From Ignavibacteriales bacterium (GTDB taxonomy: Bacteria > Bacteroidota > Ignavibacteria > UBA10030), in assembly GCA_026390595.1 (NCBI GenBank), contig JAPLFQ010000020.1, positions 248,001-312,000 of the forward strand: 64,000 nucleotides of DNA, written 5' to 3'. A model generated the notes under the pieces. It had not been told where the DNA came from and searched no databases. It saw nothing but the letters and a program-made list of their open reading frames with translations. The translations under genes were made by a program, and so were the position numbers. Shown here in pieces: positions 1 to 64,000 of this stretch (positions are counted from its first letter, which is position 1; each line of letters opens with the position of its first letter).

Positions 1-1143
1 GAGCTTCAACATGTCCCCCGCGCTGGCGTCAGAAAGGATTGAAGAGAAATCGTCCGCGTTGTTGACCTTCATCCCGTTTGTCTCCAGGATAATATCTCCT
101 ACGCGGAGATCGGTCTTTTCCGCCGGCCCTCCTTTTGCCACGTCGCTCACGATAATTCCTTTGACTTCGGTCATCCCGAAATACCGTGCGACGCGGGCAT
201 CCACTTCCTGCGCTTCGAACCCGGTGTAGATATCGCGCGTGACCTGCCCCTTTTTCCGAAGATCGGCCACGATTTTCTTGACCTTGTTTACGGGGATGGC
301 GAATCCATAACCAACAAATGCCTGGCTCACGCCGCCCGTGAAGATGAGCGTGTTGATGCCCACGACATCGCCATTGCTGTTTACGAGCGGTCCGCCGCTG
401 TTACCTCCGTTGATAGCGGCATCGGTTTCGATCATATCCCGGTACACGGCATTGCCCTGCCTGCCAAGATTCATGCCAACGGAACTGATGACTCCCACAG
501 TGACAGTCGGCTTGTCATTGATCTCGAACAATCCGAAAGGGTTGCCAAGCGCAATCGCCCACTCGCCGATGACGATGTCATCAGAGGTGCCGAGGTTGGC
601 GAACGCAAGATCGGTGCCTTCAACCTTCAGGAGCGCGATGTCGCTCACCGGATCGGCACCGACGAGTTTGGCCTTCAATTTCTTCCCGCCGACAAACGTC
701 ACGGTGATTTCCTTGGCGTTTCCGGCAACATGGTAGTTTGTAACAATATAGCCGTCCGGTGAGATAATGACTCCTGAGCCGAGGTTCTGAACTTTGTATG
801 GCTGGGGATTGACGAACTGCCGGAAAAACGGATCATTGCCGAAGAACTGTCTCAGGAATGGATCGACTTGCTGCTCGTGGACTTCCGTCACGTTGATACC
901 GACGGTCGCCGGACTCACCTTCGCGATGGCGCGCGTGATGGCGTTCCTGCGTGAGCCTCCGAGCTGATCCTGCTCGCTGCCTGACTTGTCCTGAACGCGG
1001 ACTGTCGTCGGAAAGGCAGCGTCAAATGCCGCGTCCGTCTCCCGGGAAGCAGCGGAAGAGGGCTTTATCGTGTAGCCGATTCCGATTCCAATCGCCAGGG
1101 GAATCACCAACACGAACGAGAGTACGAGGAAGTTCTTCTTCAT
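1..1143 (-). CDS. HtrA/DegP-type periplasmic serine protease, C-terminus cut by window edge
   Basis: Reading leftward from an ATG at 1143, the frame stays open to the window edge, so the C-terminus is missing. The protein starts with a short basic end and a hydrophobic segment (FLVLSFVLVIPLAIGIGIG), a signal anchor placing it in the periplasm. The trypsin-like triad is complete by position: His138 in VTNYHVA, Asp168 in VSDIALL and Ser249 in GNSGGPL. The start of a PDZ domain follows from about residue 300 (TGFEAQEV..., then KTDLRVGDIILE). The family degrades or refolds damaged envelope proteins, with PDZ domains gating activity. It lies last in a minus-strand run after a PlsY paralogue, 15 bases downstream of it. 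Family call is secure; DegP versus DegQ/DegS cannot be told without the end. Confidence 0.93.
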   Translation of the reverse strand, partial: MKKNFLVLSFVLVIPLAIGIGIGYTIKPSSAASRETDAAFDAAFPTTVRVQDKSGSEQDQLGGSRRNAITRAIAKVSPATVGINVTEVHEQQVDPFLRQFFGNDPFFRQFVNPQPYKVQNLGSGVIISPDGYIVTNYHVAGNAKEITVTFVGGKKLKAKLVGADPVSDIALLKVEGTDLAFANLGTSDDIVIGEWAIALGNPFGLFEINDKPTVTVGVISSVGMNLGRQGNAVYRDMIETDAAINGGNSGGPLVNSNGDVVGINTLIFTGGVSQAFVGYGFAIPVNKVKKIVADLRKKGQVTRDIYTGFEAQEVDARVARYFGMTEVKGIIVSDVAKGGPAEKTDLRVGDIILETNGMKVNNADDFSSILSDASAGDMLKL

Positions 1144-1158
1144 GGAAATCCAAGAACG

Positions 1159-1809
1159 TTATGATTGAGGTGTGGAGTCATTCGTGTGCTCCGTCTCTGA
1201 GCCTTTCCAGATTTCGGTCATGGCATCGATGTGGCTCAGGAGCAGTACCATACTCAGTGTGCAGGAAAAAAAGAGAAACGTCCATTGATCGAATTGCCCG
1301 ACAAGAAGCCCGCGAATCATATCCCATGGAAGCAGCCAGAGAACCGGGGGCGTCAGCATGATCGCGGTGATGTTCGAGACAAGTATGTCGCGTTTGAGAC
1401 CAACTTTCGTCAGAAACCAAATCATGCACCAGACAATCGTATAGCTGAAACCGAGGATGAACATGCCGCCAGCGGCGGTCGAGAGCCCTCTCCCCCCCCT
1501 GAACTTCGTCCAGACCGGATAGTTGTGACCGGTGATAACTCCAAATAAAGAAACGCAGTCGTGCAGGAGCGATTGCGGAAACACGACACCAGCCGCAAGA
1601 ACGACAAGGAACCCCTTGAGAGCATCCAAAGCGCCAACGAGGATACCGATATACTTTGATTTGGTGACAACGAAGGCGTTGAACCCGCCAGATCGTCCGC
1701 TGCCCGATTCGAGAATATCTACGTCTGCCTTCCTACGGACGATCAATTGGCCGACCGGGATGGAACCAACGAGATAGCTTACGACGAAGGTCGCAACAAC
1801 TTCGAGCAC
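1159..1809 (-). CDS. PlsY-like acyl-phosphate:glycerol-3-phosphate acyltransferase paralogue
   Basis: An integral membrane protein of the PlsY family, which transfers acyl groups from acyl-phosphate to glycerol-3-phosphate in the first step of phospholipid synthesis. The three family signatures are present but drifted: YLVGSIPVG near the N-terminus, GSGRSGGFNA where canonical enzymes have GSGNPGATN, and GHNYPVWTKFRGGRGLSTAAG where they have GH.FPVFLKFKGGKGVAT. About five to six hydrophobic segments are visible. The frame extends upstream to a TTG at 1881, but that has no ribosome site; the GTG at 1809 gives the family's usual length (about 216 residues) and is preferred. It lies two genes from a canonical plsY, with gpsA between. 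The substitutions at the nucleotide/phosphate-binding loop suggest altered substrate or specialised use rather than decay, since the frame and membrane pattern are intact. Confidence 0.78.
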   Translation of the reverse strand: MLEVVATFVVSYLVGSIPVGQLIVRRKADVDILESGSGRSGGFNAFVVTKSKYIGILVGALDALKGFLVVLAAGVVFPQSLLHDCVSLFGVITGHNYPVWTKFRGGRGLSTAAGGMFILGFSYTIVWCMIWFLTKVGLKRDILVSNITAIMLTPPVLWLLPWDMIRGLLVGQFDQWTFLFFSCTLSMVLLLSHIDAMTEIWKGSETEHTNDSTPQS

Positions 1810-1986
1810 AGGTTCACCAATTTTGTCGGCTTCAGGGATCGATTTCCTGGTGAATTTACAGAAATGGACCGCGAGAAGCAAGGAAGGCGGATTCAGGGGT
1901 CAAAGAGCGGATTCGGTCGTTCGGAGGGAATGAAAACGTGGAGGGGTGAGAGCAGTTTGTTTCAGGAATGACAAATCTCTGGACCT

Positions 1987-2982
1987 TTATTCCCCTTTCG
2001 CATGGCGGGTCATCAAGTCAATTGTAGCTTTCTGTGGATCTTTGTCCTCAAAGAGAACCTTGTGAACCTCGGTCATGATGGGGAGGTCGATATCGTACTT
2101 CTTCTCAAGATCGCGAACAGACCTAGCTGTGGCAACGCCTTCGGCAACCATAACCATTTCAGCGAGAACTTCTTTCAGCTTGCGACCTTTTCCCAGCTGT
2201 TCCCCGAGATACCGATTACGGCTATGGTGGCTCATGCACGTAACGATGAGGTCCCCCATCCCCGAGAGACCGGCAAACGTCCTCGCCTGCGCTCCGAGCT
2301 TCACGCCCAAGCGTGTGATCTCATAGATTCCGCGCGTCATGATTGCGGCCTTGGTGTTGTCGCCAAATCCAGCTCCGTCGCTGATGCCGGCAGCGACCGC
2401 GATCACATTTTTGAGTGATCCTCCCAACTCGACACCCCTGATGTCATCATTGACATACACGCGGAAATAGTTCGTGGTGAAGGCATCCTGAACGATTTTC
2501 GAGGTCTTCTCCTTGAACGACGAAGCCACGACTGCCGTAGGGATCTGCCTGGAAACTTCTTCTGCGTGACTTGGGCCGGAGAGGATTGCGAGGTTCTCCT
2601 TCCTCTCGTGTTTGAGAACGTCGATGAGCACTTCGGACATCGTCATCAGCGTTGAGTTTTCAATTCCTTTGGCCACGTTACAGATCGCCGTCTGTTCAAG
2701 GTCGAGATGAGCGATCCTCTGGATCACCGAACGGAGGTATTGAGAAGGGACTGCCATCACAATCATGTCCCGTCGCACAGAGGCCGATTCGATGTCGCTC
2801 GAGTACTTCAGATTGGGGGGAAGGGGAACACCGGGGAGGAACTCGGGGTTTTCATGCTTCTCACGCATGAGCTCGGCCTGTTCATGCGTATAGCACCAGA
2901 GCGTGACCTCGTGGCCGTTGCCGTGCAATACCAAGGCAAGGGTAGTGCCCCAACTACCTGCTCCGAGGACAGTGATTTTCAT
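1987..2982 (-). CDS. gpsA: NAD(P)-dependent glycerol-3-phosphate dehydrogenase
   Basis: Reduces dihydroxyacetone phosphate to sn-glycerol-3-phosphate in the cytoplasm, supplying the acceptor used by PlsY. The Rossmann dinucleotide loop GAGSWGTTLA is at residues 7-16. Further hallmarks are AVPSQYLR, NVAKGIE, LSGPSHAEEV, the catalytic lysine region SLKNVIAVAAG and the conserved block GLSGMGDLIVTCMS. Length (331 aa) is typical. A TTG codon precedes the ATG at 2982, but the ATG begins the conserved MKITVLGAG. It sits between two plsY-type genes on the same strand, so substrate supply and first acylation are probably co-expressed. Confidence 0.97.
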   Translation of the reverse strand: MKITVLGAGSWGTTLALVLHGNGHEVTLWCYTHEQAELMREKHENPEFLPGVPLPPNLKYSSDIESASVRRDMIVMAVPSQYLRSVIQRIAHLDLEQTAICNVAKGIENSTLMTMSEVLIDVLKHERKENLAILSGPSHAEEVSRQIPTAVVASSFKEKTSKIVQDAFTTNYFRVYVNDDIRGVELGGSLKNVIAVAAGISDGAGFGDNTKAAIMTRGIYEITRLGVKLGAQARTFAGLSGMGDLIVTCMSHHSRNRYLGEQLGKGRKLKEVLAEMVMVAEGVATARSVRDLEKKYDIDLPIMTEVHKVLFEDKDPQKATIDLMTRHAKGE

Positions 2983-3057
2983 CAAGATGGATGCTCTTCC
3001 GGTGTGCTACGTTCCTGGGACGGCTCAAGGCCGATGAGACCGATTACTGTAAAGGGT

Positions 3058-3750
3058 CTACAGCTGGGAACTGGTTTCCCGAACCTTCTTCCGAGTGAAG
3101 CTTGTGATCTTCTTCTCGGTCCCGTCTATCAAACGCTTAATATTGTGGCGGTGCGAATACAGCAACAGGCTGGCAACGGACAGGCTGAAAACAATCAACG
3201 TCCTGTAACTCTGGATCTCGTCACCAAAGATGTTGTGCCGCACAAACAACGAGAGCGGAAATGCGACAGCAGCGGCAATGGAGCCCAAAGAAACGTACTT
3301 ATAGACCAGGAATACGAGAAAGAAAACCCCGATAGAGATTGCGGCTTCGGTAGGCGCGACGCCGATCAGCATTCCTGCACCGGTCGCGATTCCTTTTCCA
3401 CCCTTGAAGCCTGCGAATATCGTCCATATGTGACCGACGATCGCAGCGCCACCACAGATCATTTGAATGATGGTGAAATCATCGAAGGGCGTCCTGTTGT
3501 AGAACGGAAGCGTCGGGTCCCAGAAAAGTCTTGAAATCAATGCGGTTGCGATAACACCTTTGCCCATGTCGACTGCCATCACCAGCACGCCCGATTTCCA
3601 TCCGAGCACGCGGAAGACATTGGTGCCACCGGCATTCCCGCTCCCCTTCGTCCGGATGTCAAAACCGTGCTTCCACTTCGAGAGCATAATGCTCGTCGGA
3701 ATGGAGCCTATGACATAGCTCAGGAGAATGACGATAGCGAGATTGATCAT
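3058..3750 (-). CDS. plsY: Acyl-phosphate:glycerol-3-phosphate acyltransferase
   Basis: Canonical PlsY: membrane enzyme making lysophosphatidic acid from acyl-phosphate and glycerol-3-phosphate. Motif 1 is YVIGSIPTS at the N-terminus, motif 2 is GSGNAGGTNVFRVLG and motif 3 is GHIWTIFAGFKGGKGIATGAG, all with the key glycines and lysine. Five or more membrane spans are evident, and the C-terminus ends in a basic cytoplasmic tail (HRHNIKRLIDG and beyond). At 230 aa it is slightly long because of that tail. It lies 75 bases upstream of gpsA in the same direction, so the pair probably form a phospholipid precursor operon. ispD lies 99 bases upstream. Confidence 0.95.
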   Translation of the reverse strand: MINLAIVILLSYVIGSIPTSIMLSKWKHGFDIRTKGSGNAGGTNVFRVLGWKSGVLVMAVDMGKGVIATALISRLFWDPTLPFYNRTPFDDFTIIQMICGGAAIVGHIWTIFAGFKGGKGIATGAGMLIGVAPTEAAISIGVFFLVFLVYKYVSLGSIAAAVAFPLSLFVRHNIFGDEIQSYRTLIVFSLSVASLLLYSHRHNIKRLIDGTEKKITSFTRKKVRETSSQL

Positions 3751-3849
3751 CCTTCAAGACCTTTCGTTCTTCTCAAAAATGAACTCTATAAAATGTAGGA
3801 AGTCACTCAATGAGATGCAACAAAATTCAGAACGATTCCTGCTTAGGTC

Positions 3850-4569
3850 TCACATGAGCCCTTTTGCTTTCCACCGTTCGAGAATCAAACCACCAAGATC
3901 GATATCTTCCTGTGTGGTTATCTTGATGTTATCGTATGATCCCTCAACGATTTTCACCTTGACACCAATTCGTTCAACAAGACCCGATTCGTCTGTTCCG
4001 TAAAAACGATCTTGCTTCGCCTGCTTGAACGCTTTCATGAGTACTTCAGCTCTGAACGCCTGAGGAGTCTGGACAAGCCACAGGGCATTCCGGTCGAGTG
4101 TTTGGTCAAAGAACTCGCCCCCCCGTGACCGCCGTATTGTGTCCTTCGGCTGGACGGCAAGCACAGCCGCCTCATGTTCCCTGCAGGTCCTGACAAGCTG
4201 CCCGATGCGTTTCGATTCAATGAACGGCCTCACCCCGTCGTGTACCAGGACGATATCCGTAGGTTTGAAAGTGAACCGCCGCAGGGCATTGAACACAGAA
4301 TCCTGCCTCTTCTCGCCGCCGACAGTGACCATGCTGACTTTGTGCAGGCGGTAGCGAGATATCAGCGACTCCATTTCGGCTATTGACTGTTCCGGCACTG
4401 CGACCGCGATCTCGTCAATGTCCGTGCAATGCTCAAAACGCTGCAACGTATGCACAATGATCGGCTTGTCCCGGAGAACGAGGAACTGCTTCTTGACGGA
4501 TCCGCCGAGACGCTTTCCCGATCCCGCAGCAGGAACGATTGCGAAAGTTTTTGGCCTTGTTTTCGGCAT
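3850..4569 (-). CDS. ispD: 2-C-methyl-D-erythritol 4-phosphate cytidylyltransferase
   Basis: Third step of the non-mevalonate (MEP) isoprenoid pathway: couples MEP with CTP to give CDP-ME. The nucleotide-binding signature AAGSGKRLGG is at residues 14-23, followed by KKQFLVL and KPIIVHTL. Also present are the conserved VTVGGEKRQDSV, VHDGVRPFI, the LVQTPQAF motif and TDESGLVE. Length (239 aa) is typical. Its presence implies that isoprenoids here, including precursors for the carotenoid gene at 56.5 kb, come from the MEP route. It is followed on the same strand by plsY and preceded by queA with a 62-base gap. Confidence 0.96.
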   Translation of the reverse strand: MPKTRPKTFAIVPAAGSGKRLGGSVKKQFLVLRDKPIIVHTLQRFEHCTDIDEIAVAVPEQSIAEMESLISRYRLHKVSMVTVGGEKRQDSVFNALRRFTFKPTDIVLVHDGVRPFIESKRIGQLVRTCREHEAAVLAVQPKDTIRRSRGGEFFDQTLDRNALWLVQTPQAFRAEVLMKAFKQAKQDRFYGTDESGLVERIGVKVKIVEGSYDNIKITTQEDIDLGGLILERWKAKGLM

Positions 4570-4631
4570 AGTGTTGAAAGAGGCGGACTTCGCCCGCTCC
4601 GGAACACCGGAGATTTGTGAGGTCCGGACTG

Positions 4632-5669
4632 TTACAGAATCAGCATGGCATCGCCATAACTGTAGAAGCGATACCCATCCTTGATCCCGCGTTTGTAGGC
4701 GCGCATCACAAAGTCGTGCCCTGCAAATGCACTGGTGAGCATCAGCAATGTCGACTCTGGGAGGTGGAAGTTCGTGATGAGTTTGTCGGCGATCTTGAAA
4801 TCATATGGAGGGAAGAGAAATTTGTCCGTCCATCCTTTCGAGGGCTTCAGGTGACCGTCGGAAGTAACACTGGATTCGAGCGCCCGACACGTGCTCGTGC
4901 CAACGACAAACACGTTGTGTTTTGAATCGATCACTTTGTTGATTGTGTGCGCCGCCTCTGGCGTAATTTCGTAGTACTCCGAGTCCATCTTGTGCTTGGT
5001 CAGGTCTTCCACCTCGACTGCCCTGAATGAACCGAGTCCCACGTGGAGGAGCACCGGCACGATCTTGACTCCTTTGCTCTCGATCTTCTTCAGGAGCTGT
5101 TTCGTGAAATGGAGCCCCGCTGTCGGGGCGGCCACTGCCCCCAGGACCCTGGCATACACTGTCTGGTATGAATCCTTGTCTTTCTCCGACGCGTCGCGCT
5201 TGATGTAGTACGGAAGCGGTGTGATGCCTATTCTCTCGATAATCTTGAAGAAGTCGCCTTTGTGATTGAACCGGACAGTCCGGCCGCGGGACGTGGTATT
5301 GTCGATAACTTCACACCAGAGTTTCCCGTTGTCAAAAAAGATCTTGTTTCCGATGCGCACCTTTCGCGCGGGATCAACAATCACATCCCAGATATTCTCT
5401 TCGGCGTTCAGCTCACGCAGAAGGAACACTTCGATCTTTGCGTTGGTCTTCTCCTTCTTCCCAAACAACCTCGCCTGGAACACTTTGGTCTCATTGACAA
5501 CCAGGCAGTCCCCTTTGTTCAGATGGTCCACGATCTCATAGAACTTCCGATCATCGATCGACTCGTCGGCACGGTTGAGCACCATGACGCGGGAGTGATC
5601 GCGCGGCTTCGCAGGAAACTTTGCTATCAGATTACGCGGCAAAGGATATTTGAAATCAGAGAGTTTCAT
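4632..5669 (-). CDS. queA: S-adenosylmethionine:tRNA ribosyltransferase-isomerase
   Basis: Transfers and isomerises the ribosyl part of SAM onto preQ1 in tRNA to make epoxyqueuosine, a late step of queuosine wobble-base synthesis. The N-terminus is the family hallmark: LSDFKYPLPRNLIAKFPAKP, then SRVMVLNR. Conserved internal blocks follow: NETKVFQARLFG, APTAGLHFTK, LLHVGLGSFRAVEVEDLTKH, GTSTCRALES, LITNFHLPESTLLMLTSAFAG and the C-terminal RFYSYGDAMLI. Length (345 aa) matches the family. It lies upstream of ispD on the same strand and 138 bases downstream of ppdK. Confidence 0.97.
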   Translation of the reverse strand: MKLSDFKYPLPRNLIAKFPAKPRDHSRVMVLNRADESIDDRKFYEIVDHLNKGDCLVVNETKVFQARLFGKKEKTNAKIEVFLLRELNAEENIWDVIVDPARKVRIGNKIFFDNGKLWCEVIDNTTSRGRTVRFNHKGDFFKIIERIGITPLPYYIKRDASEKDKDSYQTVYARVLGAVAAPTAGLHFTKQLLKKIESKGVKIVPVLLHVGLGSFRAVEVEDLTKHKMDSEYYEITPEAAHTINKVIDSKHNVFVVGTSTCRALESSVTSDGHLKPSKGWTDKFLFPPYDFKIADKLITNFHLPESTLLMLTSAFAGHDFVMRAYKRGIKDGYRFYSYGDAMLIL

Positions 5670-5807
5670 CGCTCTGCGCCTCTCTCAATAAATGAAGATG
5701 AGTGTGGACAAATACAATCGTTAACTCTGTGCGCCCGCCCCTTCAGTGACTGCCGGGAAGACAATCCTCTGAGGCGGGCACACCAGTATTCCATCGAAGC
5801 ATGAAGC

Positions 5808-8579
5808 TTACTTCCTGCCTGCCTTCTTGCCGCCAGCGGCCTTCTTCGACTCGAGCGCTGCATGCGCAGCGGCGAGACGTGCGATCGGCACGCGGAACGG
5901 TGAGCAACTGACGTAGTCCATGCCGACACGATGGCAGAATTTGACGCTCTCAGGGTCGCCACCATGTTCGCCGCAGATACCGACTTTCAGGTGCGGACGC
6001 GTCGAGCGGCCTCGTTCGATGCCGATCTTGATCAGCTCGCCGATGCCTTCCTGGTCGATTGACTGGAACGGATCGACGGGGAGAATTTTCGCGCTCAGAT
6101 AATCGGGCAGGAAGCTGCCGATGTCATCGCGCGAGAATCCGAAACCCATCTGCGTCAGGTCATTCGTGCCATAGCTGAAGAACTCCGCCGTCTCCGCCAT
6201 ACGGTTCGCGGTCAGCGCTGCACGGGGGATTTCGATCATCGTCCCGTACAGGAACGGGATTTTCTTCACACCGAGCTTCGCACAGACTTCAGGGTAGACC
6301 CTGTCGACAATGACTTTCTGGTTGTTCAACTCGTTCACGTGGCACGTCACCGGCACCATGATCTCGGGATTGGCCTTCTTGCCTTCTTTTACGAGCTCGC
6401 CTGCCGCCTCGAGGATAGCCCGAATCTGCATTTCGGTGATTTCCGGATAGGTGACTCCGAGACGAACGCCGCGATGACCGAGCATCGGGTTGTTTTCACG
6501 AAGTGATTCCGCACGCTTGTGGAGCTCGGCCATATTCACGCCGAGTTCTTTCGCCAGCGCCTGCAGTTTGTCCTCGCTGTGCGGAACAAACTCGTGCAAC
6601 GGAGGATCGAGCAGACGGATGGTCACCGGACGTCCGTCCATGACCTCCAACGTCGCCTTGATATCGCTCTTGACGAACGGGAAGAGTTCATCGAGCGCCC
6701 GGCGGCGTTCTTCGATCGTGCGGCTCATGATCATCTTGCGGAGGAGAAAGAGCGACTTGTCGCTCCCTTCACCGTAGAACATGTGCTCCGTCCGGAAGAG
6801 GCCGATGCCTTCGGCACCGAACTGGATTGCCTTTGCGCTGTCCTTCGGTGTGTCAGCGTTGGTCCGAATGCGCAACACGCGAACCTTGTCGACCATTTTC
6901 ATCAGATCGGCATACGACTTGTTGTGCTCGATGTCCACATCGACCAGCGGAAGCCCACCTTCATAAACAACGCCCGTGGTGCCATTCAGGCTTATCCATT
7001 CGCCCTCCTTTATCACCGTTCCCTTCTTCGTCTTGAAGGACTTCTTGTCATCACCGACTTCGATGTCGCTGCAACCGACGATGCAGCACTTGCCCCAGCC
7101 ACGAGCCACGAGCGCTGCGTGAGAGGTCATGCCTCCTTTGCTCGTCAGAATTGCCTGCGCTTTATGCATGCCGTCGACATCTTCCGGAGAGGTTTCCTCA
7201 CGAACGAGGATCACCTTCTCACCCCGTGCCGCCCATGCCACTGCATCCTCAGAGGTAAACACTGCACGGCCCTTCGCTCCGCCAGGACCTGCGGGCAGCC
7301 CTTTTGCAATTGGCGCTGTGGTCAATTCCACTTTCGGGTCCAGCATCGGCAGCAAGAGCTCTACCAACTGGCCCGGTGCGACGCGCAGCAGAGCGGTGTG
7401 CTCATCGATCAGCTTCTCCTTCACCATGTCCGTCGCCATGCGAACAGCGGCGACTCCATTGCGTTTGCCGACGCGGCATTGCAGCATGAACAGCCTGCCT
7501 TTTTCAATCGTGAATTCGATATCCTGCATGTCTTTGTAGTGCTTTTCGAGGCGGCGTTTGTTCGCATCGAGTTCATTGTACAACTTCGGCATGATCTCGT
7601 GCAGCGTGGGCAGAGTGCGGCTCTGATCATTCTTCGAATACTCATTGATCGGACCGGGCGTCCGGATTCCGGCAACGACGTCTTCGCCCTGTGCGTTGAT
7701 CAGGTACTCACCGTAGAACTGGTTCTCACCGTTACCCGGGTTGCGGCTGAATGCACCGCCGGTGGCGCAATCATCGCCCATGTTTCCAAACACCATCGTC
7801 TGCACCGTGACGGCAGTTCCCCACTCGTCGGGGATCCGCTCGATACGGCGGTATTCAAACGCGCGCTTTCCGTTCCAGCTCGAAAACACTGCGCCGACGC
7901 CCCCCCAAAGCTGCTCGTACGGATCGTCGGGGAACGGCTTACCGAGTGTCGCTTTGATTATCTCTTTGAACTCCACGACCAGCGATTTGAGATCTTCGAT
8001 CGTAAGTTCCGTGTCGATCTTATATCCCTTGCTGTGCTTGACTTGTTCGAGTCTTTCATCGAGCACTTTGCGAATCCCTTTGCCGTCTTTCGGCTCGATG
8101 CCAGCCGCCTTTTCCATCACTACGTCGGAATACATCATAATGAGGCGGCGATAGGCATCATACACAAAGCGTTCGTTCTTCGTCAGCGCCACAAGACCGC
8201 TGATAGTCTTTTCGCTCAAACCAACGTTCAGCACCGTTTCCATCATTCCGGGCATTGACTTCCGTGCACCGGAGCGGACAGATACGAGCAGCGGGTTCTT
8301 CGGGTCGCCAAACTTCTTCCCCATGAGTTTCTCGACCTTGCCGAGCGCGATCTGAAGCTGGGCCTTGAGCTCGTTGGGGTACTTTCGCTTGTTCGCGAGG
8401 TAATGCACGCACACTTCCGTTGAGATCGTGAAGCCCGGGGGTACCGGAAGACGCAGATTCGGATGGCCTGCCATCTCAGCGAGATTGGCCCCCTTGCCTC
8501 CGAGCAGCTCCTTCATGGATTCATTCCCGTCAGCTTTTCCGCCGCCGAAGAAATACACGTATTTTTTGGATTTTGCCAT
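5808..8579 (-). CDS. ppdK: Pyruvate, phosphate dikinase
   Basis: Interconverts pyruvate, ATP and phosphate with PEP, AMP and pyrophosphate; works in gluconeogenesis or PPi-dependent glycolysis. The N-terminal ATP-grasp domain opens with YFFGGGKADG and ELLGGKGANLAEMA. The central swivelling domain has the phosphorylated histidine in TSKGGMTSHAALVARGWGK. The C-terminal PEP-binding barrel holds GIGLFRTEHMF, GVRLGVTYPEI, FSYGTNDLTQMGFGFSRDD, the catalytic cysteine in GICGEHGGDP, and CSPFRVPIARLAAAHA. A lysine- and glycine-rich tail closes the protein. The length (923 aa) and domain order are those of PPDK rather than PEP synthase. It begins at the ATG at 8579, 31 bases from the amidotransferase gene upstream. 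Confidence 0.97.
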   Translation of the reverse strand: MAKSKKYVYFFGGGKADGNESMKELLGGKGANLAEMAGHPNLRLPVPPGFTISTEVCVHYLANKRKYPNELKAQLQIALGKVEKLMGKKFGDPKNPLLVSVRSGARKSMPGMMETVLNVGLSEKTISGLVALTKNERFVYDAYRRLIMMYSDVVMEKAAGIEPKDGKGIRKVLDERLEQVKHSKGYKIDTELTIEDLKSLVVEFKEIIKATLGKPFPDDPYEQLWGGVGAVFSSWNGKRAFEYRRIERIPDEWGTAVTVQTMVFGNMGDDCATGGAFSRNPGNGENQFYGEYLINAQGEDVVAGIRTPGPINEYSKNDQSRTLPTLHEIMPKLYNELDANKRRLEKHYKDMQDIEFTIEKGRLFMLQCRVGKRNGVAAVRMATDMVKEKLIDEHTALLRVAPGQLVELLLPMLDPKVELTTAPIAKGLPAGPGGAKGRAVFTSEDAVAWAARGEKVILVREETSPEDVDGMHKAQAILTSKGGMTSHAALVARGWGKCCIVGCSDIEVGDDKKSFKTKKGTVIKEGEWISLNGTTGVVYEGGLPLVDVDIEHNKSYADLMKMVDKVRVLRIRTNADTPKDSAKAIQFGAEGIGLFRTEHMFYGEGSDKSLFLLRKMIMSRTIEERRRALDELFPFVKSDIKATLEVMDGRPVTIRLLDPPLHEFVPHSEDKLQALAKELGVNMAELHKRAESLRENNPMLGHRGVRLGVTYPEITEMQIRAILEAAGELVKEGKKANPEIMVPVTCHVNELNNQKVIVDRVYPEVCAKLGVKKIPFLYGTMIEIPRAALTANRMAETAEFFSYGTNDLTQMGFGFSRDDIGSFLPDYLSAKILPVDPFQSIDQEGIGELIKIGIERGRSTRPHLKVGICGEHGGDPESVKFCHRVGMDYVSCSPFRVPIARLAAAHAALESKKAAGGKKAGRK

Positions 8580-8610
8580 GGTTGTTCTTCTCTCTTTCTT
8601 TCCTTCTTAC

Positions 8611-9345
8611 TTATTTCTCGATTAGGTGTGAAGCAGTATTCGAGTGTTTTGTTGTGATCATGTGTTGCACTTCCTGTAAGAACCTCTCAGCCAGGGCCCT
8701 CGATGCGGGGCTGTTGGCTGTGTGCTCCATTCGTTCCGGATGCCATTGCACGAGCATGAGAAACGGCATACGATCTTTGATAATCCACTCTGCCCCCTCG
8801 ATGGTTCCGTCCGGCGACACCGCGTTCGCCATCAGTCCTTTCCCGAGGCGATGAACCGCCTGATGGTGGGACGAATTGACGTCGAGGACCTCACAGCGTG
8901 CCACGTCCCGCAGGACTGACTGACCATCGACGTGGACCTGATGGTCTGGAGAATAGCTCTTATCCCGGGCGTGATTCTCAAATCCGGCCGACGGAAGATC
9001 CAGAATGAGAGTCCCACCGAGATACACATTCATGACCTGCATTCCCCGGCAGATTCCCAAGATGGGAAGATTCTGATCGAGGGCCAGTTCGATGGCATTG
9101 AATTCAAACTCATCGCGCGCGCTGCTCACGTCTTTCGACTTGCCGAGCGCATCATCGATGCCATAGTACTTGGGGTCTACGTCGCCGCCCCCCGTGAGCA
9201 GAAGCCCGTCGACAGAATTCACTTCTTCGACATTCTTCCGCACGTGGGACATCACTCTACATTCAATTCCCGGGTTCACGCTCTTGAGCCAATCTGAATA
9301 GAAAGCAAGGTTTGGCTTCAACGTGTCCGTTATTCCGATTTTCAT
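8611..9345 (-). CDS. Class I glutamine amidotransferase-like (PuuD-type gamma-glutamyl hydrolase)
   Basis: Peptidase C26 family. The nucleophile elbow is LGICRGMQVMNVYLGGTL (Cys in GICRG), the catalytic His is in LVQWHPERM, with the Glu two residues on. Other family blocks are LLLTGGGDVDPKYYG, DEFEFNAIELALDQNLPILG, DHQVHVDG and SSHHQAVHRLGKGL. The best described relative is gamma-glutamyl-gamma-aminobutyrate hydrolase (PuuD), but no other putrescine pathway gene is nearby, so the substrate is open. The start at 9345 (MKIGITDTLKP) gives the expected 244 aa. It sits between lpxK and ppdK on the same strand, 12 bases from lpxK, and may share its transcript. Confidence 0.88.
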   Translation of the reverse strand: MKIGITDTLKPNLAFYSDWLKSVNPGIECRVMSHVRKNVEEVNSVDGLLLTGGGDVDPKYYGIDDALGKSKDVSSARDEFEFNAIELALDQNLPILGICRGMQVMNVYLGGTLILDLPSAGFENHARDKSYSPDHQVHVDGQSVLRDVARCEVLDVNSSHHQAVHRLGKGLMANAVSPDGTIEGAEWIIKDRMPFLMLVQWHPERMEHTANSPASRALAERFLQEVQHMITTKHSNTASHLIEK

Positions 9346-9357
9346 ATACTGGTACTC

Positions 9358-10404
9358 TTAGAATCTCTCAAGCAGTCCGTTCAGATCAGGCTCCCCTTGC
9401 AGAATAATCTGCTCGATCTCCACGAAGTACAGGGCGGCCTGCTCAAGAAAAGCAGTATGCGCCGCGTTGTTCATATCGAACCGGGCGACATCTTTCTCAG
9501 TCGTGATCAGAAAATCCACACCAAGGGCCCGCCCCTCCTCTTCCAGTTTCTTGAGCTCACTTCCATCGTACGGGTGATGATCAGGGAACTCAACATGTGT
9601 TTTCACGAGAACCCCGAGGGCGTCAAGTGTTTTCCGGAACGACTTCGGGTTTCCGATACCGGAAAACGCCAGCACTGTCTTTCCCTTGAGTCCTGCGAGA
9701 TCGATACTGAATCTCGTGCTTGCTTTTCTGCACGCCGAAACTTTCGTCGCAAGTCCGATCGACGGCTTGTTGGTCCATTGTCTCAGAGAACGGAGCGCTT
9801 CCTCGTAGTGCAGGACGCTCTCGCATCGCGAGATAGCAACCAGCGATGCGCGCCGCAGGGACGCGAGAGGTTCTCTCCGGTTGCCGGCCGGCAAAAGCCA
9901 TCCGGGGTTATGGACCTCCTCCGCAGACATGATGACGATGTCCGCATCACGCCTGATGTAGCGGTGCTGGAATCCATCGTCGAGCACGATCGCGGTCACA
10001 CCGAACTTGTCCACTGCGTACTGCGCTCCCCGGACCCGCTGTTCGTCCACAATGACGACGGTCCCGCCAAGTTTCAACGCCATCTGCGCCGGCTCGTCTC
10101 CCGAATCAGAAGCTTCCGCACACCGAACACTTCCGTTGCTAACCACCACCGTGCCTGTCGTCGCACGCTTGTATCCCCTGCTCACCACCGCGACGTTCCT
10201 GCCTTTGTGTGTCAGTTTTCTCACCAGGAGTTCGACGAACGGCGTTTTCCCGACGCCGCCTGCGGACAGATTCCCGACGGAGATGACAGGAACACCGACC
10301 GATTGACTCCGCAAGACCCCGATGTCAAATAACCAGTTACGAATGACCACGCCAACGCCGAAGAGGTACGAACATGGCAGCAAGAGTGGCCGCATAGGAT
10401 TCAC
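9358..10404 (-). CDS. lpxK: Tetraacyldisaccharide 4'-kinase (lipid A synthesis)
   Basis: Phosphorylates the 4' position of the lipid A disaccharide at the inner membrane. It has an N-terminal membrane-associated helix (LLLPCSYLFGVGVVIRNWLF), the Walker A loop SAGGVGKTPFVELL, VVSRGYKR and the family motif VLDDGFQHRYIRRDADIVIM. Also visible are LLPAGNRREPLASLRRA, FSGIGNPKSF and TEKDVARFD. Length (348 aa) is usual. The first codon is GTG, placed immediately after the TGA of lpxB (10405-10407), so the two are translationally coupled. The enzyme's presence, with LpxB, shows that the organism builds a diphosphorylated lipid A. Confidence 0.96.
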   Translation of the reverse strand: MNPMRPLLLPCSYLFGVGVVIRNWLFDIGVLRSQSVGVPVISVGNLSAGGVGKTPFVELLVRKLTHKGRNVAVVSRGYKRATTGTVVVSNGSVRCAEASDSGDEPAQMALKLGGTVVIVDEQRVRGAQYAVDKFGVTAIVLDDGFQHRYIRRDADIVIMSAEEVHNPGWLLPAGNRREPLASLRRASLVAISRCESVLHYEEALRSLRQWTNKPSIGLATKVSACRKASTRFSIDLAGLKGKTVLAFSGIGNPKSFRKTLDALGVLVKTHVEFPDHHPYDGSELKKLEEEGRALGVDFLITTEKDVARFDMNNAAHTAFLEQAALYFVEIEQIILQGEPDLNGLLERF

Positions 10405-11526
10405 TCAAACCATTTGCAGGATTCGTTGCGCAACCCGTGAGGATGCGCCGATCTCACCCAGCTTTCCCCGCACAGTCGAGAGATCCTTTCGCATCGCCGA
10501 GAGCTGATCCGAATTGCGCAACAATGCCAGAACTTCGCGTTCAATCGTTGAAGCACGTGCCCGGCCCTGAATAAACTCCGGAACGATTTGTTTCCCGGCC
10601 ACGATGTTCACAAGTCCGATGTTCCGAACCTGTATCAGAAGCCGGCCGATGAGATACGTCGGCCATGAGGTCTTGTACACGACGACCATCGGAGTTCCGA
10701 ACAATGCCGTCTCGAGTGTGGCGGTTCCCGAGGTCACAAGCGCAAAATCAGAATTCTGCATCACGTCGTACGACGCATTCTTCACAAGACGAACACCCTC
10801 AAGATTGAACAAGGTCCGGAAGTAATTCTCCTGAAGCGTCGGCGCGACTGCCACAACAATCTCCATGTTTTCATCCCGGGCGATCGAGCGGGCGGCCTTG
10901 AGCATCTCCGGGAAGATCATTTCGATTTCCTGTTTCCGGCTTCCGGGAAGCAGCGCAAGTACCTTCTTCCCGTCCGCGAGTTCGTACTTGTTGCCAAACT
11001 CCGCGCGGTCGAGATCAGACTTGAGAACTTCAAGCAGCGGGTGGCCGACAAACTCCGCATCGATTCCATCCTTGTGGTAGAAATCGACCTCGAACGGAAA
11101 GATCACGAGCATCTTGTCGACAATCCCGACCATCTTCTTTACCCGGGAGCGATGCCATGCCCATACCTGCGGGCTGACATAATAGACGACTCTGGACCCG
11201 CTTCGTTTCGCAGATTTCGCGAATCGCAAGTTGAATCCGGGATAATCGATCAATAACACTACATCAGGCTTCTTGAGGCGAAGAACCGTTTCCAGAGCCT
11301 TCTTCATGGAACGGATCACGGGAAGATGCTTGATCACCTCTGCAAAACCCATGAAACCGAGTTCATTCACATGATAGATGAGCCGCATTCCCTCCTGCTT
11401 CATCCGGTCGCCGCCCACACCGAAAATCTCAATGCCGGGATTCGCCTTCCTGAGCTCCCTGACAACACCAGATCCGTGAAGGTCTCCGGACGCCTCTCCC
11501 GCTATGATCATCACGCTCCGAACCAC
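10405..11526 (-). CDS. lpxB: Lipid-A-disaccharide synthase
   Basis: Condenses UDP-diacylglucosamine with lipid X to form the lipid A disaccharide, just upstream of LpxK in the pathway and in the operon. Recognised by IIAGEASGDLHG at the start, IFGVGGDRM, ELGFMGFAEVIKHLP, LLIDYPGFNLRFAK, YYVSPQVWAWHRSRV, FVGHPLLEV, LLPGSRKQEI and TSGTATLETALFGTPMVVVYK. The start is a GTG at 11526; a strong GGAGGT site (11532-11537) overlaps the stop codon of the upstream gene, which decides this start. Length (373 aa) is typical. Confidence 0.97.
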   Translation of the reverse strand: MVRSVMIIAGEASGDLHGSGVVRELRKANPGIEIFGVGGDRMKQEGMRLIYHVNELGFMGFAEVIKHLPVIRSMKKALETVLRLKKPDVVLLIDYPGFNLRFAKSAKRSGSRVVYYVSPQVWAWHRSRVKKMVGIVDKMLVIFPFEVDFYHKDGIDAEFVGHPLLEVLKSDLDRAEFGNKYELADGKKVLALLPGSRKQEIEMIFPEMLKAARSIARDENMEIVVAVAPTLQENYFRTLFNLEGVRLVKNASYDVMQNSDFALVTSGTATLETALFGTPMVVVYKTSWPTYLIGRLLIQVRNIGLVNIVAGKQIVPEFIQGRARASTIEREVLALLRNSDQLSAMRKDLSTVRGKLGEIGASSRVAQRILQMV

Positions 11527-11529
11527 ACG

Positions 11530-12111
11530 CTACCTCCAGGTCCAGATCAAGAGAAGAAGGATCATGACCAACACAATCGCTTGGAATGTTCGCCGCTCCG
11601 AACGCACGGCTTCCTGCCAGCTTGGTTTCTGCTCTTCCTGACGAGGATGCACATAGGGCCGGATGCGCGGCAGGAACCGCGGGACATTCTTCTTGAACTC
11701 GAGGTATCCTTCAGCAAATTCCTTTTCCAGGAACTCTTCTTCAAGCGAGACTATCAGGGAATACTGAACCGAGAAATATACAAGCGCCGTAAGGACAAGC
11801 CACGGTGCGATGGCATCCGACATAACGCCCACACCGACATACATAAGGATATTACCAATGTAAAGCGGATTGCGGACGTACGAGTACGGTCCGGCGATCA
11901 CCACCTCAGGAGCTCCAACACTGCCGGTCACGCGGGTCAGACTGCCCGCATACGCGACTCCCCAAAACCGTATCGACTCGCCGAGAAGCGTCAGGACGCA
12001 ACCGACTGCAAGCGTGGTTACGGTCGGGCGGGCGAACAACACCATCGCAAACAGAAATGGGAAGGGGGTGTAGCTTCGGTACTGGAACAATGTTTGACGT
12101 ATGTCTGACAA
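11530..12111 (-). CDS. ICMT/PEMT-like membrane methyltransferase
   Basis: A small polytopic membrane protein with the isoprenylcysteine carboxyl methyltransferase-type signature GPYSYVRNPLYIGNILMYVGVG, which binds SAM, followed by SLEEEFLEKEF, the second conserved block. Bacterial members methylate unknown, often lipid or isoprenoid, substrates. Four to five hydrophobic stretches are visible, the last being a C-terminal span (AIVLVMILLLLIWTWR). The start is a TTG at 12111, supported by an AGAGGA site eight bases upstream. Its stop codon overlaps the ribosome site of lpxB, so a role in envelope lipid biology is a reasonable contextual inference, no more. Confidence 0.82.
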   Translation of the reverse strand: MSDIRQTLFQYRSYTPFPFLFAMVLFARPTVTTLAVGCVLTLLGESIRFWGVAYAGSLTRVTGSVGAPEVVIAGPYSYVRNPLYIGNILMYVGVGVMSDAIAPWLVLTALVYFSVQYSLIVSLEEEFLEKEFAEGYLEFKKNVPRFLPRIRPYVHPRQEEQKPSWQEAVRSERRTFQAIVLVMILLLLIWTWR

Positions 12112-12279
12112 CGTGATCGTCCTCTCAGATTCTTTGGGGACACATTCAATCTTCTCGACCTACCTGCCCGCCGAAGTCGAGGCTACCATTTCTCTCATTT
12201 ATGTATTCATCGCCGATCTGCCGGCCCGCCGAAGCCCGAAGGACGCAGCCGGGAAGATCGGGGCACCATCGAACATCGG

Positions 12280-12996
12280 TCAACCCTGGGCGAAAACGTC
12301 TCTTCTCGCCATCTCAGCTTCCCGTCGTTTTCGGATCCGCTTCTGCTGGAGAATCGTTTCAAGCCGACGGCGGACGTCGTCAAAGGTGTTGAATTCGTGA
12401 TACGAGATATTCTGTTCCTGGCAGTAGCGAATCAATCTGCCCTTGGCAAAAACAATATCAGCAAACCGAACGGGGCACCGATCGGAGATACCGTCGCCGA
12501 TATACACGATGATGTCGTCGTCCCCCGAAAGCGTAAGCAGATGATTGCGCTTGCAGTTCCCGCACGTGAGGCACTCGGCATCCGTATGGGGAAACGAGGG
12601 GACCAGTTTCGTCACCCCGCCGTGATCCACGAGGTCGAGGTGGTTGGAAAAGTACGGCAGATCCCCCAGGCCGTGCTTCCGCAACAGGCGATCAACGTAA
12701 AAATCGAGACCATCACTCAGGACTACGACAGGTATATTCCGGTGCCTGCAGAACTCAACAAATACTTCAAACGCGGGGTCGAGCGAAAACTGGTTCACGA
12801 ACTGTTCCAGTTCGCCAAGCGGTGCGTCCTCGACGGCGCCACACTCCTGCGTCAGGCATTCCCGCGCTGAAATCGTCCCATCCAGCAGATGCAGAACAAT
12901 CTCATCCGCTTTCGATCCGGCAAATCTCCGAAACAGCTGGCTCCCTACATCTTCCAGCGCGATTGTTCCGTCGAAATCGCTAAACACTCTGAGCAT
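12280..12996 (-). CDS. HAD-family phosphatase, MtnX/phosphoserine-phosphatase-like
   Basis: Haloacid dehalogenase superfamily hydrolase. Motif I is FSDFDGTIALEDVG at residues 5-18 with both aspartates; motif II is VVLSDGLDFYVDRLL; motif III/IV is YIGDGISDRCPVRFADIVFAK. A CLTCGNCKRNHLL segment with paired cysteines may bind a metal or simply be structural. This layout matches the MtnX subgroup (hydroxyketo-methylthiopentenyl phosphate phosphatase) and related phosphoserine phosphatase-like enzymes, but no methionine salvage gene is near, so the substrate is unassigned. A GGAGA site precedes the ATG at 12996. It follows smc by 14 bases and is separated from the methyltransferase gene by 168 bases containing two copies of a short cCCGCCGAAG motif. 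Confidence 0.83.
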   Translation of the reverse strand: MLRVFSDFDGTIALEDVGSQLFRRFAGSKADEIVLHLLDGTISARECLTQECGAVEDAPLGELEQFVNQFSLDPAFEVFVEFCRHRNIPVVVLSDGLDFYVDRLLRKHGLGDLPYFSNHLDLVDHGGVTKLVPSFPHTDAECLTCGNCKRNHLLTLSGDDDIIVYIGDGISDRCPVRFADIVFAKGRLIRYCQEQNISYHEFNTFDDVRRRLETILQQKRIRKRREAEMARRDVFAQG

Positions 12997-13010
12997 CGTT
13001 TCTCCGTCTC

Positions 13011-16000
13011 CTAGCTGCTCGGAACCGTCTCGTTGAATCGGACGGACACAAGCTTGGAGACTCCCTCCTCCTCCATCGTCACACCGTACATTGCATTGGT
13101 CGCTTCCATCGTCCGCTTGTTGTGCGTGACCACGATAAACTGCGTGTTGTCAGAAAACTTGCGGAGGATGCGCGTGAAGCGGTCAATGTTCGAGTCATCG
13201 AGCGGTGCATCAACTTCGTCGAGGATGCAGAACGGACTCGGCTTGACGAGGTAGATGGCGAACAACAGAGCGATCGCCGTTAGAGTTTTCTCGCCGCCAG
13301 ATAACAGGTCGATCGATGTCGGACGCTTGCCACGCGGCTTGGCAATGATTTCGATCTTCGCCTCGAGAGGATCGACGTCTTCTTCCAGCCGGAGGTCGCA
13401 CTCATCGCCCTCGTCAAACAATCCCTTGAACGTGGTGATGAAGTTATCCCGGATCTTGGTGAATGTGTCGACGAACTGACGCTGCGCGGTGGCGTTGATC
13501 TCCTCGATCGTCGTCATGAGCGTTTGCTCGGATTCGGTCAGGTCCTTCCGCTGGGCATTCACAAAATCCAGACGCTCTTTTTCGCTCTTGTATTCATCAA
13601 ACGCAGCGAAGTTCACCGGGCCGAGGGCCCGGATTTTCTCTTTGAGGGTTCGTACTTCTTCCCTGGCGACATGGAAGTCGAACGTCTCGTTGTCTTCAAA
13701 AGCCTGCAACTCGAGCTCGAGATCGAATTCTTCTTTCGCCCGAACCTTGAGATTCTCGGCCTTCATGGTCAGTTCCTGGATCTTGATCTCCAGATCGTGC
13801 GCCGCCTTGAGAGAACCCTCGTGGCGCAGGCGCTCGTCCTTCAGCTTCAGATCGATTTCGTGCACCTGACCGCGCTTGGTGGCAACCTCTTTCTCCATCC
13901 CCTTCTTCTTCTCGCTCAGGGATGTCAATTCCACCCGGAATGCGGCCAGCGCGTCTTCGGTCTCCGCCATCTCATTCGTCAGTTGCTCTATTTCTTCACG
14001 AGCGGCAAGAATTTCGGCTGTGCGCTGGTCGAATGTCGCCGCTATCGATTGGAGTGTCGACGCGGCGTGGTCGATATCCTGCTGAACACTTCGTTCCTCG
14101 GCCTTCAGGGAGAGAACGGCAACGTTGGCTTCATTTGCGATCCGGCTGTATTCGTTCCAGAGAGATTCCATCGTTTCGAGCTCGCTTGCCGCGGCTCCCG
14201 TGAGACGCTCTGCCTCGGTCTTGTCCTGCTCGAGGCGTTCGATGGACGGCGCCAGAGAGTTCAGCTCGTTCCCGAGAAGCTCAATTTCCTGCTGCAGCTT
14301 CTGTGTTTCGACCTTGTTCCGCTCGATGATCTCCACCGCGCGTTTCTTCTCAAATTCGAGCTGGGCAATCCGGATTTCGACGGTGGTCATTTCCTGTTCG
14401 AGGGATTTTGCCTCTTCCGTCAACCGCTTCACGTCGATTCTGCCGAGCTCGTCGTTCGTATTCTCGACTTCCTTCAGCAATCGTTCCCGCTGCTGTTCAA
14501 GACCACGGATTTCTTCACCCATTTCCTCAAGCTGGGAGCGCCCGCCAATGTGTCCCCCCTCATCCTGGCGAACACTGCCGCCGCGCAACACACCCTTGTT
14601 GGTCACGATCTCGCCTTCGAGCGTCACGCACCGAATCCCCTTCTCCCTCCCGACAAGCTGTCGCGCAACTTCGACGTCAGAGACGATGAGCGTGTCATCC
14701 AGCAAGACGCGATACACATCCCTGAACCGGTCCTCCGTGTGAATCAGCCCTCCCGCCCAACCGATCACACCCTCATCGGTGTGCAACGGCCGGTGGTCCA
14801 TCAGCCTTGGGAGCCGATCCAGACAGATAAATGTCGCTTTTCCTTTCTGGTTCTTCTTGAGGTACTCAATTGCGCCGTAGGCATGCTCGATGTTCGAGAC
14901 GATGACATAGCCCGAGGCGTCACCCAGCGCGGACTCGATCGCGATACGATAACGCGGATCAACCGATGCTGCTTCACCGACAGTTGTCTGGACAATCGAC
15001 TTCCAATCGCCGCTCGTGATCAGGTAACGGGCTCCCTCAGAGTAGCCGTCGAAGTTCTCGACCAGTCCTTTGAGGAAGTCCATCTTCGCCTGCTTCCGGT
15101 CGATGATGCTCCGCATCTCGAAGTCGCGGTTTCGGAGAGATTCGAGTTCTTTTTGGAGCTCGATCTTGCGCTCTTCCTTCTGATGGACGCGCACCTCGGC
15201 CTCAGCATGCTTCCGGCGCAGTTCACGGTCTTCTGTAGTGAGATGAACAACCAGCTCCGAGTTCTTGGCAATTTCCTCTCGCGAAAGCTGATTTTCCTCA
15301 GCCGTATAGTCGATGCGGCCGCGCAGGTTCTCCATCCTCGCTCGCACCTGCCCCTCGCGGTTCCTCAGCTCGGACATCTCGTGGAGAAGAGCCATGACGC
15401 GTTCGCGATAAGCCTTCATCTCCGCCTTCTTCTCGTTCAGCTGCCGCTCGAACCCGTCGAGTTCTTCTTTTTTCAACCTGTATGTTTCTTCCGCCGCAGC
15501 CGATTTTCCGCGCACTTCGCCGAGCTTCAGGGCTAGCTCATCCTGTCTGCGCGCAAGTTCTTCCTCCTGCTGGCGCAACTGGACTTTCTCCTTCTCATAC
15601 CGTTCGATGTTCACGGCAAGCGAACGGCGGCGTTCGCTGGAAGTCGCGATGGATTGTTCGGACTGGTGGACCTTCACCTGTTGTTCGGAGAATGCCGTCT
15701 GCAGCTCCGACATCCGGTCTTCCAGCTCATCCATTTCGCTTCGGAGGACGTCGAGAAGGGTCTCTTCCTGTGAGAGCTCGATGTGAATCTTCGACTTCTC
15801 GGTGACTGCCCTATTCAGTTGTTCCTGGAGCGGAGAGATCTTGGTGACGACGCTTGCGTAGTCTCTCGCGAGGAGGTTTGTTTCGAGGGTGTGAACGGTC
15901 TTCGCGTACTCGTTGTAGCGTTCCGCCTTGTGCGCCTGCCGTTCGAGGGAGTTGACCGCTTTCTGAACTTCCCGCACGATATCGCTCACGCGCGTGAGAT

Positions 16001-16559
16001 CGTGCTGCACCGCTTCCAGCCTGCGGTATGCTTCTTTTCTCCGGTGTTTGTATTTCGTGACGCCTGCCGCCTCTTCAAACAGCCTGCGACGCTCGTCTGC
16101 ATTGTCGCTCAGAATTGTCTCAACCATCTTGAGCTCGATGACGGAGTACGCATCCGAGCCCATGCCGGTGTCCATAAAGAGGTCGCGGATATCCTTCAGC
16201 CGGCAAAGGGTCTTGTTGAGATAGTATTCGCTTTCTCCCGAGCGGTACACGCGCCGGGTAACCACCACTTCAGTGTATTCCGACGGAAGGATCCCTTTGG
16301 TGTTCTCGATCGTGAGGGATACTTCGGCAATGCTGAGAGGCTTCCGGTTCTTCGTGCCGTTGAAAATGACGTCTTCCATCTTGTCGCTTCGCAGCATCGT
16401 CGGTCTCTGTTCCCCCAGAGCCCATCGTATGGCGTCCACGACATTGGTTTTCCCGCAGCCGTTCGGCCCGACAATCGCCGTCAGACCCGAGTCAAAAGAC
16501 AGATTGATCTTCTGGGCGAAGGACTTGAATCCAAAGACTTCAAGTTTGGATAGGTACAT
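13011..16559 (-). CDS. smc: Chromosome partition protein SMC
   Basis: The core ATPase of the bacterial condensin complex, which loops and compacts chromosomes for segregation. The N-terminal head has FGFKSFAQK and the Walker A site GPNGCGKTNVVDAIRWALG. Two long coiled coils (about residues 170-500 and 680-1010) flank a hinge at about 510-670 (VEAS-like GEAASVDPRYRIAIESALGD, then GVLRGGS). The C-terminal head has the ABC signature LLSGGEKTLTAIALLFA and the Walker B CILDEVDAPLDDSN, and VVTHNKRTME. Length (1182 aa) is normal. Its ATG overlaps the stop codon of the GH2-like gene by one base (TAATG), so translation of smc is coupled to it. scpA and scpB are not in the window. Confidence 0.97.
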   Translation of the reverse strand: MYLSKLEVFGFKSFAQKINLSFDSGLTAIVGPNGCGKTNVVDAIRWALGEQRPTMLRSDKMEDVIFNGTKNRKPLSIAEVSLTIENTKGILPSEYTEVVVTRRVYRSGESEYYLNKTLCRLKDIRDLFMDTGMGSDAYSVIELKMVETILSDNADERRRLFEEAAGVTKYKHRRKEAYRRLEAVQHDLTRVSDIVREVQKAVNSLERQAHKAERYNEYAKTVHTLETNLLARDYASVVTKISPLQEQLNRAVTEKSKIHIELSQEETLLDVLRSEMDELEDRMSELQTAFSEQQVKVHQSEQSIATSSERRRSLAVNIERYEKEKVQLRQQEEELARRQDELALKLGEVRGKSAAAEETYRLKKEELDGFERQLNEKKAEMKAYRERVMALLHEMSELRNREGQVRARMENLRGRIDYTAEENQLSREEIAKNSELVVHLTTEDRELRRKHAEAEVRVHQKEERKIELQKELESLRNRDFEMRSIIDRKQAKMDFLKGLVENFDGYSEGARYLITSGDWKSIVQTTVGEAASVDPRYRIAIESALGDASGYVIVSNIEHAYGAIEYLKKNQKGKATFICLDRLPRLMDHRPLHTDEGVIGWAGGLIHTEDRFRDVYRVLLDDTLIVSDVEVARQLVGREKGIRCVTLEGEIVTNKGVLRGGSVRQDEGGHIGGRSQLEEMGEEIRGLEQQRERLLKEVENTNDELGRIDVKRLTEEAKSLEQEMTTVEIRIAQLEFEKKRAVEIIERNKVETQKLQQEIELLGNELNSLAPSIERLEQDKTEAERLTGAAASELETMESLWNEYSRIANEANVAVLSLKAEERSVQQDIDHAASTLQSIAATFDQRTAEILAAREEIEQLTNEMAETEDALAAFRVELTSLSEKKKGMEKEVATKRGQVHEIDLKLKDERLRHEGSLKAAHDLEIKIQELTMKAENLKVRAKEEFDLELELQAFEDNETFDFHVAREEVRTLKEKIRALGPVNFAAFDEYKSEKERLDFVNAQRKDLTESEQTLMTTIEEINATAQRQFVDTFTKIRDNFITTFKGLFDEGDECDLRLEEDVDPLEAKIEIIAKPRGKRPTSIDLLSGGEKTLTAIALLFAIYLVKPSPFCILDEVDAPLDDSNIDRFTRILRKFSDNTQFIVVTHNKRTMEATNAMYGVTMEEEGVSKLVSVRFNETVPSS

Positions 16560-19189
16560 TAACTGACGCTCCGGCCAATGTGAAAGAAGAATTCGATATA
16601 CGCCGAGAGAGCAAATGTCGTCTCATAGTACACAAAGACTCCTCCGAGGACCACCAGAACCAAGAGGATTCCGCCGGTATACGCTTTGAGCCGGGTTATG
16701 TCGTAGATGACTGAAACCCCCTTCAGAACTCTGAGGAACGACCAGATGAGGAATATAGCAACGAGAGAGAATGCAGGAATGACGTTGAAGTCGGTCTGGA
16801 GCAGCTTGAAATACGCCATCGCAACAGGGCTGAGCAGGACGAGCGGGAGTGATCCCCACACTGCAACGGCGAAGGCGTGATACCAATAGACCTTTCGCTT
16901 GACCAGGAACGCGAATACGCGGATGCAGGCCGCCGCAATCGGATACCACGCGAGCAGCACGAGAGAGAAGATGAGGATTCCCGTGAACGGATGCCACGTC
17001 GCCCCGATCAGCTTCTCCTTCAAACCATCCCACACCACAACCATGGTCAGCAGTTGATCTGCAAGCGTCTCCGTTCGGTACCTGTAGAGGATGCCGGATA
17101 GGATGACCCCCAGGGTCACTGCGACACCAGCGGCGAGTGCGATCGTTTGAGGAATAGAGACCGTATGCACATCGCGCAGGTCGGCATAGAAGTTGTACGA
17201 GCGGATAAGGGACCGCTTGAATGTCTCGTTGAACCTTCGATTGTAGTGATACAGGTATGCAATCACAAAGATGACAATGAAGCCCCACGCAATGTGAGCG
17301 ACCGGGAATGACGCACGGTAGCGGCCAATGGGAAGCGCAACAACCTTCTCGCCATTGTAGAGGAGCTTCACCATATCAAACGACGCCCGCTTCTCCCGGG
17401 AGGAGCTCAGAAGTCCGACGGGATGGACGTAACGATCACCGGAGCCAATCGCCATCAGCGGCCGATCCCCCCGCCAATCGGCGAACGCATCGATGAACGA
17501 GCCGGCGATTCCCGATTCCTTGATCGTCGCGATGGCCTTCTTGAAGTACTCGGCCTGCGCCTCTTGAGACATCGGATCACTCCAGCCGTTGCGGTTCTCA
17601 GGTTCGACGGTTTTTCCATAGGAGAGCAGAACCACCGGACGTCCGGAGTGTATCCCCTTCCAAGTCAGTAGAGAGCTCTTCAGGGACCCCGGGGCATCTG
17701 CATTGAATCGCACCGCAGCGATGTCCACCTTACCCGAGCACTGATCGCTGGCGAACACGGACGACCCGAAGTACACCGGACGGCTATCCAGCCTCCGCGC
17801 AGCGGCGGCGACTCTCTCGACAAATGCGCAGGTGCGAGGGTCCGCAGAATCGAACCCGTCACCGATTCCCCAGGCAACCACCGATGGGCGATGCTGGTCG
17901 CGATCGATGACCTCGGCGATCGCTGATTCCGCGAGCACCTTGAATTGTTCCTGGCCAAGGATCTCTCCAGGGACACACAAGGCCGGAATCTCGACGAACG
18001 CCATCAGACCGTACCGGTCACACAGGCTCAGGACGTACGGGTGCGGTGGATGGAATGCGAACCGGACAGCATTCGCGCCCAGCGTCTTGATGAGAGCGAC
18101 GTCCTTTTCCATTTGTTCATACGACAACGATGCTCCAACACGCGGTGCGGATTCGTGCCACACTATCCCGCGCAACATAACCGGCTTTCCATTCAGGTTG
18201 AATCCACGATCGTCAAGGACAAAACTCCGGAACCCCGTGGAGCGTTCGAATTCATCAATCAGTTTTGCCTGTTTCCCCTGCTGCAAGAACAATTTCGCGC
18301 GGACGATGTACAGATCCGGCGTCTCCGGGCTCCATGGCCTGGGTGACTTGAGGGATACGACAGCACTCACTTCGAAATCGCGGTTCGGAGGAACGTTGAC
18401 CGACTGCGGAACCGATTGGCCAACCACGGCTCCCGTCGCTTTGTCGACGACTTCCACCGCGAAACTCGGCTGTGCTGATCTGATAAGCGCGCTCAAGGTA
18501 TCATCGGACGCGCCGGACAGCTTGCTGTTCAAGACGCCCGTGACTTTCAACGTCCCCTGCGTGAGTTCCGTGTTGAGTTCAGCGCGGATGTTCAGGCGAT
18601 CGATCCACAATTTCGGTGTCACGAGCAGATAAATATCGCGCAGGATTCCGCCGTAGGTACGCCATCCCCAAATCTGTTGCCTAAGCGGAAGCGTGGACCT
18701 CGCGCTGAGATTGTTGTTGACGACGATCTTGATGGCATTCTCGCTTCCCAGCTGCAAAGCGCTCTCAGGCAGGTCGATGTCGACGGTGGTGTAACCTCCC
18801 ACGTGCCTTCCCACGAAGGCATCATTAAGATAGATCTCCGCATCGTGATTGATCCCGAACGCAACGAGGTGTATGGCCGAGGATGCAAGGGTAGTTTGGT
18901 CGAGCGTGAACTTCTTGACGAGGGTGATTCGCCCCTTGTAGTCGAAGGAAGCAGGTATCCTCACCTCATTCCAGTTCTCGTTGTCAATGGAATAGGTCCA
19001 GGCGCCTGCGAGGTCGATTTTACGCCTCGATTGATTGTCTACATGCAAACTCGCGTCCGAGCCAACGAGGGTCGGCTGACCGTTTTCGTAAATGGTGACC
19101 TGGCTAAACGCGGATGTGCCTGTAGAAAGGCAGAGAAAAGCGATGACTAAGGGGAGAATCGCTTTAAAACTTTGAGTTTTTCTGGTCAA
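16559..19189 (-). CDS. GH2-like (beta-galactosidase/glucuronidase fold) membrane protein lacking catalytic glutamates
   Basis: A secreted, membrane-anchored protein. After a signal peptide (AILPLVIAFLCLSTGTSAFS) come the GH2 jelly-roll (GAWTYSIDNENWNEVRIPASF; HLVAFGINHDAEIYLND; ARSTLPLRQQIWGWRTYGGI), an Ig-like domain and a TIM barrel (LNGKPVMLRGIVWHE; TLGANAVRFAFHPPHPYVLSLCD). The usual acid/base motif WSLGNE reads WGIGDG (Gly445) and the nucleophile motif (I)TEFG reads LLSYG (Ser523), so both catalytic Glu appear to be absent. About six hydrophobic segments form the last 230 residues, resembling a Yip1-type membrane module. The frame extends to an ATG at 19297, but a sigma-70 promoter lies at 19259-19287 inside that extension; the TTG at 19189 just ahead of the signal peptide is the better start. 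The gene overlaps smc by one base. Confidence 0.8.
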   Translation of the reverse strand: MTRKTQSFKAILPLVIAFLCLSTGTSAFSQVTIYENGQPTLVGSDASLHVDNQSRRKIDLAGAWTYSIDNENWNEVRIPASFDYKGRITLVKKFTLDQTTLASSAIHLVAFGINHDAEIYLNDAFVGRHVGGYTTVDIDLPESALQLGSENAIKIVVNNNLSARSTLPLRQQIWGWRTYGGILRDIYLLVTPKLWIDRLNIRAELNTELTQGTLKVTGVLNSKLSGASDDTLSALIRSAQPSFAVEVVDKATGAVVGQSVPQSVNVPPNRDFEVSAVVSLKSPRPWSPETPDLYIVRAKLFLQQGKQAKLIDEFERSTGFRSFVLDDRGFNLNGKPVMLRGIVWHESAPRVGASLSYEQMEKDVALIKTLGANAVRFAFHPPHPYVLSLCDRYGLMAFVEIPALCVPGEILGQEQFKVLAESAIAEVIDRDQHRPSVVAWGIGDGFDSADPRTCAFVERVAAAARRLDSRPVYFGSSVFASDQCSGKVDIAAVRFNADAPGSLKSSLLTWKGIHSGRPVVLLSYGKTVEPENRNGWSDPMSQEAQAEYFKKAIATIKESGIAGSFIDAFADWRGDRPLMAIGSGDRYVHPVGLLSSSREKRASFDMVKLLYNGEKVVALPIGRYRASFPVAHIAWGFIVIFVIAYLYHYNRRFNETFKRSLIRSYNFYADLRDVHTVSIPQTIALAAGVAVTLGVILSGILYRYRTETLADQLLTMVVVWDGLKEKLIGATWHPFTGILIFSLVLLAWYPIAAACIRVFAFLVKRKVYWYHAFAVAVWGSLPLVLLSPVAMAYFKLLQTDFNVIPAFSLVAIFLIWSFLRVLKGVSVIYDITRLKAYTGGILLVLVVLGGVFVYYETTFALSAYIEFFFHIGRSVS

Positions 19190-19258
19190 TTCTCTTATGA
19201 GAGCAATTGGGGAAAAGACGGGACGGATGGTGGAGCGCACCCGTGAAACATTGCCCAG

Positions 19259-19287
19259 AATATAATACAAAAATGGCCGGAAATCAA
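19259..19287 (-). promoter_or_regulatory. Sigma-70-type promoter of the GH2-like/smc operon
   Basis: On the minus strand, TTGATT (19287-19282) and TATATT (19264-19259) are separated by exactly 17 bases, a near-consensus vegetative promoter. Transcription would start near 19252, which rules out the ATG at 19297 and supports the downstream TTG start at 19189. A hairpin (CATTTGGG ... CCTAAATG, 19308-19329) lies just upstream and may end transcription from tpiA or act as an operator. Confidence 0.55.
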
Positions 19288-19567
19288 CGAAAATCATCGC
19301 ATTTGCACATTTGGGAATATGCCTAAATGCTAGAATTTCAACGTTTTCCAGCCATCAATTGAAGAGCAGGCCACAGAATACGTGGAACAGATACGTCGGC
19401 AACAGGACTTCCGGTTTTCCCACGAGTTCAAGGTGAAATTCTGCCCGATTCAGCTCAGAGTAGCTGGATTCGGGGCACCAGGTTTCGGGGACTCATTCGG
19501 AACAGCACGCTTCTGCGCTTGAAGAGTTTTCTGATTCAAACGGAACAGTATGGTGAAGCACTGACGT

Positions 19568-20329
19568 TCACCTCGCAGCAGCTTTGATAATGCCGGCGAA
19601 CGAATCAGCTTTCAAGCATGCACCTCCAACGAGCGCGCCATCCACGTTTGGCTGCCAGAGAAGCTCTGGTGCATTCTCCGGCTTCACACTTCCACCATAC
19701 TGGATGATGACTTTTTCCGAAGTCAACTTCGAGTACAATTCTGACAGCAAGTTCCGTATGAGTGCGTGAACTTCCTCGGCCTGTTGCGGTGTGGCATTTC
19801 TGCCTGTGCCAATTGCCCAGACAGGTTCGTATGCGAGGATGAGATTTTCAACCTGAGCAGCCGGAATACCCTCGAGCACACCGCGGACCTGCGCAGTGAC
19901 AACCTGAGCCGTGATGTTTTTTTCTCTCTGCTCGAGTGTCTCACCGAAGCAGATAATCGGAATCAGGCCGGAGTCGATCGCCTTTTTTGCCTTTTTGTTG
20001 ATGAAGGCATCGCTCTCCTGAAAATACTGTCTTCGCTCAGAGTGTCCGAGGATGACGTACGTGCATCCGACGGTTTTCAACATACCCGGCGCAATTTCTC
20101 CAGTGAAGGCACCTTCGTTCTCGTGATACATGTTCTGTGCACCGAGTTCCATCGGTGATCCCTGGATCAGGCGATGAGCGAGTTCGAGGGACGTGAAGGG
20201 CGGGCAGATGATCACCTTCACTCCTTTCAAATCAAAGCTCAATGACTGCTTGAGCCCAAGAATGAGTTCTTCAGTCTGAGGAACATCTTTATTCATTTTC
20301 CAGTTGCCGGCGATAGTCTTCGTACGCAT
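19568..20329 (-). CDS. tpiA: Triosephosphate isomerase
   Basis: Interconverts dihydroxyacetone phosphate and glyceraldehyde-3-phosphate in glycolysis. The TIM-barrel motifs are complete: AGNWKMNKD with the substrate-binding Asn and Lys, the catalytic His in VILGHSERRQYF, the catalytic Glu in LAYEPVWAIGTGRNATPQ, then IQYGGSVKPENAPEL and DGALVGGACLKADSF. Length 253 aa is typical. The flanking non-coding stretches (about 270 bases on each side) hold no feature I can support other than the hairpin and promoter noted for the GH2-like gene downstream. Confidence 0.98.
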   Translation of the reverse strand: MRTKTIAGNWKMNKDVPQTEELILGLKQSLSFDLKGVKVIICPPFTSLELAHRLIQGSPMELGAQNMYHENEGAFTGEIAPGMLKTVGCTYVILGHSERRQYFQESDAFINKKAKKAIDSGLIPIICFGETLEQREKNITAQVVTAQVRGVLEGIPAAQVENLILAYEPVWAIGTGRNATPQQAEEVHALIRNLLSELYSKLTSEKVIIQYGGSVKPENAPELLWQPNVDGALVGGACLKADSFAGIIKAAAR

Positions 20330-20599
20330 AAGAGGCTCAGTTTAGTGGAGTAATGGAGTATTGTTCACTTGGTCATCAAATAAAAAGAGAAGCACACACA
20401 CCCCTGAATCCCCTCTCGCCTCCCTGCGATCCAGCCCACAGAGGGGACGTCAATTCATGAGTTTGGGACGTGGAGCTTCGGATGGTTCAGTCTCCTGTCG
20501 TACAGGGAGTTTGAGTTGCGAGAGGGGAGCAGAGAAGGGGGGTGAACTCGACTTTGCTCGTACACATCTCCCGGTCACTTCTTGGCCCGTTCCACTCTC

Positions 20600-22069
20600 C
20601 TACTTCTTCATCCCTTCCAGTTTCTTCCTCAGGAGTTCGTTCACAATTTTCGGATTCCCTTTTCCTTTTGTCGCCTTCATCGATTCACCGACGAGGAAGC
20701 CGAACAATTGCGTCTTCCCGCCCAAGAACTCAGCGACCTGACCGGCGTTTGTCACAAGGACCTGGTCAACGATACCTTCGAGAGCGGCAGTGTCGCTCAC
20801 CTGCAGCAGCCCTTTCCTTTCGACGATCACCCGCGGCGACTCCTTCGTCTTCAAGATCTCTTCAAAGACATCCTTCGCGATCTTGCCGCTGATCGTACCG
20901 TCAACAATCATGTTGATCATCTCGGCGAGGTGCGCGGGCGTAACGGGAAATTCTGCCAGGAGGACATTCCCGGAGTTCACAACCCGCAAGACATCCCCCA
21001 TCGTCCAGTTGCTGGCGAGTTTGTAGTTTTCCTCGTTCTTTGTTTTCAGGTTCGTTATTACCCCTTCGAAGTAATCTGCCAGCGGTTTTTCCGCCGTCAG
21101 GAGATCAGCATCGTACTTCGGGATCTTGTAGTCTGCGACGAAGCGATCCCGCCGCGCCGTCGGATCTTCCGGAAGTGTAGCGGACATGTTCTCAATCCAT
21201 TCTTTGGTGACAATAACCGGGATAAGGTCCGGGTCAGGAAAATACCTGTAATCGTGGGCTTCTTCTTTCGAGCGCATTGGGACAGCAATCCCCTTCCCTG
21301 AATCCCAGAGAAGTGTCTCCTGCACAACTCTCTCGCCGCTTTCAATCAATTCAATTTGTCTGCCGATCTCAAATTCCACTGCCTTCTCCACGAAGCGGAA
21401 CGAGTTCATGTTCTTCACTTCGGTTTTGGTGCCGAGCTTTGTCTCTCCCTTCAATCGTACCGAGACGTTTGCGTCGCAGCGAAGGCTCCCCTCCTCCATA
21501 TTGCCGTCACAGATGCCAAGGTACGTCACGAGCTGGCGGATCTTGATCAGATAGAGATAGGCTTCATGCGGGGATCGGATGTCCGGCTCGCTCACGATTT
21601 CGATAAGCGGGACCCCGCATCGGTTCACGTCGACCAGCGTGTCCACGTCAACATCATGGATGGATTTGCCTGCGTCTTCCTCCATATGGATGCGCGTGAG
21701 TCCGATGCTCTTACGCGCTCCGTCCTCAAGCTCGATTTCGACAACACCACCCGAGCAAATAGGCTCTTCGTACTGAGAAATCTGGTATCCCTTGGGGAGA
21801 TCGGGATAGAAGTAGTTCTTGCGGGCAAAAATGGAGCGAGGAGCTATGGAACAGCGCGTTGCGAGCCCCATACGAATGATGAAATCGACATGGCTCCGGT
21901 TTAAAACCGGCAGAACACCAGGCATGCCGAGGCACACGGGACAGACGTTCGAATTCGGCTCGGCGCCGAAATTGGTCGAACAGCTGCAAAACGCTTTGGA
22001 GTGCGTCAGCATCTGAGCGTGCACTTCGAGTCCGATGACGGGCTCGTATGTGGGATTCCAGGGGCTCAA
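20600..22069 (-). CDS. gatB: Aspartyl/glutamyl-tRNA amidotransferase subunit B
   Basis: Subunit of GatCAB, which amidates misacylated Glu-tRNA(Gln) or Asp-tRNA(Asn); GatB activates the substrate by phosphorylation and binds tRNA. Hallmarks: [23 protein letters not shown] with [17 protein letters not shown] (zinc cysteines), [74 protein letters not shown] and a C-terminal YqeY-like domain ending in VNELLRKKL. The first codon is TTG at 22069, as no ATG precedes the conserved start. Length 489 aa fits. Its presence implies indirect synthesis of Gln- or Asn-tRNA; gatA and gatC are elsewhere. Confidence 0.97.
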
Positions 22070-22213
22070 TTCGTCAATCGAAATTCGCTAATCGGATGTT
22101 GATTTTCATCTTGCCTCCGGAGTGTCAATCATTTTCCCTTCCGGTCACAGTTGTCCTGCATTACATTTGAGGAGAGACACTCTATCCGTCAACTTTTAGC
22201 CTGAGGTCAGCAA

Positions 22214-22612
22214 ATGAATCAAAGAGCCATCGATCTCGAAGCACGGCTCATCCAATTCGCAGTCCGCGTAATTGCGATAGCCGAGTCATTACCGGTCACG
22301 AAAGCGGGGAATCACCTCGCCAACCAGTTGGTGCGTTCCGGAACATCTCCCGCTCTGAACTATGGCGAGGCACAAGACGCGGAGTCGAAAGCTGACTTCA
22401 TCCACAAACTCAAAATCGTTACCAAAGAGTTGCGCGAAACGCGAGTATCACTTCAGATCGTCGAACTCATGGCTTCTGCCGATTCGACGGACAACCTGCG
22501 CAAATCGTCAGACGAGTGTAACCAACTAATCTCTATTTTTGTGAAGAGTATCCGGACCTCGCGCGGCGACGGCCGATACCCCGCAACTTCTTCTTTGACG
22601 ATTAGCGATTGA
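22214..22612 (+). CDS. Four-helix-bundle protein (S23 rRNA intervening-sequence type)
   Basis: A lone plus-strand gene between gatB and sucC, both on the minus strand. The 132-residue product matches the four-helix-bundle family first seen as the product of intervening sequences in 23S rRNA genes: RAIDLEARLIQFAVRVIAIA, LPVTKAGNHLANQLVRSGTS, NYGEAQDAESKADFIHKLKI and a final LRKSSDECNQLISIFVKSI helix. It is entirely helical with no enzyme motif. No rRNA is near, so this is the free-standing form common in FCB and planctomycete genomes. It forms homopentamers in solved structures; its function is not established. Confidence 0.85.
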   Translation: MNQRAIDLEARLIQFAVRVIAIAESLPVTKAGNHLANQLVRSGTSPALNYGEAQDAESKADFIHKLKIVTKELRETRVSLQIVELMASADSTDNLRKSSDECNQLISIFVKSIRTSRGDGRYPATSSLTISD

Positions 22613-22642
22613 CGAGTTCCGAATCACGAAGTTTGTTACTGC

Positions 22643-23806
22643 TCACGCCGCTATCGCCTTTGTCACTTTTTCGGCAGCGTCCTTCAGAGTGTCGGCGACG
22701 AGGAAACTCAGCCCCGAGGACTTCAGGATGTCCGCGGCGAGTTCCGCATTTGTGCCGGCCAGACGGATAACAATGGGAACGCTCACGTGAACGTTCTTCG
22801 CAGCCTGCACAACGCCATTCGCGACGCGATCGCAACGGACGATACCGCCGAAGATGTTGATCAGCACTGCCTTCACATTTGGATCCTTGAGAATGATGCG
22901 GAAGCCGGCTTCCACAGTCTCCGCACTTGCGCCACCACCGACATCAAGGAAATTCGCAGGCATGCCGCCTGCAAGTTTGATGATGTCCATGGTCCCCATC
23001 GCAAGACCGGCGCCGTTGACCATACAGCCGACATTGCCATCGAGCTTGATATAGTTGAGATTCGACTTTGACGCTTCAATCTCAAGAGGGTCTTCTTCTT
23101 CGAGATCGCGCATCGCAACGATTTCCGGATGACGGTACAAAGCATTGTCATCGAAACTCATTTTCGCGTCGAGGGCGATGACGCTCCCCTCCGTTGTGAT
23201 GACAAGGGGATTGATCTCTGCCAACGATGCGTCGGAAGATTCGTACGCCTTGTAGAGAGCCAGAAGAAACTTCACTCCGTTCTTGAAGGCATCGCCCGTC
23301 AAACCCAGTCCAAAGCACAATCGGCGCGCCTGGTGTGCCTGCAGTCCGAGCGACGGATACACATACTCCTTGAGTATTTTCTCCGGAGTTTCGGCCGCGA
23401 CCTTTTCAATCTCAACTCCCCCTTCCGTCGAAACCATAACCACGTTTTGCGACCTGCCGCGATCGAGCGTAATGCCGACATACATTTCCCTGGCAATGTT
23501 CATACCCTGTTCGATCAACAGCCGCCTGACGATTCGCCCTTCCGGACCCGTTTGATGGGTCACAAGCCGCATTCCGAGAATCTCCGACGCGCGGTCCCGC
23601 ACTTCATCAATACTCCTGGCCAGTTTGACACCGCCCCCTTTGCCGCGACCGCCGGCATGAATTTGAGCCTTTACGACCCATACCGGTCCTCCAATCGTCT
23701 CCGCAGCGCGGGCAGCCTCCTCAACGGTGAAAGCCACCTTTCCGATAGGAACCGGGACGCCGAATTTCTTGAGGATCTCTTTCCCCTGGTACTCATGAAT
23801 TTTCAT
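22643..23806 (-). CDS. sucC: Succinyl-CoA ligase (ADP-forming) beta subunit
   Basis: Beta subunit of the TCA-cycle enzyme that makes ATP or GTP from succinyl-CoA. The N-terminal ATP-grasp part has [40 protein letters not shown] and [20 protein letters not shown]. The C-terminal part has [55 protein letters not shown] and [15 protein letters not shown]. An AAGGAG site lies five bases upstream of the ATG at 23806, which fixes the start (a longer reading is possible but begins without a ribosome site). sucD is not adjacent. It lies 16 bases after the zinc-ribbon gene, probably in one operon. Confidence 0.97.
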
Positions 23807-23822
23807 GACTTCTCCTTGGTCT

Positions 23823-24344
23823 CTATTGACTGGTATCCGATACTTGTTCCCGGGCATCGGCTTCGCCCGATTTCCATTCCTTCATTGCTTCCTCCGCGCG
23901 GAGGTATTCGGGGATTGGGACAAACACTTTTGCCGGCTTGTTGAGGTTACTGCGTGAGACCGAGGAATCTCCCCCGCCATCCCAAACGCCTCCGATCGTC
24001 ATAAAGTTCTGAACGAGCACTTTGAACCCGTTCGACTCCAGCAGAGACTTCACAAGCTCGCTCTCGTTGATGTCGGTTGACTGGAACGCCCGTGCCCAAT
24101 CCTGCTGGACCTCGACGGTCTGATGGTCAAGACAAACATTGCGCCCGTAGACTACCTTTCCACACTCACCGCAGACGAGCTTTCGGCAGATGATGCAAAT
24201 GCCCTTGGCGAGGGTTGCCGGATGTGTGTCACATTTCTCCGCTGCCGCCCCGTCAAAGAGAACGCCACAATGCGGGCAGAACTCGCTGTCGGCAGTAACC
24301 TCTTCGCTGCACGAACTGCAGTTGACATATTCAGAAGAGCCCAT
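23823..24344 (-). CDS. Zinc-ribbon / B-box-like protein with DUF2007-type C-terminal domain
   Basis: A cytoplasmic protein of 173 residues with three recognisable parts. First is a zinc ribbon ([19 protein letters not shown]), then a B-box-like cysteine/histidine cluster ([35 protein letters not shown]). The C-terminal domain ([26 protein letters not shown] and following) resembles DUF2007, a small putative signalling domain that often begins with a phrase like VYTAPNEIEAELIKGLLEA. The start is placed at the ATG at 24344 because a purine-rich GGAGCGGAGG site directly precedes it. The function is unknown; its position just ahead of sucC suggests co-transcription only. Confidence 0.72.
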
Positions 24345-24508
24345 TGGTCCCTCCGCTCCGTTAGGAATCATTGGTCACCGGAACTCAAGTTTAAACGGGA
24401 AACCCTGCCTGCGGCCGGCGATCAACACTGCCTGGATACCCGCTCAAGACTGACGGAGATGACATCGTCATTTTCTTGGCGAGGGTCGTGCGACGGCCTC
24501 TGCGTTTC

Positions 24509-26065
24509 CTATTTCACTTTTTCTGCAATCGATTTGGCCTGCATCATCAGGAGCAAATAATCCCTGCCGCCAGCTTTCGAGTCCGTCCCCGACATGTTGA
24601 ATCCACCGAACGGATGCACGCCGACCATGGCTCCCGTGATCTTGCGATTGATGTAGAAGTTTCCGACGTGGAAGACCTTCTTCGCCTTTTCTATCTTCTT
24701 CCGGTTCTTCGTCCACACGCCGCCGGTCAGACCGAATTCAGTATTGTTCGCAATCTCAAGGGCGTGATCGAAATCCTTCGCCTTGATGATTGCCAGAACG
24801 GGACCGAAAATTTCTTCCTGTGAAATCGTGGCTTTCGGGCCGACGTCAGCGATCACCGTTGCCGGCACAAAGTACCCATCTCCCGGAGCCTGCGCACCGC
24901 CCGCAATCAGCCGCCCGCCTTCCTGAATCCCCTTCTCAATATATGCGAGGATCTTCCTCTTGGAACTCTCGTTGATCACCGGCCCCATGTAGTTGCCCTG
25001 GTCATCCGAGGGTCCGACCTTCAACTTTGAAGCTTTCTCTTTCACGAGCCCGACGAACTTGTCGTACACCTTCTCGACGACAATTGCGCGCGACGCCGCA
25101 GAACATTTTTGCCCCTGGAAACCGAATGCAGACGCGATGGACGCCTGCGCTGCCGCTTCAAGGTCCGTCTGGTCATCCACAACGATAGAGTCTTTGCCCC
25201 CCATTTCGGCAACGACCCTCTTCAGCCATTTCTGACCGGGCTGCACTTTCGCCGCGAGTTCGTTGATGTGGATCCCGACTTCCTTGGAACCTGTAAACGA
25301 CACGAACCGGGTCTTCGGATGCGCAACGATCGCATCACCGAAGGAACCCCCGGGCCCGGTGACAAAATTAATGACCCCCGCCGGGACACCAACCTCGCGC
25401 ATCAGTGCGAAGTACATCCAGCCGGTCATCGGTGAGTCGCTTGACGGTTTCAGGACGATCGTATTTCCCGTGACGATTGCCGCAGAGGACATACCGGCGA
25501 GAATCGCCAGCGCGAAGTTCCACGGAGGGATGATCACGCCTGCACCGAGCGGTATGTACACGAGTTCGTTCTTCTCGCCCGGCATCTTCGTCAGCGGCTG
25601 TTTTCCCGCAAAACGCATCATCTCTCGTGCGTAGAAATCCATGAAGTCAATCGCCTCGGCCGTGTCAGCGTCCGCTTCCGGCCAGGTCTTTCCGACTTCG
25701 TACACCATCACGGCGCTGAATTCGTGCTTTCGTTTCCGCATGAGCTTCGCTGCTTTGAAGAGATAGTCGGCCCTCTTCTTCGGCTCGACCCATTTCCACT
25801 CTTCAAATTTCGCGGCGGCGGTCTCGACGGCCTTGTCCGCCAGGCGAGCATCCGCTTTCTGGAACGTACCGATCACTTCCGCCGGGCGGGACGGATTCGT
25901 GGAGTTAAACTTGTTTTCCGTCTGGATCTCTTCGCCCCCGATGACGATCGGGTATTCCCTGCCGAGCATCTTCTTCACTTTGGCGAGCGCTCGTTCCATA
26001 GCCTTCCGGTTTGCAGGCTTGGTGAAATCGGTCAGAGGTTCGTTCTTGAACGTTGAAATTGCCAT
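24509..26065 (-). CDS. 1-pyrroline-5-carboxylate (L-glutamate gamma-semialdehyde) dehydrogenase
   Basis: NAD-dependent aldehyde dehydrogenase of the RocA/PruA type, second step of proline and arginine breakdown, giving glutamate. Visible features: VIGGEEIQTENKFNSTNPSRP, the cofactor-binding IPPWNFALAILAGMSSAAIV and NTIVLKPSSDSP, VTGPGGSFGDAI, FVSFTGSKEVG, the catalytic Glu in VVAEMGGKDSIVVD, the nucleophile Cys in FGFQGQKCSAASRAIV, EEIFGPVLAIIKA and VHPFGGFNMSGTDSKAGG. Length 518 aa matches the stand-alone enzyme. No proline dehydrogenase gene is in view. It lies 33 bases upstream of nothing else on its strand but follows the GH3/serine hydrolase gene by 33 bases, so it may be read from that operon. 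Confidence 0.92.
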   Translation of the reverse strand: MAISTFKNEPLTDFTKPANRKAMERALAKVKKMLGREYPIVIGGEEIQTENKFNSTNPSRPAEVIGTFQKADARLADKAVETAAAKFEEWKWVEPKKRADYLFKAAKLMRKRKHEFSAVMVYEVGKTWPEADADTAEAIDFMDFYAREMMRFAGKQPLTKMPGEKNELVYIPLGAGVIIPPWNFALAILAGMSSAAIVTGNTIVLKPSSDSPMTGWMYFALMREVGVPAGVINFVTGPGGSFGDAIVAHPKTRFVSFTGSKEVGIHINELAAKVQPGQKWLKRVVAEMGGKDSIVVDDQTDLEAAAQASIASAFGFQGQKCSAASRAIVVEKVYDKFVGLVKEKASKLKVGPSDDQGNYMGPVINESSKRKILAYIEKGIQEGGRLIAGGAQAPGDGYFVPATVIADVGPKATISQEEIFGPVLAIIKAKDFDHALEIANNTEFGLTGGVWTKNRKKIEKAKKVFHVGNFYINRKITGAMVGVHPFGGFNMSGTDSKAGGRDYLLLMMQAKSIAEKVK

Positions 26066-26098
26066 ACTATGATTCCTTCTCGTTGAATAGTCTCATTG

Positions 26099-28996
26099 TT
26101 ATTCTTGTCTCAAAGCCCTTACGACAGCATCATGGACCTGGGGCCTGACAGCACTGATTTTTTGACTGTCTCTCGTTGGGTAGACGCGATTCGTCAGGAA
26201 CACAACAACGAGATTTCTTTCTGGATCAGCCGCCACAGAAGTCCCCGTGAAGCCCGTGTGCAAAAACGTTTTTGTGGATAAAAGGGTGCCCGCCCACGAT
26301 CGACTCGCGGGCTTCATATCCCAGCCGATGCCGCGTGTGCTCTTTTCAGACTGCCGGGTGGTGAACTGTCGTATGATGTCCTCTCTCAAATACCTCTTGC
26401 CGCCATAGGTCCCGCCGTTCAATTCCATTTGAAGGAGAATAGCGAGATTTGGGGCGGTGGAGAATAGTCCCGCGTGTCCCGAAACGCCCCCAAGCACCCA
26501 GGCGTTTTCATCGTGCACCGTTCCGCGCACTGCCACGCCCGTTTTGCGCCAGAAATTGTCGACTTCGGTCGGCATGACATGATTCCACAGTCTTTCGGGC
26601 GGATTGAACATTGTGCTCGACATACCGAGCGGCTTGAAGAAGACGGAGTCGACGAACCTGTCGAGCGTTGTCCCCGCAACTTTTTCGATAATCTTTCCGG
26701 TTGTGATGAGGCCGAGGTCGCTGTAGATCGTCGTATCGCCTGTCTTGTACATCAGCTTCGCTGCGAAGACCGTGTCGAGCAGCTTCTGAGGCGTCTTCCA
26801 CACCTCGAAGAATCTCCCCCATCCGACGAGGCCGGAATTGTGCACGAGCAGATTGTAGACCGTGATGTGTTCTTTTCCGTTCTGGCCGAATTTCGGGACG
26901 TACTTGACGACCGGATCGTCGAGTTTGATTTTCCCTTCGCCGACGAGCCGCATCATGGCACTCGTCGTCGAGATCACTTTTGTTACCGAGGCCAGATCAA
27001 AGATGGTGCTTACGTCAACCCGCCTCGAATATGGGTCGTAGTCATACGCACCGTATGCTTTTTCATGAACAATGATCCCGTCCTTTGCAATGACCAGAAC
27101 CGCTCCCGGGAACGCTGTATCCCGAATGGCCTGTTCAACAATGGCATCCACTTTCTCAAGCCCTTCTCTCGAGAACCCTGCCTCCTCGGGCAGGCCTCTC
27201 CGCAACCTCATCTTAGGGTATGCGACACCATCTCCGAACTTGTACAAGCCCGGAATTGCAACGGGTAACTTTCCCTCGGCGGGCGATTCCGCGAACACGA
27301 CTTCGGCGACGGCATCCTGCATGACGTCGGAGTTCGAATAGGCGCACACATACGCATCGATTTTTGGAAAGTCCATGATAACGTATGGATTCCCGAATGC
27401 GATCGCAATGACCGGTTTGCCCAGCGACGCGAGACGGCTGAGCAGGGCCTTCTGCTTGCTGCTGACGAATCCGGTCATCTCGCCAGAACGCGTGGTCAGG
27501 TGCAACTGGCAGAGAATCACGTCGACACTTTTCGCGCTCTCAAGCACAGCATCATATTCGATCTCATTGCTACGCGGGTCCACTTTGGCGAATTCGATGT
27601 TGTTGCGGCGGGAGCGGAGTTCAGAGTGGAAATTGCGACCGTCACGTGGGTCTTCTGTATCGGAAACAACCAGGTCAAGGAACTTCCTCGTGTCCGTCGG
27701 CGACAACGGGAGGATGTCCTTCCTGTTTCCCAGCACGGTGACAGCCTTGCGGGCGACTTCACGTGCGAGTATTTCATGTTCACGTGAGGCGACGATGCCG
27801 GAGACCTGCTGGATATCCACGAAACGATTCCGGTCCAACCCGGCCCACTGTTTTGTCTTCAGGAGCTTCCGCACCGATGCATCGATACGGCGTTCGGAGA
27901 TTTCTCCACGCCTCACCGCGGCGACGACAGCGTCGATCGCGACATCGATGTCCGCCGGCATAAGGACGACGTCCGTTCCCGCTTTGAGTGCGAGGACAGA
28001 CGCTTCTCCCGCACCGTACTTGCCCGAGACAGCACGCATACGCATCGCGTCGGTCACGATGAGACCGTCGAAGTGCAGTTCATTGCGAAGCAAATCAGTT
28101 GTGATTCTTGGAGAAACAGTCGCAGGGATGCCCGTTCCGGTGTCGAGCGCCGGTGCAGCGAGATGCCCAACCATGACGGACATTGCACCGCTTCTAATCG
28201 CTGCCTTGAACGGCGGGAGCTCGACAGTCTCGAAGTGTTTCTTGTCGAGGTTGAGCGTCACGAGCCCCAGGTGTGTGTCGATATCTGTATCGCCGTGACC
28301 CGGGAAATGCTTGATGGTCGAGACCATTCCACCGGCTTGCGTCCCCTTGACATACGCAGCCCCCATGTCGCTGACCAGGGTTACATCGTCACCAAACGAC
28401 CGCGTATTGATGACCGGATTCCGGGGATTGTTGTTGACGTCGATTGTCGGTGCGTAGTTTTGCTGAACGCCCAGAGCCCGGCCTTCCAGGGCAGTCGCTT
28501 TTGCGATATCAAATGCATAGCGAACGTTTCTGGTCGCTCCAATTGCCATGGCCCTGGGGAACGCGGTGGCTCGTGGAACGCGCATGGCCACCCCGTACTC
28601 GAAATCACCGGCAACAAGAAGCGGCACGTCGGCTAGTTCCTGAATCCGGTTCATTTGTACCGCATACTCGTACACATCGCCGATGGACAGGACCAAACCG
28701 CCGACCTTCCGGGTGACGACAAGGCGTTCGAGCTCACGCCACGCACCCGCATCTTCGGCGTAATAGGATCCCTGAATCGACGGGAATATCAGCTGAGAGA
28801 CCTTTTCCTGGAGAGTCAGGTGCTGAAGAGTGGATTCTACCCACTCACTGCCCCCCTTCGCCGTCGAAGCAGCCGAAGAGGCTCCGGACACCTGTTGGGC
28901 GGTGCAAATGCCTGAGAACACGCCCGTGAGGAGGAGTAGAAGAATCCATTTGGACGGATTGTGAAAAGCGCACATTCGCGATTGTGTCAGAAGCAT
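26099..28996 (-). CDS. NagZ-type GH3 beta-N-acetylhexosaminidase fused to a class C beta-lactamase-like serine hydrolase
   Basis: A secreted 965-residue fusion with a signal peptide (WILLLLLTGVFSGICTAQ). The first half is GH3: FPSIQGSYY, VAGDFEYGVAMR, the NagZ catalytic loop KHFPGHGDTDIDTHLGL with its His/Asp pair, and the nucleophile Asp in FDGLIVTDAMRMRAVSG. A GH3 C-terminal-like domain follows (about 400-560). The second half is a penicillin-recognising serine hydrolase: nucleophile Ser670 in SVTK, YSD in place of the usual YxN, and a HTG triad in FLHTGFTGTS. The GH3 half should release GlcNAc from peptidoglycan fragments; the second half may act on peptide or ester bonds. This fusion is well known in Bacteroidota. 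It is 204 bases downstream of the AmpG-like carrier, which fits joint use on muropeptides. Confidence 0.9.
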   Translation of the reverse strand: MLLTQSRMCAFHNPSKWILLLLLTGVFSGICTAQQVSGASSAASTAKGGSEWVESTLQHLTLQEKVSQLIFPSIQGSYYAEDAGAWRELERLVVTRKVGGLVLSIGDVYEYAVQMNRIQELADVPLLVAGDFEYGVAMRVPRATAFPRAMAIGATRNVRYAFDIAKATALEGRALGVQQNYAPTIDVNNNPRNPVINTRSFGDDVTLVSDMGAAYVKGTQAGGMVSTIKHFPGHGDTDIDTHLGLVTLNLDKKHFETVELPPFKAAIRSGAMSVMVGHLAAPALDTGTGIPATVSPRITTDLLRNELHFDGLIVTDAMRMRAVSGKYGAGEASVLALKAGTDVVLMPADIDVAIDAVVAAVRRGEISERRIDASVRKLLKTKQWAGLDRNRFVDIQQVSGIVASREHEILAREVARKAVTVLGNRKDILPLSPTDTRKFLDLVVSDTEDPRDGRNFHSELRSRRNNIEFAKVDPRSNEIEYDAVLESAKSVDVILCQLHLTTRSGEMTGFVSSKQKALLSRLASLGKPVIAIAFGNPYVIMDFPKIDAYVCAYSNSDVMQDAVAEVVFAESPAEGKLPVAIPGLYKFGDGVAYPKMRLRRGLPEEAGFSREGLEKVDAIVEQAIRDTAFPGAVLVIAKDGIIVHEKAYGAYDYDPYSRRVDVSTIFDLASVTKVISTTSAMMRLVGEGKIKLDDPVVKYVPKFGQNGKEHITVYNLLVHNSGLVGWGRFFEVWKTPQKLLDTVFAAKLMYKTGDTTIYSDLGLITTGKIIEKVAGTTLDRFVDSVFFKPLGMSSTMFNPPERLWNHVMPTEVDNFWRKTGVAVRGTVHDENAWVLGGVSGHAGLFSTAPNLAILLQMELNGGTYGGKRYLREDIIRQFTTRQSEKSTRGIGWDMKPASRSWAGTLLSTKTFLHTGFTGTSVAADPERNLVVVFLTNRVYPTRDSQKISAVRPQVHDAVVRALRQE

Positions 28997-29200
28997 AGAG
29001 TTTTTCAGGGAAAGTCCAGCACACGATGATGGAAAAAATACTAAGCAATGTGCAGAGAATCAATGTAGTTGAATCGGCCAGCCCAAGGAACAGCACACAA
29101 CTGCCGCTAACGGTGCTCACTTCCGCAGAAGGGTTTTTCACAGCGGATTTCGCACCACGAAGTGTCATCTGCACGACGATGCTGCAAGGCCCAGAACTAC

Positions 29201-31060
29201 TTATTGAGGCTGTGCCGCTTTTCTGCCGAAGCTGGGATCGATTTTCACCATCGAAGCGACGAAGAATCCCGGAATCGTCGAGAGCATTATCCAGATGAAG
29301 AAATGCTTGTATCCGACAAGTTCTTGCAGCCAGCCGCTGAACATGCCCGGGATCATCATCCCAAGCGCCATGAATCCTGTGCAGATCGCGTAATGGGCGG
29401 TTTTGTGCTTTCCTTCCGAAACGAGGATCATATAGAGCATATACGCTGTAAAACCGAAACCGTAGCCAAACTGCTCCGTTGCCACCGCGGCATTGATGAA
29501 AATCCGGCTCTCTGGTTGAACCTGCGAGAGATAGACAAACGCAAGATCCGGTAAATGGATGATGAACACCATGGGCCAGAGCCAGAATTTCAGCCCCTGT
29601 CGCGATACAAGATAGCCTCCCAAAAGTCCGCCCAAGGTCAACGCCACAATCCCCACAGTCCCGTATGTCAGGCCGACTTCGCTGGTGGTCAATCCAAGCC
29701 CTCCCTTGTCACGAGGATCGAGCAGGAACGGGGTAACCAGTTTCACCAGTTGAGACTCCGCGAACCGGTACAAGAGAAGGAAGGCGAGTATCACGAGAAT
29801 GTTTTTGCGTTTGAAATACAACTGAAAGATCTTGACGAATTCCCCAAAGAAGTTCTTGAAGCTCACGGCCCCCACATTTCCGTCCGCCACAGGATACGGC
29901 AGGAAGAATTTGTGATACAGGAAGAAGAGGCTGAACAGAAGAGCGAGGGCGCCAAACGTAACCGACCACGCAAGGGAAATATCCCCGGACGTAGCAGTGA
30001 ACACTGCGGAAGATTCCTCTTTGAGCGTTGCGTCCGCCTGGACGACAACGAGGGCCGGCGTCGTCCAGTTCGCATCGGTCAACTGGAGGCGCTCGCCTTC
30101 GATCACTTTGATACTGTTGTCACCCGAAATCCTTCCAAAGGTCACCGCCCGTCCTTTTGCTGCGTCGGGGGCCTTTGACATTCTCACGAAGATCACACCG
30201 ATGTTTCCTTTGAGCAATGATGAGACAGGTTGCCCTGATTGCTCGCCGAAATTGGTCCGTACAAACGATGCCAATGGCGCACTCACTGACCGTTCCCACC
30301 AGGTCGAGTCGGAGGACGATCGTTTTTGCTCAGCGGGACGGAATCCGTGATTGATATTCCACGCCTTAGCGAGCGCAACGATGGAATCGATCTCTTTCCT
30401 CGGTCGAGGCTCCAGTCGCATGATTACTTGTTCAGGAAAGCTCACAATCCTGGGCTGAGATTCCGGGACAAACGCGGAATCGAGGGGAAAGGCGTTTGCG
30501 AGCAACGATGCATCTCTCCGGACTGTCACAGAAACGTTTCCGGTTGGGAGACTGGAGGATGTCTCGATGGATCCCGCCAGGACAACCAACAGCCCCTGGC
30601 CAGTGATCATGGCAATGCGATAGAAGGTACTTCTCACCCCGGAGAATGCTGCCTGCTGATGCTGCTCAAGTCCCAGCATGTAGAATCCGTCTGCAGCGAT
30701 GTCGTGCGTAGCGGAAGAAAAGGCCATCAGCCAGAGAATCGCGAGCGTTATCTGAAAAAATCCCGGGAGAGGAATCGTGAGCGCAACCGAAGCCAGGGCC
30801 GCGCCGATAATCAACTGGAGTGTAACGATCCAGAAACGCTTCGTTCTGAAAATTTCAACGAGGGGACTCCAGAGAGGTTTGATGACCCAGGGCAGGTAGA
30901 GCCAGCTTGTATAGAGGGCGATGTCTGTATTCGAGATCCCCATTCGTTTGTACATGATGACGGAGACAGTCATGACGACAACGTAGGGTATCCCCTGTGC
31001 GAAATACAAGCTCGGTACCCAGGCCCAGGGCTGCCGGTAACTTGGCTTTCTCGGTTCCAT
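29201..31060 (-). CDS. AmpG-like major facilitator carrier with a large periplasmic insertion
   Basis: Inner-membrane transporter related to AmpG, which imports GlcNAc-anhydroMurNAc peptides. The first five spans fit (WVPSLYFAQGIPYVVVMTVS; WLYLPWVIKPLWSPLVEIF; SSATHDIAADGFYMLGLEQH; GVRSTFYRIAMITGQGLLVV), as do spans in the second half (TSEVGLTYGTVGIVALTLGGLLGG and others). Between spans 5 and 6, residues about 165-358 form a soluble insertion of some 190 residues on the periplasmic side, absent from standard AmpG (about 430-490 aa); the total here is 619 aa. The start is the ATG at 31060; the frame extends 14 codons upstream without a ribosome site. Its neighbours (GH3 fusion, SpoIID, sugar kinase) support a role in cell-wall fragment uptake. 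Confidence 0.82.
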   Translation of the reverse strand: MEPRKPSYRQPWAWVPSLYFAQGIPYVVVMTVSVIMYKRMGISNTDIALYTSWLYLPWVIKPLWSPLVEIFRTKRFWIVTLQLIIGAALASVALTIPLPGFFQITLAILWLMAFSSATHDIAADGFYMLGLEQHQQAAFSGVRSTFYRIAMITGQGLLVVLAGSIETSSSLPTGNVSVTVRRDASLLANAFPLDSAFVPESQPRIVSFPEQVIMRLEPRPRKEIDSIVALAKAWNINHGFRPAEQKRSSSDSTWWERSVSAPLASFVRTNFGEQSGQPVSSLLKGNIGVIFVRMSKAPDAAKGRAVTFGRISGDNSIKVIEGERLQLTDANWTTPALVVVQADATLKEESSAVFTATSGDISLAWSVTFGALALLFSLFFLYHKFFLPYPVADGNVGAVSFKNFFGEFVKIFQLYFKRKNILVILAFLLLYRFAESQLVKLVTPFLLDPRDKGGLGLTTSEVGLTYGTVGIVALTLGGLLGGYLVSRQGLKFWLWPMVFIIHLPDLAFVYLSQVQPESRIFINAAVATEQFGYGFGFTAYMLYMILVSEGKHKTAHYAICTGFMALGMMIPGMFSGWLQELVGYKHFFIWIMLSTIPGFFVASMVKIDPSFGRKAAQPQ

Positions 31061-31187
31061 TTTCGGTCTCTCTTTATTGAAACTGATTGGAAGCCATCTC
31101 AATAATCCAACGAAGACGTTTCCTTTTCCATGCCCGTCGGGTGCTTCGCTCCCGACATACCCGTCATTCGTGGGAAGTGGTCGGTAT

Positions 31188-31319
31188 TAGAAGCCATCTC
31201 AAAAACACCTCGGTAAGATGAGAATTTCACGCAAAGCCGCAAAGGAGAGAATTTTCAACTCAAGATCTTACCTTTGCTGTCTTGGCGCCTTTGCGTGAGC
31301 ATTTTTGAGATAGGTTCTA
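31188..31319. repeat. MITE-like palindromic element between ampG-like and spoIID genes
   Basis: About 132 bases bounded by terminal inverted repeats: TAGAAGCCATCTCAAAAA at 31188-31205 and, in reverse, TAGAACCTATCTCAAAAA ending at 31319, 16 of 18 bases matching and both beginning with TA. Inside is a second palindrome built from CACGCAAAGCCGCAAAGG (left) and the reverse of CACGCAAAGGCGCCAAG (right). It carries no reading frame, so it would be non-autonomous. The right end supplies the TAG stop codon of the spoIID gene. A solitary third copy of the end (GGAAGCCATCTCAATAAT) lies at 31089-31106, just upstream of the ampG start. Confidence 0.6.
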
Positions 31320-32651
31320 GTAAAGCTTCTGAAGCCGGGCCCCGGGAAAATAATGAAGAACAATTTCCTCTGCCTTCTTTCCGCGGGCGGCCATGACAGA
31401 AGCTCCGATCTGGCACAAACCAACGCCATGCCCCCAGCCGGCGCCCCGCAACACAATCCGGGATGGGACGCCGCTGCCATCGCGCTCAAGCTCTGCGACA
31501 AACGCAGAACTGTACAAATGGCTGTTCGACAACCATCGCCGGATTTCAAGTTCCTTCCCCACGATAATACTTCTTTTTGACCCTACAATCTTCAGCCGAA
31601 TGATTCTGCCTGAAGGGCCCCGCCGAAGGGGAACAAGGTCCATGATTGTCCCGAAGTCGATGCCCGACTTCTTTTCCACGATGCGTTCCAGCTCTTCGCG
31701 GGAGTACTCCACCTTCCACCGGAAAAAATCTGTCGTTTCCTGGTCAAAGGAGGGCAAAATCTGCCTGAGGATTTCCCCGTCCGTCGTGTTGCAGTACGCG
31801 TCGGGTGAAGACAGGATCCACTCCCTCGCCTGGTCCTCGGTAACAACGGCGGGATATAGACGCTCCCCGTCCGACACAGACTGGAGATACGGCACGCTCG
31901 TATCTTCCCACGCGTTTTCGAAGAGTTCCGTCAAACCGCCGCACGCCTTGTAGTAGCGCGCATCGCAGATCTCGTCTTCGTGCAGGAGGAACGAACCGCG
32001 CGTAGAATCGATGGCTTCCCTGGCTTGCGCCGAGATAATCTTGGTGATGCCCTGGTATCGCTGACAGTGGTCGTCAGCACAGACATCGAACGCGGTGTGA
32101 TCTTCACGGTCATACCAGCGCACAAGCTCCGAATCCGATTCCCTGGAACGCAACGCGGGAGTATGGACGTTCTTGCCGCGTTTCTGCCGATCAAGCATTG
32201 CGACAAGCCAGCTCCGCGAAGTGATTGCGTGTGCCTTCAGCAATTCCAGCGGGGCTTCAGCACTCATCTCGGACGAGATGACACTTCGCAGGTATGCTTC
32301 GACGCTGAGTTCGTTTATCGCTGTGATCGTTCCGTCCGGCGCGGCGAGGAGCCGGAGCGAGCCTTCAAATGTCTGATCCTCTTTTCGCTCCCAATGGAAA
32401 CTGATCCCGATCGTCACTCCGTTCAGGGTGAACGTGCCATTGCGAAGAGGACGAAACGCAATGTCGTTCCCTTTCATCACCTCCACCCCTTCGTGATCGA
32501 ACAGGACGATGCGACGATCCACGCAACGTGCTGTGAAGGAGCCTTCGAGATGGATCGTTGTCGGAAGTTCAAACGACCCGTTGAGCACTCCGCGGATTTC
32601 CGCCGCGTGTTCGACAACTCCAACGTGTATGTTAGGTTCTTCTTTGATCAT
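31317..32651 (-). CDS. SpoIID/LytB-domain protein (peptidoglycan hydrolase or amidase enhancer)
   Basis: A 444-residue protein with the SpoIID fold. The domain spans roughly 130-444: INELSVEAYLRSVISSEMS, the diagnostic ELLKAHAITSRSWLVAM, DVCADDHCQRYQGI, YYKACGGLTELFENAWED and the C-terminal GAGWGHGVGLCQIGASVMAA. SpoIID cleaves denuded glycan strands during spore engulfment, and LytB enhances amidases, but members are widespread in non-sporulating Gram-negatives. No signal peptide is visible at the start used (MIKEEPNIHVG), which is unusual for a wall enzyme and recalls the cytoplasmic-looking Bacteroidota version next to DUF4922. The stop codon lies in the end of a MITE-like repeat, so the C-terminus may have been remodelled, although the motif is complete. 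Confidence 0.88.
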   Translation of the reverse strand: MIKEEPNIHVGVVEHAAEIRGVLNGSFELPTTIHLEGSFTARCVDRRIVLFDHEGVEVMKGNDIAFRPLRNGTFTLNGVTIGISFHWERKEDQTFEGSLRLLAAPDGTITAINELSVEAYLRSVISSEMSAEAPLELLKAHAITSRSWLVAMLDRQKRGKNVHTPALRSRESDSELVRWYDREDHTAFDVCADDHCQRYQGITKIISAQAREAIDSTRGSFLLHEDEICDARYYKACGGLTELFENAWEDTSVPYLQSVSDGERLYPAVVTEDQAREWILSSPDAYCNTTDGEILRQILPSFDQETTDFFRWKVEYSREELERIVEKKSGIDFGTIMDLVPLRRGPSGRIIRLKIVGSKRSIIVGKELEIRRWLSNSHLYSSAFVAELERDGSGVPSRIVLRGAGWGHGVGLCQIGASVMAARGKKAEEIVLHYFPGARLQKLY

Positions 32652-32672
32652 ATCGTTCGGACAATGGGTTGT

Positions 32673-33746
32673 TCAGGAGAGCTTCTCAATCGCCGCATCC
32701 ACCAGCTCTTTCGCGAGACTCACCTCGCTGAAGACTCCCTCGATGATGGAAGCTTCGAGTACGTTGAAGTCTTTTTCGATGGGCGTAATAATCAGCCCTC
32801 CGATATCAACTGCCGCGGGACTTATCAGGATCCGATCATCCCCCTCTTTGAAGTAGGCGTCAGGGCGATGCTTACTCCGGGGAAACAGGATCACGCGCCA
32901 GGCAGAGTCTGCATACGAGCACAGGAGGTTCATCAGCGGCTCTTCAGTCGTACCCGTGACGGCGGCAAGCGACCCGATGAGTTGTCGAAGGACGTTCTCG
33001 AGGTTCACAATATCCTGTGACTCGAGCACAACCACCTCTCGGCCGAATCCTTCAAGTGTCAGGATCTGAACATTGTTGATACTCTTGCGGGCGTTTCTGC
33101 GATTGTTCTCGCACGCAGCACGTTCCACCGGAATCGCTCCGGAAGGGCATGCCTGGAAGTGCATATGGTCCGGAGCGGATGCGCCGCACTTCGGTCCATT
33201 GTAGAAGACCGTCAGACGCGGACTGAGATCGCGGGCAAGTTCGAGGCAGCACAGCGCCGAATTCGCAAAAAGCTGTGGGATATGCTCGACGTGGGAAATC
33301 GTAAAGTGTTCGCGGAAGATCGGAGCCGGATTGCAGAGCACCAAGAATTCCTTTTTGTAGAGAATTCCCTTCTGCGTTTCAGGCAGGTTCTGAACGCAGA
33401 GAAAACAGCGGCGCTCTTGTATAGACCTGGCATCGACCTTCGCCCCCGTGCTGACGATGCGGCCCGGGTTATACTGGAGCCAGACTGAGTATCCTTGGCA
33501 CGCAATCTCGCGGAGCCGTATCGAGTCCAGCGACGCATACCCGGCTGTAAGCTGGGGCCAGGTCTTCTTCTGACTCTCGAGCAAGCTGACCGAAAGCTCA
33601 GCAAGAGCGCTCGTGTGCGACGATAGTTCGAATACGGCGAAGAGCTTTTCTTCAATCAAAGGAATCGAGAGAGGATTTCCGGCACTGTCTGCTGTGAAAC
33701 TGCGCGGCCCGCTGAAAGTCCCGAGCCGCGTGGATTGTGCGCTCAG
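32673..33746 (-). CDS. DUF4922 protein, HIT-like nucleotidyltransferase/phosphorylase fold
   Basis: Cytoplasmic protein of about 358 residues. The histidine-triad-like site is DHMHFQACPSG (H-M-H-F-Q), preceded by FYNGPKCGASAP, as in Ap4A phosphorylase and GDP-L-galactose phosphorylase. A CFLCVQNLPETQKGI block with two cysteines may bind zinc, and CNPAPIFREHFTISHVEHIPQ also matches the group. Relatives move nucleotidyl groups onto or off sugar-1-phosphate or dinucleotides; the substrate here is unknown. No in-frame ATG exists near the start. The best start is a CTG at 33746 whose last bases overlap the TGA of the GNAT gene (CTGA), with AAGG eight bases upstream. It is part of the kinase-GT-GNAT-DUF4922-SpoIID operon, an arrangement I recall from Bacteroidota genomes. 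Confidence 0.78.
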   Translation of the reverse strand: MSAQSTRLGTFSGPRSFTADSAGNPLSIPLIEEKLFAVFELSSHTSALAELSVSLLESQKKTWPQLTAGYASLDSIRLREIACQGYSVWLQYNPGRIVSTGAKVDARSIQERRCFLCVQNLPETQKGILYKKEFLVLCNPAPIFREHFTISHVEHIPQLFANSALCCLELARDLSPRLTVFYNGPKCGASAPDHMHFQACPSGAIPVERAACENNRRNARKSINNVQILTLEGFGREVVVLESQDIVNLENVLRQLIGSLAAVTGTTEEPLMNLLCSYADSAWRVILFPRSKHRPDAYFKEGDDRILISPAAVDIGGLIITPIEKDFNVLEASIIEGVFSEVSLAKELVDAAIEKLS

Positions 33747-34252
33747 CGAATCGAATCGACCTTGAGGAATCCAACATGATGATCGACGGTCGATTTTCCC
33801 ATCGTGAAGGGCTCTGTACGGACAACTTCGTACCCCATCGACTTGTACCAATCGAGCGCTTGCGTGTTTTGCACCATGACTCCGATCCAGACCCGGTCGA
33901 GTCGGAATGCTCTCGCTTCTTCCGCGGCGCGCACCATCAACCCCCTGCCGAGACCCTTTGTTTGGGACTGCGGCAGCACGTAGATGGAGGAAATGTAGTA
34001 CCGGTTCTCCTCCGGATCGCGGGCGGTTCGCATGAACCCAACCACCTTGTTGTCGTCGAGGGCGACGAAGCCATCCGCCATCGGGTTATGGAAGAGCGTT
34101 CTCAGCGAATCGAGGTCATAGTGCTCCGAGAAGTAGCTCTTCAGATCTGCTTCAGGAATAAAATGTGAGTAAGAATCGAGCCATGTCTTCCAGAGTACAT
34201 CCTGAATAACGGCCAGATCATCGAGAGTCCAGCGGCGAATGGGTTGTGCCAT
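33743..34252 (-). CDS. GNAT-family N-acetyltransferase
   Basis: A 169-residue single-domain acetyltransferase. The acetyl-CoA site is motif A, VLPQSQTKGLGRGLMVRAAEEA (Q-x-x-G-x-G), preceded by YYISSIYVLP and followed by WIGVMVQNTQALDWYKSMGYE, all classic for the family. Acceptor unknown. The true start is the ATG at 34252: an AAGGAG site lies upstream and the preceding glycosyltransferase stop is one base away, so the two are coupled. A longer reading in the same frame is only the shadow of the glycosyltransferase. Context makes an amino-sugar or cell-wall-derived acceptor plausible but not shown. Confidence 0.88.
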   Translation of the reverse strand: MAQPIRRWTLDDLAVIQDVLWKTWLDSYSHFIPEADLKSYFSEHYDLDSLRTLFHNPMADGFVALDDNKVVGFMRTARDPEENRYYISSIYVLPQSQTKGLGRGLMVRAAEEARAFRLDRVWIGVMVQNTQALDWYKSMGYEVVRTEPFTMGKSTVDHHVGFLKVDSIR

Positions 34253-34253
34253 A

Positions 34254-35726
34254 TCAAGCTCCTTGGCGATTAAGGCGTTGGCGTGCTGACATTTCGATAG
34301 TGCGGATCTTATCTTTGTAAACGTCGTTGCGGTTTGCCCGCTCGATAGAAAGCGCCGAATCAGTGTTCCCCTCCCAGCGGCGGCAGAGGTAGAGCGGTTC
34401 GAAGATTCGTCCGATTTGATATTCCCGGGAGAGGGCGAGCGCCACTGCGTAGTCTTCGCCGTAGCTCGTGTTCGGAAGCCTGACCGTCCTGAGAAGACCG
34501 GTATCGAATGCGCGCGGCGCACCGAGCCCGTTGATCCTGAGGGCATTGTTCCGCCCGTTCTCTGGAGTCCATTCCCGGTGATCGATAAGCCCCGGGGGGA
34601 TCTCTTCGAGATTCATGTTCACCAGCTTGTACGACCCGATAACCATCGCGTAGTGGCCGGTGCGGAAGAGGTTCACGACTTTCTGAAGAGTTTCCGTCCC
34701 GCTGTAGATGTCATCGGAATCGAGCTGCACTGCGAAGCGTCCGCAGTGAGGAGAGAAGACCGCCTCGTTCCAACACCCGCCGATGCCGAGATCCTGCCGC
34801 TGAGGAATGAGATGTTTGACCGACGGATTCTTCGCGGCGAGGTCCGCCAGGACCTTTGTCGTGCCGTCCGTCGAGTGGTTGTCAACGACGATGATGTTGA
34901 ATGTACCGTCAAACTTCTGCTCAAGTACGCTCTTCACCGCGTCTGCGACAGTGTGCTCGCGATTGCGCACGGGGATCACCACGCTCGCTTCAACCGGGAA
35001 TGAACCTGCAGACTGGGGAACAAGTTTGAAACTCGGCGCGAGATAGGCCCCGACATGTTTCAGATGCTGGGTCGCCACAGATTCCATTTCTTTCTGGACG
35101 GCCTGGTTCCTTGGATCGACGTAGTCGAACAGTTTTTCCCCGGTCAGACGCAAATCGGATTCGACTTTTGTGTAGAGATATTCCTGGATATGGAAGAGCT
35201 CGTGGTCGACAGAGACCTTCAGGCGGAGGTCATAGAGGCCAGCCGCGTTAACATCTGCTACGTCGCCATATTTCTTCAACGCTGCCCGGACTGCATCCAT
35301 CGAAAACCACAAGAGCGCTCCGAACTCGAAATTGTCGCGCACGCTGCCCAACTGGTATTCAATCACCGGCCGCTCCGAGCGGACTCCTTTTTTAACCTCG
35401 AAATAGTCAGAGTAGCACATGCCCGCGGAAGTCTGACTGGCGATATCTGCGAAGCGTTCCAGCGAGGCCTGGCCGAGCTGGATTTCCTGTGTCTGCGTGA
35501 TGAACAGGAAATGCTCCGTTGCCACTTTGCCAAGGAGGGCGTTCAGGAGTTTGCCGGACGTGAGCGTTTGAGAAACATATCCTTCGCATTTCTCATATCT
35601 CCCGGCATACTGACCGGAATGAATGACGAAGATCTTCTCAACGAGCGGAGAGTCGATGAATTGACGAAGCGTTGATTCAAAATGCGGTTGCGTGGTGAAG
35701 GGAAGCGCAACGGACATCAGACTCAT
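34254..35726 (-). CDS. Glycosyltransferase with two GT-A (GT2-like) modules, the first degenerate
   Basis: The C-terminal module (about 230-440) is a standard GT2 domain: [42 protein letters not shown] and the metal-binding acid cluster [13 protein letters not shown]. The N-terminal 220 residues look like a second, decayed GT-A module: [40 protein letters not shown] followed by TQTQEI where the DxD would be. So the first half probably binds or positions but does not catalyse. No membrane span is evident. The start overlaps the stop of the kinase gene by four bases (ATGA). Donor and acceptor are unknown; the setting among cell-wall recycling genes suggests an amino-sugar product. Confidence 0.85.
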
Positions 35727-36589
35727 AGGTATTCCTGTGCAAATCGGATTGATAAAAGAACTGCTCCATATGCCGGAGGGGCCTCGGGAACAATGACGGT
35801 GACTTGCGGTAAGGAGAATGTGATCTTCTGCTCGATCTTGTTCACGAGCGTGCGCACGTGCTCGGCGAGTTCAAACGTCGCCTTGTTGAGTATGCGGGCA
35901 CATTCGACATCCTTTGCCTCGGCTGCTTCGATGACAAGCGGGGCAACTGTGGCGACGTCAAAGTTCTCCCGGTAGACGGCGTTGATGATTTTTTCCTGAT
36001 TCGAAAGTCCGAGTTTTTCGTCTACGAGTCTGGTCAGCATCGTGGCCTTCCCCCTGCCATCGATGTGCTTCGCCACCGCGTTCAATCCGTCGCGTCCAAT
36101 GACGAGACCGCTTCCTTCATCTCCCACCACCCTTCCCCATCCGCCTGCACGGTGAATGCCCCCCTTGTGGTCCTTGGCGAGGGAAAACGACCCTGTGCCG
36201 GCGATCAGAATGATTCCGGGTCTTCCTTTCAGCGCTCCTTCGAGGGCGATCCTTCCATCGCTTTCAATGACGACCTTTCCAACGTTGGTTTTTCGTTTCT
36301 TCGCCTCAGCCAGCGTCGCCGTCTTCACGCGCTCCTTGTCGCCATCTCGACCGGCACCTGCAAGTCCGGCAACCACAACCAGAACCTGGCTGGTCGAGCA
36401 CTGAGCCTTGCTGCACAGTCTTTCGACGAGGCCGACAATGACGTCAGCTGTTTTCTCCGGACCTACGACCTGCGGGTTGCTCGGGCCGCCGGTTTCTTCG
36501 GCGAGCACGACCCCCTCGAGATCGCTGAGCAAGGCGGCGGTCTTCGTCGCGCCGCCGTCCATTCCAATAACGAATTGTTTTTTTGTCAT
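35723..36589 (-). CDS. BadF/BcrA-type ATPase family sugar kinase (N-acetylglucosamine/MurNAc kinase-like)
   Basis: A 288-residue ASKHA-fold kinase. The first phosphate loop is [17 protein letters not shown], with [24 protein letters not shown], and the second phosphate site [15 protein letters not shown], then [15 protein letters not shown]. These are the hallmarks of eukaryote-type NAGK and of bacterial MurK, which phosphorylates GlcNAc and MurNAc from the cell wall. It is first in a tightly overlapping operon with GT, GNAT, DUF4922 and SpoIID, followed by the AmpG-like carrier and the NagZ-type hydrolase. That setting favours phosphorylation of amino sugars released from peptidoglycan. GlcNAc versus MurNAc specificity cannot be read from the sequence. 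Confidence 0.87.
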
Positions 36590-36700
36590 TTCACACCCCG
36601 AAGAAAGTAGACATAATTGGAGGGAAAATCAAGAAATGCATCGCTCGTTCCGTGCGGGGAAGCTCGTCTGTCTGTAAGAATGCTTCCAAGACTACGCGCG

Positions 36701-36729
36701 TTGCCCTTTCGAAAAATGTTCGCTATAAT
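36701..36729 (+). promoter_or_regulatory. Sigma-70-type promoter for tlpA-dsbD
   Basis: TTGCCC (36701-36706) and a perfect TATAAT (36724-36729) are spaced 17 bases apart. Transcription would start near 36736, leaving a leader of roughly 215 bases before the tlpA ATG at 36951. The whole gap 36590-36950 separates this gene from the divergent sugar kinase operon; apart from this promoter I see nothing else supportable in it, and no clear promoter for the kinase side. Confidence 0.6.
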
Positions 36730-36950
36730 GGTCGCCCGGCTTCGTCATTCGGATTCTCCAGGATGACCGTGATGCGAGAGGCTTGCGCCTGGAGCCTTAT
36801 TGCAGATTGCTGCATCCAATCATGAGCTGATTTCCTCGATGAAGAGCACGAGACCGGTTGTCCGCAGGGCAGAAGGTCAGTGAAACGGCGGGATTTGAGG
36901 TTATCAGAAAAGGGAACCAGAATCCAACCATAGAAGAAGGAAGAATTGCC

Positions 36951-37439
36951 ATGAAGCGTATCGCAGCCGCAATTATCATCGCTCTCAGCATCGGTCTTCT
37001 CACCACAGCGATGGCGCAGAAGAAAGCTCCGAATTTCTCGCTGAAGACCGGCGACGGGAAGACGTACGAACTTTACCAGAACAAAGGAAAAGTAATCGTC
37101 GTGAATTTCTGGGCCACTTGGTGCGGACCGTGCCGGCAAGAAATCCCCGACTTCATCGAAATCTACAAAAAGTACAAGGATCAGGGAGTGGAAATAGTCG
37201 GCGTTTCGCTCGACAAGGGGGGATGGGAGAAGGTCAATCCGTTCGTGAAGCAGAACAAGATCAACTATCCTGTGGTCCTCGACGACGGAGCGGTCGCATC
37301 GACCTTCGGGAAGATCCAGTTCATTCCCACTACGTTTATTGTCGATCCCAGCGGTACCATCGTCGATGAGCACACCGGCGTTATGACGAAAGCGATGCTG
37401 GAAAGCAAGATCAAGCAGTACTTGAAGAAGGGCGTTTGA
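36951..37439 (+). CDS. TlpA/ResA-type periplasmic thioredoxin
   Basis: A 162-residue secreted thiol-disulfide protein. The signal peptide (AAAIIIALSIGLLTTAMA) starts at the ATG at 36951, which has a GAAGGAAGA site; upstream in-frame codons lack one. The redox site is WATWCGPCRQEI, followed by EIVGVSLDKGG and the cis-proline region IPTTFIVDPSG. TlpA-family proteins reduce disulfides in apocytochromes or other exported proteins. dsbD lies 61 bases downstream and would supply electrons, so the pair form a coherent periplasmic reducing module. Confidence 0.93.
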   Translation: MKRIAAAIIIALSIGLLTTAMAQKKAPNFSLKTGDGKTYELYQNKGKVIVVNFWATWCGPCRQEIPDFIEIYKKYKDQGVEIVGVSLDKGGWEKVNPFVKQNKINYPVVLDDGAVASTFGKIQFIPTTFIVDPSGTIVDEHTGVMTKAMLESKIKQYLKKGV

Positions 37440-37500
37440 GAAATATCTACCGCGAAATACCGAACACTCGTTGACAGGAAAACTACAAGGATACCAGAGC

Positions 37501-39324
37501 ATGCGTCGTTCACACATTAGTATCGCCAGCGTTGCATTCATTGTTCTCCTGCTTGGTGTGCTGCGTTCGTCCGCCGGCTTCGCATTCCAAATCGGCGGAG
37601 GTCCGAGTTCCAGCGCAGGAAAAGTGCGTGCTGAGTCGAAGCTCTCGGTCGACAAAGCCGCCGCGGGCTCCACGTTGAAAGCCGCGGTGATCCTGAAGAT
37701 TGCCGACGGATGGCACATCAATTCGAACACACCCACGTACGACTACCTCATCGCCACAAGCATCGAGCCGCCCCAGCGCGAGGGATTCATTGTGACGGAC
37801 CTACGTTACCCCAAGGGGGAGAAACTGAAATTCGGCTTCGCGGAAGATTCCCTCAGCGTCTACGAAGGCACGCCGGTCATCTTTCTCACAATCAAGCTTT
37901 CCTCGAAAGTCAGCGCCGGCTATGACACGCTGCGAGCCAAGCTTCAGGTCCAGGCGTGCAACGATCAGGTGTGTCTTGCCCCTGCCACAATCGACGTCAA
38001 CATGCCGATTGAGATCGTCGGGGAACACGAAAAGACTAATCCAATCAACGATGACGTCTTCTCCGCCTATTCTTCACAGGGCGCCTTGCCGGCAGCGACT
38101 TCACGGAGCGACATTGGCCAGTTGTTTGAAGAAAGAGGGACCTTCGTCGCGTTCCTCGCGATTTTTCTGATCGGACTCGCCCTGAACCTGACACCGTGCG
38201 TCTATCCTATGCTGTCCGTCACCGTGTCATTGTTCGGCGGTCAATCCGAAACAAACGCCATCAAGGTGTTTCTGAAAGCCGTGATGTACGTTCTGGGGAT
38301 AGCCACAATGTACACCGTGCTTGGAGTCAGCGCGGCGCTGAGCGGGACGCTCTTCGGCAGCTGGCTTCAAAGTCCATGGGTTCTCGGCGGCATCGGGGCG
38401 CTCCTCATCGGACTCGCCCTCAGCAGTTTCGGTCTCTACCAGATCCAAATGCCGTACTGGCTCACGAGCAAACTCGGCGGCACGACAGGAACTGGTATCA
38501 TCAGCTTGTACTTGTCGGGTCTTGTGGTCGGTGTGTTTGCGGCGCCATGCATCGGCCCTCCTGTCATCGCCCTGCTTACGCTTGTCAGTTCAAAAGCCGA
38601 CCCGGTCTTCGGGTTCTGGGTCTTCTTCACACTTTCGATCGGGCTCGGGTTTCCATATCTCATCCTCGGCACGTTCTCGGGAATGCTGAAGAAGATTCCC
38701 CGGTCTGGCGCGTGGCTGGTCTGGGTCGAGAGAATGTTCGGAGTGATCCTGAGCGCGGCAGGACTGTTTTATCTGGCGCTGGCATTCGTACCGAAACTCT
38801 CGGTGTTCGTGATACCAACCGCACTGATTCTCGGCGGCATCTATCTCGGATTTCTCGAGCCGTCCGGAAAAGAGAAGAAAGGCCTGCAGCGGTTTAAATG
38901 GGCGTTTGGCGTCCTCGCACTCGTATTCGGACTCGTGTCGGCAAACGCTCTGCGCGAAACCGGCATGACGTGGGAGAGCTTCTCTGAGGCGAGAGTCACT
39001 GAGGCGAAGAACCAGAACAGACCTGTTGTGATGGATTTCTATGCCGACTGGTGTATCCCGTGCCTGGAACTCGAGCACAAGACCTTTACTGACGCGGAGG
39101 TCATCAGCGGGACGAAAGACTTCGTACGGCTCAAAGTCGATCTCACGCATTTCGATTCGCCGGAATCCGAAGCACTGCGGAAGAAATTCAACATCTCCGG
39201 CGTGCCGACAATTGTGTTCATCGACAGGACAGGTCAAGAAGTAGCGAGTTCTCGCGTCGTCGGGTATCTCCCTCCGAAGGAATTCCTCGAAAAAGTGAAA
39301 CCTGTACTGGCGACGGGGTCATAG
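37501..39324 (+). CDS. dsbD: Thiol:disulfide interchange protein DsbD
   Basis: Carries electrons from cytoplasmic thioredoxin across the inner membrane to periplasmic partners such as the TlpA protein just upstream. After a signal peptide comes the N-terminal domain with a CNDQVCLAP cysteine pair, then eight or so spans of the DsbD core with one cysteine in LNLTPCVYPMLSV and the other in VFAAPCIGPPVIAL. The C-terminal thioredoxin domain has DFYADWCIPCLELE, and the cis-Pro region NISGVPTIVFID. All six redox cysteines are therefore present. The ATG at 37501 is preceded by AAGGAT; the total is 607 aa, typical. Confidence 0.95.
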   Translation: MRRSHISIASVAFIVLLLGVLRSSAGFAFQIGGGPSSSAGKVRAESKLSVDKAAAGSTLKAAVILKIADGWHINSNTPTYDYLIATSIEPPQREGFIVTDLRYPKGEKLKFGFAEDSLSVYEGTPVIFLTIKLSSKVSAGYDTLRAKLQVQACNDQVCLAPATIDVNMPIEIVGEHEKTNPINDDVFSAYSSQGALPAATSRSDIGQLFEERGTFVAFLAIFLIGLALNLTPCVYPMLSVTVSLFGGQSETNAIKVFLKAVMYVLGIATMYTVLGVSAALSGTLFGSWLQSPWVLGGIGALLIGLALSSFGLYQIQMPYWLTSKLGGTTGTGIISLYLSGLVVGVFAAPCIGPPVIALLTLVSSKADPVFGFWVFFTLSIGLGFPYLILGTFSGMLKKIPRSGAWLVWVERMFGVILSAAGLFYLALAFVPKLSVFVIPTALILGGIYLGFLEPSGKEKKGLQRFKWAFGVLALVFGLVSANALRETGMTWESFSEARVTEAKNQNRPVVMDFYADWCIPCLELEHKTFTDAEVISGTKDFVRLKVDLTHFDSPESEALRKKFNISGVPTIVFIDRTGQEVASSRVVGYLPPKEFLEKVKPVLATGS

Positions 39325-39574
39325 CAAATTGGAATGGAACCGTCTCTGTGCCGGCAATGCACAGATAACCGTTGGATCATCGAATAGAACACGGATACCA
39401 CAGATCGTACTGATGACCACAGATTTGTGCACGAGTGGTTGGTTCGAAGAGTCAGTGTAGTATTTACGCATACATCTTCCCTGCACACCAGTCACCCCCA
39501 CCTTTTCGCGAACCTTGGCAGACTGCAACTTTGCGCCGCCACCATGTGTTGCACGTAGGAAGACCCTATTCCCA

Positions 39575-41713
39575 ATGCACGAGCCAAACATCACTCAAAC
39601 CAGAAGACCCAACCGACTCCTCCAGGAAAAGAGCCCCTATCTTCTCCAGCACGCCTACAACCCTGTGGATTGGTTTCCGTGGGGCGACGAGGCATTTGAG
39701 AAAGCGCGACAGGAAGACAAGCCGATCTTCCTCTCTATCGGATACTCAACGTGCTATTGGTGCCATGTTATGGAACGAGAGGTTTTTGAGAACGAGACGA
39801 TCGCCGCGCTCATGAACCGGTTGGTCGTGCCGATCAAAGTCGACCGCGAGGAACGCCCCGACATCGACCGGATTTATATGTCGGCTCTGCAGGCGATGAG
39901 CGGCAGCGGCGGCTGGCCCATGTCGATGTTTCTGACACCCGATCTCAAGCCGTTCTTCGGCGCGACATACATCCCTCCCACCGAACGGCACGGCCGTGCA
40001 GGATTTCCTCAGATCCTCGAAAAAATATGCGAGGTCTGGTCATCCGATCGCCAGAAGGTTCTCGATGCTGCCGAAACGGCGAACGACTATCTGGTACGAC
40101 TCACCAAAGCGGAGGGCGGCGGCGTTGATCCCGATGAAGGTGCGCTTCAGTCGGCATTCGAGTCATTCCAGAAGAATTTTGATCATCACAATGCAGGATT
40201 CGGAGGAGCGCCAAAGTTTCCGCGCCCCGTGGCGCTGAATTTTCTTCTCAGATATCATGCGCGCAGCAAGAACCCGCGTGCACTCGATATGCCCCTTGAG
40301 ACCCTTTGCCGCATGGCACACGGCGGTATGTACGATCATATAGGGGGCGGATTTCACCGGTACTCGACCGACGATCGATGGCACGTGCCGCACTTCGAAA
40401 AAATGCTCTACGACCAGGCACAACTGGCGGTATCGTACGTTGAAGCATTTCAGATCACTCGCGAAACGTTCTTCAGAACGATCGCCATCGATATTCTCGA
40501 TTATGTCCTGCGTGATCTTACGCATCCTGACGGCGGCTTCTTCTCGGCAGAGGACGCCGAAAGCGCTCTTGATCAATCTGATCCCGCGGAGAAAGCGGAA
40601 GGGGCATTCTACGTCTGGACACAATCGGAGATCGAGACAATCCTCACACAAGAAGAAGCTCGGATCTGGTGCCGTAGCTACGGCGTCGAGGCAAACGGGA
40701 ACGTGAGCGACGATCCTCACTCCGTATTCCCTGGGAAGAACGTGCTTCACGTCATCCATACGCCTGCCGAGACCGCAATACAATTCTCTCTCACTGAGGA
40801 ACGAACGAAAGAGCTTCTGTGGTCAAGCAGGCAAAAACTGCGCGCCGCGAGAAACGGGCGGCCTCATTGTCACCTGGATGATAAGATACTGACCTCCTGG
40901 AACGGGATGATGATCACCGCACTCGCAAAGGCCTACCAGGTGCTCGGAGATATCCGGTATCTTCACGCCGCCGAGAAATCAGCCGCATTCGTCCTGAGCC
41001 ATGTCAGCAGCACGTCAACTGGCGGATTGTATCACCGGTATCGCGACGGCGAGGCGCGGATCGAGGGACAGCTTGACGACTATGCTTTCTTCGTTCAGGC
41101 TCTTATCGATCTGTACGAAGCAAGTTTCAGCATCGGGTGGCTGAAGGAGGCATTGAGACTTGCGGAGGATCAAAACCGGATATTCTATGATAGGGACAAC
41201 GGGGGATTCTTCGATACTTCGGGCAACGACCCGTCAATACTTGTCCGCACGAAAGAATGGTACGACGGCGCAGAGCCTTCCGGCAATGCGATAGCAATTC
41301 TCAATCTGCTTCGCCTGACTCAGTTCACGAACAACCAGGAATGGGAAGCGATGGCGAGGAAGTCTCTCTCATTCTTCGGAGAGAGGCTTTCCAACGCGGG
41401 GCAGGCAATGCCTCAGATGCTGGTCGCTCTCGACTTCGGACTTTCGAAGCCGAAGCAGATTATCATCGCGGGCAACGCTGGCGATCCCGACACAGAGACG
41501 ATGCTCCACGCCATTCAGTCGCACTTTGTACCCAACAAGGTCTTGATGCTCGCCGATGCTGGTGACGGCCAGGCCGAGCTCTCGAGACTCCTTCCCATCA
41601 TCGGCTCTCTCAAGAAGTTGGAAGGACGTACGACGGCGTACATCTGCGAGAACTACACTTGTCAGCTCCCGACTTCTGATCCTGCGGAGATAGTGAAGAT
41701 TCTCGCGCCGTAG
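39575..41713 (+). CDS. YyaL/SSP411-type thioredoxin-domain protein with (alpha/alpha)6 barrel
   Basis: A 712-residue cytoplasmic protein. The N-terminal DUF255 thioredoxin-like domain has the family signature [21 protein letters not shown] and the redox-like [12 protein letters not shown], then [13 protein letters not shown] and [20 protein letters not shown]. The rest is a six-hairpin glycosidase-like barrel with [61 protein letters not shown] and PSGNAIA. Known members (YyaL, SPATA20) have no settled reaction, though some resemble N-acylglucosamine 2-epimerases. The ATG at 39575 is preferred over an upstream start because of the AGGAAG site. It follows dsbD by 250 bases. Confidence 0.93.
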
Positions 41714-41976
41714 TGGACATAGCTTTCAGGAGCTGGCCGCCGCGAATTGGAGCCCTACTCCTCTTTTCGTCTGTTCGCTTACCCTCCTCAATCTATCGCA
41801 GTTCCAACGTCTTGATCCCGTCATCCTCACCAATTCCAGCATTCTTGAAACTGATTCTCAGAAGCCGGACATCATCTTGCACCCGCTCAAAGGATTTGTT
41901 ACTTTGTATTGTGAGTTCGTGAGTCGATCGTGCGTTACGACATTGTCACATGCTCATCGAAAGAAGGTGTGGTGTC

Positions 41977-43218
41977 ATGAGAAAGACGAATATTACTCTT
42001 AGCGCGATTCTGCTTGTCGTAACACTTGGCTGCAGAGACCTCGGCACGCCATCCGATGCACAACAAGGTCAGTCTCGCCCACTTACATCACTGGAGCAAT
42101 CCCTTGTCGCTTCCGATAACGCATTCGGATTTACCCTTTTCGCCGCAGTCAATAGAAGTGAGCCAGCGAAGAACCTCTTCATCTCGCCTGTAAGCGTCTC
42201 AATGGCTCTCGGGATGACGATGAACGGAGCACGCGGCACTACGAAGGACGCCATGGCGCGGACACTTGAGTTCGGCGGGCTATCCCAATACGACATCAAC
42301 ACGTCCTATAAAAGCCTCATCGCGCTTCTCACCGGTCTTGATCCGAAGGTCAAGTTCCAGATTGCGAACTCGATCTGGCACCGGCCAGAATTGAACGTCG
42401 AGCAGAATTTCAAGGATCTGAACAAGGACAACTTCAATGCGGAGGTCAACAGCCTGGATTTCAGCGATCCGATGGCAGCGAAGACGATTAACGGATGGGT
42501 GGACCGGAACACGAATGGGAAAATCAAAGAGATCGTCCCTGATCCGATTCCGGCTGATCTCGTGATGTACTTGATCAATGCCATCTATTTCAAAGGGACA
42601 TGGACGTACCGCTTCGACTCGACCCAGACACGAAACGAATCATTCACAGTTTCAGACGGTTCCAGGAAAACCTGCAGAATGATGTCCCAGGGGGGCACTT
42701 TCTCCTACTACGGCGACGATGAGATCCAGGCCGTCGATCTGCCGTACGGTGATGCGGGTTTCAGTGCGACGGTTCTCCTGCCGAAGTCCGGGACCAACAT
42801 CGAGAGTTTTGCCGGCGCATTGACCCAGCAACAGTGGAACACCTGGATCGGGCGGATGAACAAAGCGAAGGGCGACATCTACCTCCCGAAATTCAAGCTC
42901 GAGTACAAGAAGAAACTCAACGATATGCTCATAGCGATGGGCATGACCGTCGCATTTTCCCCCGGCATTGCGGACTTCAGAGATATCGACCAGCGCGGCG
43001 GACCCTTCATCAGCGAGGTGATGCACAAGACGTTCGTGCAGGTTGATGAAGAAGGGACTGAAGCGGCCGCCGTGACTTCCGTCGGCGTGTCTCGAACCAG
43101 CATAGGCCCGGCCGACAATTTCACCATGCGGGTCGATCGCCCGTTTCTGATCGTGATCCGCGAGCATCACTCAGGAACGATCCTTTTCATCGGAAAGGTT
43201 GTAGATCCGACCCTGTAA
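41977..43218 (+). CDS. Serpin-family serine protease inhibitor, lipoprotein
   Basis: A 413-residue exported inhibitor. The signal ends in a lipobox (LLVVTLGC), so it should be lipid-anchored. Serpin hallmarks are clear: FAAVNRSEPAKNLFISPVSVSMALGMTMNGARGTT, INGWVDRNTNGKIKEIV, LINAIYFKGTWTYRFD, EVMHKTFVQVDEEGTEAAAV and the C-terminal VDRPFLIVIREHHSGTILFIGKV. The hinge GTEAAAVTSVG is compatible with an inhibitory, mobile reactive loop; counting from it puts P1-P1' near Thr-Ser within VSRTSIG, with Arg one residue earlier. Bacterial serpins are patchily distributed and usually defend against proteases of host or neighbours. A GAAGGTG site precedes the ATG. Confidence 0.95.
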   Translation: MRKTNITLSAILLVVTLGCRDLGTPSDAQQGQSRPLTSLEQSLVASDNAFGFTLFAAVNRSEPAKNLFISPVSVSMALGMTMNGARGTTKDAMARTLEFGGLSQYDINTSYKSLIALLTGLDPKVKFQIANSIWHRPELNVEQNFKDLNKDNFNAEVNSLDFSDPMAAKTINGWVDRNTNGKIKEIVPDPIPADLVMYLINAIYFKGTWTYRFDSTQTRNESFTVSDGSRKTCRMMSQGGTFSYYGDDEIQAVDLPYGDAGFSATVLLPKSGTNIESFAGALTQQQWNTWIGRMNKAKGDIYLPKFKLEYKKKLNDMLIAMGMTVAFSPGIADFRDIDQRGGPFISEVMHKTFVQVDEEGTEAAAVTSVGVSRTSIGPADNFTMRVDRPFLIVIREHHSGTILFIGKVVDPTL

Positions 43219-43266
43219 CGCAGTCAGCAACGAATAGTATTGAATCTGGAATGAAAGGAGTCTCCC

Positions 43267-43491
43267 CTGCCTGACAATCTCTTGCTCATGGTTTTCGGTA
43301 CACTCACCGCCATCGGCCTGATCGTGGCCGTCATTTGCCTTGTCTTCGCTCTGAAGAACGCCCGGAAGCCCGAAGGTGAGCTCAAAATGGCCTTCTGGTC
43401 CTTTGGGGCACTGGCGGGACTCGTGTTTTCGGGAATGTCCTTCGCTTACTTCATTGTCCCCATCCTTCTCAACCAGTGGTTCCACAAGTAG
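43267..43491 (+). CDS. Small two-span membrane protein, unknown
   Basis: A short protein of about 74 residues with two hydrophobic segments (TLTAIGLIVAVICLVFAL and WSFGALAGLVFSGMSFAYFIVPIL) separated by a basic/polar loop (KNARKPEGELK), ending in NQWFHK. It lies between the serpin and the GH47 gene. The start is unusual: AAGGAG at 43255-43260 is six bases from a CTG at 43267 (PDNLLLMVFG...), while TTG at 43282 and ATG at 43288 are too far from it. I do not recognise the family; the small size and context leave function open. Confidence 0.6.
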   Translation: MPDNLLLMVFGTLTAIGLIVAVICLVFALKNARKPEGELKMAFWSFGALAGLVFSGMSFAYFIVPILLNQWFHK

Positions 43492-43519
43492 TTCTCATCA
43501 CAGGACTCAAGAGTGCTCA

Positions 43520-44878
43520 ATGAAAACCACATCGCTGATTCTTGCTCTGTTCTTCATCACGCTCCTGCTTTCCTCATGCTCGTCGGATCAGGCAATTCGG
43601 TCCGAGAAGACGCAGCTGTCAAATGAGGTCCGCCAGGAGTTCCTTCATTCCTGGAACGCGTACAAGAAATATGCCTGGGGAAGCGATATGCTCCGTCCCG
43701 TGTCCAAGACTTCTCTGAATTGGTATAAGAACACCCTGCTCATGACTCCGCTGGACGCACTCGACACGATGATCCTCATGGGATTCAAGGAAGAAGCCGA
43801 TGCGACGCGCGAGTACATCGCCACGCATCTCTCACTCGACCAGGACATCTACGTCAAGAACTTCGAGATTTCCATCCGCTTGCTCGGCGGTCTGCTCGCG
43901 AACTACCAGCTCACCGGGGATGACCGGCTGCTCAAACTTGCCGATGATCTTGGGGCGCGATTGATGCCAGTTTTCAAATCGCCGACCGGCATTCCGTACG
44001 TGGATGTCAATCTGAAAACGGGGGCAGTGCGCGGGACGCGGACGAATCCGGCCGAGGTGGGAACGCTGCTCATCGAATTCGGGACGTTGAGTAAACTGAC
44101 AGGCAAGCAGAAGTACTACGATGCGGCGAAGAACGCTGCGCTGCAGATCTACATGCGTCGTTCTTCCATCGGATTGGTCGGGACCTGGATCGATTGCGAG
44201 ACAGGGCTATGGCTCGATGCCGACAGCCATGTCAGCGCGTGCATCGATTCCTACTATGAGTACCTCTTGAAATCCGCCATCCTGTTCGACGACAAAGAGA
44301 TGAAAGAAGCGTGGGAAACGAGCAAAATTGCCGTCGCCAGATATCTGGCCGACGAAGCCCCGAGCGGCTATTGGATCGGCCATGCCGACATGAACACCGG
44401 CAAGCGGACGCATACCTGGTTCGGATTGCTTGATGCCTTCTATCCGGCGGTACTTGCGCTGTCCGGCGACGTCACCACGGCGGCCAGGCTCGAGGAGTCG
44501 TGCTTCAAAATGTGGAACAAGTACGGCATCGAACCCGATGTGTTCGATTATGTCAAAATGGACACAGTCAGCGCGCGTTATCAACTCAACCCCGAGATCA
44601 TGGAATCGGCCTACTACCTGTACCATTACACGAATGACCCGCGGTACATCGAAATGGGGAAAACATTTCTGAAGAACCTGAAACAGCACTGTAGAATGGA
44701 TGAGGGATATTCGGGACTCCGGAACGTCGCAACAAAGGATCGGACCGACCTGATGGAGAGCTACTTCCTCGCAGAGACCTGGAAATACCTCTACCTTCTG
44801 TTTGCTCCTCCCGAAACGCTCGAATTCGGCAAGGTGGTCTTCAATACGGAAGCACATCCGATAAGGAAAACCTGGTAG
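43520..44878 (+). CDS. GH47 class I alpha-1,2-mannosidase lipoprotein
   Basis: A 452-residue exported enzyme with a lipobox (ITLLLSSC). It matches GH47, the family of ER/Golgi processing alpha-mannosidases: SWNAYKKYAWGSDMLRPVSK, LDTMILMGFKEEAD, FEISIRLLGGLLANYQLTGD, NPAEVGTLLIEFGTLSKLTG, DSYYEYLLKSAILFDD, HTWFGLLDAFYPAVLAL, LNPEIMESAYYLYHYTNDP, DLMESYFLAETWKYLYLLF and the calcium-binding VFNTEAHPI. The acidic residues expected at the active site and the terminal Thr are in place. GH47 is mainly eukaryotic, with scattered bacterial members such as Caulobacter. It should trim alpha-1,2-mannose outside the cell. It follows a serpin gene, another family typical of eukaryotes. Confidence 0.93.
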   Translation: MKTTSLILALFFITLLLSSCSSDQAIRSEKTQLSNEVRQEFLHSWNAYKKYAWGSDMLRPVSKTSLNWYKNTLLMTPLDALDTMILMGFKEEADATREYIATHLSLDQDIYVKNFEISIRLLGGLLANYQLTGDDRLLKLADDLGARLMPVFKSPTGIPYVDVNLKTGAVRGTRTNPAEVGTLLIEFGTLSKLTGKQKYYDAAKNAALQIYMRRSSIGLVGTWIDCETGLWLDADSHVSACIDSYYEYLLKSAILFDDKEMKEAWETSKIAVARYLADEAPSGYWIGHADMNTGKRTHTWFGLLDAFYPAVLALSGDVTTAARLEESCFKMWNKYGIEPDVFDYVKMDTVSARYQLNPEIMESAYYLYHYTNDPRYIEMGKTFLKNLKQHCRMDEGYSGLRNVATKDRTDLMESYFLAETWKYLYLLFAPPETLEFGKVVFNTEAHPIRKTW

Positions 44879-44914
44879 TTCGTTCATTTGGTGAATGGTT
44901 AATTGGTGGGTTTG

Positions 44915-45382
44915 ATGCGAAGGACTTTTCTTTCGGTCACAGTATTGATGCTCCTGGCCGGATCTGCGTTTTCACAGATCACGGCCGACAAGGCAATCGG
45001 GCTCATCGACGAACTGCCGGTGTCGAGACTTGATTCGGCATTGCCGAAGACTCCTTTCATCCTTTGGCTGAAAGAACTCCTCGGCGGTACTCCGCATGTG
45101 CAATGGGAACTGAACGACTGCGGCACACTGACAGGCGTCCCGACAGTCGATGACACGCGGGACGTACCCTCCTGCATGGAAGCCACCGTGATGCTGACGG
45201 GAGAGAGAATTCTCGGCATCGCGATTTTCGTGGGGACCGAGAGCAAGGGAATATCCCAGAATCCACGGGTCGCCAATATCTATATCGAGAAAGATGGTGA
45301 GATCATGTATTTCAAACGGCTCAGTGAGTTGGAGAAAGCGCTGAGCCTCAGCGGCAAGAAGCCGGGCAGCGACGACAGATAG
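44915..45382 (+). CDS. Small secreted protein, paralogue of the one at 47264
   Basis: A 155-residue exported protein of unknown function: signal peptide RTFLSVTVLMLLAGSAFSQ, then a short mature domain. It shares a clear pattern with the protein at 47264-47713: LDSxLPKTxFxxW, WExNDCGxxTGVxxVDxxRDxPxC, a GIAIxVGTExKG segment and an ending with IKRL or FKRL. Two cysteines (NDCG and PSCME) are conserved in both and may form a disulfide. The ATG at 44915 sits directly before the signal; further upstream TTG/GTG codons are possible. The hairpin CTTGATC-GAA-GATCAAG (45394-45410) just after the stop has no U-tract and is only a weak terminator candidate. Confidence 0.75.
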   Translation: MRRTFLSVTVLMLLAGSAFSQITADKAIGLIDELPVSRLDSALPKTPFILWLKELLGGTPHVQWELNDCGTLTGVPTVDDTRDVPSCMEATVMLTGERILGIAIFVGTESKGISQNPRVANIYIEKDGEIMYFKRLSELEKALSLSGKKPGSDDR

Positions 45383-45463
45383 TCTGGCCTCACCTTGATC
45401 GAAGATCAAGCCGACCTGTCAGCCTGATCTCAACTAACCGTTCGAAGATGTTCAGAGGATCCC

Positions 45464-45631
45464 ATGGCGAAAACGCAAGATGACAAACCCATCACCATCC
45501 GCTGCCCCAATTGCAGGCGTGAAGGTGAACCGGACTACAACGAGACCACGAAACGATATGTGTGTTCGGTTTGCGCTGCACACGTTGACGCTCAGGTTCT
45601 CATAGCGAAAAGGAAGCGCGGACTAAAATAA
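45464..45631 (+). CDS. Small zinc-ribbon protein (55 aa)
   Basis: A 55-codon gene. The product has a four-cysteine zinc ribbon: TIRCPNCRREGEPDYNE then RYVCSVCAAHVDAQVL, and a basic tail (IAKRKRGLK). AGAGGA lies four bases ahead of the ATG. Codon use matches the neighbours and the paired CxxC motifs make it a credible gene. Similar short zinc-ribbon proteins occur widely, with no assigned role; RNA or protein binding is a guess only. Confidence 0.65.
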   Translation: MAKTQDDKPITIRCPNCRREGEPDYNETTKRYVCSVCAAHVDAQVLIAKRKRGLK

Positions 45632-45680
45632 CCTCTGCCATGTTCTGCATCATGGGAGGCTCTCGACGAAGGAGTCCCTT

Positions 45681-47243
45681 ATGGACGATGAGATCACACA
45701 CCGGGAGACGTCTTCAACGTACCTGATAGTCCCCCTCTCGATAGCATTGGCCCAGCTCGTGATCCAGATGCTGTTTCACGGGAACTACGGGTACTTCCGC
45801 GACGAGCTCTACTACATCGCGGGCAGCAAACATCTTGCCTTCGGATACGTTGATCAGCCGCCGCTTTCACTCCTGATACTCACCGCAGTGCGGTGGGTAC
45901 TCGGAGATTCGCTTCACGCTATCCGCTTCCTCCCCGCGCTCGCCATCTCTGCCACGGCGATTCTTGCCGCCCTCATGGCCCTCCGGCTCGGAGGCGGCCG
46001 ATTCGCCTCGGTGCTTGCGGCTCTCTGCGTCGTTGCCGCCCCCGTTCTGCTCGGCCAAGGCAGATACTTTTCGATGAACTCATTTGATGTGCTCTTCTGG
46101 GGCGCGGCCTGCTACGTGGTCATCAGAATTCTGACGGACGACACTCCGAAGCTCTGGCTCCTGTTCGGGTTGGTGGTTGGCTTGGGACTGCAGAACAAGT
46201 ACTCGATTGGATTTCTGTGTATCGGACTCTTCGCAGGGCTCATCCTGACCCCGGACCGGAAGCATCTCGCCACGAAATGGTTCTGGCTCGGAGTGTTGAC
46301 TGCTTCGCTGCTGTTTCTTCCTCACGTTGTTTGGGAACTGAAAAACGGGTGGCCTTCTCTCGAGTTTATGCGCAACGCGAGTCAGTTGAAAAATACGCCC
46401 ACCACGCTTCTGGATTTTTCCGCATTGCAGCTTCGGGAACTCAACTACTTCTGCGCTCCCATCTGGATCCTCGGCCTTACCTACTTCTTTTTTGATTCTG
46501 CCGGACGCCGGCATCGCGCACTTGCCTGGACCTACGTGGTTGTTTTCATCATTATGGTCGCCGGAAACGGAAAGGCGTACTACCTCTCTCCCATTTACCC
46601 CATGCTGTTTGCCGGAGGGTCCGTGTTCTTTGAACGTCTTACAGCCAAAGCTTCAGGGCGTTGGATCAAATCCGTAACGGTTGCAGGGATACTGTTGTTG
46701 ATGGCGATCAGCACACCATTCGCGGTTCCCGTACTCCCCGTCGAGACGCTCATCGCATACCAGGACTTCCTCGGCCTTAAACCGCGTGCGGATGAACGGA
46801 CTTCGCTCGGTGTGCTGCCGCAGCACTACGCTGATGAATTCGGATGGGAGGAAATGGTGGCAGTCATCGCCTCTGCGTATCACAAACTGACACCGGAGGA
46901 GCAAGCGAAGTGCGTCATTTACGTCAGGAACTACGGCGAAGCCGGTGCAGTGGATTTCTTCGGACCGAAATACGGGTTGCCCAACGCCCTGTGTGCGCAC
47001 AACAGCTATTGGTATTGGGGACCGGGAGAGAAGACCGGAGATGTTGCGATCATCATGGGCGGGAGGAGAAATCTCCAGGAAAATCTTGCGGATTTGACGA
47101 GAGTGTACCGGAACGTCGAACTTGCAGGGACCACGAAGCTCGAATACTCGATGCCGTATGAGAACGGAAGGCAGATTTTCATCTGCAAGGGAATGAACAC
47201 GACATTCCAGAAGTTGTGGCCCGAAGAACGGTTCTTTATCTAA
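45681..47243 (+). CDS. GT39/ArnT-like membrane glycosyltransferase
   Basis: A 520-residue polytopic membrane protein of the PMT_2 (GT-C) type. The first loop carries the conserved FRDELYYIAGSKHLAFGYVD with Asp-Glu in the usual place, followed by QPPLSLLILTAVRWVLGDS, AIRFLPALAISATAILAALM and about ten more spans. Members transfer a sugar from a lipid-linked donor to a protein or lipid A outside the membrane. The C-terminal 130 residues are soluble and hold YYADEFGWEEMV-like and HNSYWYWGPGEKTGDVAI segments. AAGGAG precedes the ATG. The GH47 mannosidase nearby makes a mannose link tempting, but donor identity cannot be read. Confidence 0.87.
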   Translation: MDDEITHRETSSTYLIVPLSIALAQLVIQMLFHGNYGYFRDELYYIAGSKHLAFGYVDQPPLSLLILTAVRWVLGDSLHAIRFLPALAISATAILAALMALRLGGGRFASVLAALCVVAAPVLLGQGRYFSMNSFDVLFWGAACYVVIRILTDDTPKLWLLFGLVVGLGLQNKYSIGFLCIGLFAGLILTPDRKHLATKWFWLGVLTASLLFLPHVVWELKNGWPSLEFMRNASQLKNTPTTLLDFSALQLRELNYFCAPIWILGLTYFFFDSAGRRHRALAWTYVVVFIIMVAGNGKAYYLSPIYPMLFAGGSVFFERLTAKASGRWIKSVTVAGILLLMAISTPFAVPVLPVETLIAYQDFLGLKPRADERTSLGVLPQHYADEFGWEEMVAVIASAYHKLTPEEQAKCVIYVRNYGEAGAVDFFGPKYGLPNALCAHNSYWYWGPGEKTGDVAIIMGGRRNLQENLADLTRVYRNVELAGTTKLEYSMPYENGRQIFICKGMNTTFQKLWPEERFFI

Positions 47244-47263
47244 TGCGGACGGAATCATCAGCT

Positions 47264-47713
47264 ATGAAAACAACAATAACAATTCTCGGACTTGTTGTTC
47301 TGCTCGGCGGACCGGCCTATGCCCAGATTACGCAGGAAGATGCCATCGATCTTCTCGAGCAGTATCCGGCAGCGAAGCTCGATTCCCTTCTTCCAAAGAC
47401 CGCGTTCCTGAGCTGGTTCAGGAGTGTCGTCGGTTCTGAAGCAAAGATCACATGGGAAATCAATGATTGCGGTGAACAAACTGGCGTCGCCGCTGTCGAT
47501 CAGCAGCGCGATCTCCCGGTCTGCTTCGAGATCTCCGCTCTCTTGCCGGATCGCAGGATAGTCGGAGTGGCAATTGCTGTCGGGACTGAGAGAAAAGGCT
47601 TGACCGGTTCTCCCGCGGTATATAACATCTATCTCGATACCGGCAAAGGAACATTGCATATCAAACGGCTCAGGGATCTTCCACAAGCCCTGCGGCCTCC
47701 CCAGAACAGGTAG
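47264..47713 (+). CDS. Small secreted protein, paralogue of the one at 44915
   Basis: A 149-residue exported protein with signal peptide TTITILGLVVLLGGPAYAQ. The mature part aligns along its whole length with the protein at 44915: DAIDLLEQYPAAKLDSLLP, KTAFLSWF, WEINDCGEQTGVAAVDQQRD, LPVCFE and GVAIAVGTERKGL. The two conserved cysteines are retained. The paralogues flank a zinc-ribbon gene and the GT39-like gene, so a duplication with intervening genes is likely. An alternative ATG at 47243 overlaps the stop of the GT gene (TAATG) and may be used for coupling; the signal peptide begins at 47264. Family unknown to me. Confidence 0.72.
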   Translation: MKTTITILGLVVLLGGPAYAQITQEDAIDLLEQYPAAKLDSLLPKTAFLSWFRSVVGSEAKITWEINDCGEQTGVAAVDQQRDLPVCFEISALLPDRRIVGVAIAVGTERKGLTGSPAVYNIYLDTGKGTLHIKRLRDLPQALRPPQNR

Positions 47714-47824
47714 GAAGCCCCGCATCGTCAGCGGGACGAATCAAGGTTGCACGTCACTGTTTTCGCGGCTACATTACATCGCAAGAGCCTTTTTCCGCTT
47801 CACCGACACAAAGGAGCCGTAACG

Positions 47825-48271
47825 ATGGGAATCATGATGGACCGGAAGGTCGAATTCAGCACGCTGGTTCGGGCGCAGCCTGAACGGGTCTATGATGCAA
47901 TGGCCACCGTGGAGGGGCTCGACGGATGGTTCACACAGGGAGCAACCGTTGACGCGAAGGCCGGAGGCAGTATTCACTTCCGGTGGAATAACTACGGGAT
48001 AAACAAATACTCGGGTGAGAACGGCGGACCGATCCTCGATGCGCGGCGGCCGCAGCGCTTCGCTTTTCAGTGGAAAGCCGACAGCGGATTGTACATAACC
48101 ACGGTCGAGATTGACTTCGCTCCCGTGAACCAGGGCACGGCTGTTCACCTCGTAGAGTACGGATACGAAGACAGTCCGGCCGGAACACAGGATTTTCTCA
48201 ACCGCGTTTCAGCCTGGGCGCAGGCCTTGACGCTGATGAAGTTCTATGTCGAGCATGGTGTAACGTATTGA
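47825..48271 (+). CDS. SRPBCC/AHSA1-like domain protein
   Basis: A 148-residue cytoplasmic protein of the START/Bet v1-like fold, AHSA1 type. Indicators are VEFSTLVRAQPERVYDAMATVEGLDGWFTQG at the N-terminus, GGSIHFRWNNYGI, RRPQRFAFQWKAD and the C-terminal RVSAWAQALTLMKFYVEHG helix. Members bind hydrophobic ligands or act as Hsp90 activators or toxin-like regulators; here nothing shows which. The ATG at 47825 has AAGGAG eight bases upstream, deciding it over an earlier in-frame start. Confidence 0.87.
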   Translation: MGIMMDRKVEFSTLVRAQPERVYDAMATVEGLDGWFTQGATVDAKAGGSIHFRWNNYGINKYSGENGGPILDARRPQRFAFQWKADSGLYITTVEIDFAPVNQGTAVHLVEYGYEDSPAGTQDFLNRVSAWAQALTLMKFYVEHGVTY

Positions 48272-48305
48272 GTGACGATTCTTCCAGTGCTTTCAGGAGA
48301 ACCCG

Positions 48306-48611
48306 ATGAATTCGAAAATGCTGCTACCGATCCTTCTCGTGCTCGCTCTGATGTTCCTTTCTGGCTGCGTTCCAGGAGGCGGGACATATGATCATCAATC
48401 ACCAGCCGGATTCTTCTCGGGAATCTGGCACGGATGGATCGCGCCTCTGTCCCTGATACTTGGGATTTTCAACAGCGATGTGCGAATCTACGAGCCACAC
48501 AATACCGGCTGGCTCTATGATTTCGGATTCTATATTGCGCTTATCGGCGGGTTCGGCGGACTCAACCTGACGCGCCGCAAGCTCAAGGGGAAAGCGAAAC
48601 AGGAAGGATAG
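48306..48611 (+). CDS. Small membrane lipoprotein, unknown
   Basis: A 101-residue protein beginning with a lipoprotein signal (LLVLALMFLSGC). The mature part has a hydrophobic stretch around WIAPLSLILGIF and a second at FGFYIALIGGFGGLNL, then a basic tail (TRRKLKGKAKQ). A similar layout (lipobox, then a span with WHG-x-I/A-P motif, ending after a G-rich helix) is common in a family of small conserved bacterial proteins of unknown role. It lies between the SRPBCC gene and terC. AGGAG precedes the ATG. Confidence 0.75.
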   Translation: MNSKMLLPILLVLALMFLSGCVPGGGTYDHQSPAGFFSGIWHGWIAPLSLILGIFNSDVRIYEPHNTGWLYDFGFYIALIGGFGGLNLTRRKLKGKAKQEG

Positions 48612-48684
48612 GAGCGGCGACCAGTCGGGGAACGCTGTTTCCAATTTCGTGGTTTAGTCAGCGGTCACAAAGGAAGGGACTCTC

Positions 48685-49752
48685 ATGGCGTTGATGTGGA
48701 GTGGTTTTGTTGCTTTGATACTCGTTCTGCTGGCTCTCGACCTGGGCGTCTTTCATCGTAAGGCCCATGTGGTATCCGTGAAAGAGGCACTGGGACTCTC
48801 AGCGGTCTGGATCGCGTTCGGGCTTTCATTTGCCGTGTTTGTATACTACGGCTATGAGAACCACTGGCTTGGGCTCGGTGCGAGCGTTGATTCTGTCGAT
48901 GGTGTGATCAACGACGGACAATCGGCAACGCTCAAGTATCTCACAGGGTACATCGTCGAAAAATCCCTGAGCATCGACAACATTTTTGTCATCGCTCTTC
49001 TATTCGGTTTCTTCGCTGTTCCGGAACTGTACCAGCATCGTGTCCTCTTCTGGGGTGTCCTCGGGGCCCTGGTCATGCGGGCGGTGATGATCGTGATCGG
49101 TGCGACCCTGATTGCCCGGTTCCACTGGATCCTCTACGTTTTTGGCGTGTTTCTGATTCTGACTGCGGTCAAAATGTTCTTCCTGAAGTCCGACAACAAA
49201 GATCCGAACCAGAACATCGTCGTCCGCTTGACGCGCCGCCTCTTCCCTGTCACCTCGCGGTATCACGGCGAGCATTTCCTGGTCCGGGCCGGCTCCACCG
49301 CGTCCGCGGAAAGCGAACTCCCTGGCGCCCCCAAACAGCACGACGAAGCTGTAGCTGCCGCAAAACACGGCACGTTGATGATTACTCCCCTCGCCCTCGC
49401 GCTCGTGATGGTCGAATCAACCGATCTTATCTTCGCCGTCGATTCGATTCCGGCGATCTTTGCGATCACAGGGGATCCATTTCTGGTATTCACCAGTAAC
49501 GTGTTTGCCATTCTCGGCCTTCGATCGCTGTATTTCGCCCTCGCCGGGATGCTGGCAAAGTTCAGGTTCCTGAAGCCGGCGCTTGCCATCGTTCTTCTCG
49601 TAGTCGGCGTGAAGATGCTCATCGCCGGGACCTTGCGCGAGCTGCTCGGCGAGTACTTCAATTTCTATCTTCTTGGCGTCGTGCTGTTCATCCTGGCCTG
49701 CGGTATTCTTGCCTCGGTCGTGGACAACGCCCGCCGCCAGAACGCTGCGTGA
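48685..49752 (+). CDS. TerC/Alx-family metal-homeostasis membrane protein
   Basis: A 355-residue integral membrane protein with about nine spans. TerC signatures: LLALDLGVFHRKAHVVSVKEA, WIAFGLSFAVFVYYG, GYIVEKSLSIDNIFVIALLF with the conserved acidic/Asn pair, YQHRVLFWGVLGALVMRAVMI, and ALVMVESTDLIFAVDSIPAIFAITGDPFLVFTSNVFAI. Relatives (Alx, YkoY) export manganese during secretion or pH stress; the tellurium name is historical. No mntP/yybP riboswitch could be recognised upstream. AAGGGA precedes the ATG. Confidence 0.93.
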   Translation: MALMWSGFVALILVLLALDLGVFHRKAHVVSVKEALGLSAVWIAFGLSFAVFVYYGYENHWLGLGASVDSVDGVINDGQSATLKYLTGYIVEKSLSIDNIFVIALLFGFFAVPELYQHRVLFWGVLGALVMRAVMIVIGATLIARFHWILYVFGVFLILTAVKMFFLKSDNKDPNQNIVVRLTRRLFPVTSRYHGEHFLVRAGSTASAESELPGAPKQHDEAVAAAKHGTLMITPLALALVMVESTDLIFAVDSIPAIFAITGDPFLVFTSNVFAILGLRSLYFALAGMLAKFRFLKPALAIVLLVVGVKMLIAGTLRELLGEYFNFYLLGVVLFILACGILASVVDNARRQNAA

Positions 49753-49851
49753 CAACAGATTCCGCGAGAGATTGGGATTGAAGATGCGTGCGCGTTGTAT
49801 CGGTGAGCGCAGCCTCAACACGGTACGTTTCATTCTCACGACAAGGTCACC

Positions 49852-50301
49852 ATGTCTGCCTTCGATCTGACATTCGTTCTCTGCGCGGTGATCTTCAATC
49901 TCCTGATCATCGGCATCTACATTACTTCGAGGCTTGAGCGTATCAAGCTCAGGACAATGCTCGGCAAGATCACGATCGGGCTCGGTATACCGCTCTCAGT
50001 CGTGTTCGTCTCTTTCGTCGGAAGCGGGAAGCCAATCCGGACGATGCTGTACTTTGCCTCCATCCTCCTCTATCTGTTTGTCGAGCTTCTGCTCGACGTC
50101 ATCCTGAAGATCGAATTCCGTGAGAAACCAATCCTGCATATCCCCTACATCATCCTGTTCTACATAGCGAGTTTCGGATTCATCGGAATATCTTTTTCGA
50201 TCGATACGAACTGGGGATATGCGGTCTCCGTCACGTTCTGGGGAGTGCTCGCAAGCCTGATCTATTTGCTGCGGGGTAAGAAGAAAGCGGGTGCTCTGTA
50301 G
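49852..50301 (+). CDS. Four-span membrane protein, unknown
   Basis: A 149-residue protein with four evident spans: FVLCAVIFNLLIIGIYITS, ITIGLGIPLSVVFVSFVG, TMLYFASILLYLFVELLLDV and two more in IPYIILFYIASFGFIGISF and YAVSVTFWGVLASLIYLL, ending in a lysine-rich cytoplasmic tail. I do not recognise a named family. It lies 99 bases after terC on the same strand and 45 before the VOC-like gene. Confidence 0.72.
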   Translation: MSAFDLTFVLCAVIFNLLIIGIYITSRLERIKLRTMLGKITIGLGIPLSVVFVSFVGSGKPIRTMLYFASILLYLFVELLLDVILKIEFREKPILHIPYIILFYIASFGFIGISFSIDTNWGYAVSVTFWGVLASLIYLLRGKKKAGAL

Positions 50302-50346
50302 ATTTCCAATACAACCTTCGTTCAAGATGTTTCCGGAGGAATAACA

Positions 50347-50739
50347 ATGCCGCAATCGAATGACCCTGAAGCACAGCAACGGGAAGACCACGAACCACCG
50401 GCGGCGATAGCCGAACATGGTTGGCGCTACCATCATCTTGGGATTCCGACTGACATTCCGCGCCCAGGAGAAGTGTACCTCGAGCAATTCAAGATCTACG
50501 TCTCCGGGTTCAGCTCCAGTCCGTACGGAATCGAATGGATGAGGTTTGAACCCGACAGCCCGGTGGACGACTTGATCAAGACCGTGCCTCACCTCGCCTT
50601 CGAAGTCGACGACCTTGACGCGGCGATTGCAGGCAGACAGCTGTTGACTCCTCCAAACTCCCCGTCCGATGGAGCGAGGGTGGCAATGATCATTCACAAC
50701 GGCGCTCCGATCGAGCTCATCGAGTTCCGGAAAACGTAA
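50347..50739 (+). CDS. VOC (glyoxalase-fold) superfamily protein
   Basis: A 130-residue soluble protein resembling a single vicinal-oxygen-chelate module pair. The first half begins WRYHHLGIPTDI and contains VYLEQFKIYVSGFSSSPYG; the second has VPHLAFEVDDLDAAI and ends GAPIELIEFRKT, the usual VOC closing strand with Glu. Histidines at HLG and HLAF and the Glu could make a metal site. Substrate unknown. GGAGGA lies before the ATG. Confidence 0.72.
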   Translation: MPQSNDPEAQQREDHEPPAAIAEHGWRYHHLGIPTDIPRPGEVYLEQFKIYVSGFSSSPYGIEWMRFEPDSPVDDLIKTVPHLAFEVDDLDAAIAGRQLLTPPNSPSDGARVAMIIHNGAPIELIEFRKT

Positions 50740-50760
50740 CGTCTCTGCATTGGGAGTCTT

Positions 50761-51195
50761 ATGAAATTCTCTCTGACCTCTTCATCCATGCTCGCCCTCT
50801 TCCTTGCCGCGCTCTGCGCTTGTTCCTCGAACCAGGAAGCCCGAACCCCTCAGGAGTTTGTTGAGAAGTATTCCAAGGCCTGGAGGAACGGCGATGTCGA
50901 GGCCATCGTGTCTATGCAATCGCGAAAAAAACTGGTGGATGTCGAGCTCAAGCCAAACATGAAGAAAGCGCTCGAGGAAGCGTCGATCGCCGATACAAAG
51001 GATGAGATCGAACAATCGATTAAGAGTCGCGATTTCGGGTATCTCGCATGGACGAATACCGAGTTCGTGTCCGCCCGGGAGCACGACGACCATTTCCACG
51101 TTGATGTGAGCGTATCTGGAGCCACGTCTTCCATCGTCCTTGTTCGCGAAGGCGAAGTACTGAAGATCCATCCCAATCCGAGCTTTTTCCGATAG
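50761..51195 (+). CDS. Lipoprotein of unknown function, NTF2-like possibility
   Basis: A 144-residue exported protein with a lipobox (LFLAALCAC). The mature part starts TPQEFVEKYSKAWRNGDVEAIVSMQSR, a phrase typical of NTF2/SnoaL-like domains (helical entry, W-x-x-G-D), and ends in strands (FHVDVSVSGATSSIVLVREG). So a small NTF2-like lipoprotein is likely, with no catalytic residue evident. It is 21 bases after the VOC-like gene; a MITE-like repeat begins 18 bases after its stop. Confidence 0.72.
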   Translation: MKFSLTSSSMLALFLAALCACSSNQEARTPQEFVEKYSKAWRNGDVEAIVSMQSRKKLVDVELKPNMKKALEEASIADTKDEIEQSIKSRDFGYLAWTNTEFVSAREHDDHFHVDVSVSGATSSIVLVREGEVLKIHPNPSFFR

Positions 51196-51212
51196 CGGGG
51201 GTATGCGCTGTT

Positions 51213-51370
51213 GAGGTAGCTGTCCAAAACGTACTATTGATCTTTACGGCTATCCCTGAAATCCTGAAAAATCGATAATCCTTGAAACTCAACGTGGTCG
51301 AAATGACATTCCCGGCTGACCACATCGAACAGATTGGGCGGGCAGGTCGACCTACATTTTGGACAGCCTC
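51213..51370. repeat. MITE-like element with CTGTCCAAAA terminal repeats
   Basis: The 316-base gap 51196-51511 holds inverted ends: GAGGTAGCTGTCCAAAACGT at 51213-51232 and, on the other strand, GAGGCTGTCCAAAATGTA from 51370 back to 51353. They match over CTGTCCAAAA-GTA with a three-base insertion in the left copy. The interior (about 120 bases) has no reading frame. The ends resemble the outer ends of transposase-dependent elements and differ from those of the element at 31188. No target duplication is evident. The rest of the gap shows nothing else supportable except the ribosome site of the next gene. Confidence 0.45.
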
Positions 51371-51511
51371 AGTTCTGATGCGGTACCCGCCTCCCCCTTC
51401 ATGCGGTACTACGCGGTCATTGAGAGGCGGCCGCGGCTCCCGGTTGTGACTCGAGGAATTCGTCCAATATGGGGTCGGCGCGATGCTCGACAATTGTCAG
51501 GGAGATTAGTT

Positions 51512-52171
51512 ATGTTCATCGGTCATTTCGCGGTAGCACTGGGCGCCAAGAAGTCGGCTCCGAAGGTGTCGCTGGGCTCACTGTTCATGGCAGCTCAGTT
51601 CGTTGACTTGCTCTGGCCGCTGCTTTTGCTCCTCGGCTGGGAACACGTGCGCGTCAATCCGGGAAATACCGTCGTAACACCTTTTGATTTCTACGATTAT
51701 CCCATCAGTCACAGCCTCATCGGAGCGGTGGTTTGGTCGTGCGCCTTTGGAGCGGTGTATTTCGGAATTCGCCGCAATGCGCGGAATGCGCTCATCCTTG
51801 TCGCAGTCGTTTTCAGTCACTGGATTCTGGACTTGGTCACGCATAGACCTGACCTGCCGCTCGGATTCGGCGGAAACACCTATTTCGGACTCGGCCTCTG
51901 GAATTCTCTGGCTGGGACCATGATCGCCGAGGTGACTTTGTTTGCGATGGGAATCGCGTTCTACCTGCAGGCCACAAAAGCAAAAGACCGCATTGGCTCG
52001 ATCGGATTCTGGTCCCTCGCCGGCATCATTGCTCTGATCTATGTTGGGAATCTCTTCGGGCCGCCGCCTCCGGAGGCTTCGATGATTGCCATCGCCGGGA
52101 ACGCCTCCTGGCTCTTCGTCCTCTGGGCGTACTGGGTTGACAAACACAGAGAAGCGAAGGTGACCCCGTGA
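51512..52171 (+). CDS. Membrane protein, DUF457/YdjM-like (LexA-regulated hydrolase-type fold)
   Basis: A 219-residue polytopic protein with about six spans. It begins MFIGHFAVALGAKK, like YdjM-type membrane-bound metal-dependent hydrolases whose first histidine is conserved. It also has YDYPISHSLIGAVVWSC and VVFSHWILDLVTHRPDLPL, where His and Asp residues recur in the family's GH...SH...HxxxDxxTH pattern, supporting a metal site in the membrane. Function remains undescribed. The ATG at 51512 with AGGGAG upstream is used; a longer in-frame reading is not supported. Confidence 0.78.
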   Translation: MFIGHFAVALGAKKSAPKVSLGSLFMAAQFVDLLWPLLLLLGWEHVRVNPGNTVVTPFDFYDYPISHSLIGAVVWSCAFGAVYFGIRRNARNALILVAVVFSHWILDLVTHRPDLPLGFGGNTYFGLGLWNSLAGTMIAEVTLFAMGIAFYLQATKAKDRIGSIGFWSLAGIIALIYVGNLFGPPPPEASMIAIAGNASWLFVLWAYWVDKHREAKVTP

Positions 52172-52177
52172 GTAGAG

Positions 52178-52387
52178 GTGGGACTGAAATCCAGCGAAAG
52201 GGTGAGATTAGGCATGGTTCGGCGCAACCCGAGAAGTCGATCATTCCGGATCCGGCAGGATCGAATGCCTGCCGCCGTCAGGCTGCAGCCGGAAGTCAAG
52301 GCCCTTGAGCACAGGTTCGCTCAGGGAATCCTCACAGTTGAAGTCCCGAAGCTTGACATTCATTCAATCATCGAGGTCACGCAATAA
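52178..52387 (+). pseudogene. Remnant of a small heat-shock protein (Hsp20/alpha-crystallin)
   Basis: A short open stretch whose C-terminal half reads RSFRIRQDRMPAAV then EVKALEHRFAQGILTVEVPK, the closing beta strands of the alpha-crystallin domain (usual form SFxLP...V.A.F.dGVLTV.lPK). The N-terminal arm and first strands of Hsp20 are missing; upstream is the end of the membrane protein gene. So it appears to be a truncated, probably non-functional copy. A short expressed peptide cannot be excluded. Confidence 0.5.
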
Positions 52388-52436
52388 CGCATCGACTCAA
52401 GTCGGGCGTGCATGTAATCAGAATGGAGTACGAATA

Positions 52437-53096
52437 GTGTCAGGATTCAAAAAGCAATTACTTGTTGTTGCCGCCTTTGTCTTGACGGGCAGCCAGCTCC
52501 CCGCACAGGAACACCTTGCACCTGGCATCGAACGGTGGGCGATCAAAACCAGCCTGCCACCCCACTCAAAGAAGAGAAATGTGCCCGTGAGCGAACTCTT
52601 GGCTCTTCCAAATCCGATTGAGAAGGAAGACGCACTGTACGACACCACGAGAATTCCCGCAACAGTCGGACCTCATGCGCTGAAGGAAGGAGACATCATC
52701 ACGACGAAGGGATGGCTGCACCTCGTCGCCCTCGAGGATGACAGCAAGAATCACCGGGATGGGGACTATCACATTCAGATCCGCACCTCTGCTGATTGGG
52801 CAGACTCGTGCCTCGTGATTGAAGTTCCTTTCTCCAGGTTCGTCCCCGACCAGAAACTGGCGGGCGAATGTGACGCAGTCCGTCGATTCATCAAGGACAA
52901 TATGCTCAAGGGGAAAGAGCCGGGCACGAAGGGAAACATACTCGACCACGCCGTCTACGTGAGTATCAAAGGTCAGCTGTTTTTCGACGCTTCACACTTG
53001 AAAGGGAATCCCCGCGGAAAACGAGGCATGAAATCATACACGCCCTGGGAGATTCACCCGGTCTTCTCGATCACATTCGCGGCGAAGCCCCGATAG
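52437..53096 (+). CDS. Secreted protein of unknown function
   Basis: A 219-residue exported protein starting at a GTG (52437) with GGAGTACGA upstream; signal peptide QLLVVAAFVLTGSQLPAQ. The mature domain contains KTSLPPHSKKRNVPVSELLALPNP, a KEGDIITTKGWLHLVALEDD segment, DGDYHIQIRTSADW and a C-terminal TPWEIHPVFSITFA. The WLHLV..ED.....DYHI pattern suggests a small beta-barrel (OB-like) domain as in secreted nucleic-acid-binding or nuclease-associated proteins, but I cannot assign a family. Longer in-frame readings into the Hsp20 remnant lack a start site. Confidence 0.72.
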   Translation: MSGFKKQLLVVAAFVLTGSQLPAQEHLAPGIERWAIKTSLPPHSKKRNVPVSELLALPNPIEKEDALYDTTRIPATVGPHALKEGDIITTKGWLHLVALEDDSKNHRDGDYHIQIRTSADWADSCLVIEVPFSRFVPDQKLAGECDAVRRFIKDNMLKGKEPGTKGNILDHAVYVSIKGQLFFDASHLKGNPRGKRGMKSYTPWEIHPVFSITFAAKPR

Positions 53097-53307
53097 ACTT
53101 CAGCAGTAACCAGGACCGCAGCCTGCGCCCGATCCAGTGCACAATCGACATCTTGGTGCCGGAGGCGTGCCTTGTTCCGAAAGACGAGGAGCACCATGTC
53201 ACTCGTGCAATGAATGCTGGGGCTAATCGATGAAGCACCATAACTCCAGAAGACCGCGGTTTTTCGTTTGGGGATTGAGTTTGCCGGAATACCAGTGCCG
53301 ACCGAAC

Positions 53308-53336
53308 TTGCGTTCCTGATCGGAATTTGATAAGAT
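53308..53336 (+). promoter_or_regulatory. Sigma-70-type promoter before the membrane protein at 53408
   Basis: TTGCGT (53308-53313), 17-base spacer, TAAGAT (53331-53336), with a start near 53343 and a leader of about 65 bases. The gap 53097-53407 otherwise shows nothing I can support; a 105-codon minus-strand frame across it lacks motifs and is treated as chance. Confidence 0.4.
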
Positions 53337-53407
53337 AGGACGAACAAAGACACAGCGATGGAATTGCACACCCCTGCAATCGTTGAAAGCGAAGAGGAAC
53401 TGGTTCG

Positions 53408-53848
53408 ATGAAGATATCATATGTCACTTTTGCAGTTGGGGTTCTCTACGGGTTTGGCCTTGGGGTATTGCTCGATCAGGCGAACCTCGTAGGCCCCACC
53501 TCGTTCTCACTTCTTCTCGCCTTTCTGGTCGTGGTTCCGGCTGCGGTCTGGCTCGAGATGTATCTCCACAAGCGGCGCGTCAAGAATTGGGTCGAGATTC
53601 AAGAACACGGAAAGTTCATGTTCGTGTTCAGCCGCTATCTTCTGTTGCGGGGGGGAATAGCCGCGACAGTGCTGATGTATGCACTTCGCAAGACAGGACC
53701 TGCCGGGATCATCCACGAAATTACCATTCCATTTTTGCTCCTTGTTCTCGGATATGTCGGTTACCAGGAATGGAACAATTGCGCCCTTGATTCGAAAAGA
53801 TTACCTGAACAAGCAGAGACGACGGATGAAGGTCGAGACTTTCCGTAG
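53408..53848 (+). CDS. Small membrane protein, unknown
   Basis: A 146-residue protein with three to four spans: VTFAVGVLYGFGLGVLLDQA, FSLLLAFLVVVPAAVWLEMYLH, a basic loop (KRRVKNW), YLLLRGGIAATVLMYALR and IPFLLLVLGYVGYQEW. The C-terminus is acidic and hydrophilic. No family recognised. A palindrome TCAGGCT-CA-AGCCTGA (53873-53888) lies 25 bases after the stop and may be a terminator, though the U-tract is poor. Confidence 0.7.
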   Translation: MKISYVTFAVGVLYGFGLGVLLDQANLVGPTSFSLLLAFLVVVPAAVWLEMYLHKRRVKNWVEIQEHGKFMFVFSRYLLLRGGIAATVLMYALRKTGPAGIIHEITIPFLLLVLGYVGYQEWNNCALDSKRLPEQAETTDEGRDFP

Positions 53849-54020
53849 CTGTCCCTGCTCCTTTTTCTCTCTTCAGGCTCAAGCCTGATTGCTTTCCTGT
53901 TTCCGCTTCTACGTGAAACACTCACGCATCCTCGACGTATGCTTCATTGTTCCTCTGGTCCGCCTGCTTGCCTCAAGAAAACGGGACCACGGTCATGAAG
54001 ACTAATCCTTCGGAGTCATT

Positions 54021-54404
54021 ATGGAAAACCATGTAACCACGGTGGGCGCCCTCAGCATCGGACTCAGCATTTTCGCAATTCTCATAGGTGGATTCGTTTT
54101 TGTCCTTCTCGCCGGAATCGGGTATGTGGTTCAGGATGAGGAGGCAGCACCGATCCTGTCCATTATTGGATTGGCCGTTGGCACGTTCTTCTTTATTATT
54201 TCTATCCCGGGAATTATTGGCGGCATCGGGTTGTTGAAACGGAGAGAATGGGCACGCGTCCTCGTGCTGATAACGTCAGCGCTGCACCTCCTCAATTTCC
54301 CGATAGGAACAGCGATTGGGGGTTACTCGATTTGGGTGCTCGTGAACCCGGACACGATCCGCCTCTTCAATCCGATCGTTCCCCCGGCACCTGCGCAAGC
54401 ATAG
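54021..54404 (+). CDS. Four-span membrane protein, unknown
   Basis: A 127-residue protein with four hydrophobic segments: LSIGLSIFAILIGGFVFVLLAGIGYVV, ILSIIGLAVGTFFFIIS, IPGIIGGIGLLKRREWARVLVLITSALHLLNFPIGTAIGGYSIWVL. The GLLKRREWARVLVLI phrase is common to a group of small bacterial proteins (DUF4064/DUF2127-like neighbourhoods) of unknown function. It ends in a proline-rich tail. A GGAG site precedes the ATG. Confidence 0.72.
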   Translation: MENHVTTVGALSIGLSIFAILIGGFVFVLLAGIGYVVQDEEAAPILSIIGLAVGTFFFIISIPGIIGGIGLLKRREWARVLVLITSALHLLNFPIGTAIGGYSIWVLVNPDTIRLFNPIVPPAPAQA

Positions 54405-54473
54405 GATTTTGACATCCAGAGTTTGACATCTCAGTAGATTCCTCCCACCCCCACCACATCTCAGGATAGTTTT

Positions 54474-54968
54474 ATGAAATCAATTCTCAAGACGGCGGTT
54501 ACTATCGGACTCACTTGCATGGCATGGCAGTTCGTCATGGGACTTACAGGTTGGTACCTCCATCCCGTGCTTCTCAATCTCTTCTGGTTCGTCATTCTCA
54601 TCCAAGCTGGTGTGATGATCTGGGGACTTCGATTGACCGCAGCGGAAGGCAGGACTTACGGCGGGCAGATTGGGGCTGGAACGTTGATGTCGGTCTTCGG
54701 AGGGGTGATCATATTCTTCGGCTCATTGCTTTTCACGACCGTGCTTTTTCCTCACTACTTCGAGGATATCAGGAGAGTCGGAGAAGAGGTGCTGAAAGCC
54801 AAGGGAATGTCCGAGGCTTCCGTCAAAGCGCAGCTGGATATGGCAGCACCGATGCAGACCCCGTTCTTCACTGCGCTCTTCGGTTTTATCGGGACAATCT
54901 TCACCGGCTTTATCATCTCGCTTGTCGTTGGTGCGTTTTTCCGGAAGAAACCAACCCCGGGGGCGTAG
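54474..54968 (+). CDS. DUF4199-type membrane protein
   Basis: A 164-residue protein with four spans (ILKTAVTIGLTCMAWQFVMG, NLFWFVILIQAGVMIWGLRL, IGAGTLMSVFGGVIIFFGSLLFT and FTALFGFIGTIFTGFIISLVVGAFF). Between spans 3 and 4 is a helical region with YFEDIRRVGEEVLKAKGMSEA. This layout matches DUF4199, which is largely confined to the Bacteroidota-related phyla and has no known role. It is the last plus-strand gene before the minus-strand light-response operon and converges on phr with 28 bases between stops. Confidence 0.78.
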   Translation: MKSILKTAVTIGLTCMAWQFVMGLTGWYLHPVLLNLFWFVILIQAGVMIWGLRLTAAEGRTYGGQIGAGTLMSVFGGVIIFFGSLLFTTVLFPHYFEDIRRVGEEVLKAKGMSEASVKAQLDMAAPMQTPFFTALFGFIGTIFTGFIISLVVGAFFRKKPTPGA

Positions 54969-54996
54969 ACCCGAATGTCGCGGAGACTGGCCCGCG

Positions 54997-56439
54997 CTAC
55001 TTCGAACGTGATTTGCGATTCGCCTTGAGAGAGGCGACGATGAGTTTGAATTCCGTCGACGCTGCCTTGTGATCGAGAATCGGTTTCGGATACTCTTTTC
55101 CGATAGTACAGCCGAGTTCTTTTTGGAGCAGAGCCGGCATCGTGTGCGGCGCGTGGATGAATTTTGTAGGAACTCGGCAAAGCTCGGGAACAAACTTCCT
55201 GATGTATTCCCCGTTGGGGTCAAAGCGCTCGGATTGAAGCTGCGGGTTGAAAATCCGCAGCGGCTTTGGATCGACTCCTGATGAAGCCGACCACTGCCAC
55301 CCGCCGTTGTTCGATGCTGTTTCGATGTCCATCAGTTTTTCTTCGAAGTACGCGGCCCCTTTGCGCCAATCGTGCCGCATGTCCTTCGTCAGGAACGAGG
55401 CGACGACCATCCGCACGCGATTGTGCATCCACCCTGTCTGATTCAGCTGTCTCATTCCCGCATCGACAATCGGAAATCCTGTCTTCCCCTCCTTCCAGGC
55501 TTGAAACTGCCTTTCGCTGTACTTCCATGGCATCGAATCGAACTCCTCCCGATAGCTTGAATGGACAAGACCGGGATAGTGATAGAGGACCGATTGGTAA
55601 AACTCCCGCCAGATAAGTTCGTCTACAAATTTCCTGATCGATTCCTTGTGGGCGAAAGATGCCCCGGCGTATGCCTTGCCGCAATCTTCCAGCATCCTCC
55701 GTACTGAGATACATCCGAACCGCAACGCGACCGACATCCGGCTCGTCCCTTCGAGTGAAGGAATGTTCCGTGCTTCTCCGTACATACCAATGTCCGCAAG
55801 GAGAAACCGGCTCCAGCGGCGATGCGCCGCTTTCTCGCCGCCGGGAACTGCCGGGCTGGCGATGGTGATCGGCTTACCAAGCTCATGCGCTCCGTGAAGT
55901 TGTTCGGTCCGAAGCGGTGGCGTGGTAAACGATCGCGGCTTGCCGAACGGAAGCGGGTGCGACATTTTCTTCCACGCGTTGGCATACGGCGTGAAGACAA
56001 CATATGGCTCTCCCTTGAGAGTCAGGACTTCATCCGGCTCGTGAACCACGGCATCCTTGAACGATTTCACCTCGATGCCGGCATGGTGATACAGTTCTTC
56101 GACCTTGCGTTCGCGCTCCCGGGCGTACGGCTCATAGTCGCGATTGAAATAGATGGCCGAAGGCTGCGCCTCCTGAATGAGGGACTTGTGCACATCCATC
56201 ACGCTTCCATGCCGGGAAATGAGCCGGCCGCCGAGCATTTCGAGCTTCAACGCAAGTTCCGTGAGCGCTTCGGCCTGATAGTTGAACGCCGCGCCGTCAG
56301 ACGGCAGGGAGCGAATCAGTTCTGTGTCGAAAATAAAAAGCGGGATAACAGGGACATGTTCCTTGCAGGCGTGGTAGAGAGCGGCGTGGTCTTCGGTTCG
56401 GAGATCGCGTCTGAACCAGACAATAATAGGGCGCATCAC
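54997..56439 (-). CDS. phrB: Deoxyribodipyrimidine photolyase
   Basis: Repairs UV-made cyclobutane dimers using light. The 480-residue protein starts with the antenna domain (PIIVWFRRDLRTEDHAALYHA; VIPLFIFDTELI) and ends with the FAD domain: WREFYQSVLYHYPGLV, the conserved FPIVDAGMRQLNQTGWMHNR, MVVASFLTKDMRHDWRKGA, DIETASNNGGWQWSASSGVD and LRIFNPQLQSERFDPNGEY. The NNGGWQW...SG context is that of class I CPD photolyases rather than cryptochromes, and the catalytic Asn is kept. It is third in the carH - cruF-like - phr run, 75 bases from the gene before it, so light induction through CarH is likely. Confidence 0.95.
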   Translation of the reverse strand: MMRPIIVWFRRDLRTEDHAALYHACKEHVPVIPLFIFDTELIRSLPSDGAAFNYQAEALTELALKLEMLGGRLISRHGSVMDVHKSLIQEAQPSAIYFNRDYEPYARERERKVEELYHHAGIEVKSFKDAVVHEPDEVLTLKGEPYVVFTPYANAWKKMSHPLPFGKPRSFTTPPLRTEQLHGAHELGKPITIASPAVPGGEKAAHRRWSRFLLADIGMYGEARNIPSLEGTSRMSVALRFGCISVRRMLEDCGKAYAGASFAHKESIRKFVDELIWREFYQSVLYHYPGLVHSSYREEFDSMPWKYSERQFQAWKEGKTGFPIVDAGMRQLNQTGWMHNRVRMVVASFLTKDMRHDWRKGAAYFEEKLMDIETASNNGGWQWSASSGVDPKPLRIFNPQLQSERFDPNGEYIRKFVPELCRVPTKFIHAPHTMPALLQKELGCTIGKEYPKPILDHKAASTEFKLIVASLKANRKSRSK

Positions 56440-56514
56440 AATATTTTCCTTATCAGACGGATTCCAGAGCGAGCCCGGTGCATCGGAACAAGGGGCTTCG
56501 ATTTGACGTCTTGA

Positions 56515-57159
56515 CTAGTGAACAAGAAAACACAGTCCGATATCAGTCAGAGCGAAGTAGATGAGCTGGCCAAACAGAAAGTGCGGAACAATCGGGTCCG
56601 GTTCTTTCTCCGTGGCATACTTTCCCAGGATCGTCAATGCGAGATACGAAACGACAAACCAGCTGATGACGTTCAACTCCGTGGGAAATCCCCCTTTCCA
56701 GTGCCAAAGGTCCAGTGCATCGGCTGTGAATTCGAGGACCGCGTCGACCGCCGCGACAATGATCGATGCCACAACGAGGTTGCGATATCGCAGAACCTTG
56801 TCGGCCGCGACCCATGCCGGGATCAGGATTGAAAGCCAGGCGAGCGGCATCACGAGCGGGACATCGAGCACCTTCGGTCCAAGGCCGCTCGTGTACGCAA
56901 ATTCGCCGAACGGAAATCCCGTATTAGCGCCAAGGGCCTGGCAGAAGAACAGAAACAACACCACACCGACTGCAGCGCAGATGGTTTTGACCGTAAGTTG
57001 ATACGTAAGCACGAGTGAGGCTAACCCGATGAGCGCCATCGCAAGAGGCGTAAGAAGCGGGACAGAATAGTAAGGCGTCCCGAAAATGTTTGCTAGCGCC
57101 GCTAATGCCACGAAGGCATAGAACGCTACCCGGATCTTGGAATTTCTGCTGGTACTCAT
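56515..57159 (-). CDS. CruF-like carotenoid biosynthesis membrane protein
   Basis: A 214-residue protein with about seven hydrophobic spans. It matches the CruF/DUF422 family, hydratases that add water at the 1' end of acyclic or bisanhydro carotenoids. Support: FPFGEFAYTSGLGPKVLDVPLVMPLAWL with its acidic residue, then VASIIVAAVDAVLEFTADALDLWHWKGG, a family core with conserved acid and Trp-His-Trp. The ATG at 57159 is taken; upstream codons in frame lack a ribosome site. No other carotenoid gene is in the window, so the pathway must be elsewhere. It lies between carH and phr, the classic company of light-protective carotenoid genes. Confidence 0.85.
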   Translation of the reverse strand: MSTSRNSKIRVAFYAFVALAALANIFGTPYYSVPLLTPLAMALIGLASLVLTYQLTVKTICAAVGVVLFLFFCQALGANTGFPFGEFAYTSGLGPKVLDVPLVMPLAWLSILIPAWVAADKVLRYRNLVVASIIVAAVDAVLEFTADALDLWHWKGGFPTELNVISWFVVSYLALTILGKYATEKEPDPIVPHFLFGQLIYFALTDIGLCFLVH

Positions 57160-57217
57160 AAGTCCCACATGGCCATTGCCCGGGAAGGAATCGTCGGTTC
57201 TTTTGCCGGCGATTTCT

Positions 57218-58093
57218 CTATGCATAGTGTTTCGGTTCCGACATATCTTCGAAATCGGCGATCGATTCTGATACGAACTCTGGCTTCAGCCGATCCCCAA
57301 ACCTCGACTTCATCTGCGCACCTCCGACAGCAAGCTTCGCGCCGACGCGGTGGCACGCCGGAAGGATTTTGTTGTTCACATCGCGGAGAAATTGTCTCTC
57401 ATGATCCACGATCAGAGCGCTGAGAACGACCAGGTCCGGCTTCCTTTTCTTGATCGCGGCAAGAAGGGATGGCGTCGGCGTGGATTGCCCGAGATTGAAC
57501 ACCTTCCAGCCCCGCGACTGAAGATAGCTGGCGATGCATTGCAGAACAATGTCGTGCAGCTGTCCGTCGTAGCAAGCAAGAAGCACGGAAAGACCGTTCT
57601 CAGGCTCCCGATGGATGGATGACTGCAGACGAACGATTGCGTCCCGGATTGTCATGCTGGCAAGATGTTCGACATCGACTGTGATCGATTTGGACGCCCA
57701 ATCGTTCCCGATTTGGGCAAGGACGGGGAACACGACTTCCTCATACAGTGCAAGGAGGTTTGGTTTTGTGGCCAGGCCCGCCCGAAGAATGCTGAGGGTG
57801 TCTGAGAGATTGCCTCCGAGCGCAGCATCTTTCAGACGCGGGACGAGCACATCCGTGTTTCCCGCGACGAGGTTTAACTTGAGATTGCGCCCCGTGAACA
57901 ACTCGGCCGCGAGTTCAGGTACTTCGAGCTTGTTCTGCTGTACAAACTGCATCACTGACTGGATGGAGAACCGCCTGTGCCCACCTTTTGTCCGGTTACA
58001 TTCGATGTAGCCCGTATCGGACCACCGCTTGATGGTCGATTCATTCACTGCAAATATCTCTGCAAGTTGACGGGAACTGTAATATCGTTTCAT
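57218..58093 (-). CDS. carH: CarH/LitR-type MerR regulator with B12-binding light-sensor domain
   Basis: A 291-residue repressor that senses light through adenosylcobalamin. Residues 1-70 are a MerR-type DNA-binding domain: YYSSRQLAEIFAVNESTIKRW and TKGGHRRFSIQSVMQF. Next comes the helical bundle with an intact W-x9-EH motif (Trp132, Glu142, His143), which in CarH caps the adenosyl group. The Rossmann domain follows (SVLLACYDGQLHDIVLQ; GWKVFNLGQSTP; PDLVVLSALI). His180 sits where CarH has its axial ligand, although the usual E-x-H-x-x-G reads Q-L-H-D-I-V. In the dark the tetramer binds operators; light breaks the Co-C bond and releases DNA. A candidate operator is just upstream. The ATG at 58093 begins the conserved MerR start. 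Confidence 0.9.
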   Translation of the reverse strand: MKRYYSSRQLAEIFAVNESTIKRWSDTGYIECNRTKGGHRRFSIQSVMQFVQQNKLEVPELAAELFTGRNLKLNLVAGNTDVLVPRLKDAALGGNLSDTLSILRAGLATKPNLLALYEEVVFPVLAQIGNDWASKSITVDVEHLASMTIRDAIVRLQSSIHREPENGLSVLLACYDGQLHDIVLQCIASYLQSRGWKVFNLGQSTPTPSLLAAIKKRKPDLVVLSALIVDHERQFLRDVNNKILPACHRVGAKLAVGGAQMKSRFGDRLKPEFVSESIADFEDMSEPKHYA

Positions 58094-58114
58094 AAGCCCG
58101 ATTGAACGCTTGAG

Positions 58115-58141
58115 TTGATTTGCACGATTTGCACGAATCAA
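58115..58141. promoter_or_regulatory. Candidate CarH operator: two tandem 9-bp repeats inside a palindrome
   Basis: ATTTGCACG occurs twice in perfect tandem (58118-58126 and 58127-58135), bracketed by TTGATT (58115-58120) and AATCAA (58136-58141). The block covers the transcription start and the edge of the -10 of the carH promoter. Short direct repeats near the promoter are how CarH sites are built in Thermus, so repression of its own operon in the dark is likely. This is inference from position and symmetry. Confidence 0.55.
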
Positions 58142-58168
58142 TGTACTACACGCGACAACCGGAATCAA
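58140..58168 (-). promoter_or_regulatory. Sigma-70-type promoter of carH
   Basis: On the minus strand TTGATT (58168-58163), 17-base spacer, TACATT (58145-58140). The start would fall near 58133, within the tandem repeats of the candidate operator, and leaves a leader of about 40 bases. Confidence 0.5.
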
Positions 58169-58177
58169 GGACATTGT

Positions 58178-58206
58178 GGGAAAAAACCTCGGGCCGCAGC
58201 CCCGCG
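58178..58206 (-). terminator. Probable rho-independent terminator after folD
   Basis: On the minus strand a G+C-rich hairpin (CGGGGC-TGCG-GCCCG, with one unpaired base) is followed by GAGG and TTTTTT (58186-58181). It lies about 60 bases past the folD stop and just before the carH promoter, separating the two units. Confidence 0.45.
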
Positions 58207-58266
58207 GAAGGAAGGCTGACTGGCTGAGATTTAGGAGAGGAGGCTCTGGAAAGGAGGAACGCCGGG

Positions 58267-59151
58267 CTACTGGAGAATACCCTCGGCGGCATGGAGTGTA
58301 TTGCTGAGGAGCATGGCGATCGTCATGGGCCCGACACCGCCGGGGACGGGCGTGATTGCGCCAGCCACACGGCAGGCGGATTCGAAATGGACGTCTCCAA
58401 CGAGCCGGTAGCCGTTCTTAGCTGACGGATCGTTCACGCGGTTAATCCCGACGTCGATGACGACGACTCCCTCTTTCAGCATGGAACCGGTGATACACTC
58501 GGGCTTGCCGATGGCAGCGATGAGGATGTCGGCCATCCGCGTATAGGCGGAGAGATCGCTCGCACCGGTGTGAACAACCGTGACCACGGCGTTCGCCCAT
58601 TTCTGTTTCTGCAGCAGGATGTTTGCGATAGGTTTCCCGACGATGTTGCTTCGTCCGGCAACGACGACGTGTTTTCCGGAGGGGTCATTACCGCTCCGAA
58701 TCAGAAGCTCCTGGATGCCAGCCGGCGTGCAGGATCGGAATCCCTTCCCCCCTGCCACAAGCCTACCGATACTGACCGGGTGAAATCCGTCGACATCCTT
58801 CCGCGGATCGATGGCCTCAATGACCTTTTGCTCGCTGATTTGGCGCGGAAGCGGAAGCTGCACCAGCAGCCCATGGATGTTCGGGTCCCGGCTGAACTCG
58901 TCCACTTTTGCAAGGAGCGCAGCCTCAGACGTGTTCGCCGGCATCCTCTCGGTCACAGAATAGAAGCCCATTTCCTCACAGGCCTTGCCTTTGCTCCGGA
59001 CATAGGACTGAGAGGCAGGGTCTTCGCCGACGAGGATAAACGCGAGTCCCGGCACGATCCCCTTTTCCGATTTAAGGAGAGCCGTGCGTTCTTTTACCTC
59101 ACGCCTGATGTCTTCGGAAATCTTCTTGCCATCAATAATCTGTGCGGGCAT
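58267..59151 (-). CDS. folD: Methylenetetrahydrofolate dehydrogenase/cyclohydrolase
   Basis: Bifunctional one-carbon enzyme converting 5,10-methylene-THF to 10-formyl-THF. Signature blocks: VGEDPASQSYVRSKGKACEE with the catalytic Lys in SYVRSKGKAC, HGLLVQLPLPRQISEQKV, IDPRKDVDGFHPVSIGRL, CTPAGIQELL, VVAGRSNIVGKPIANILLQ, TVVHTG and the C-terminal GAITPVPGGVGPMTIAMLLSNT. Length 294 aa is typical. The next gene upstream (YmdB-type) ends 67 bases away on the same strand. Confidence 0.97.
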   Translation of the reverse strand: MPAQIIDGKKISEDIRREVKERTALLKSEKGIVPGLAFILVGEDPASQSYVRSKGKACEEMGFYSVTERMPANTSEAALLAKVDEFSRDPNIHGLLVQLPLPRQISEQKVIEAIDPRKDVDGFHPVSIGRLVAGGKGFRSCTPAGIQELLIRSGNDPSGKHVVVAGRSNIVGKPIANILLQKQKWANAVVTVVHTGASDLSAYTRMADILIAAIGKPECITGSMLKEGVVVIDVGINRVNDPSAKNGYRLVGDVHFESACRVAGAITPVPGGVGPMTIAMLLSNTLHAAEGILQ

Positions 59152-59218
59152 GGTCGGGTTGGAGAATGTTCATCAACGATTGGAATATCACAGTAGAAAC
59201 CCCGGGCACCAAGGAAAA

Positions 59219-60013
59219 TCAGAACCCGGGGAAAATCACCTGTTCGATTTTCGTCGCCTTGCCTGTTTCCGTTTCAACCTGTATGTAGACGCCGCAGAAG
59301 CGGACGTCGTGCTGCGCCAACTCGAATTTGTAGGGGGTCTGATGCTGAAACCGCTTGATCGCAATCTCCTTCCGCAAGCCGATCACCGAATCATACGGCC
59401 CGGTCATTCCAACGTCCGTTATGTAGGCGGTCCCCTTTGGGAGGATGCGCGCATCGGCCGTCGGGATATGTGTATGAGTGCCTACGAGGGCGCTGATGCG
59501 CCCTTCCAGATGCCATGCGAGCGCCATCTTTTCAGCGGTCGCTTCGGCGTGCATATCGATCAGAATGATCTTGGTCTCATTTGCGATCTTGCTGACCGCC
59601 CAGTCGGCCGCCTTGAAGGGATCATCAATCGGCTGCATGAAGGTCCGGCCTTGCAGGTTGATGACACCGACGTGCCCTTTTTCCTTCAGATCATACACCA
59701 CGTATCCAAAACCGGGGTTCTCCTTCGGATAGTTCAACGGCCTCAACAGATTTCGCTCAGTTGCCAGCAGAGTTTTGACCTGCCACCGATCCCAGATATG
59801 ATTTCCACTCGTGATGACGTGGACCCCCATGGCAAAGAGCTCTTTCGCATCCTGTTCGGAGATGCTCTTCCCCTCATTGACGTTCTCGCCGTTTGCGACA
59901 CAGAAATCGATCTCGTATTTCTTGATATACTGCTTCAGGAGCGTCGAGGCGAGTGTGAGGCCAGGCTTGCCGTTGATATCGCCGACAAAGAAGATGTTCA
60001 GATGTTTCGACAC
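59219..60013 (-). CDS. YmdB/TIGR00282-type metallophosphoesterase
   Basis: A 264-residue dinuclear-metal phosphoesterase. Metal ligands are seen in FFVGDINGKPG, CVANGENVNEGKSI, VITSGNHIWDR, LIDMHAEATAEKMAL and LVGTHTHIPTADARIL, all in family order. The Bacillus homologue YmdB is a 2',3'-cyclic nucleotide phosphodiesterase needed for late adaptive responses. In many genomes it neighbours folD-like or division genes, as here; both are on the same strand with a 67-base gap. Substrate in this organism not known. Confidence 0.93.
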   Translation of the reverse strand: MSKHLNIFFVGDINGKPGLTLASTLLKQYIKKYEIDFCVANGENVNEGKSISEQDAKELFAMGVHVITSGNHIWDRWQVKTLLATERNLLRPLNYPKENPGFGYVVYDLKEKGHVGVINLQGRTFMQPIDDPFKAADWAVSKIANETKIILIDMHAEATAEKMALAWHLEGRISALVGTHTHIPTADARILPKGTAYITDVGMTGPYDSVIGLRKEIAIKRFQHQTPYKFELAQHDVRFCGVYIQVETETGKATKIEQVIFPGF

Positions 60014-60167
60014 AGGGGTATTCCGCTGACGATGATGCTGAAACAGGGGTCCGGTTCACGCATGGACTAGCCGGCCGATGCATTCAGCGTGATGAGAGTA
60101 CGATGAACTGGCCTTCAATATAGAGGAAATTATGTTGAAACAAAAGAGCAGCCAACGCTGAGTACAC

Positions 60168-60196
60168 AAAAAAGGCGTCCCGGGAAAGGGACGCCT
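60168..60196 (-). terminator. Rho-independent terminator of the sigma/anti-sigma operon
   Basis: On the minus strand AGGCGTCCC pairs perfectly with GGGACGCCT around a six-base loop and runs into TTTTTT (60173-60168). It lies 28 bases after the stop of the anti-sigma gene at 60224, closing that operon ahead of the phosphoesterase gene. Confidence 0.85.
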
Positions 60197-60223
60197 GGGG
60201 ACACTCCGATGAGAAGACCAGCG

Positions 60224-60582
60224 CTACTGCCGAACCCGCATGAGCTTGCGCACCACGAAGCGATCGACAGCGACAAGAATGATCACGGAGAACATCGTCA
60301 GCACGATGATGTTCTCATTTTTCGGCGGCGGTTTCTTCGCCGGCTCACCGATGATGTGTGCCTGGCTCTTCACGATGAATTCTCTTGCTCGTGCGTAATA
60401 GTCCACGTACGTTTTGGCAGCATCAGAAAACATTGATGGACGTTTGACTTCGTCTGGCGGACTGCAACCTCCTGCCGGCATCGGGGGCATACCTCCAGGT
60501 GAGCGACGATCCTTGTCCTCGCCCCGTTTGCCAGAGTCTCGTCGACAATCTGAAAGATTTCACTGGTAGTAAGATGATTCAT
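60224..60582 (-). pseudogene. zf-HC2-type anti-sigma factor, frameshifted
   Basis: Two overlapping frames together make one membrane anti-sigma factor. From the ATG at 60582 the first frame gives LTTSEIFQIVDETLAN, then the zinc site HLEVCPRCRQEVAVRQ (His-x3-Cys-x2-Cys). It runs on into unlikely sequence and stops near 60370. The second frame, one base back, gives SMFSDAAKTYVDYYAR, then a single span (NIIVLTMFSVIILVAV) and basic tail ending at 60224. The shift is needed somewhere between about 60410 and 60470. The gene lies 7 bases after the sigma stop and before a strong terminator, the right place for a cognate anti-sigma. A one-base sequencing or assembly error is as likely as a true mutation. 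Confidence 0.72.
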
Positions 60583-60589
60583 AGAGACC

Positions 60590-61198
60590 TCACGTATTCT
60601 GCTCTTTTTCTTGGATACTGGCCGCTTTGACATTTGATCCGCTGAACTTCCTGACAACTCCGTCGCGCAGCATCACCCTTCCTCTGAAGAGCCGTACTTT
60701 CACGGTGCCGAGCGGCATGCCCGTCACCTCCACGATCTGGTCATAGCTCATGTCGTGCACAAAGAACAGCGTGCAGACTGCGCTGTAGAGCAAGGGAAGC
60801 TTCTCAATTTCGCCGAGGACAATCTGCTCGAATTCAATCGACTCGTATTGAATGTCAGGGGGCGCTTCATCTGAAGCGAGTTCGAGAGCGCCTTCATCAT
60901 CCCCGGCATCAATCGTGATGTGAGGATCTTCTCCTCTCCGGCTCAGCTTCGAGGCACAAACATTATAGACGATCCGATAGAACCAGGTGGAGAAGCTCGA
61001 CTTCCACTCGAACCGCGGCAACGCATTAAACGCCCGCACGAATGCGTCCTGTATAGCCTCTTCGGCATCCTCGCGATTCCTGAGCATGCGGATGGCCAGC
61101 GTCATCGCCTTGTCTTTGTGGCGATCGACCAAATCACCATATGCCCGCTTGTTCCCGGCGAGGATTTCCTTTATTATCGCAGTTTCAGTCTTGAGCAC
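60590..61198 (-). CDS. ECF-type RNA polymerase sigma factor
   Basis: A 202-residue group 4 sigma factor. Region 2 is KRAYGDLVDRHKDKAMTLAIRMLRNREDAEEAIQDAFVRAF followed by FSTWFYRIVYNVCASKLSRR, and region 4 is LPLLYSAVCTLFFVHDMSYDQIVEVTGMPLGTVKVRLFRGRVML with its helix-turn-helix. An acidic linker (DAGDDEGALELASDEAPPD) separates them. The first codon is GTG at 61198. It is followed by an anti-sigma gene 7 bases on. Just upstream, a promoter (TGAAAC-18-GTCAAA) faces this gene and its near twin faces the divergent gene at 61397, as expected for an autoregulated ECF factor. The stress signal cannot be read. Confidence 0.95.
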   Translation of the reverse strand: MLKTETAIIKEILAGNKRAYGDLVDRHKDKAMTLAIRMLRNREDAEEAIQDAFVRAFNALPRFEWKSSFSTWFYRIVYNVCASKLSRRGEDPHITIDAGDDEGALELASDEAPPDIQYESIEFEQIVLGEIEKLPLLYSAVCTLFFVHDMSYDQIVEVTGMPLGTVKVRLFRGRVMLRDGVVRKFSGSNVKAASIQEKEQNT

Positions 61199-61228
61199 GT
61201 GGCCCTGTGTTGTATGCCATACATCCCT

Positions 61229-61258
61229 TTTGACCTGGTTCGGGCCACCAGGGTTTCA
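61229..61258 (-). promoter_or_regulatory. ECF-type promoter of the sigma factor gene
   Basis: Minus strand TGAAAC (61258-61253), an 18-base spacer ending in CAG, then GTCAAA (61234-61229). The whole sequence is TCTGAAACCCT...CAGGTCAAAAGG, repeated almost exactly in the divergent direction at 61311-61344. The start would lie near 61222, about 24 bases before the GTG of the sigma gene. Confidence 0.7.
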
Positions 61259-61312
61259 GAAAACGACGTCTTCACGCATTTTCCTGAATGCCTCGCATTC
61301 TTCTTCCATCTC

Positions 61313-61342
61313 TGAAACCCTACGGCCTGATTACAGGTCAAA
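61313..61342 (+). promoter_or_regulatory. ECF-type promoter of the membrane protein at 61397
   Basis: Plus strand TGAAAC (61313-61318), 18-base spacer, GTCAAA (61337-61342). It shares TCTGAAACCCT and CAGGTCAAA with the sigma gene's own promoter, which creates an 11-base perfect inverted repeat (61250-61260 / 61311-61321). The start near 61349 leaves a leader of about 48 bases with a GGGAGGT ribosome site. Confidence 0.7.
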
Positions 61343-61396
61343 GGTAGTAAAGCCACCATCAAACGTCAATCCTACAAACTCAGTACGGGAGGTATC

Positions 61397-61753
61397 ATGA
61401 ACGGCGAATTCCTCATCCCAATTTTCCTCTTCGGCGGCACAGCCTGGGTGCTCACTGTGTATTTCAACAACCGAAACAAAGAACACATGGCGATGATTGA
61501 AAAAGGGGTCAATCCAATCGATTTCAAGGGCAAGCCAATGAAGGAGTGGTTTCAGACGAATCCCCTCACAAGCCTCAAGTGGGGCCTTCTCGCTGTTTTT
61601 GTCGGCATCGGTCTGATGGTCGGTATGTACCTCCACCGCAGTCTCGACATGGAAGATTCAGTGTACCTCGCGTGCATGCTCATCTCGGGAGGACTCGCAC
61701 TCGTCATCTTCTACTTTGTCGCTTCGATGAAGTCGAAGCAGGAACAGGTCTGA
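61397..61753 (+). CDS. DUF6249-type membrane protein, likely ECF regulon member
   Basis: A 118-residue protein with three spans: LIPIFLFGGTAWVLTVYFNN, a cytoplasmic stretch NRNKEHMAMIEKGVNPIDFKG, then LKWGLLAVFVGIGLMVGMYL and YLACMLISGGLALVIFYFVA. The RNKEHMAMIEKG phrase after the first span is typical of DUF6249-like proteins that commonly sit beside ECF sigma genes in this group of bacteria. It is transcribed divergently from the sigma factor from a promoter of matching sequence, so it is probably controlled by it. A GGGAGGT site precedes the ATG. Confidence 0.8.
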   Translation: MNGEFLIPIFLFGGTAWVLTVYFNNRNKEHMAMIEKGVNPIDFKGKPMKEWFQTNPLTSLKWGLLAVFVGIGLMVGMYLHRSLDMEDSVYLACMLISGGLALVIFYFVASMKSKQEQV

Positions 61754-61778
61754 ATCCTGCGCCGGAATGATGATTCTG

Positions 61779-61813
61779 AAAAAGGGTCGGGCATCGTGCA
61801 CGACCTTTTTTTT
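61779..61813 (+). terminator. Bidirectional-looking terminator after the membrane protein at 61397
   Basis: AAAAAGGGTCG (61779-61789) pairs with CGACCTTTTTT (61801-61811) around an 11-base loop and is followed by more T, with A-runs on the other strand. The gap 61754-62145 also holds a small hairpin TTATGC ... GCATAA (61990-62009) and A/T-rich sequence ahead of the next gene; nothing else is supportable, and a 66-codon minus-strand frame there looks spurious. Confidence 0.7.
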
Positions 61814-62145
61814 CCTGCTGCCTGTTGTAACTCCACTGCTTCTGACTCGTAATCCCACCGAATACACGTCACTCCGGCACTTTCATGGAATTTCTGCCAA
61901 GCACTCCAAGGGCTCAATAAGCTTGACCATGTGGCTTGTTTGAACCCCGCTTGTTACTCGATTTGATATTCCTGCAGGAAATCCCCATTTTATGCGTGTT
62001 CTTGCATAAGCGCTGATTCGTCTTTTTTTTTCTGGAGGTTTTTTCGATCTCTTTATTCAAAGAAAAAACACGATATTGAGTCCCCAGATCATGCCATTCG
62101 ATAACTAACAGCAATCATCCTACTCAATGTAGAGGGAGTACACTC

Positions 62146-63003
62146 ATGTCCCGTTTGATCACCAAATCGTTTTTCTATCTGCTCGTTTGCACAGCGCTCG
62201 TCTCTGTCGCGTTCGCAGGTGGCGAGAAGCTCAGATACAAGATGGCGAAAGGAACTACCCACGCCTATACGCTGACTTCCGACACCAAAACGAAAGCACA
62301 GATGATGGGTCAGGACATTACCACTTCGGCGTGGAGCATGTTCGGTGTTTCGATAACCGGCGAGAACGTTGGAGCGAACGGCGAGATGGTGTTGGTAGCC
62401 AAGGTTGATACCAATCTCTCGAAGATCGATTCTCCGATGATGAAAGACACTGCGCGTGTCATGAAGGAAATCAATGGGAAACGTGTCCGGTTGACGGTCA
62501 CCGCCATGGGAAAGACAGTGAAATCGGAAGCGATCGACAAGTTTGAGGCATCACAGCAGATGCAGATGATGGGTGGAGGGAGTCCTGCGGATTACATGCG
62601 TGGGCTCTTTGTGAAGTTCCCCGAACAAGCAGTGGGAGTAGGCGAAAGCTGGAAACAGACTACGCCGGACACCATGAATGCCCGGGGTTTCAACATAGTC
62701 GTGAAGCCTGATGTCACCTTCAAGATCGTGGCGGCCGAGAAATTCGGGGGATACGATTGTCTGAAGATCTCTTTCGAGGGACCGTCTTCTCAATACGGAA
62801 CCGGCTCGCAGGGGGGAATGGAACTCGTTATTGACGGTACGATCAAAGTCAAAGGGACTGCATACTTCGCTCCGAAAGAAGGACTCCTCGTCGGTGTTGA
62901 CCAAACAACAACCACCGACACGAACATCTCGGGCACCGGGGAGCAGATGTTCACTGCGGTCCAATCGTCGACAGCTGCGTCAAAAGTAACGCTTGTAAAG
63001 TAG
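62146..63003 (+). CDS. DUF6263-like secreted protein
   Basis: A 285-residue exported protein with signal peptide SFFYLLVCTALVSVAFAG. The mature part is mostly beta: KLRYKMAKGTTHAYTLTSDT at the start, methionine-rich MMGQDITTSAWSMFGVSI, VGVGESWKQTTPDTM, GTIKVKGTAYFAPKEGLLVG and a C-terminal threonine-rich strand. The order (Y-x-x-x-KG-x-x, internal WxxT, final GT.xFd...G.l...) suits DUF6263, common in FCB bacteria, of unknown role, perhaps lipid or polymer binding. AGAGGGAG lies before the ATG. Confidence 0.78.
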   Translation: MSRLITKSFFYLLVCTALVSVAFAGGEKLRYKMAKGTTHAYTLTSDTKTKAQMMGQDITTSAWSMFGVSITGENVGANGEMVLVAKVDTNLSKIDSPMMKDTARVMKEINGKRVRLTVTAMGKTVKSEAIDKFEASQQMQMMGGGSPADYMRGLFVKFPEQAVGVGESWKQTTPDTMNARGFNIVVKPDVTFKIVAAEKFGGYDCLKISFEGPSSQYGTGSQGGMELVIDGTIKVKGTAYFAPKEGLLVGVDQTTTTDTNISGTGEQMFTAVQSSTAASKVTLVK

Positions 63004-63028
63004 CACCTCTTCATCGACAATGAAAGCG

Positions 63029-63074
63029 AAGTCCGACTTCTCTCAGACCGAATTACCTGTCAGGAGTCGGACTT
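63029..63074 (+). terminator. Hairpin after the DUF6263-like gene
   Basis: AAGTCCGACT (63029-63038) pairs perfectly with AGTCGGACTT (63065-63074) over a 26-base loop, 26 bases after the stop. The following run has only three T, so termination is possible but weak. Confidence 0.4.
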
Positions 63075-63119
63075 TGTGCTCTCAGTAGCAGCGACAACTT
63101 CCTTATTCAAGGATCTCAT

Positions 63120-64000
63120 ATGACCTCCAGATCTGCCGCAGCCCGCCTTCTCGTTGCCTGGATCATCGCCATCAGCACGCTTACTGCCTTCGGACAATCG
63201 CCTGACAACACCGCCGAGGCCCTCAGGATCAAGCCCGAGGAGTACAAACAACGCCGAGCACTGCTCATGGCAAAGATGGAACCGAACTCCATCGCCATTT
63301 TCAAGGCCAAAGATCCCGCCAACAGATCGAACGATGTGAACTACCTTTACCGCCAGGAGAGCAACTTCCTCTACCTCACCGGTTGCAGCGAGCAGCGCAG
63401 CTATCTTCTCCTCTGCCCCGAAGGGATTCAGATCGACAGCGTAACCACCGTGAAAGAGGTGTTCTTCGTCAGGCCCAAAACAAGGAGCGCCGCGGGTGAA
63501 AGTCTCGGCCTTGACGGGGCGAAGTCGGAACTTGGATTTGCCGCCGTTCTGCCATCAACGGAGCTTCTCCCCTTCGCGAGGAAAGCGTTGGCCGGGAAGA
63601 AGATTCTCTACTATCCTCCGAGCATGCCCGACATCGTGTATGACCCGCTGATGGAAAAAAGGACGATCGTTTCACGCGAACTCAAAGCTGATCTTCAATC
63701 GACCTTCCCCGAACTGGAAATCAAGAGTCTCGCCTCTTCCGTCGCTGAACTCCGATCAGTGAAATCGCAGACAGAACTTGAGCTGATTCAGAGGGCAATC
63801 GATGCCACAATCGCGGCGCACGTCGAAGCGATGAAGAGCAGCGAGCCTGCGATGTATGAATACGAACTTCAGGCTGTCATCGAATATTGCTTCGCAAAGA
63901 ACGGTGCGGAGTATCAGGGCTTTCCCTCCATTGTCGGATCGGGACCCAATTCGTGCATCCTCCATTATGAAGCGAACAGGCGCCAGATGAAGGACGGGGA
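63120..64000 (+). CDS. Secreted Xaa-Pro aminopeptidase (M24B), C-terminus cut by window edge
   Basis: An exported member of the aminopeptidase P family, which removes N-terminal residues ahead of proline. The ATG at 63120 opens a signal peptide (LLVAWIIAISTLTAFGQ). The visible 293 residues are the creatinase-like N-terminal domain (RRALLMAKM, AIFKAKDP, YRQESNFLYLTGCSEQRSYLLL, FFVRPKTRSA) and the start of the pita-bread catalytic domain (IQRAIDATIAAHVEAMKSSEPAMYEYELQAVIEYCF, GFPSIVGSGPNSCILHYEAN, where the first conserved His lies). The metal ligands that follow are outside the window. Length and start match PepP-like periplasmic enzymes seen in Bacteroidota. Confidence 0.92.
   Translation, partial: MTSRSAAARLLVAWIIAISTLTAFGQSPDNTAEALRIKPEEYKQRRALLMAKMEPNSIAIFKAKDPANRSNDVNYLYRQESNFLYLTGCSEQRSYLLLCPEGIQIDSVTTVKEVFFVRPKTRSAAGESLGLDGAKSELGFAAVLPSTELLPFARKALAGKKILYYPPSMPDIVYDPLMEKRTIVSRELKADLQSTFPELEIKSLASSVAELRSVKSQTELELIQRAIDATIAAHVEAMKSSEPAMYEYELQAVIEYCFAKNGAEYQGFPSIVGSGPNSCILHYEANRRQMKDG

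Follow-up and report, generated by a model that had tools for sequence, protein, structure and literature searches.

Predicted back-to-back promoters of one ECF sigma factor between its own operon and a DUF6249 membrane protein gene in Ignavibacteriales

Introduction

In Bacillus subtilis, SigW recognizes promoters with the −35 element TGAAAC and controls a large regulon. The ECF sigma factor SigM of the same organism is encoded in one operon with the membrane anti-sigma factor YhdL and a second small membrane protein, YhdK, which makes it a precedent for a second membrane part in the restraint of a sigma factor. The general stress response of Alphaproteobacteria has many targets. It involves EcfG-NepR and the divergently encoded PhyR, a partner that is driven by the same ECF sigma factor, as described in the accessible part of PMC8103513. 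Autoregulation and promoters of the AAC/CGT type are given there as hallmarks of ECF sigma factors.

Here, we analysed a 64 kb stretch of DNA (64,000 nucleotides, termed the window) from an Ignavibacteriales bacterium, in which an ECF sigma factor gene stands divergently to a gene for a small membrane protein of the DUF6249 family (PF19762). Among open-licence papers none was found on PF19762 and none on a module of a sigma factor and DUF6249; the sole paper found that names DUF6249 counts it, in its accessible part, among the auxiliary domains of bean wall-associated kinase-like proteins. The parts of PMC12596196 and PMC9723704 that were available deal with other ECF sigma factors of the phylum and do not mention the sigma/DUF6249 pair. 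Since the EcfG/PhyR precedent exists and the open-licence papers yielded none on DUF6249 with a sigma factor, the locus represents a known architecture with an unstudied partner.

Results

Two divergent ECF-type motifs lie between the sigma and DUF6249 genes

A sequence-only reading of the window had proposed two nearly identical, divergent ECF promoters with TGAAAC and GTCAAA exactly 18 bases apart. This was borne out: TGAAAC-N18-GTCAAA is present in two copies, back to back, between the sigma gene and the DUF6249 gene (Table 1). From the end of the −10 element it is 30 bases to the GTG start codon on the sigma side and 54 bases to the ATG on the DUF6249 side, in agreement with the 24 and 48 bases that the reading had counted from the expected transcription start. 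When the spacer was allowed to vary (TGAAAC-N16..20-GTCAAA), the window contained two matches, both between these two genes; 100 shuffles of the window gave a mean of 0.03 matches, with one as the largest number and never two. Downstream of the DUF6249 gene, positions 62146-63003 encode a 285-aa protein that is probably secreted and has no Pfam match over cut-off.

The reading had also proposed a search of the whole genome for the motif, and here the outcome depends on how tightly the motif is defined. TGAAACCY-N16-GTCWAA has two exact matches in the genome, both at the sigma/DUF6249 locus; one mismatch adds five further matches, and the reversed control likewise gives five. The loose hexamer pattern is not unique, since the 4.77-Mb genome contains 10 matches compared to six for the reversed control.

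Table 1. Features of the sigma/DUF6249 locus (positions refer to the window).
Feature	Position	Strand	Evidence and details
ECF sigma factor gene, 202 aa, GTG start	60590..61198	-	Pfam and NCBIfam profile scores
Predicted autoregulatory promoter of the sigma operon	61229..61258	-	−35 TGAAAC 61258-61253; −10 GTCAAA 61234-61229; TGAAACCCTGGTGGCCCGAACCAGGTCAAA
Predicted DUF6249 promoter	61313..61342	+	−35 TGAAAC 61313-61318; −10 GTCAAA 61337-61342; TGAAACCCTACGGCCTGATTACAGGTCAAA
Conserved leader box of the DUF6249 transcript, TANNAAAG-N9-AACNTCAA	61345..61369	+	directly 3′ of the −10 element; column conservation
DUF6249 small membrane protein gene, 118 aa	61397..61753	+	PF19762 score, conserved columns, AlphaFold2 model
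Anti-sigma gene, N-terminal fragment; zf-HC2 zinc finger intact, then frameshift	60370..60582	-	zf-HC2 score; alignment with relatives
Anti-sigma gene, out-of-frame C-terminal part; second hydrophobic segment and DRFVVR tail	60224..60490	-	tblastn and DNA alignment with L012, L013, L015

The sigma factor is of the ECF type

Pfam identifies Sigma70_r2 (59.7 bits, residues 23-88) and Sigma70_r4_2 (42.8 bits, residues 127-176), both over cut-off, and no further domain over cut-off; the protein thus consists of sigma2 and sigma4 domains only, as in the ECF group (group IV). The NCBIfam model sigma70-ECF scores 83.3 bits (cut-off 42.9). The motifs have the features of ECF promoters as well: both copies show AAC in the −35 element (TGAAAC) and a −10 element of the CGT/GTC type (GTCAAA). 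The best equivalog is SigW, with 146.2 bits for NF007223 (cut-off 209) and 133.6 bits for TIGR02948 (cut-off 243.1). The protein is not SigW, since it scores below both cut-offs.

The anti-sigma gene is broken in the sequence of this genome

The gene that follows the sigma gene on the same strand codes for a protein of at least 120 amino acids with two hydrophobic segments in 66 of 71 divergent sigma/DUF6249 pairs from relatives (see below). Judged from this gene order, co-transcription of sigma and anti-sigma genes is likely. H-x3-C-x2-C is present in 30 of these 66 anti-sigma-like proteins, FTxxVM in its exact form in 27 and in a looser form in 61. The five exceptions are the window's own gene, L039, which is cut by the contig end, and L012, L020 and L032, where tblastn still detects the N-terminus of the anti-sigma factor. 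The zf-HC2 model scores 23.8 bits on the fragment from the window and is thereby over its cut-off of 22.2; two relatives stay below it (L013, 17.5; L119, 14.7) and L106 gives no match.

The window's anti-sigma gene had been described as frameshifted. The frame does shift, but the damage goes further: compared to relatives approximately 196 nt are missing near 60450. This loss takes out the middle of the protein with its first hydrophobic segment and puts the remainder out of frame. The gap is either a true deletion or a mis-assembly, so the sigma factor may be unrestrained in this genome. In the comparison with relatives, the broken gene is peculiar to this genome and lies outside the conserved design.

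DUF6249 is a small protein with three predicted helices

The divergently encoded protein matches DUF6249 with 65.2 bits (gathering cut-off 33). It is predicted to start with an N-terminal helix that runs into a charged RxKERMAMIEKG stretch, visible as conserved columns, followed by a two-helix hairpin. The AlphaFold2 model shows three long helices (mean pLDDT 70.4, pTM 0.37); the model is of moderate confidence and has no match among PDB folds at E≤0.001. There is no match in NCBIfam, Pfam finds neither a receiver nor a sigma-like domain in the protein, and the Pfam description of PF19762 records no function. In an evenly drawn sample of 198 genomes from the phylum (Bacteroidota), DUF6249 was found in 62, in 57 of them over the Pfam cut-off. 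Since three of 14 named control genomes match too (two over cut-off), the family also occurs outside the phylum.

The motif pair is conserved in relatives

Relatives with the same gene pair had been set beforehand as the place where the claim should fail if wrong, and the motif pair survives there. From 88 loci, 71 divergent pairs were obtained; L076-L094 and L096-L099 had been left out of the set, since their contigs match contigs of L012-L040 in length, and L199, which is among the 88, seems to repeat L100. Both motif copies are present in 69 of the 71 pairs compared to five of 1420 dinucleotide-shuffled regions, with a search pattern that was set after looking at the data. Counted per side, the sigma-side copy occurs in 69 pairs and the DUF6249-side copy in 70 of 71. 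The spacer is 18 bp long in 59 of 70 copies on the DUF6249 side and in 54 of 69 on the sigma side. One or both copies were missed by the script in L039 and L123, which entered neither the agreement counts nor the tree described below; on visual inspection, CAAAAC/CAGAAC-N18-GTCTAA stands on each side in L039, and L123 has a GGAAAC..GTCAA site on the sigma side. In the phylum sample, both copies were found in 23 of 25 divergent pairs, L265 and L279 being without one or both.

ECF-like hexamer pairs are short, and the 10 genome matches of the loose pattern against six in its control are what a mere chance resemblance would have in its favour. Such a coincidence has a negligible probability, since it is refuted by the conservation in relatives and the shuffled windows rarely contain even a single match.

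The inverted repeat is probably a by-product of the paired promoters

The locus contains a perfect 11-base inverted repeat, TCTGAAACCCT (61311-61321) and its inverse AGGGTTTCAGA (61250-61260), as the sequence-only reading had noticed. The repeat is indeed there, but a function of its own could not be upheld. In 27 Ignavibacteriales the shared part of the repeat is TGNAACCYT; the 12 columns upstream average less than 0.2 bits each, and the bases just upstream of the hexamers have 0.19 and 0.16 bits. The gap between the two −35 elements ranges from 4 to 606 bp in 69 pairs (median 37). With so variable a gap and hardly conserved flanking bases, the repeat was rejected as a functional element; from the alignments it looks like a by-product of the paired promoters. 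A perfect repeat of this length could also be the operator of a dimeric DNA-binding regulator or form an RNA hairpin, which we consider very improbable: in addition to the variable gap and the poorly conserved bases upstream, each half has its own −10 element at a nearly fixed spacing, and Rfam gave no match at the gathering threshold in 60100-62200. In L012 and L020, extra CCACGAAGACACAAAGACAC-type stretches that resemble a small repeat element lie between the promoters, and both motifs are intact.

The DUF6249 side carries a further conserved element, the leader TANNAAAG-N9-AACNTCAA. In the 27 relatives, the 16 columns after the −10 element have a mean of 0.95 bits on the DUF6249 side compared to 0.51 bits on the sigma side, and the next 24 columns 0.60 compared to 0.22 bits. 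A search for the exact leader pattern in 31 genomes (23 of them with DUF6249) gave 15 matches, 12 of which are at the locus; the reversed control gave 14.

Both copies share the same variants

Lineages differ at two positions of the motif: the third base of the −35 element (TGAAAC, TGTAAC or TGCAAC) and the first base of the −10 element (GTC or ATC). Within a genome the two copies agree: base 3 of the −35 element is the same in 67 of 69 pairs (10000 shuffles: mean 33, maximum 47), and all 69 pairs have matching copies at the first −10 base (shuffles: mean 58, maximum 67). In the phylum sample, which overlaps the earlier sets, the copies agree by reading in 22 of 23 pairs at the −35 base and in 23 of 23 at the −10 base. 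Such agreement is the expected trace of one sigma factor reading both sites. Six loci of the Cytophagales type (L118, L121, L125, L141, L143 and L108) have ATC instead of GTC in both −10 copies.

The variants are accompanied by changes in the sigma factor. Residue 164 is located at the start of the recognition helix of region 4.2 and aligns with the G before T-V-R in the corresponding helix of E. coli sigma-E. It is G in 25 of 26 sigma factors whose sites have A at the −35 position (the remaining one has P) and in all three with C; among the 40 with T it is A, S, N, T or E in 38 and G in two. In Ignavibacteriales the T-users have A (L016, L018) or S (L020, L022) at this residue. In region 2.4, residue 83 separates the two −10 types: all 63 sigma factors with GTC sites have S, T or N there, and all six with ATC sites have G, A or M. 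Most residue associations coincide with the division of the lineages into Ignavibacteria-type and others. On a tree from which the regions of these residues had been excluded, each motif copy and residue 164 change six times and the −10 base twice. This amounts to three independent contrasts for the switch to T at base 3 of the −35 element and two for the −10 base, with one supported in each case; since contrasts are so few, a sign test cannot reach 0.05. On the supported branches no pairing shows a disagreement between the two copies, and residue 164 follows them in about nine of ten.

The sigma factor and DUF6249 occur together

In addition, 61 genomes were searched (the own genome and members of its genus, family and order), with a close sigma defined by E≤1e-40. 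DUF6249 is present in 44 and a close sigma in 38 of these genomes. The close sigma adjoins DUF6249 in all 38 and is absent from all 17 genomes that lack DUF6249 (Fisher p 1.9e-10, without correction for shared descent). Six of the 44 genomes with DUF6249 lack a sigma at E≤1e-40: one of them, G036, carries a divergent but more distant sigma together with both motif copies (L280), a contig end cuts G056 (L039), and in G058 the sigma frame is split (L199). In L199 (G058:C181) and L100, apparently one contig, the sigma consists of two overlapping frames, a probable frameshift; two DUF6249-like frames are present, one of 74 codons directly divergent from the sigma and the full one approximately 2 kb further.

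The pairing extends beyond the order. Named genomes (Ignavibacteria-type MAGs, Cytophagales, Bacteroidales and Flavobacteriales) were scanned, and of the best 80 of 132 loci, 66 have a sigma gene divergent from DUF6249 within 1000 bp; of the other 14 in these best 80, six have a sigma on the same strand only, six yielded no sigma in the flanking DNA, some of them lying at contig ends, and two are arranged otherwise. The phylum sample, which overlaps the earlier locus sets, contributed 30 loci: 25 divergent within 900 bp, one at 925 bp that was left out of the motif scan, three on the same strand and one without sigma. An arrangement conserved in so many relatives suggests that DUF6249 belongs to the same circuit as the sigma factor.

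We also considered that the motifs are ECF promoters read by another ECF sigma factor of the genome, or by several. The genome contains 21 Sigma70_r2 loci, ECF sites look alike, GCAAC-type sites are located upstream of L219 and L223, and L214 has AGAAAC..GTCTAT inside its open frame; moreover, other envelope-type genes of relatives have a TGCAACCTTT site of similar kind upstream. We judge this to be improbable, because only the window's sigma among all these loci has a TGAAAC..GTC site upstream, the two copies share variants and track the residues of this sigma factor, and the close sigma without DUF6249 was found in none of the 61 genomes.

The conserved regulon appears to be confined to the locus

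The pattern TGNAACCY-N16-GTCWAA has 80 matches in the 61 genomes. The locus accounts for 48 of them, spread over 32 genomes, and a TGCAACCTTT class for 11; the remaining 21 equal in number the 21 matches of the reversed control. Thus, apart from the TGCAACCTTT class, the motif elsewhere is at background level, and the conserved regulon appears to comprise the sigma operon and DUF6249. No further conserved regulon was seen in the 61 genomes at this stringency, which weak or lineage-specific targets would escape.

The genes next to the 11 TGCAACCTTT-class sites are named here from a reading of their sequences and not by a family search; we take them to be MacA-like and DUF4097-like. Four sites stand before a MacA-like gene, two before a DUF4097-like and then a MacA-like gene, four before another DUF4097-like gene and one (L194) before something else. 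The MacA-like membrane fusion gene is preceded by TGCAACCTTT-N-GTCTAA in L205 (G000:C12, ~104180-104211), L186, L189 and L195, the latter with GTCAAA. In L187 and L188 the DUF4097-like gene lies between the site and the MacA-like gene, and in the order-level relatives L190-L193 a TGCAACCTTT-type site is found 38-45 bp before the different DUF4097-like gene. Of 30 MacA-like orthologs fetched, upstream DNA was placed for 24 and not for six. The strict motif is present in six of these 24, and 13 altogether have, by reading, an NGNAAC..GTC-like site at a plausible position.

In the five genus members with the MacA-like gene, the TGCAACCTTT site has C as its third base regardless of which variant, A or T, occurs in their own pair. 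Since it ignores the variant of the own pair, the TGCAACCTTT class is not counted as a target of this sigma factor. The MacA-like gene was set aside as a target of the window's sigma, another ECF sigma factor, for example that of L219 or L223, being as likely to read the site. Perhaps the TGCAACCTTT sites are the envelope-efflux regulon of another ECF sigma factor.

Discussion

It is highly probable that the two motifs are back-to-back promoters of one ECF sigma factor, which would drive the sigma/anti-sigma operon and, as a dedicated membrane output, DUF6249. We infer from the comparison of genomes that the motifs are active as promoters and that this sigma factor reads them; the promoter and co-regulation steps are well supported in this way. 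The sequence-only reading had made the membrane protein a regulon member and perhaps part of the signalling circuit. The first part is well supported by the paired copies and their shared variants; for the second, the linkage of the two genes holds, and how DUF6249 would take part in the circuit is a matter of the models that follow.

In the mechanism that we propose, the membrane-anchored anti-sigma factor would hold the sigma factor until an envelope signal frees it. Sigma and RNA polymerase would then start both divergent transcripts, and sigma and anti-sigma would rise together, a positive autoregulation with its own brake. DUF6249, as a small predicted three-helix protein of the inner membrane, would be made as the dedicated output. 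It probably acts at the membrane and might either relieve the stress or aid the anti-sigma factor in capturing the sigma again, which would close the loop. A dedicated output with feedback is the role that we favour for DUF6249.

Instead of being an output, DUF6249 might help to restrain the sigma factor as a second membrane component, namely a co-anti-sigma factor or sensor made in step with the sigma so that the restraint keeps up with it. Its adjacency to and co-occurrence with the sigma, the shared promoter type, the lack of another conserved target at the stringency used in the 61 genomes, and the small size of the protein with a charged stretch beside the first helix are consistent with this, and SigM with YhdL and YhdK is a precedent. 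On the other hand, an anti-sigma-like gene already follows the sigma in most pairs, DUF6249 has no link to anti-sigma folds, and its model, of moderate confidence, matches no fold. We therefore regard this role as possible but doubtful.

A broader proposal, which we regard as tentative, is that the sigma factor, the two-helix anti-sigma factor and DUF6249 form a nearly closed, phylum-wide module with only its own parts as conserved products. DUF6249 would then be a new kind of ECF partner (membrane sensor, co-anti-sigma factor or membrane-repair effector), and in Ignavibacteriales the leader, an element that occurs mainly there, may add a second layer of control.

Tying DUF6249 to one ECF sigma factor and a promoter provides the family with a regulator, a likely setting (the membrane and a stress response) and a direct test. 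In addition, twin promoters that share their variants are a natural record of shifts in ECF promoter preference, with residue 164 as the candidate residue. The divergent, self-controlled design is already known; the locus is therefore a solid advance in annotation and not a new principle.

The likeness to EcfG-NepR/PhyR lies in the architecture: sigma and anti-sigma in one operon, a divergent partner and both units with promoters of that sigma, as far as the accessible part of PMC8103513 describes it, the promoters here being predicted ones. The partner differs, since it is a small membrane protein here and shows none of the receiver domain of an anti-anti-sigma factor; in addition, no conserved target beyond the locus was seen, and the best equivalog of the sigma is SigW. 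SigW of B. subtilis is also the best match to the window's sigma among solved structures (PDB 5wuq), and the two have in common GTVK at the start of the recognition helix and TGAAAC as −35 element. In contrast to SigW, the −10 element here is GTCAAA at a spacing of 18 bp, and the protein stays below the SigW cut-offs. With SigM-YhdL-YhdK the locus shares an ECF sigma factor with a membrane anti-sigma factor and a second small membrane protein, but this second membrane protein is encoded divergently here and belongs to DUF6249, whereas all three genes form a single operon in B. subtilis.
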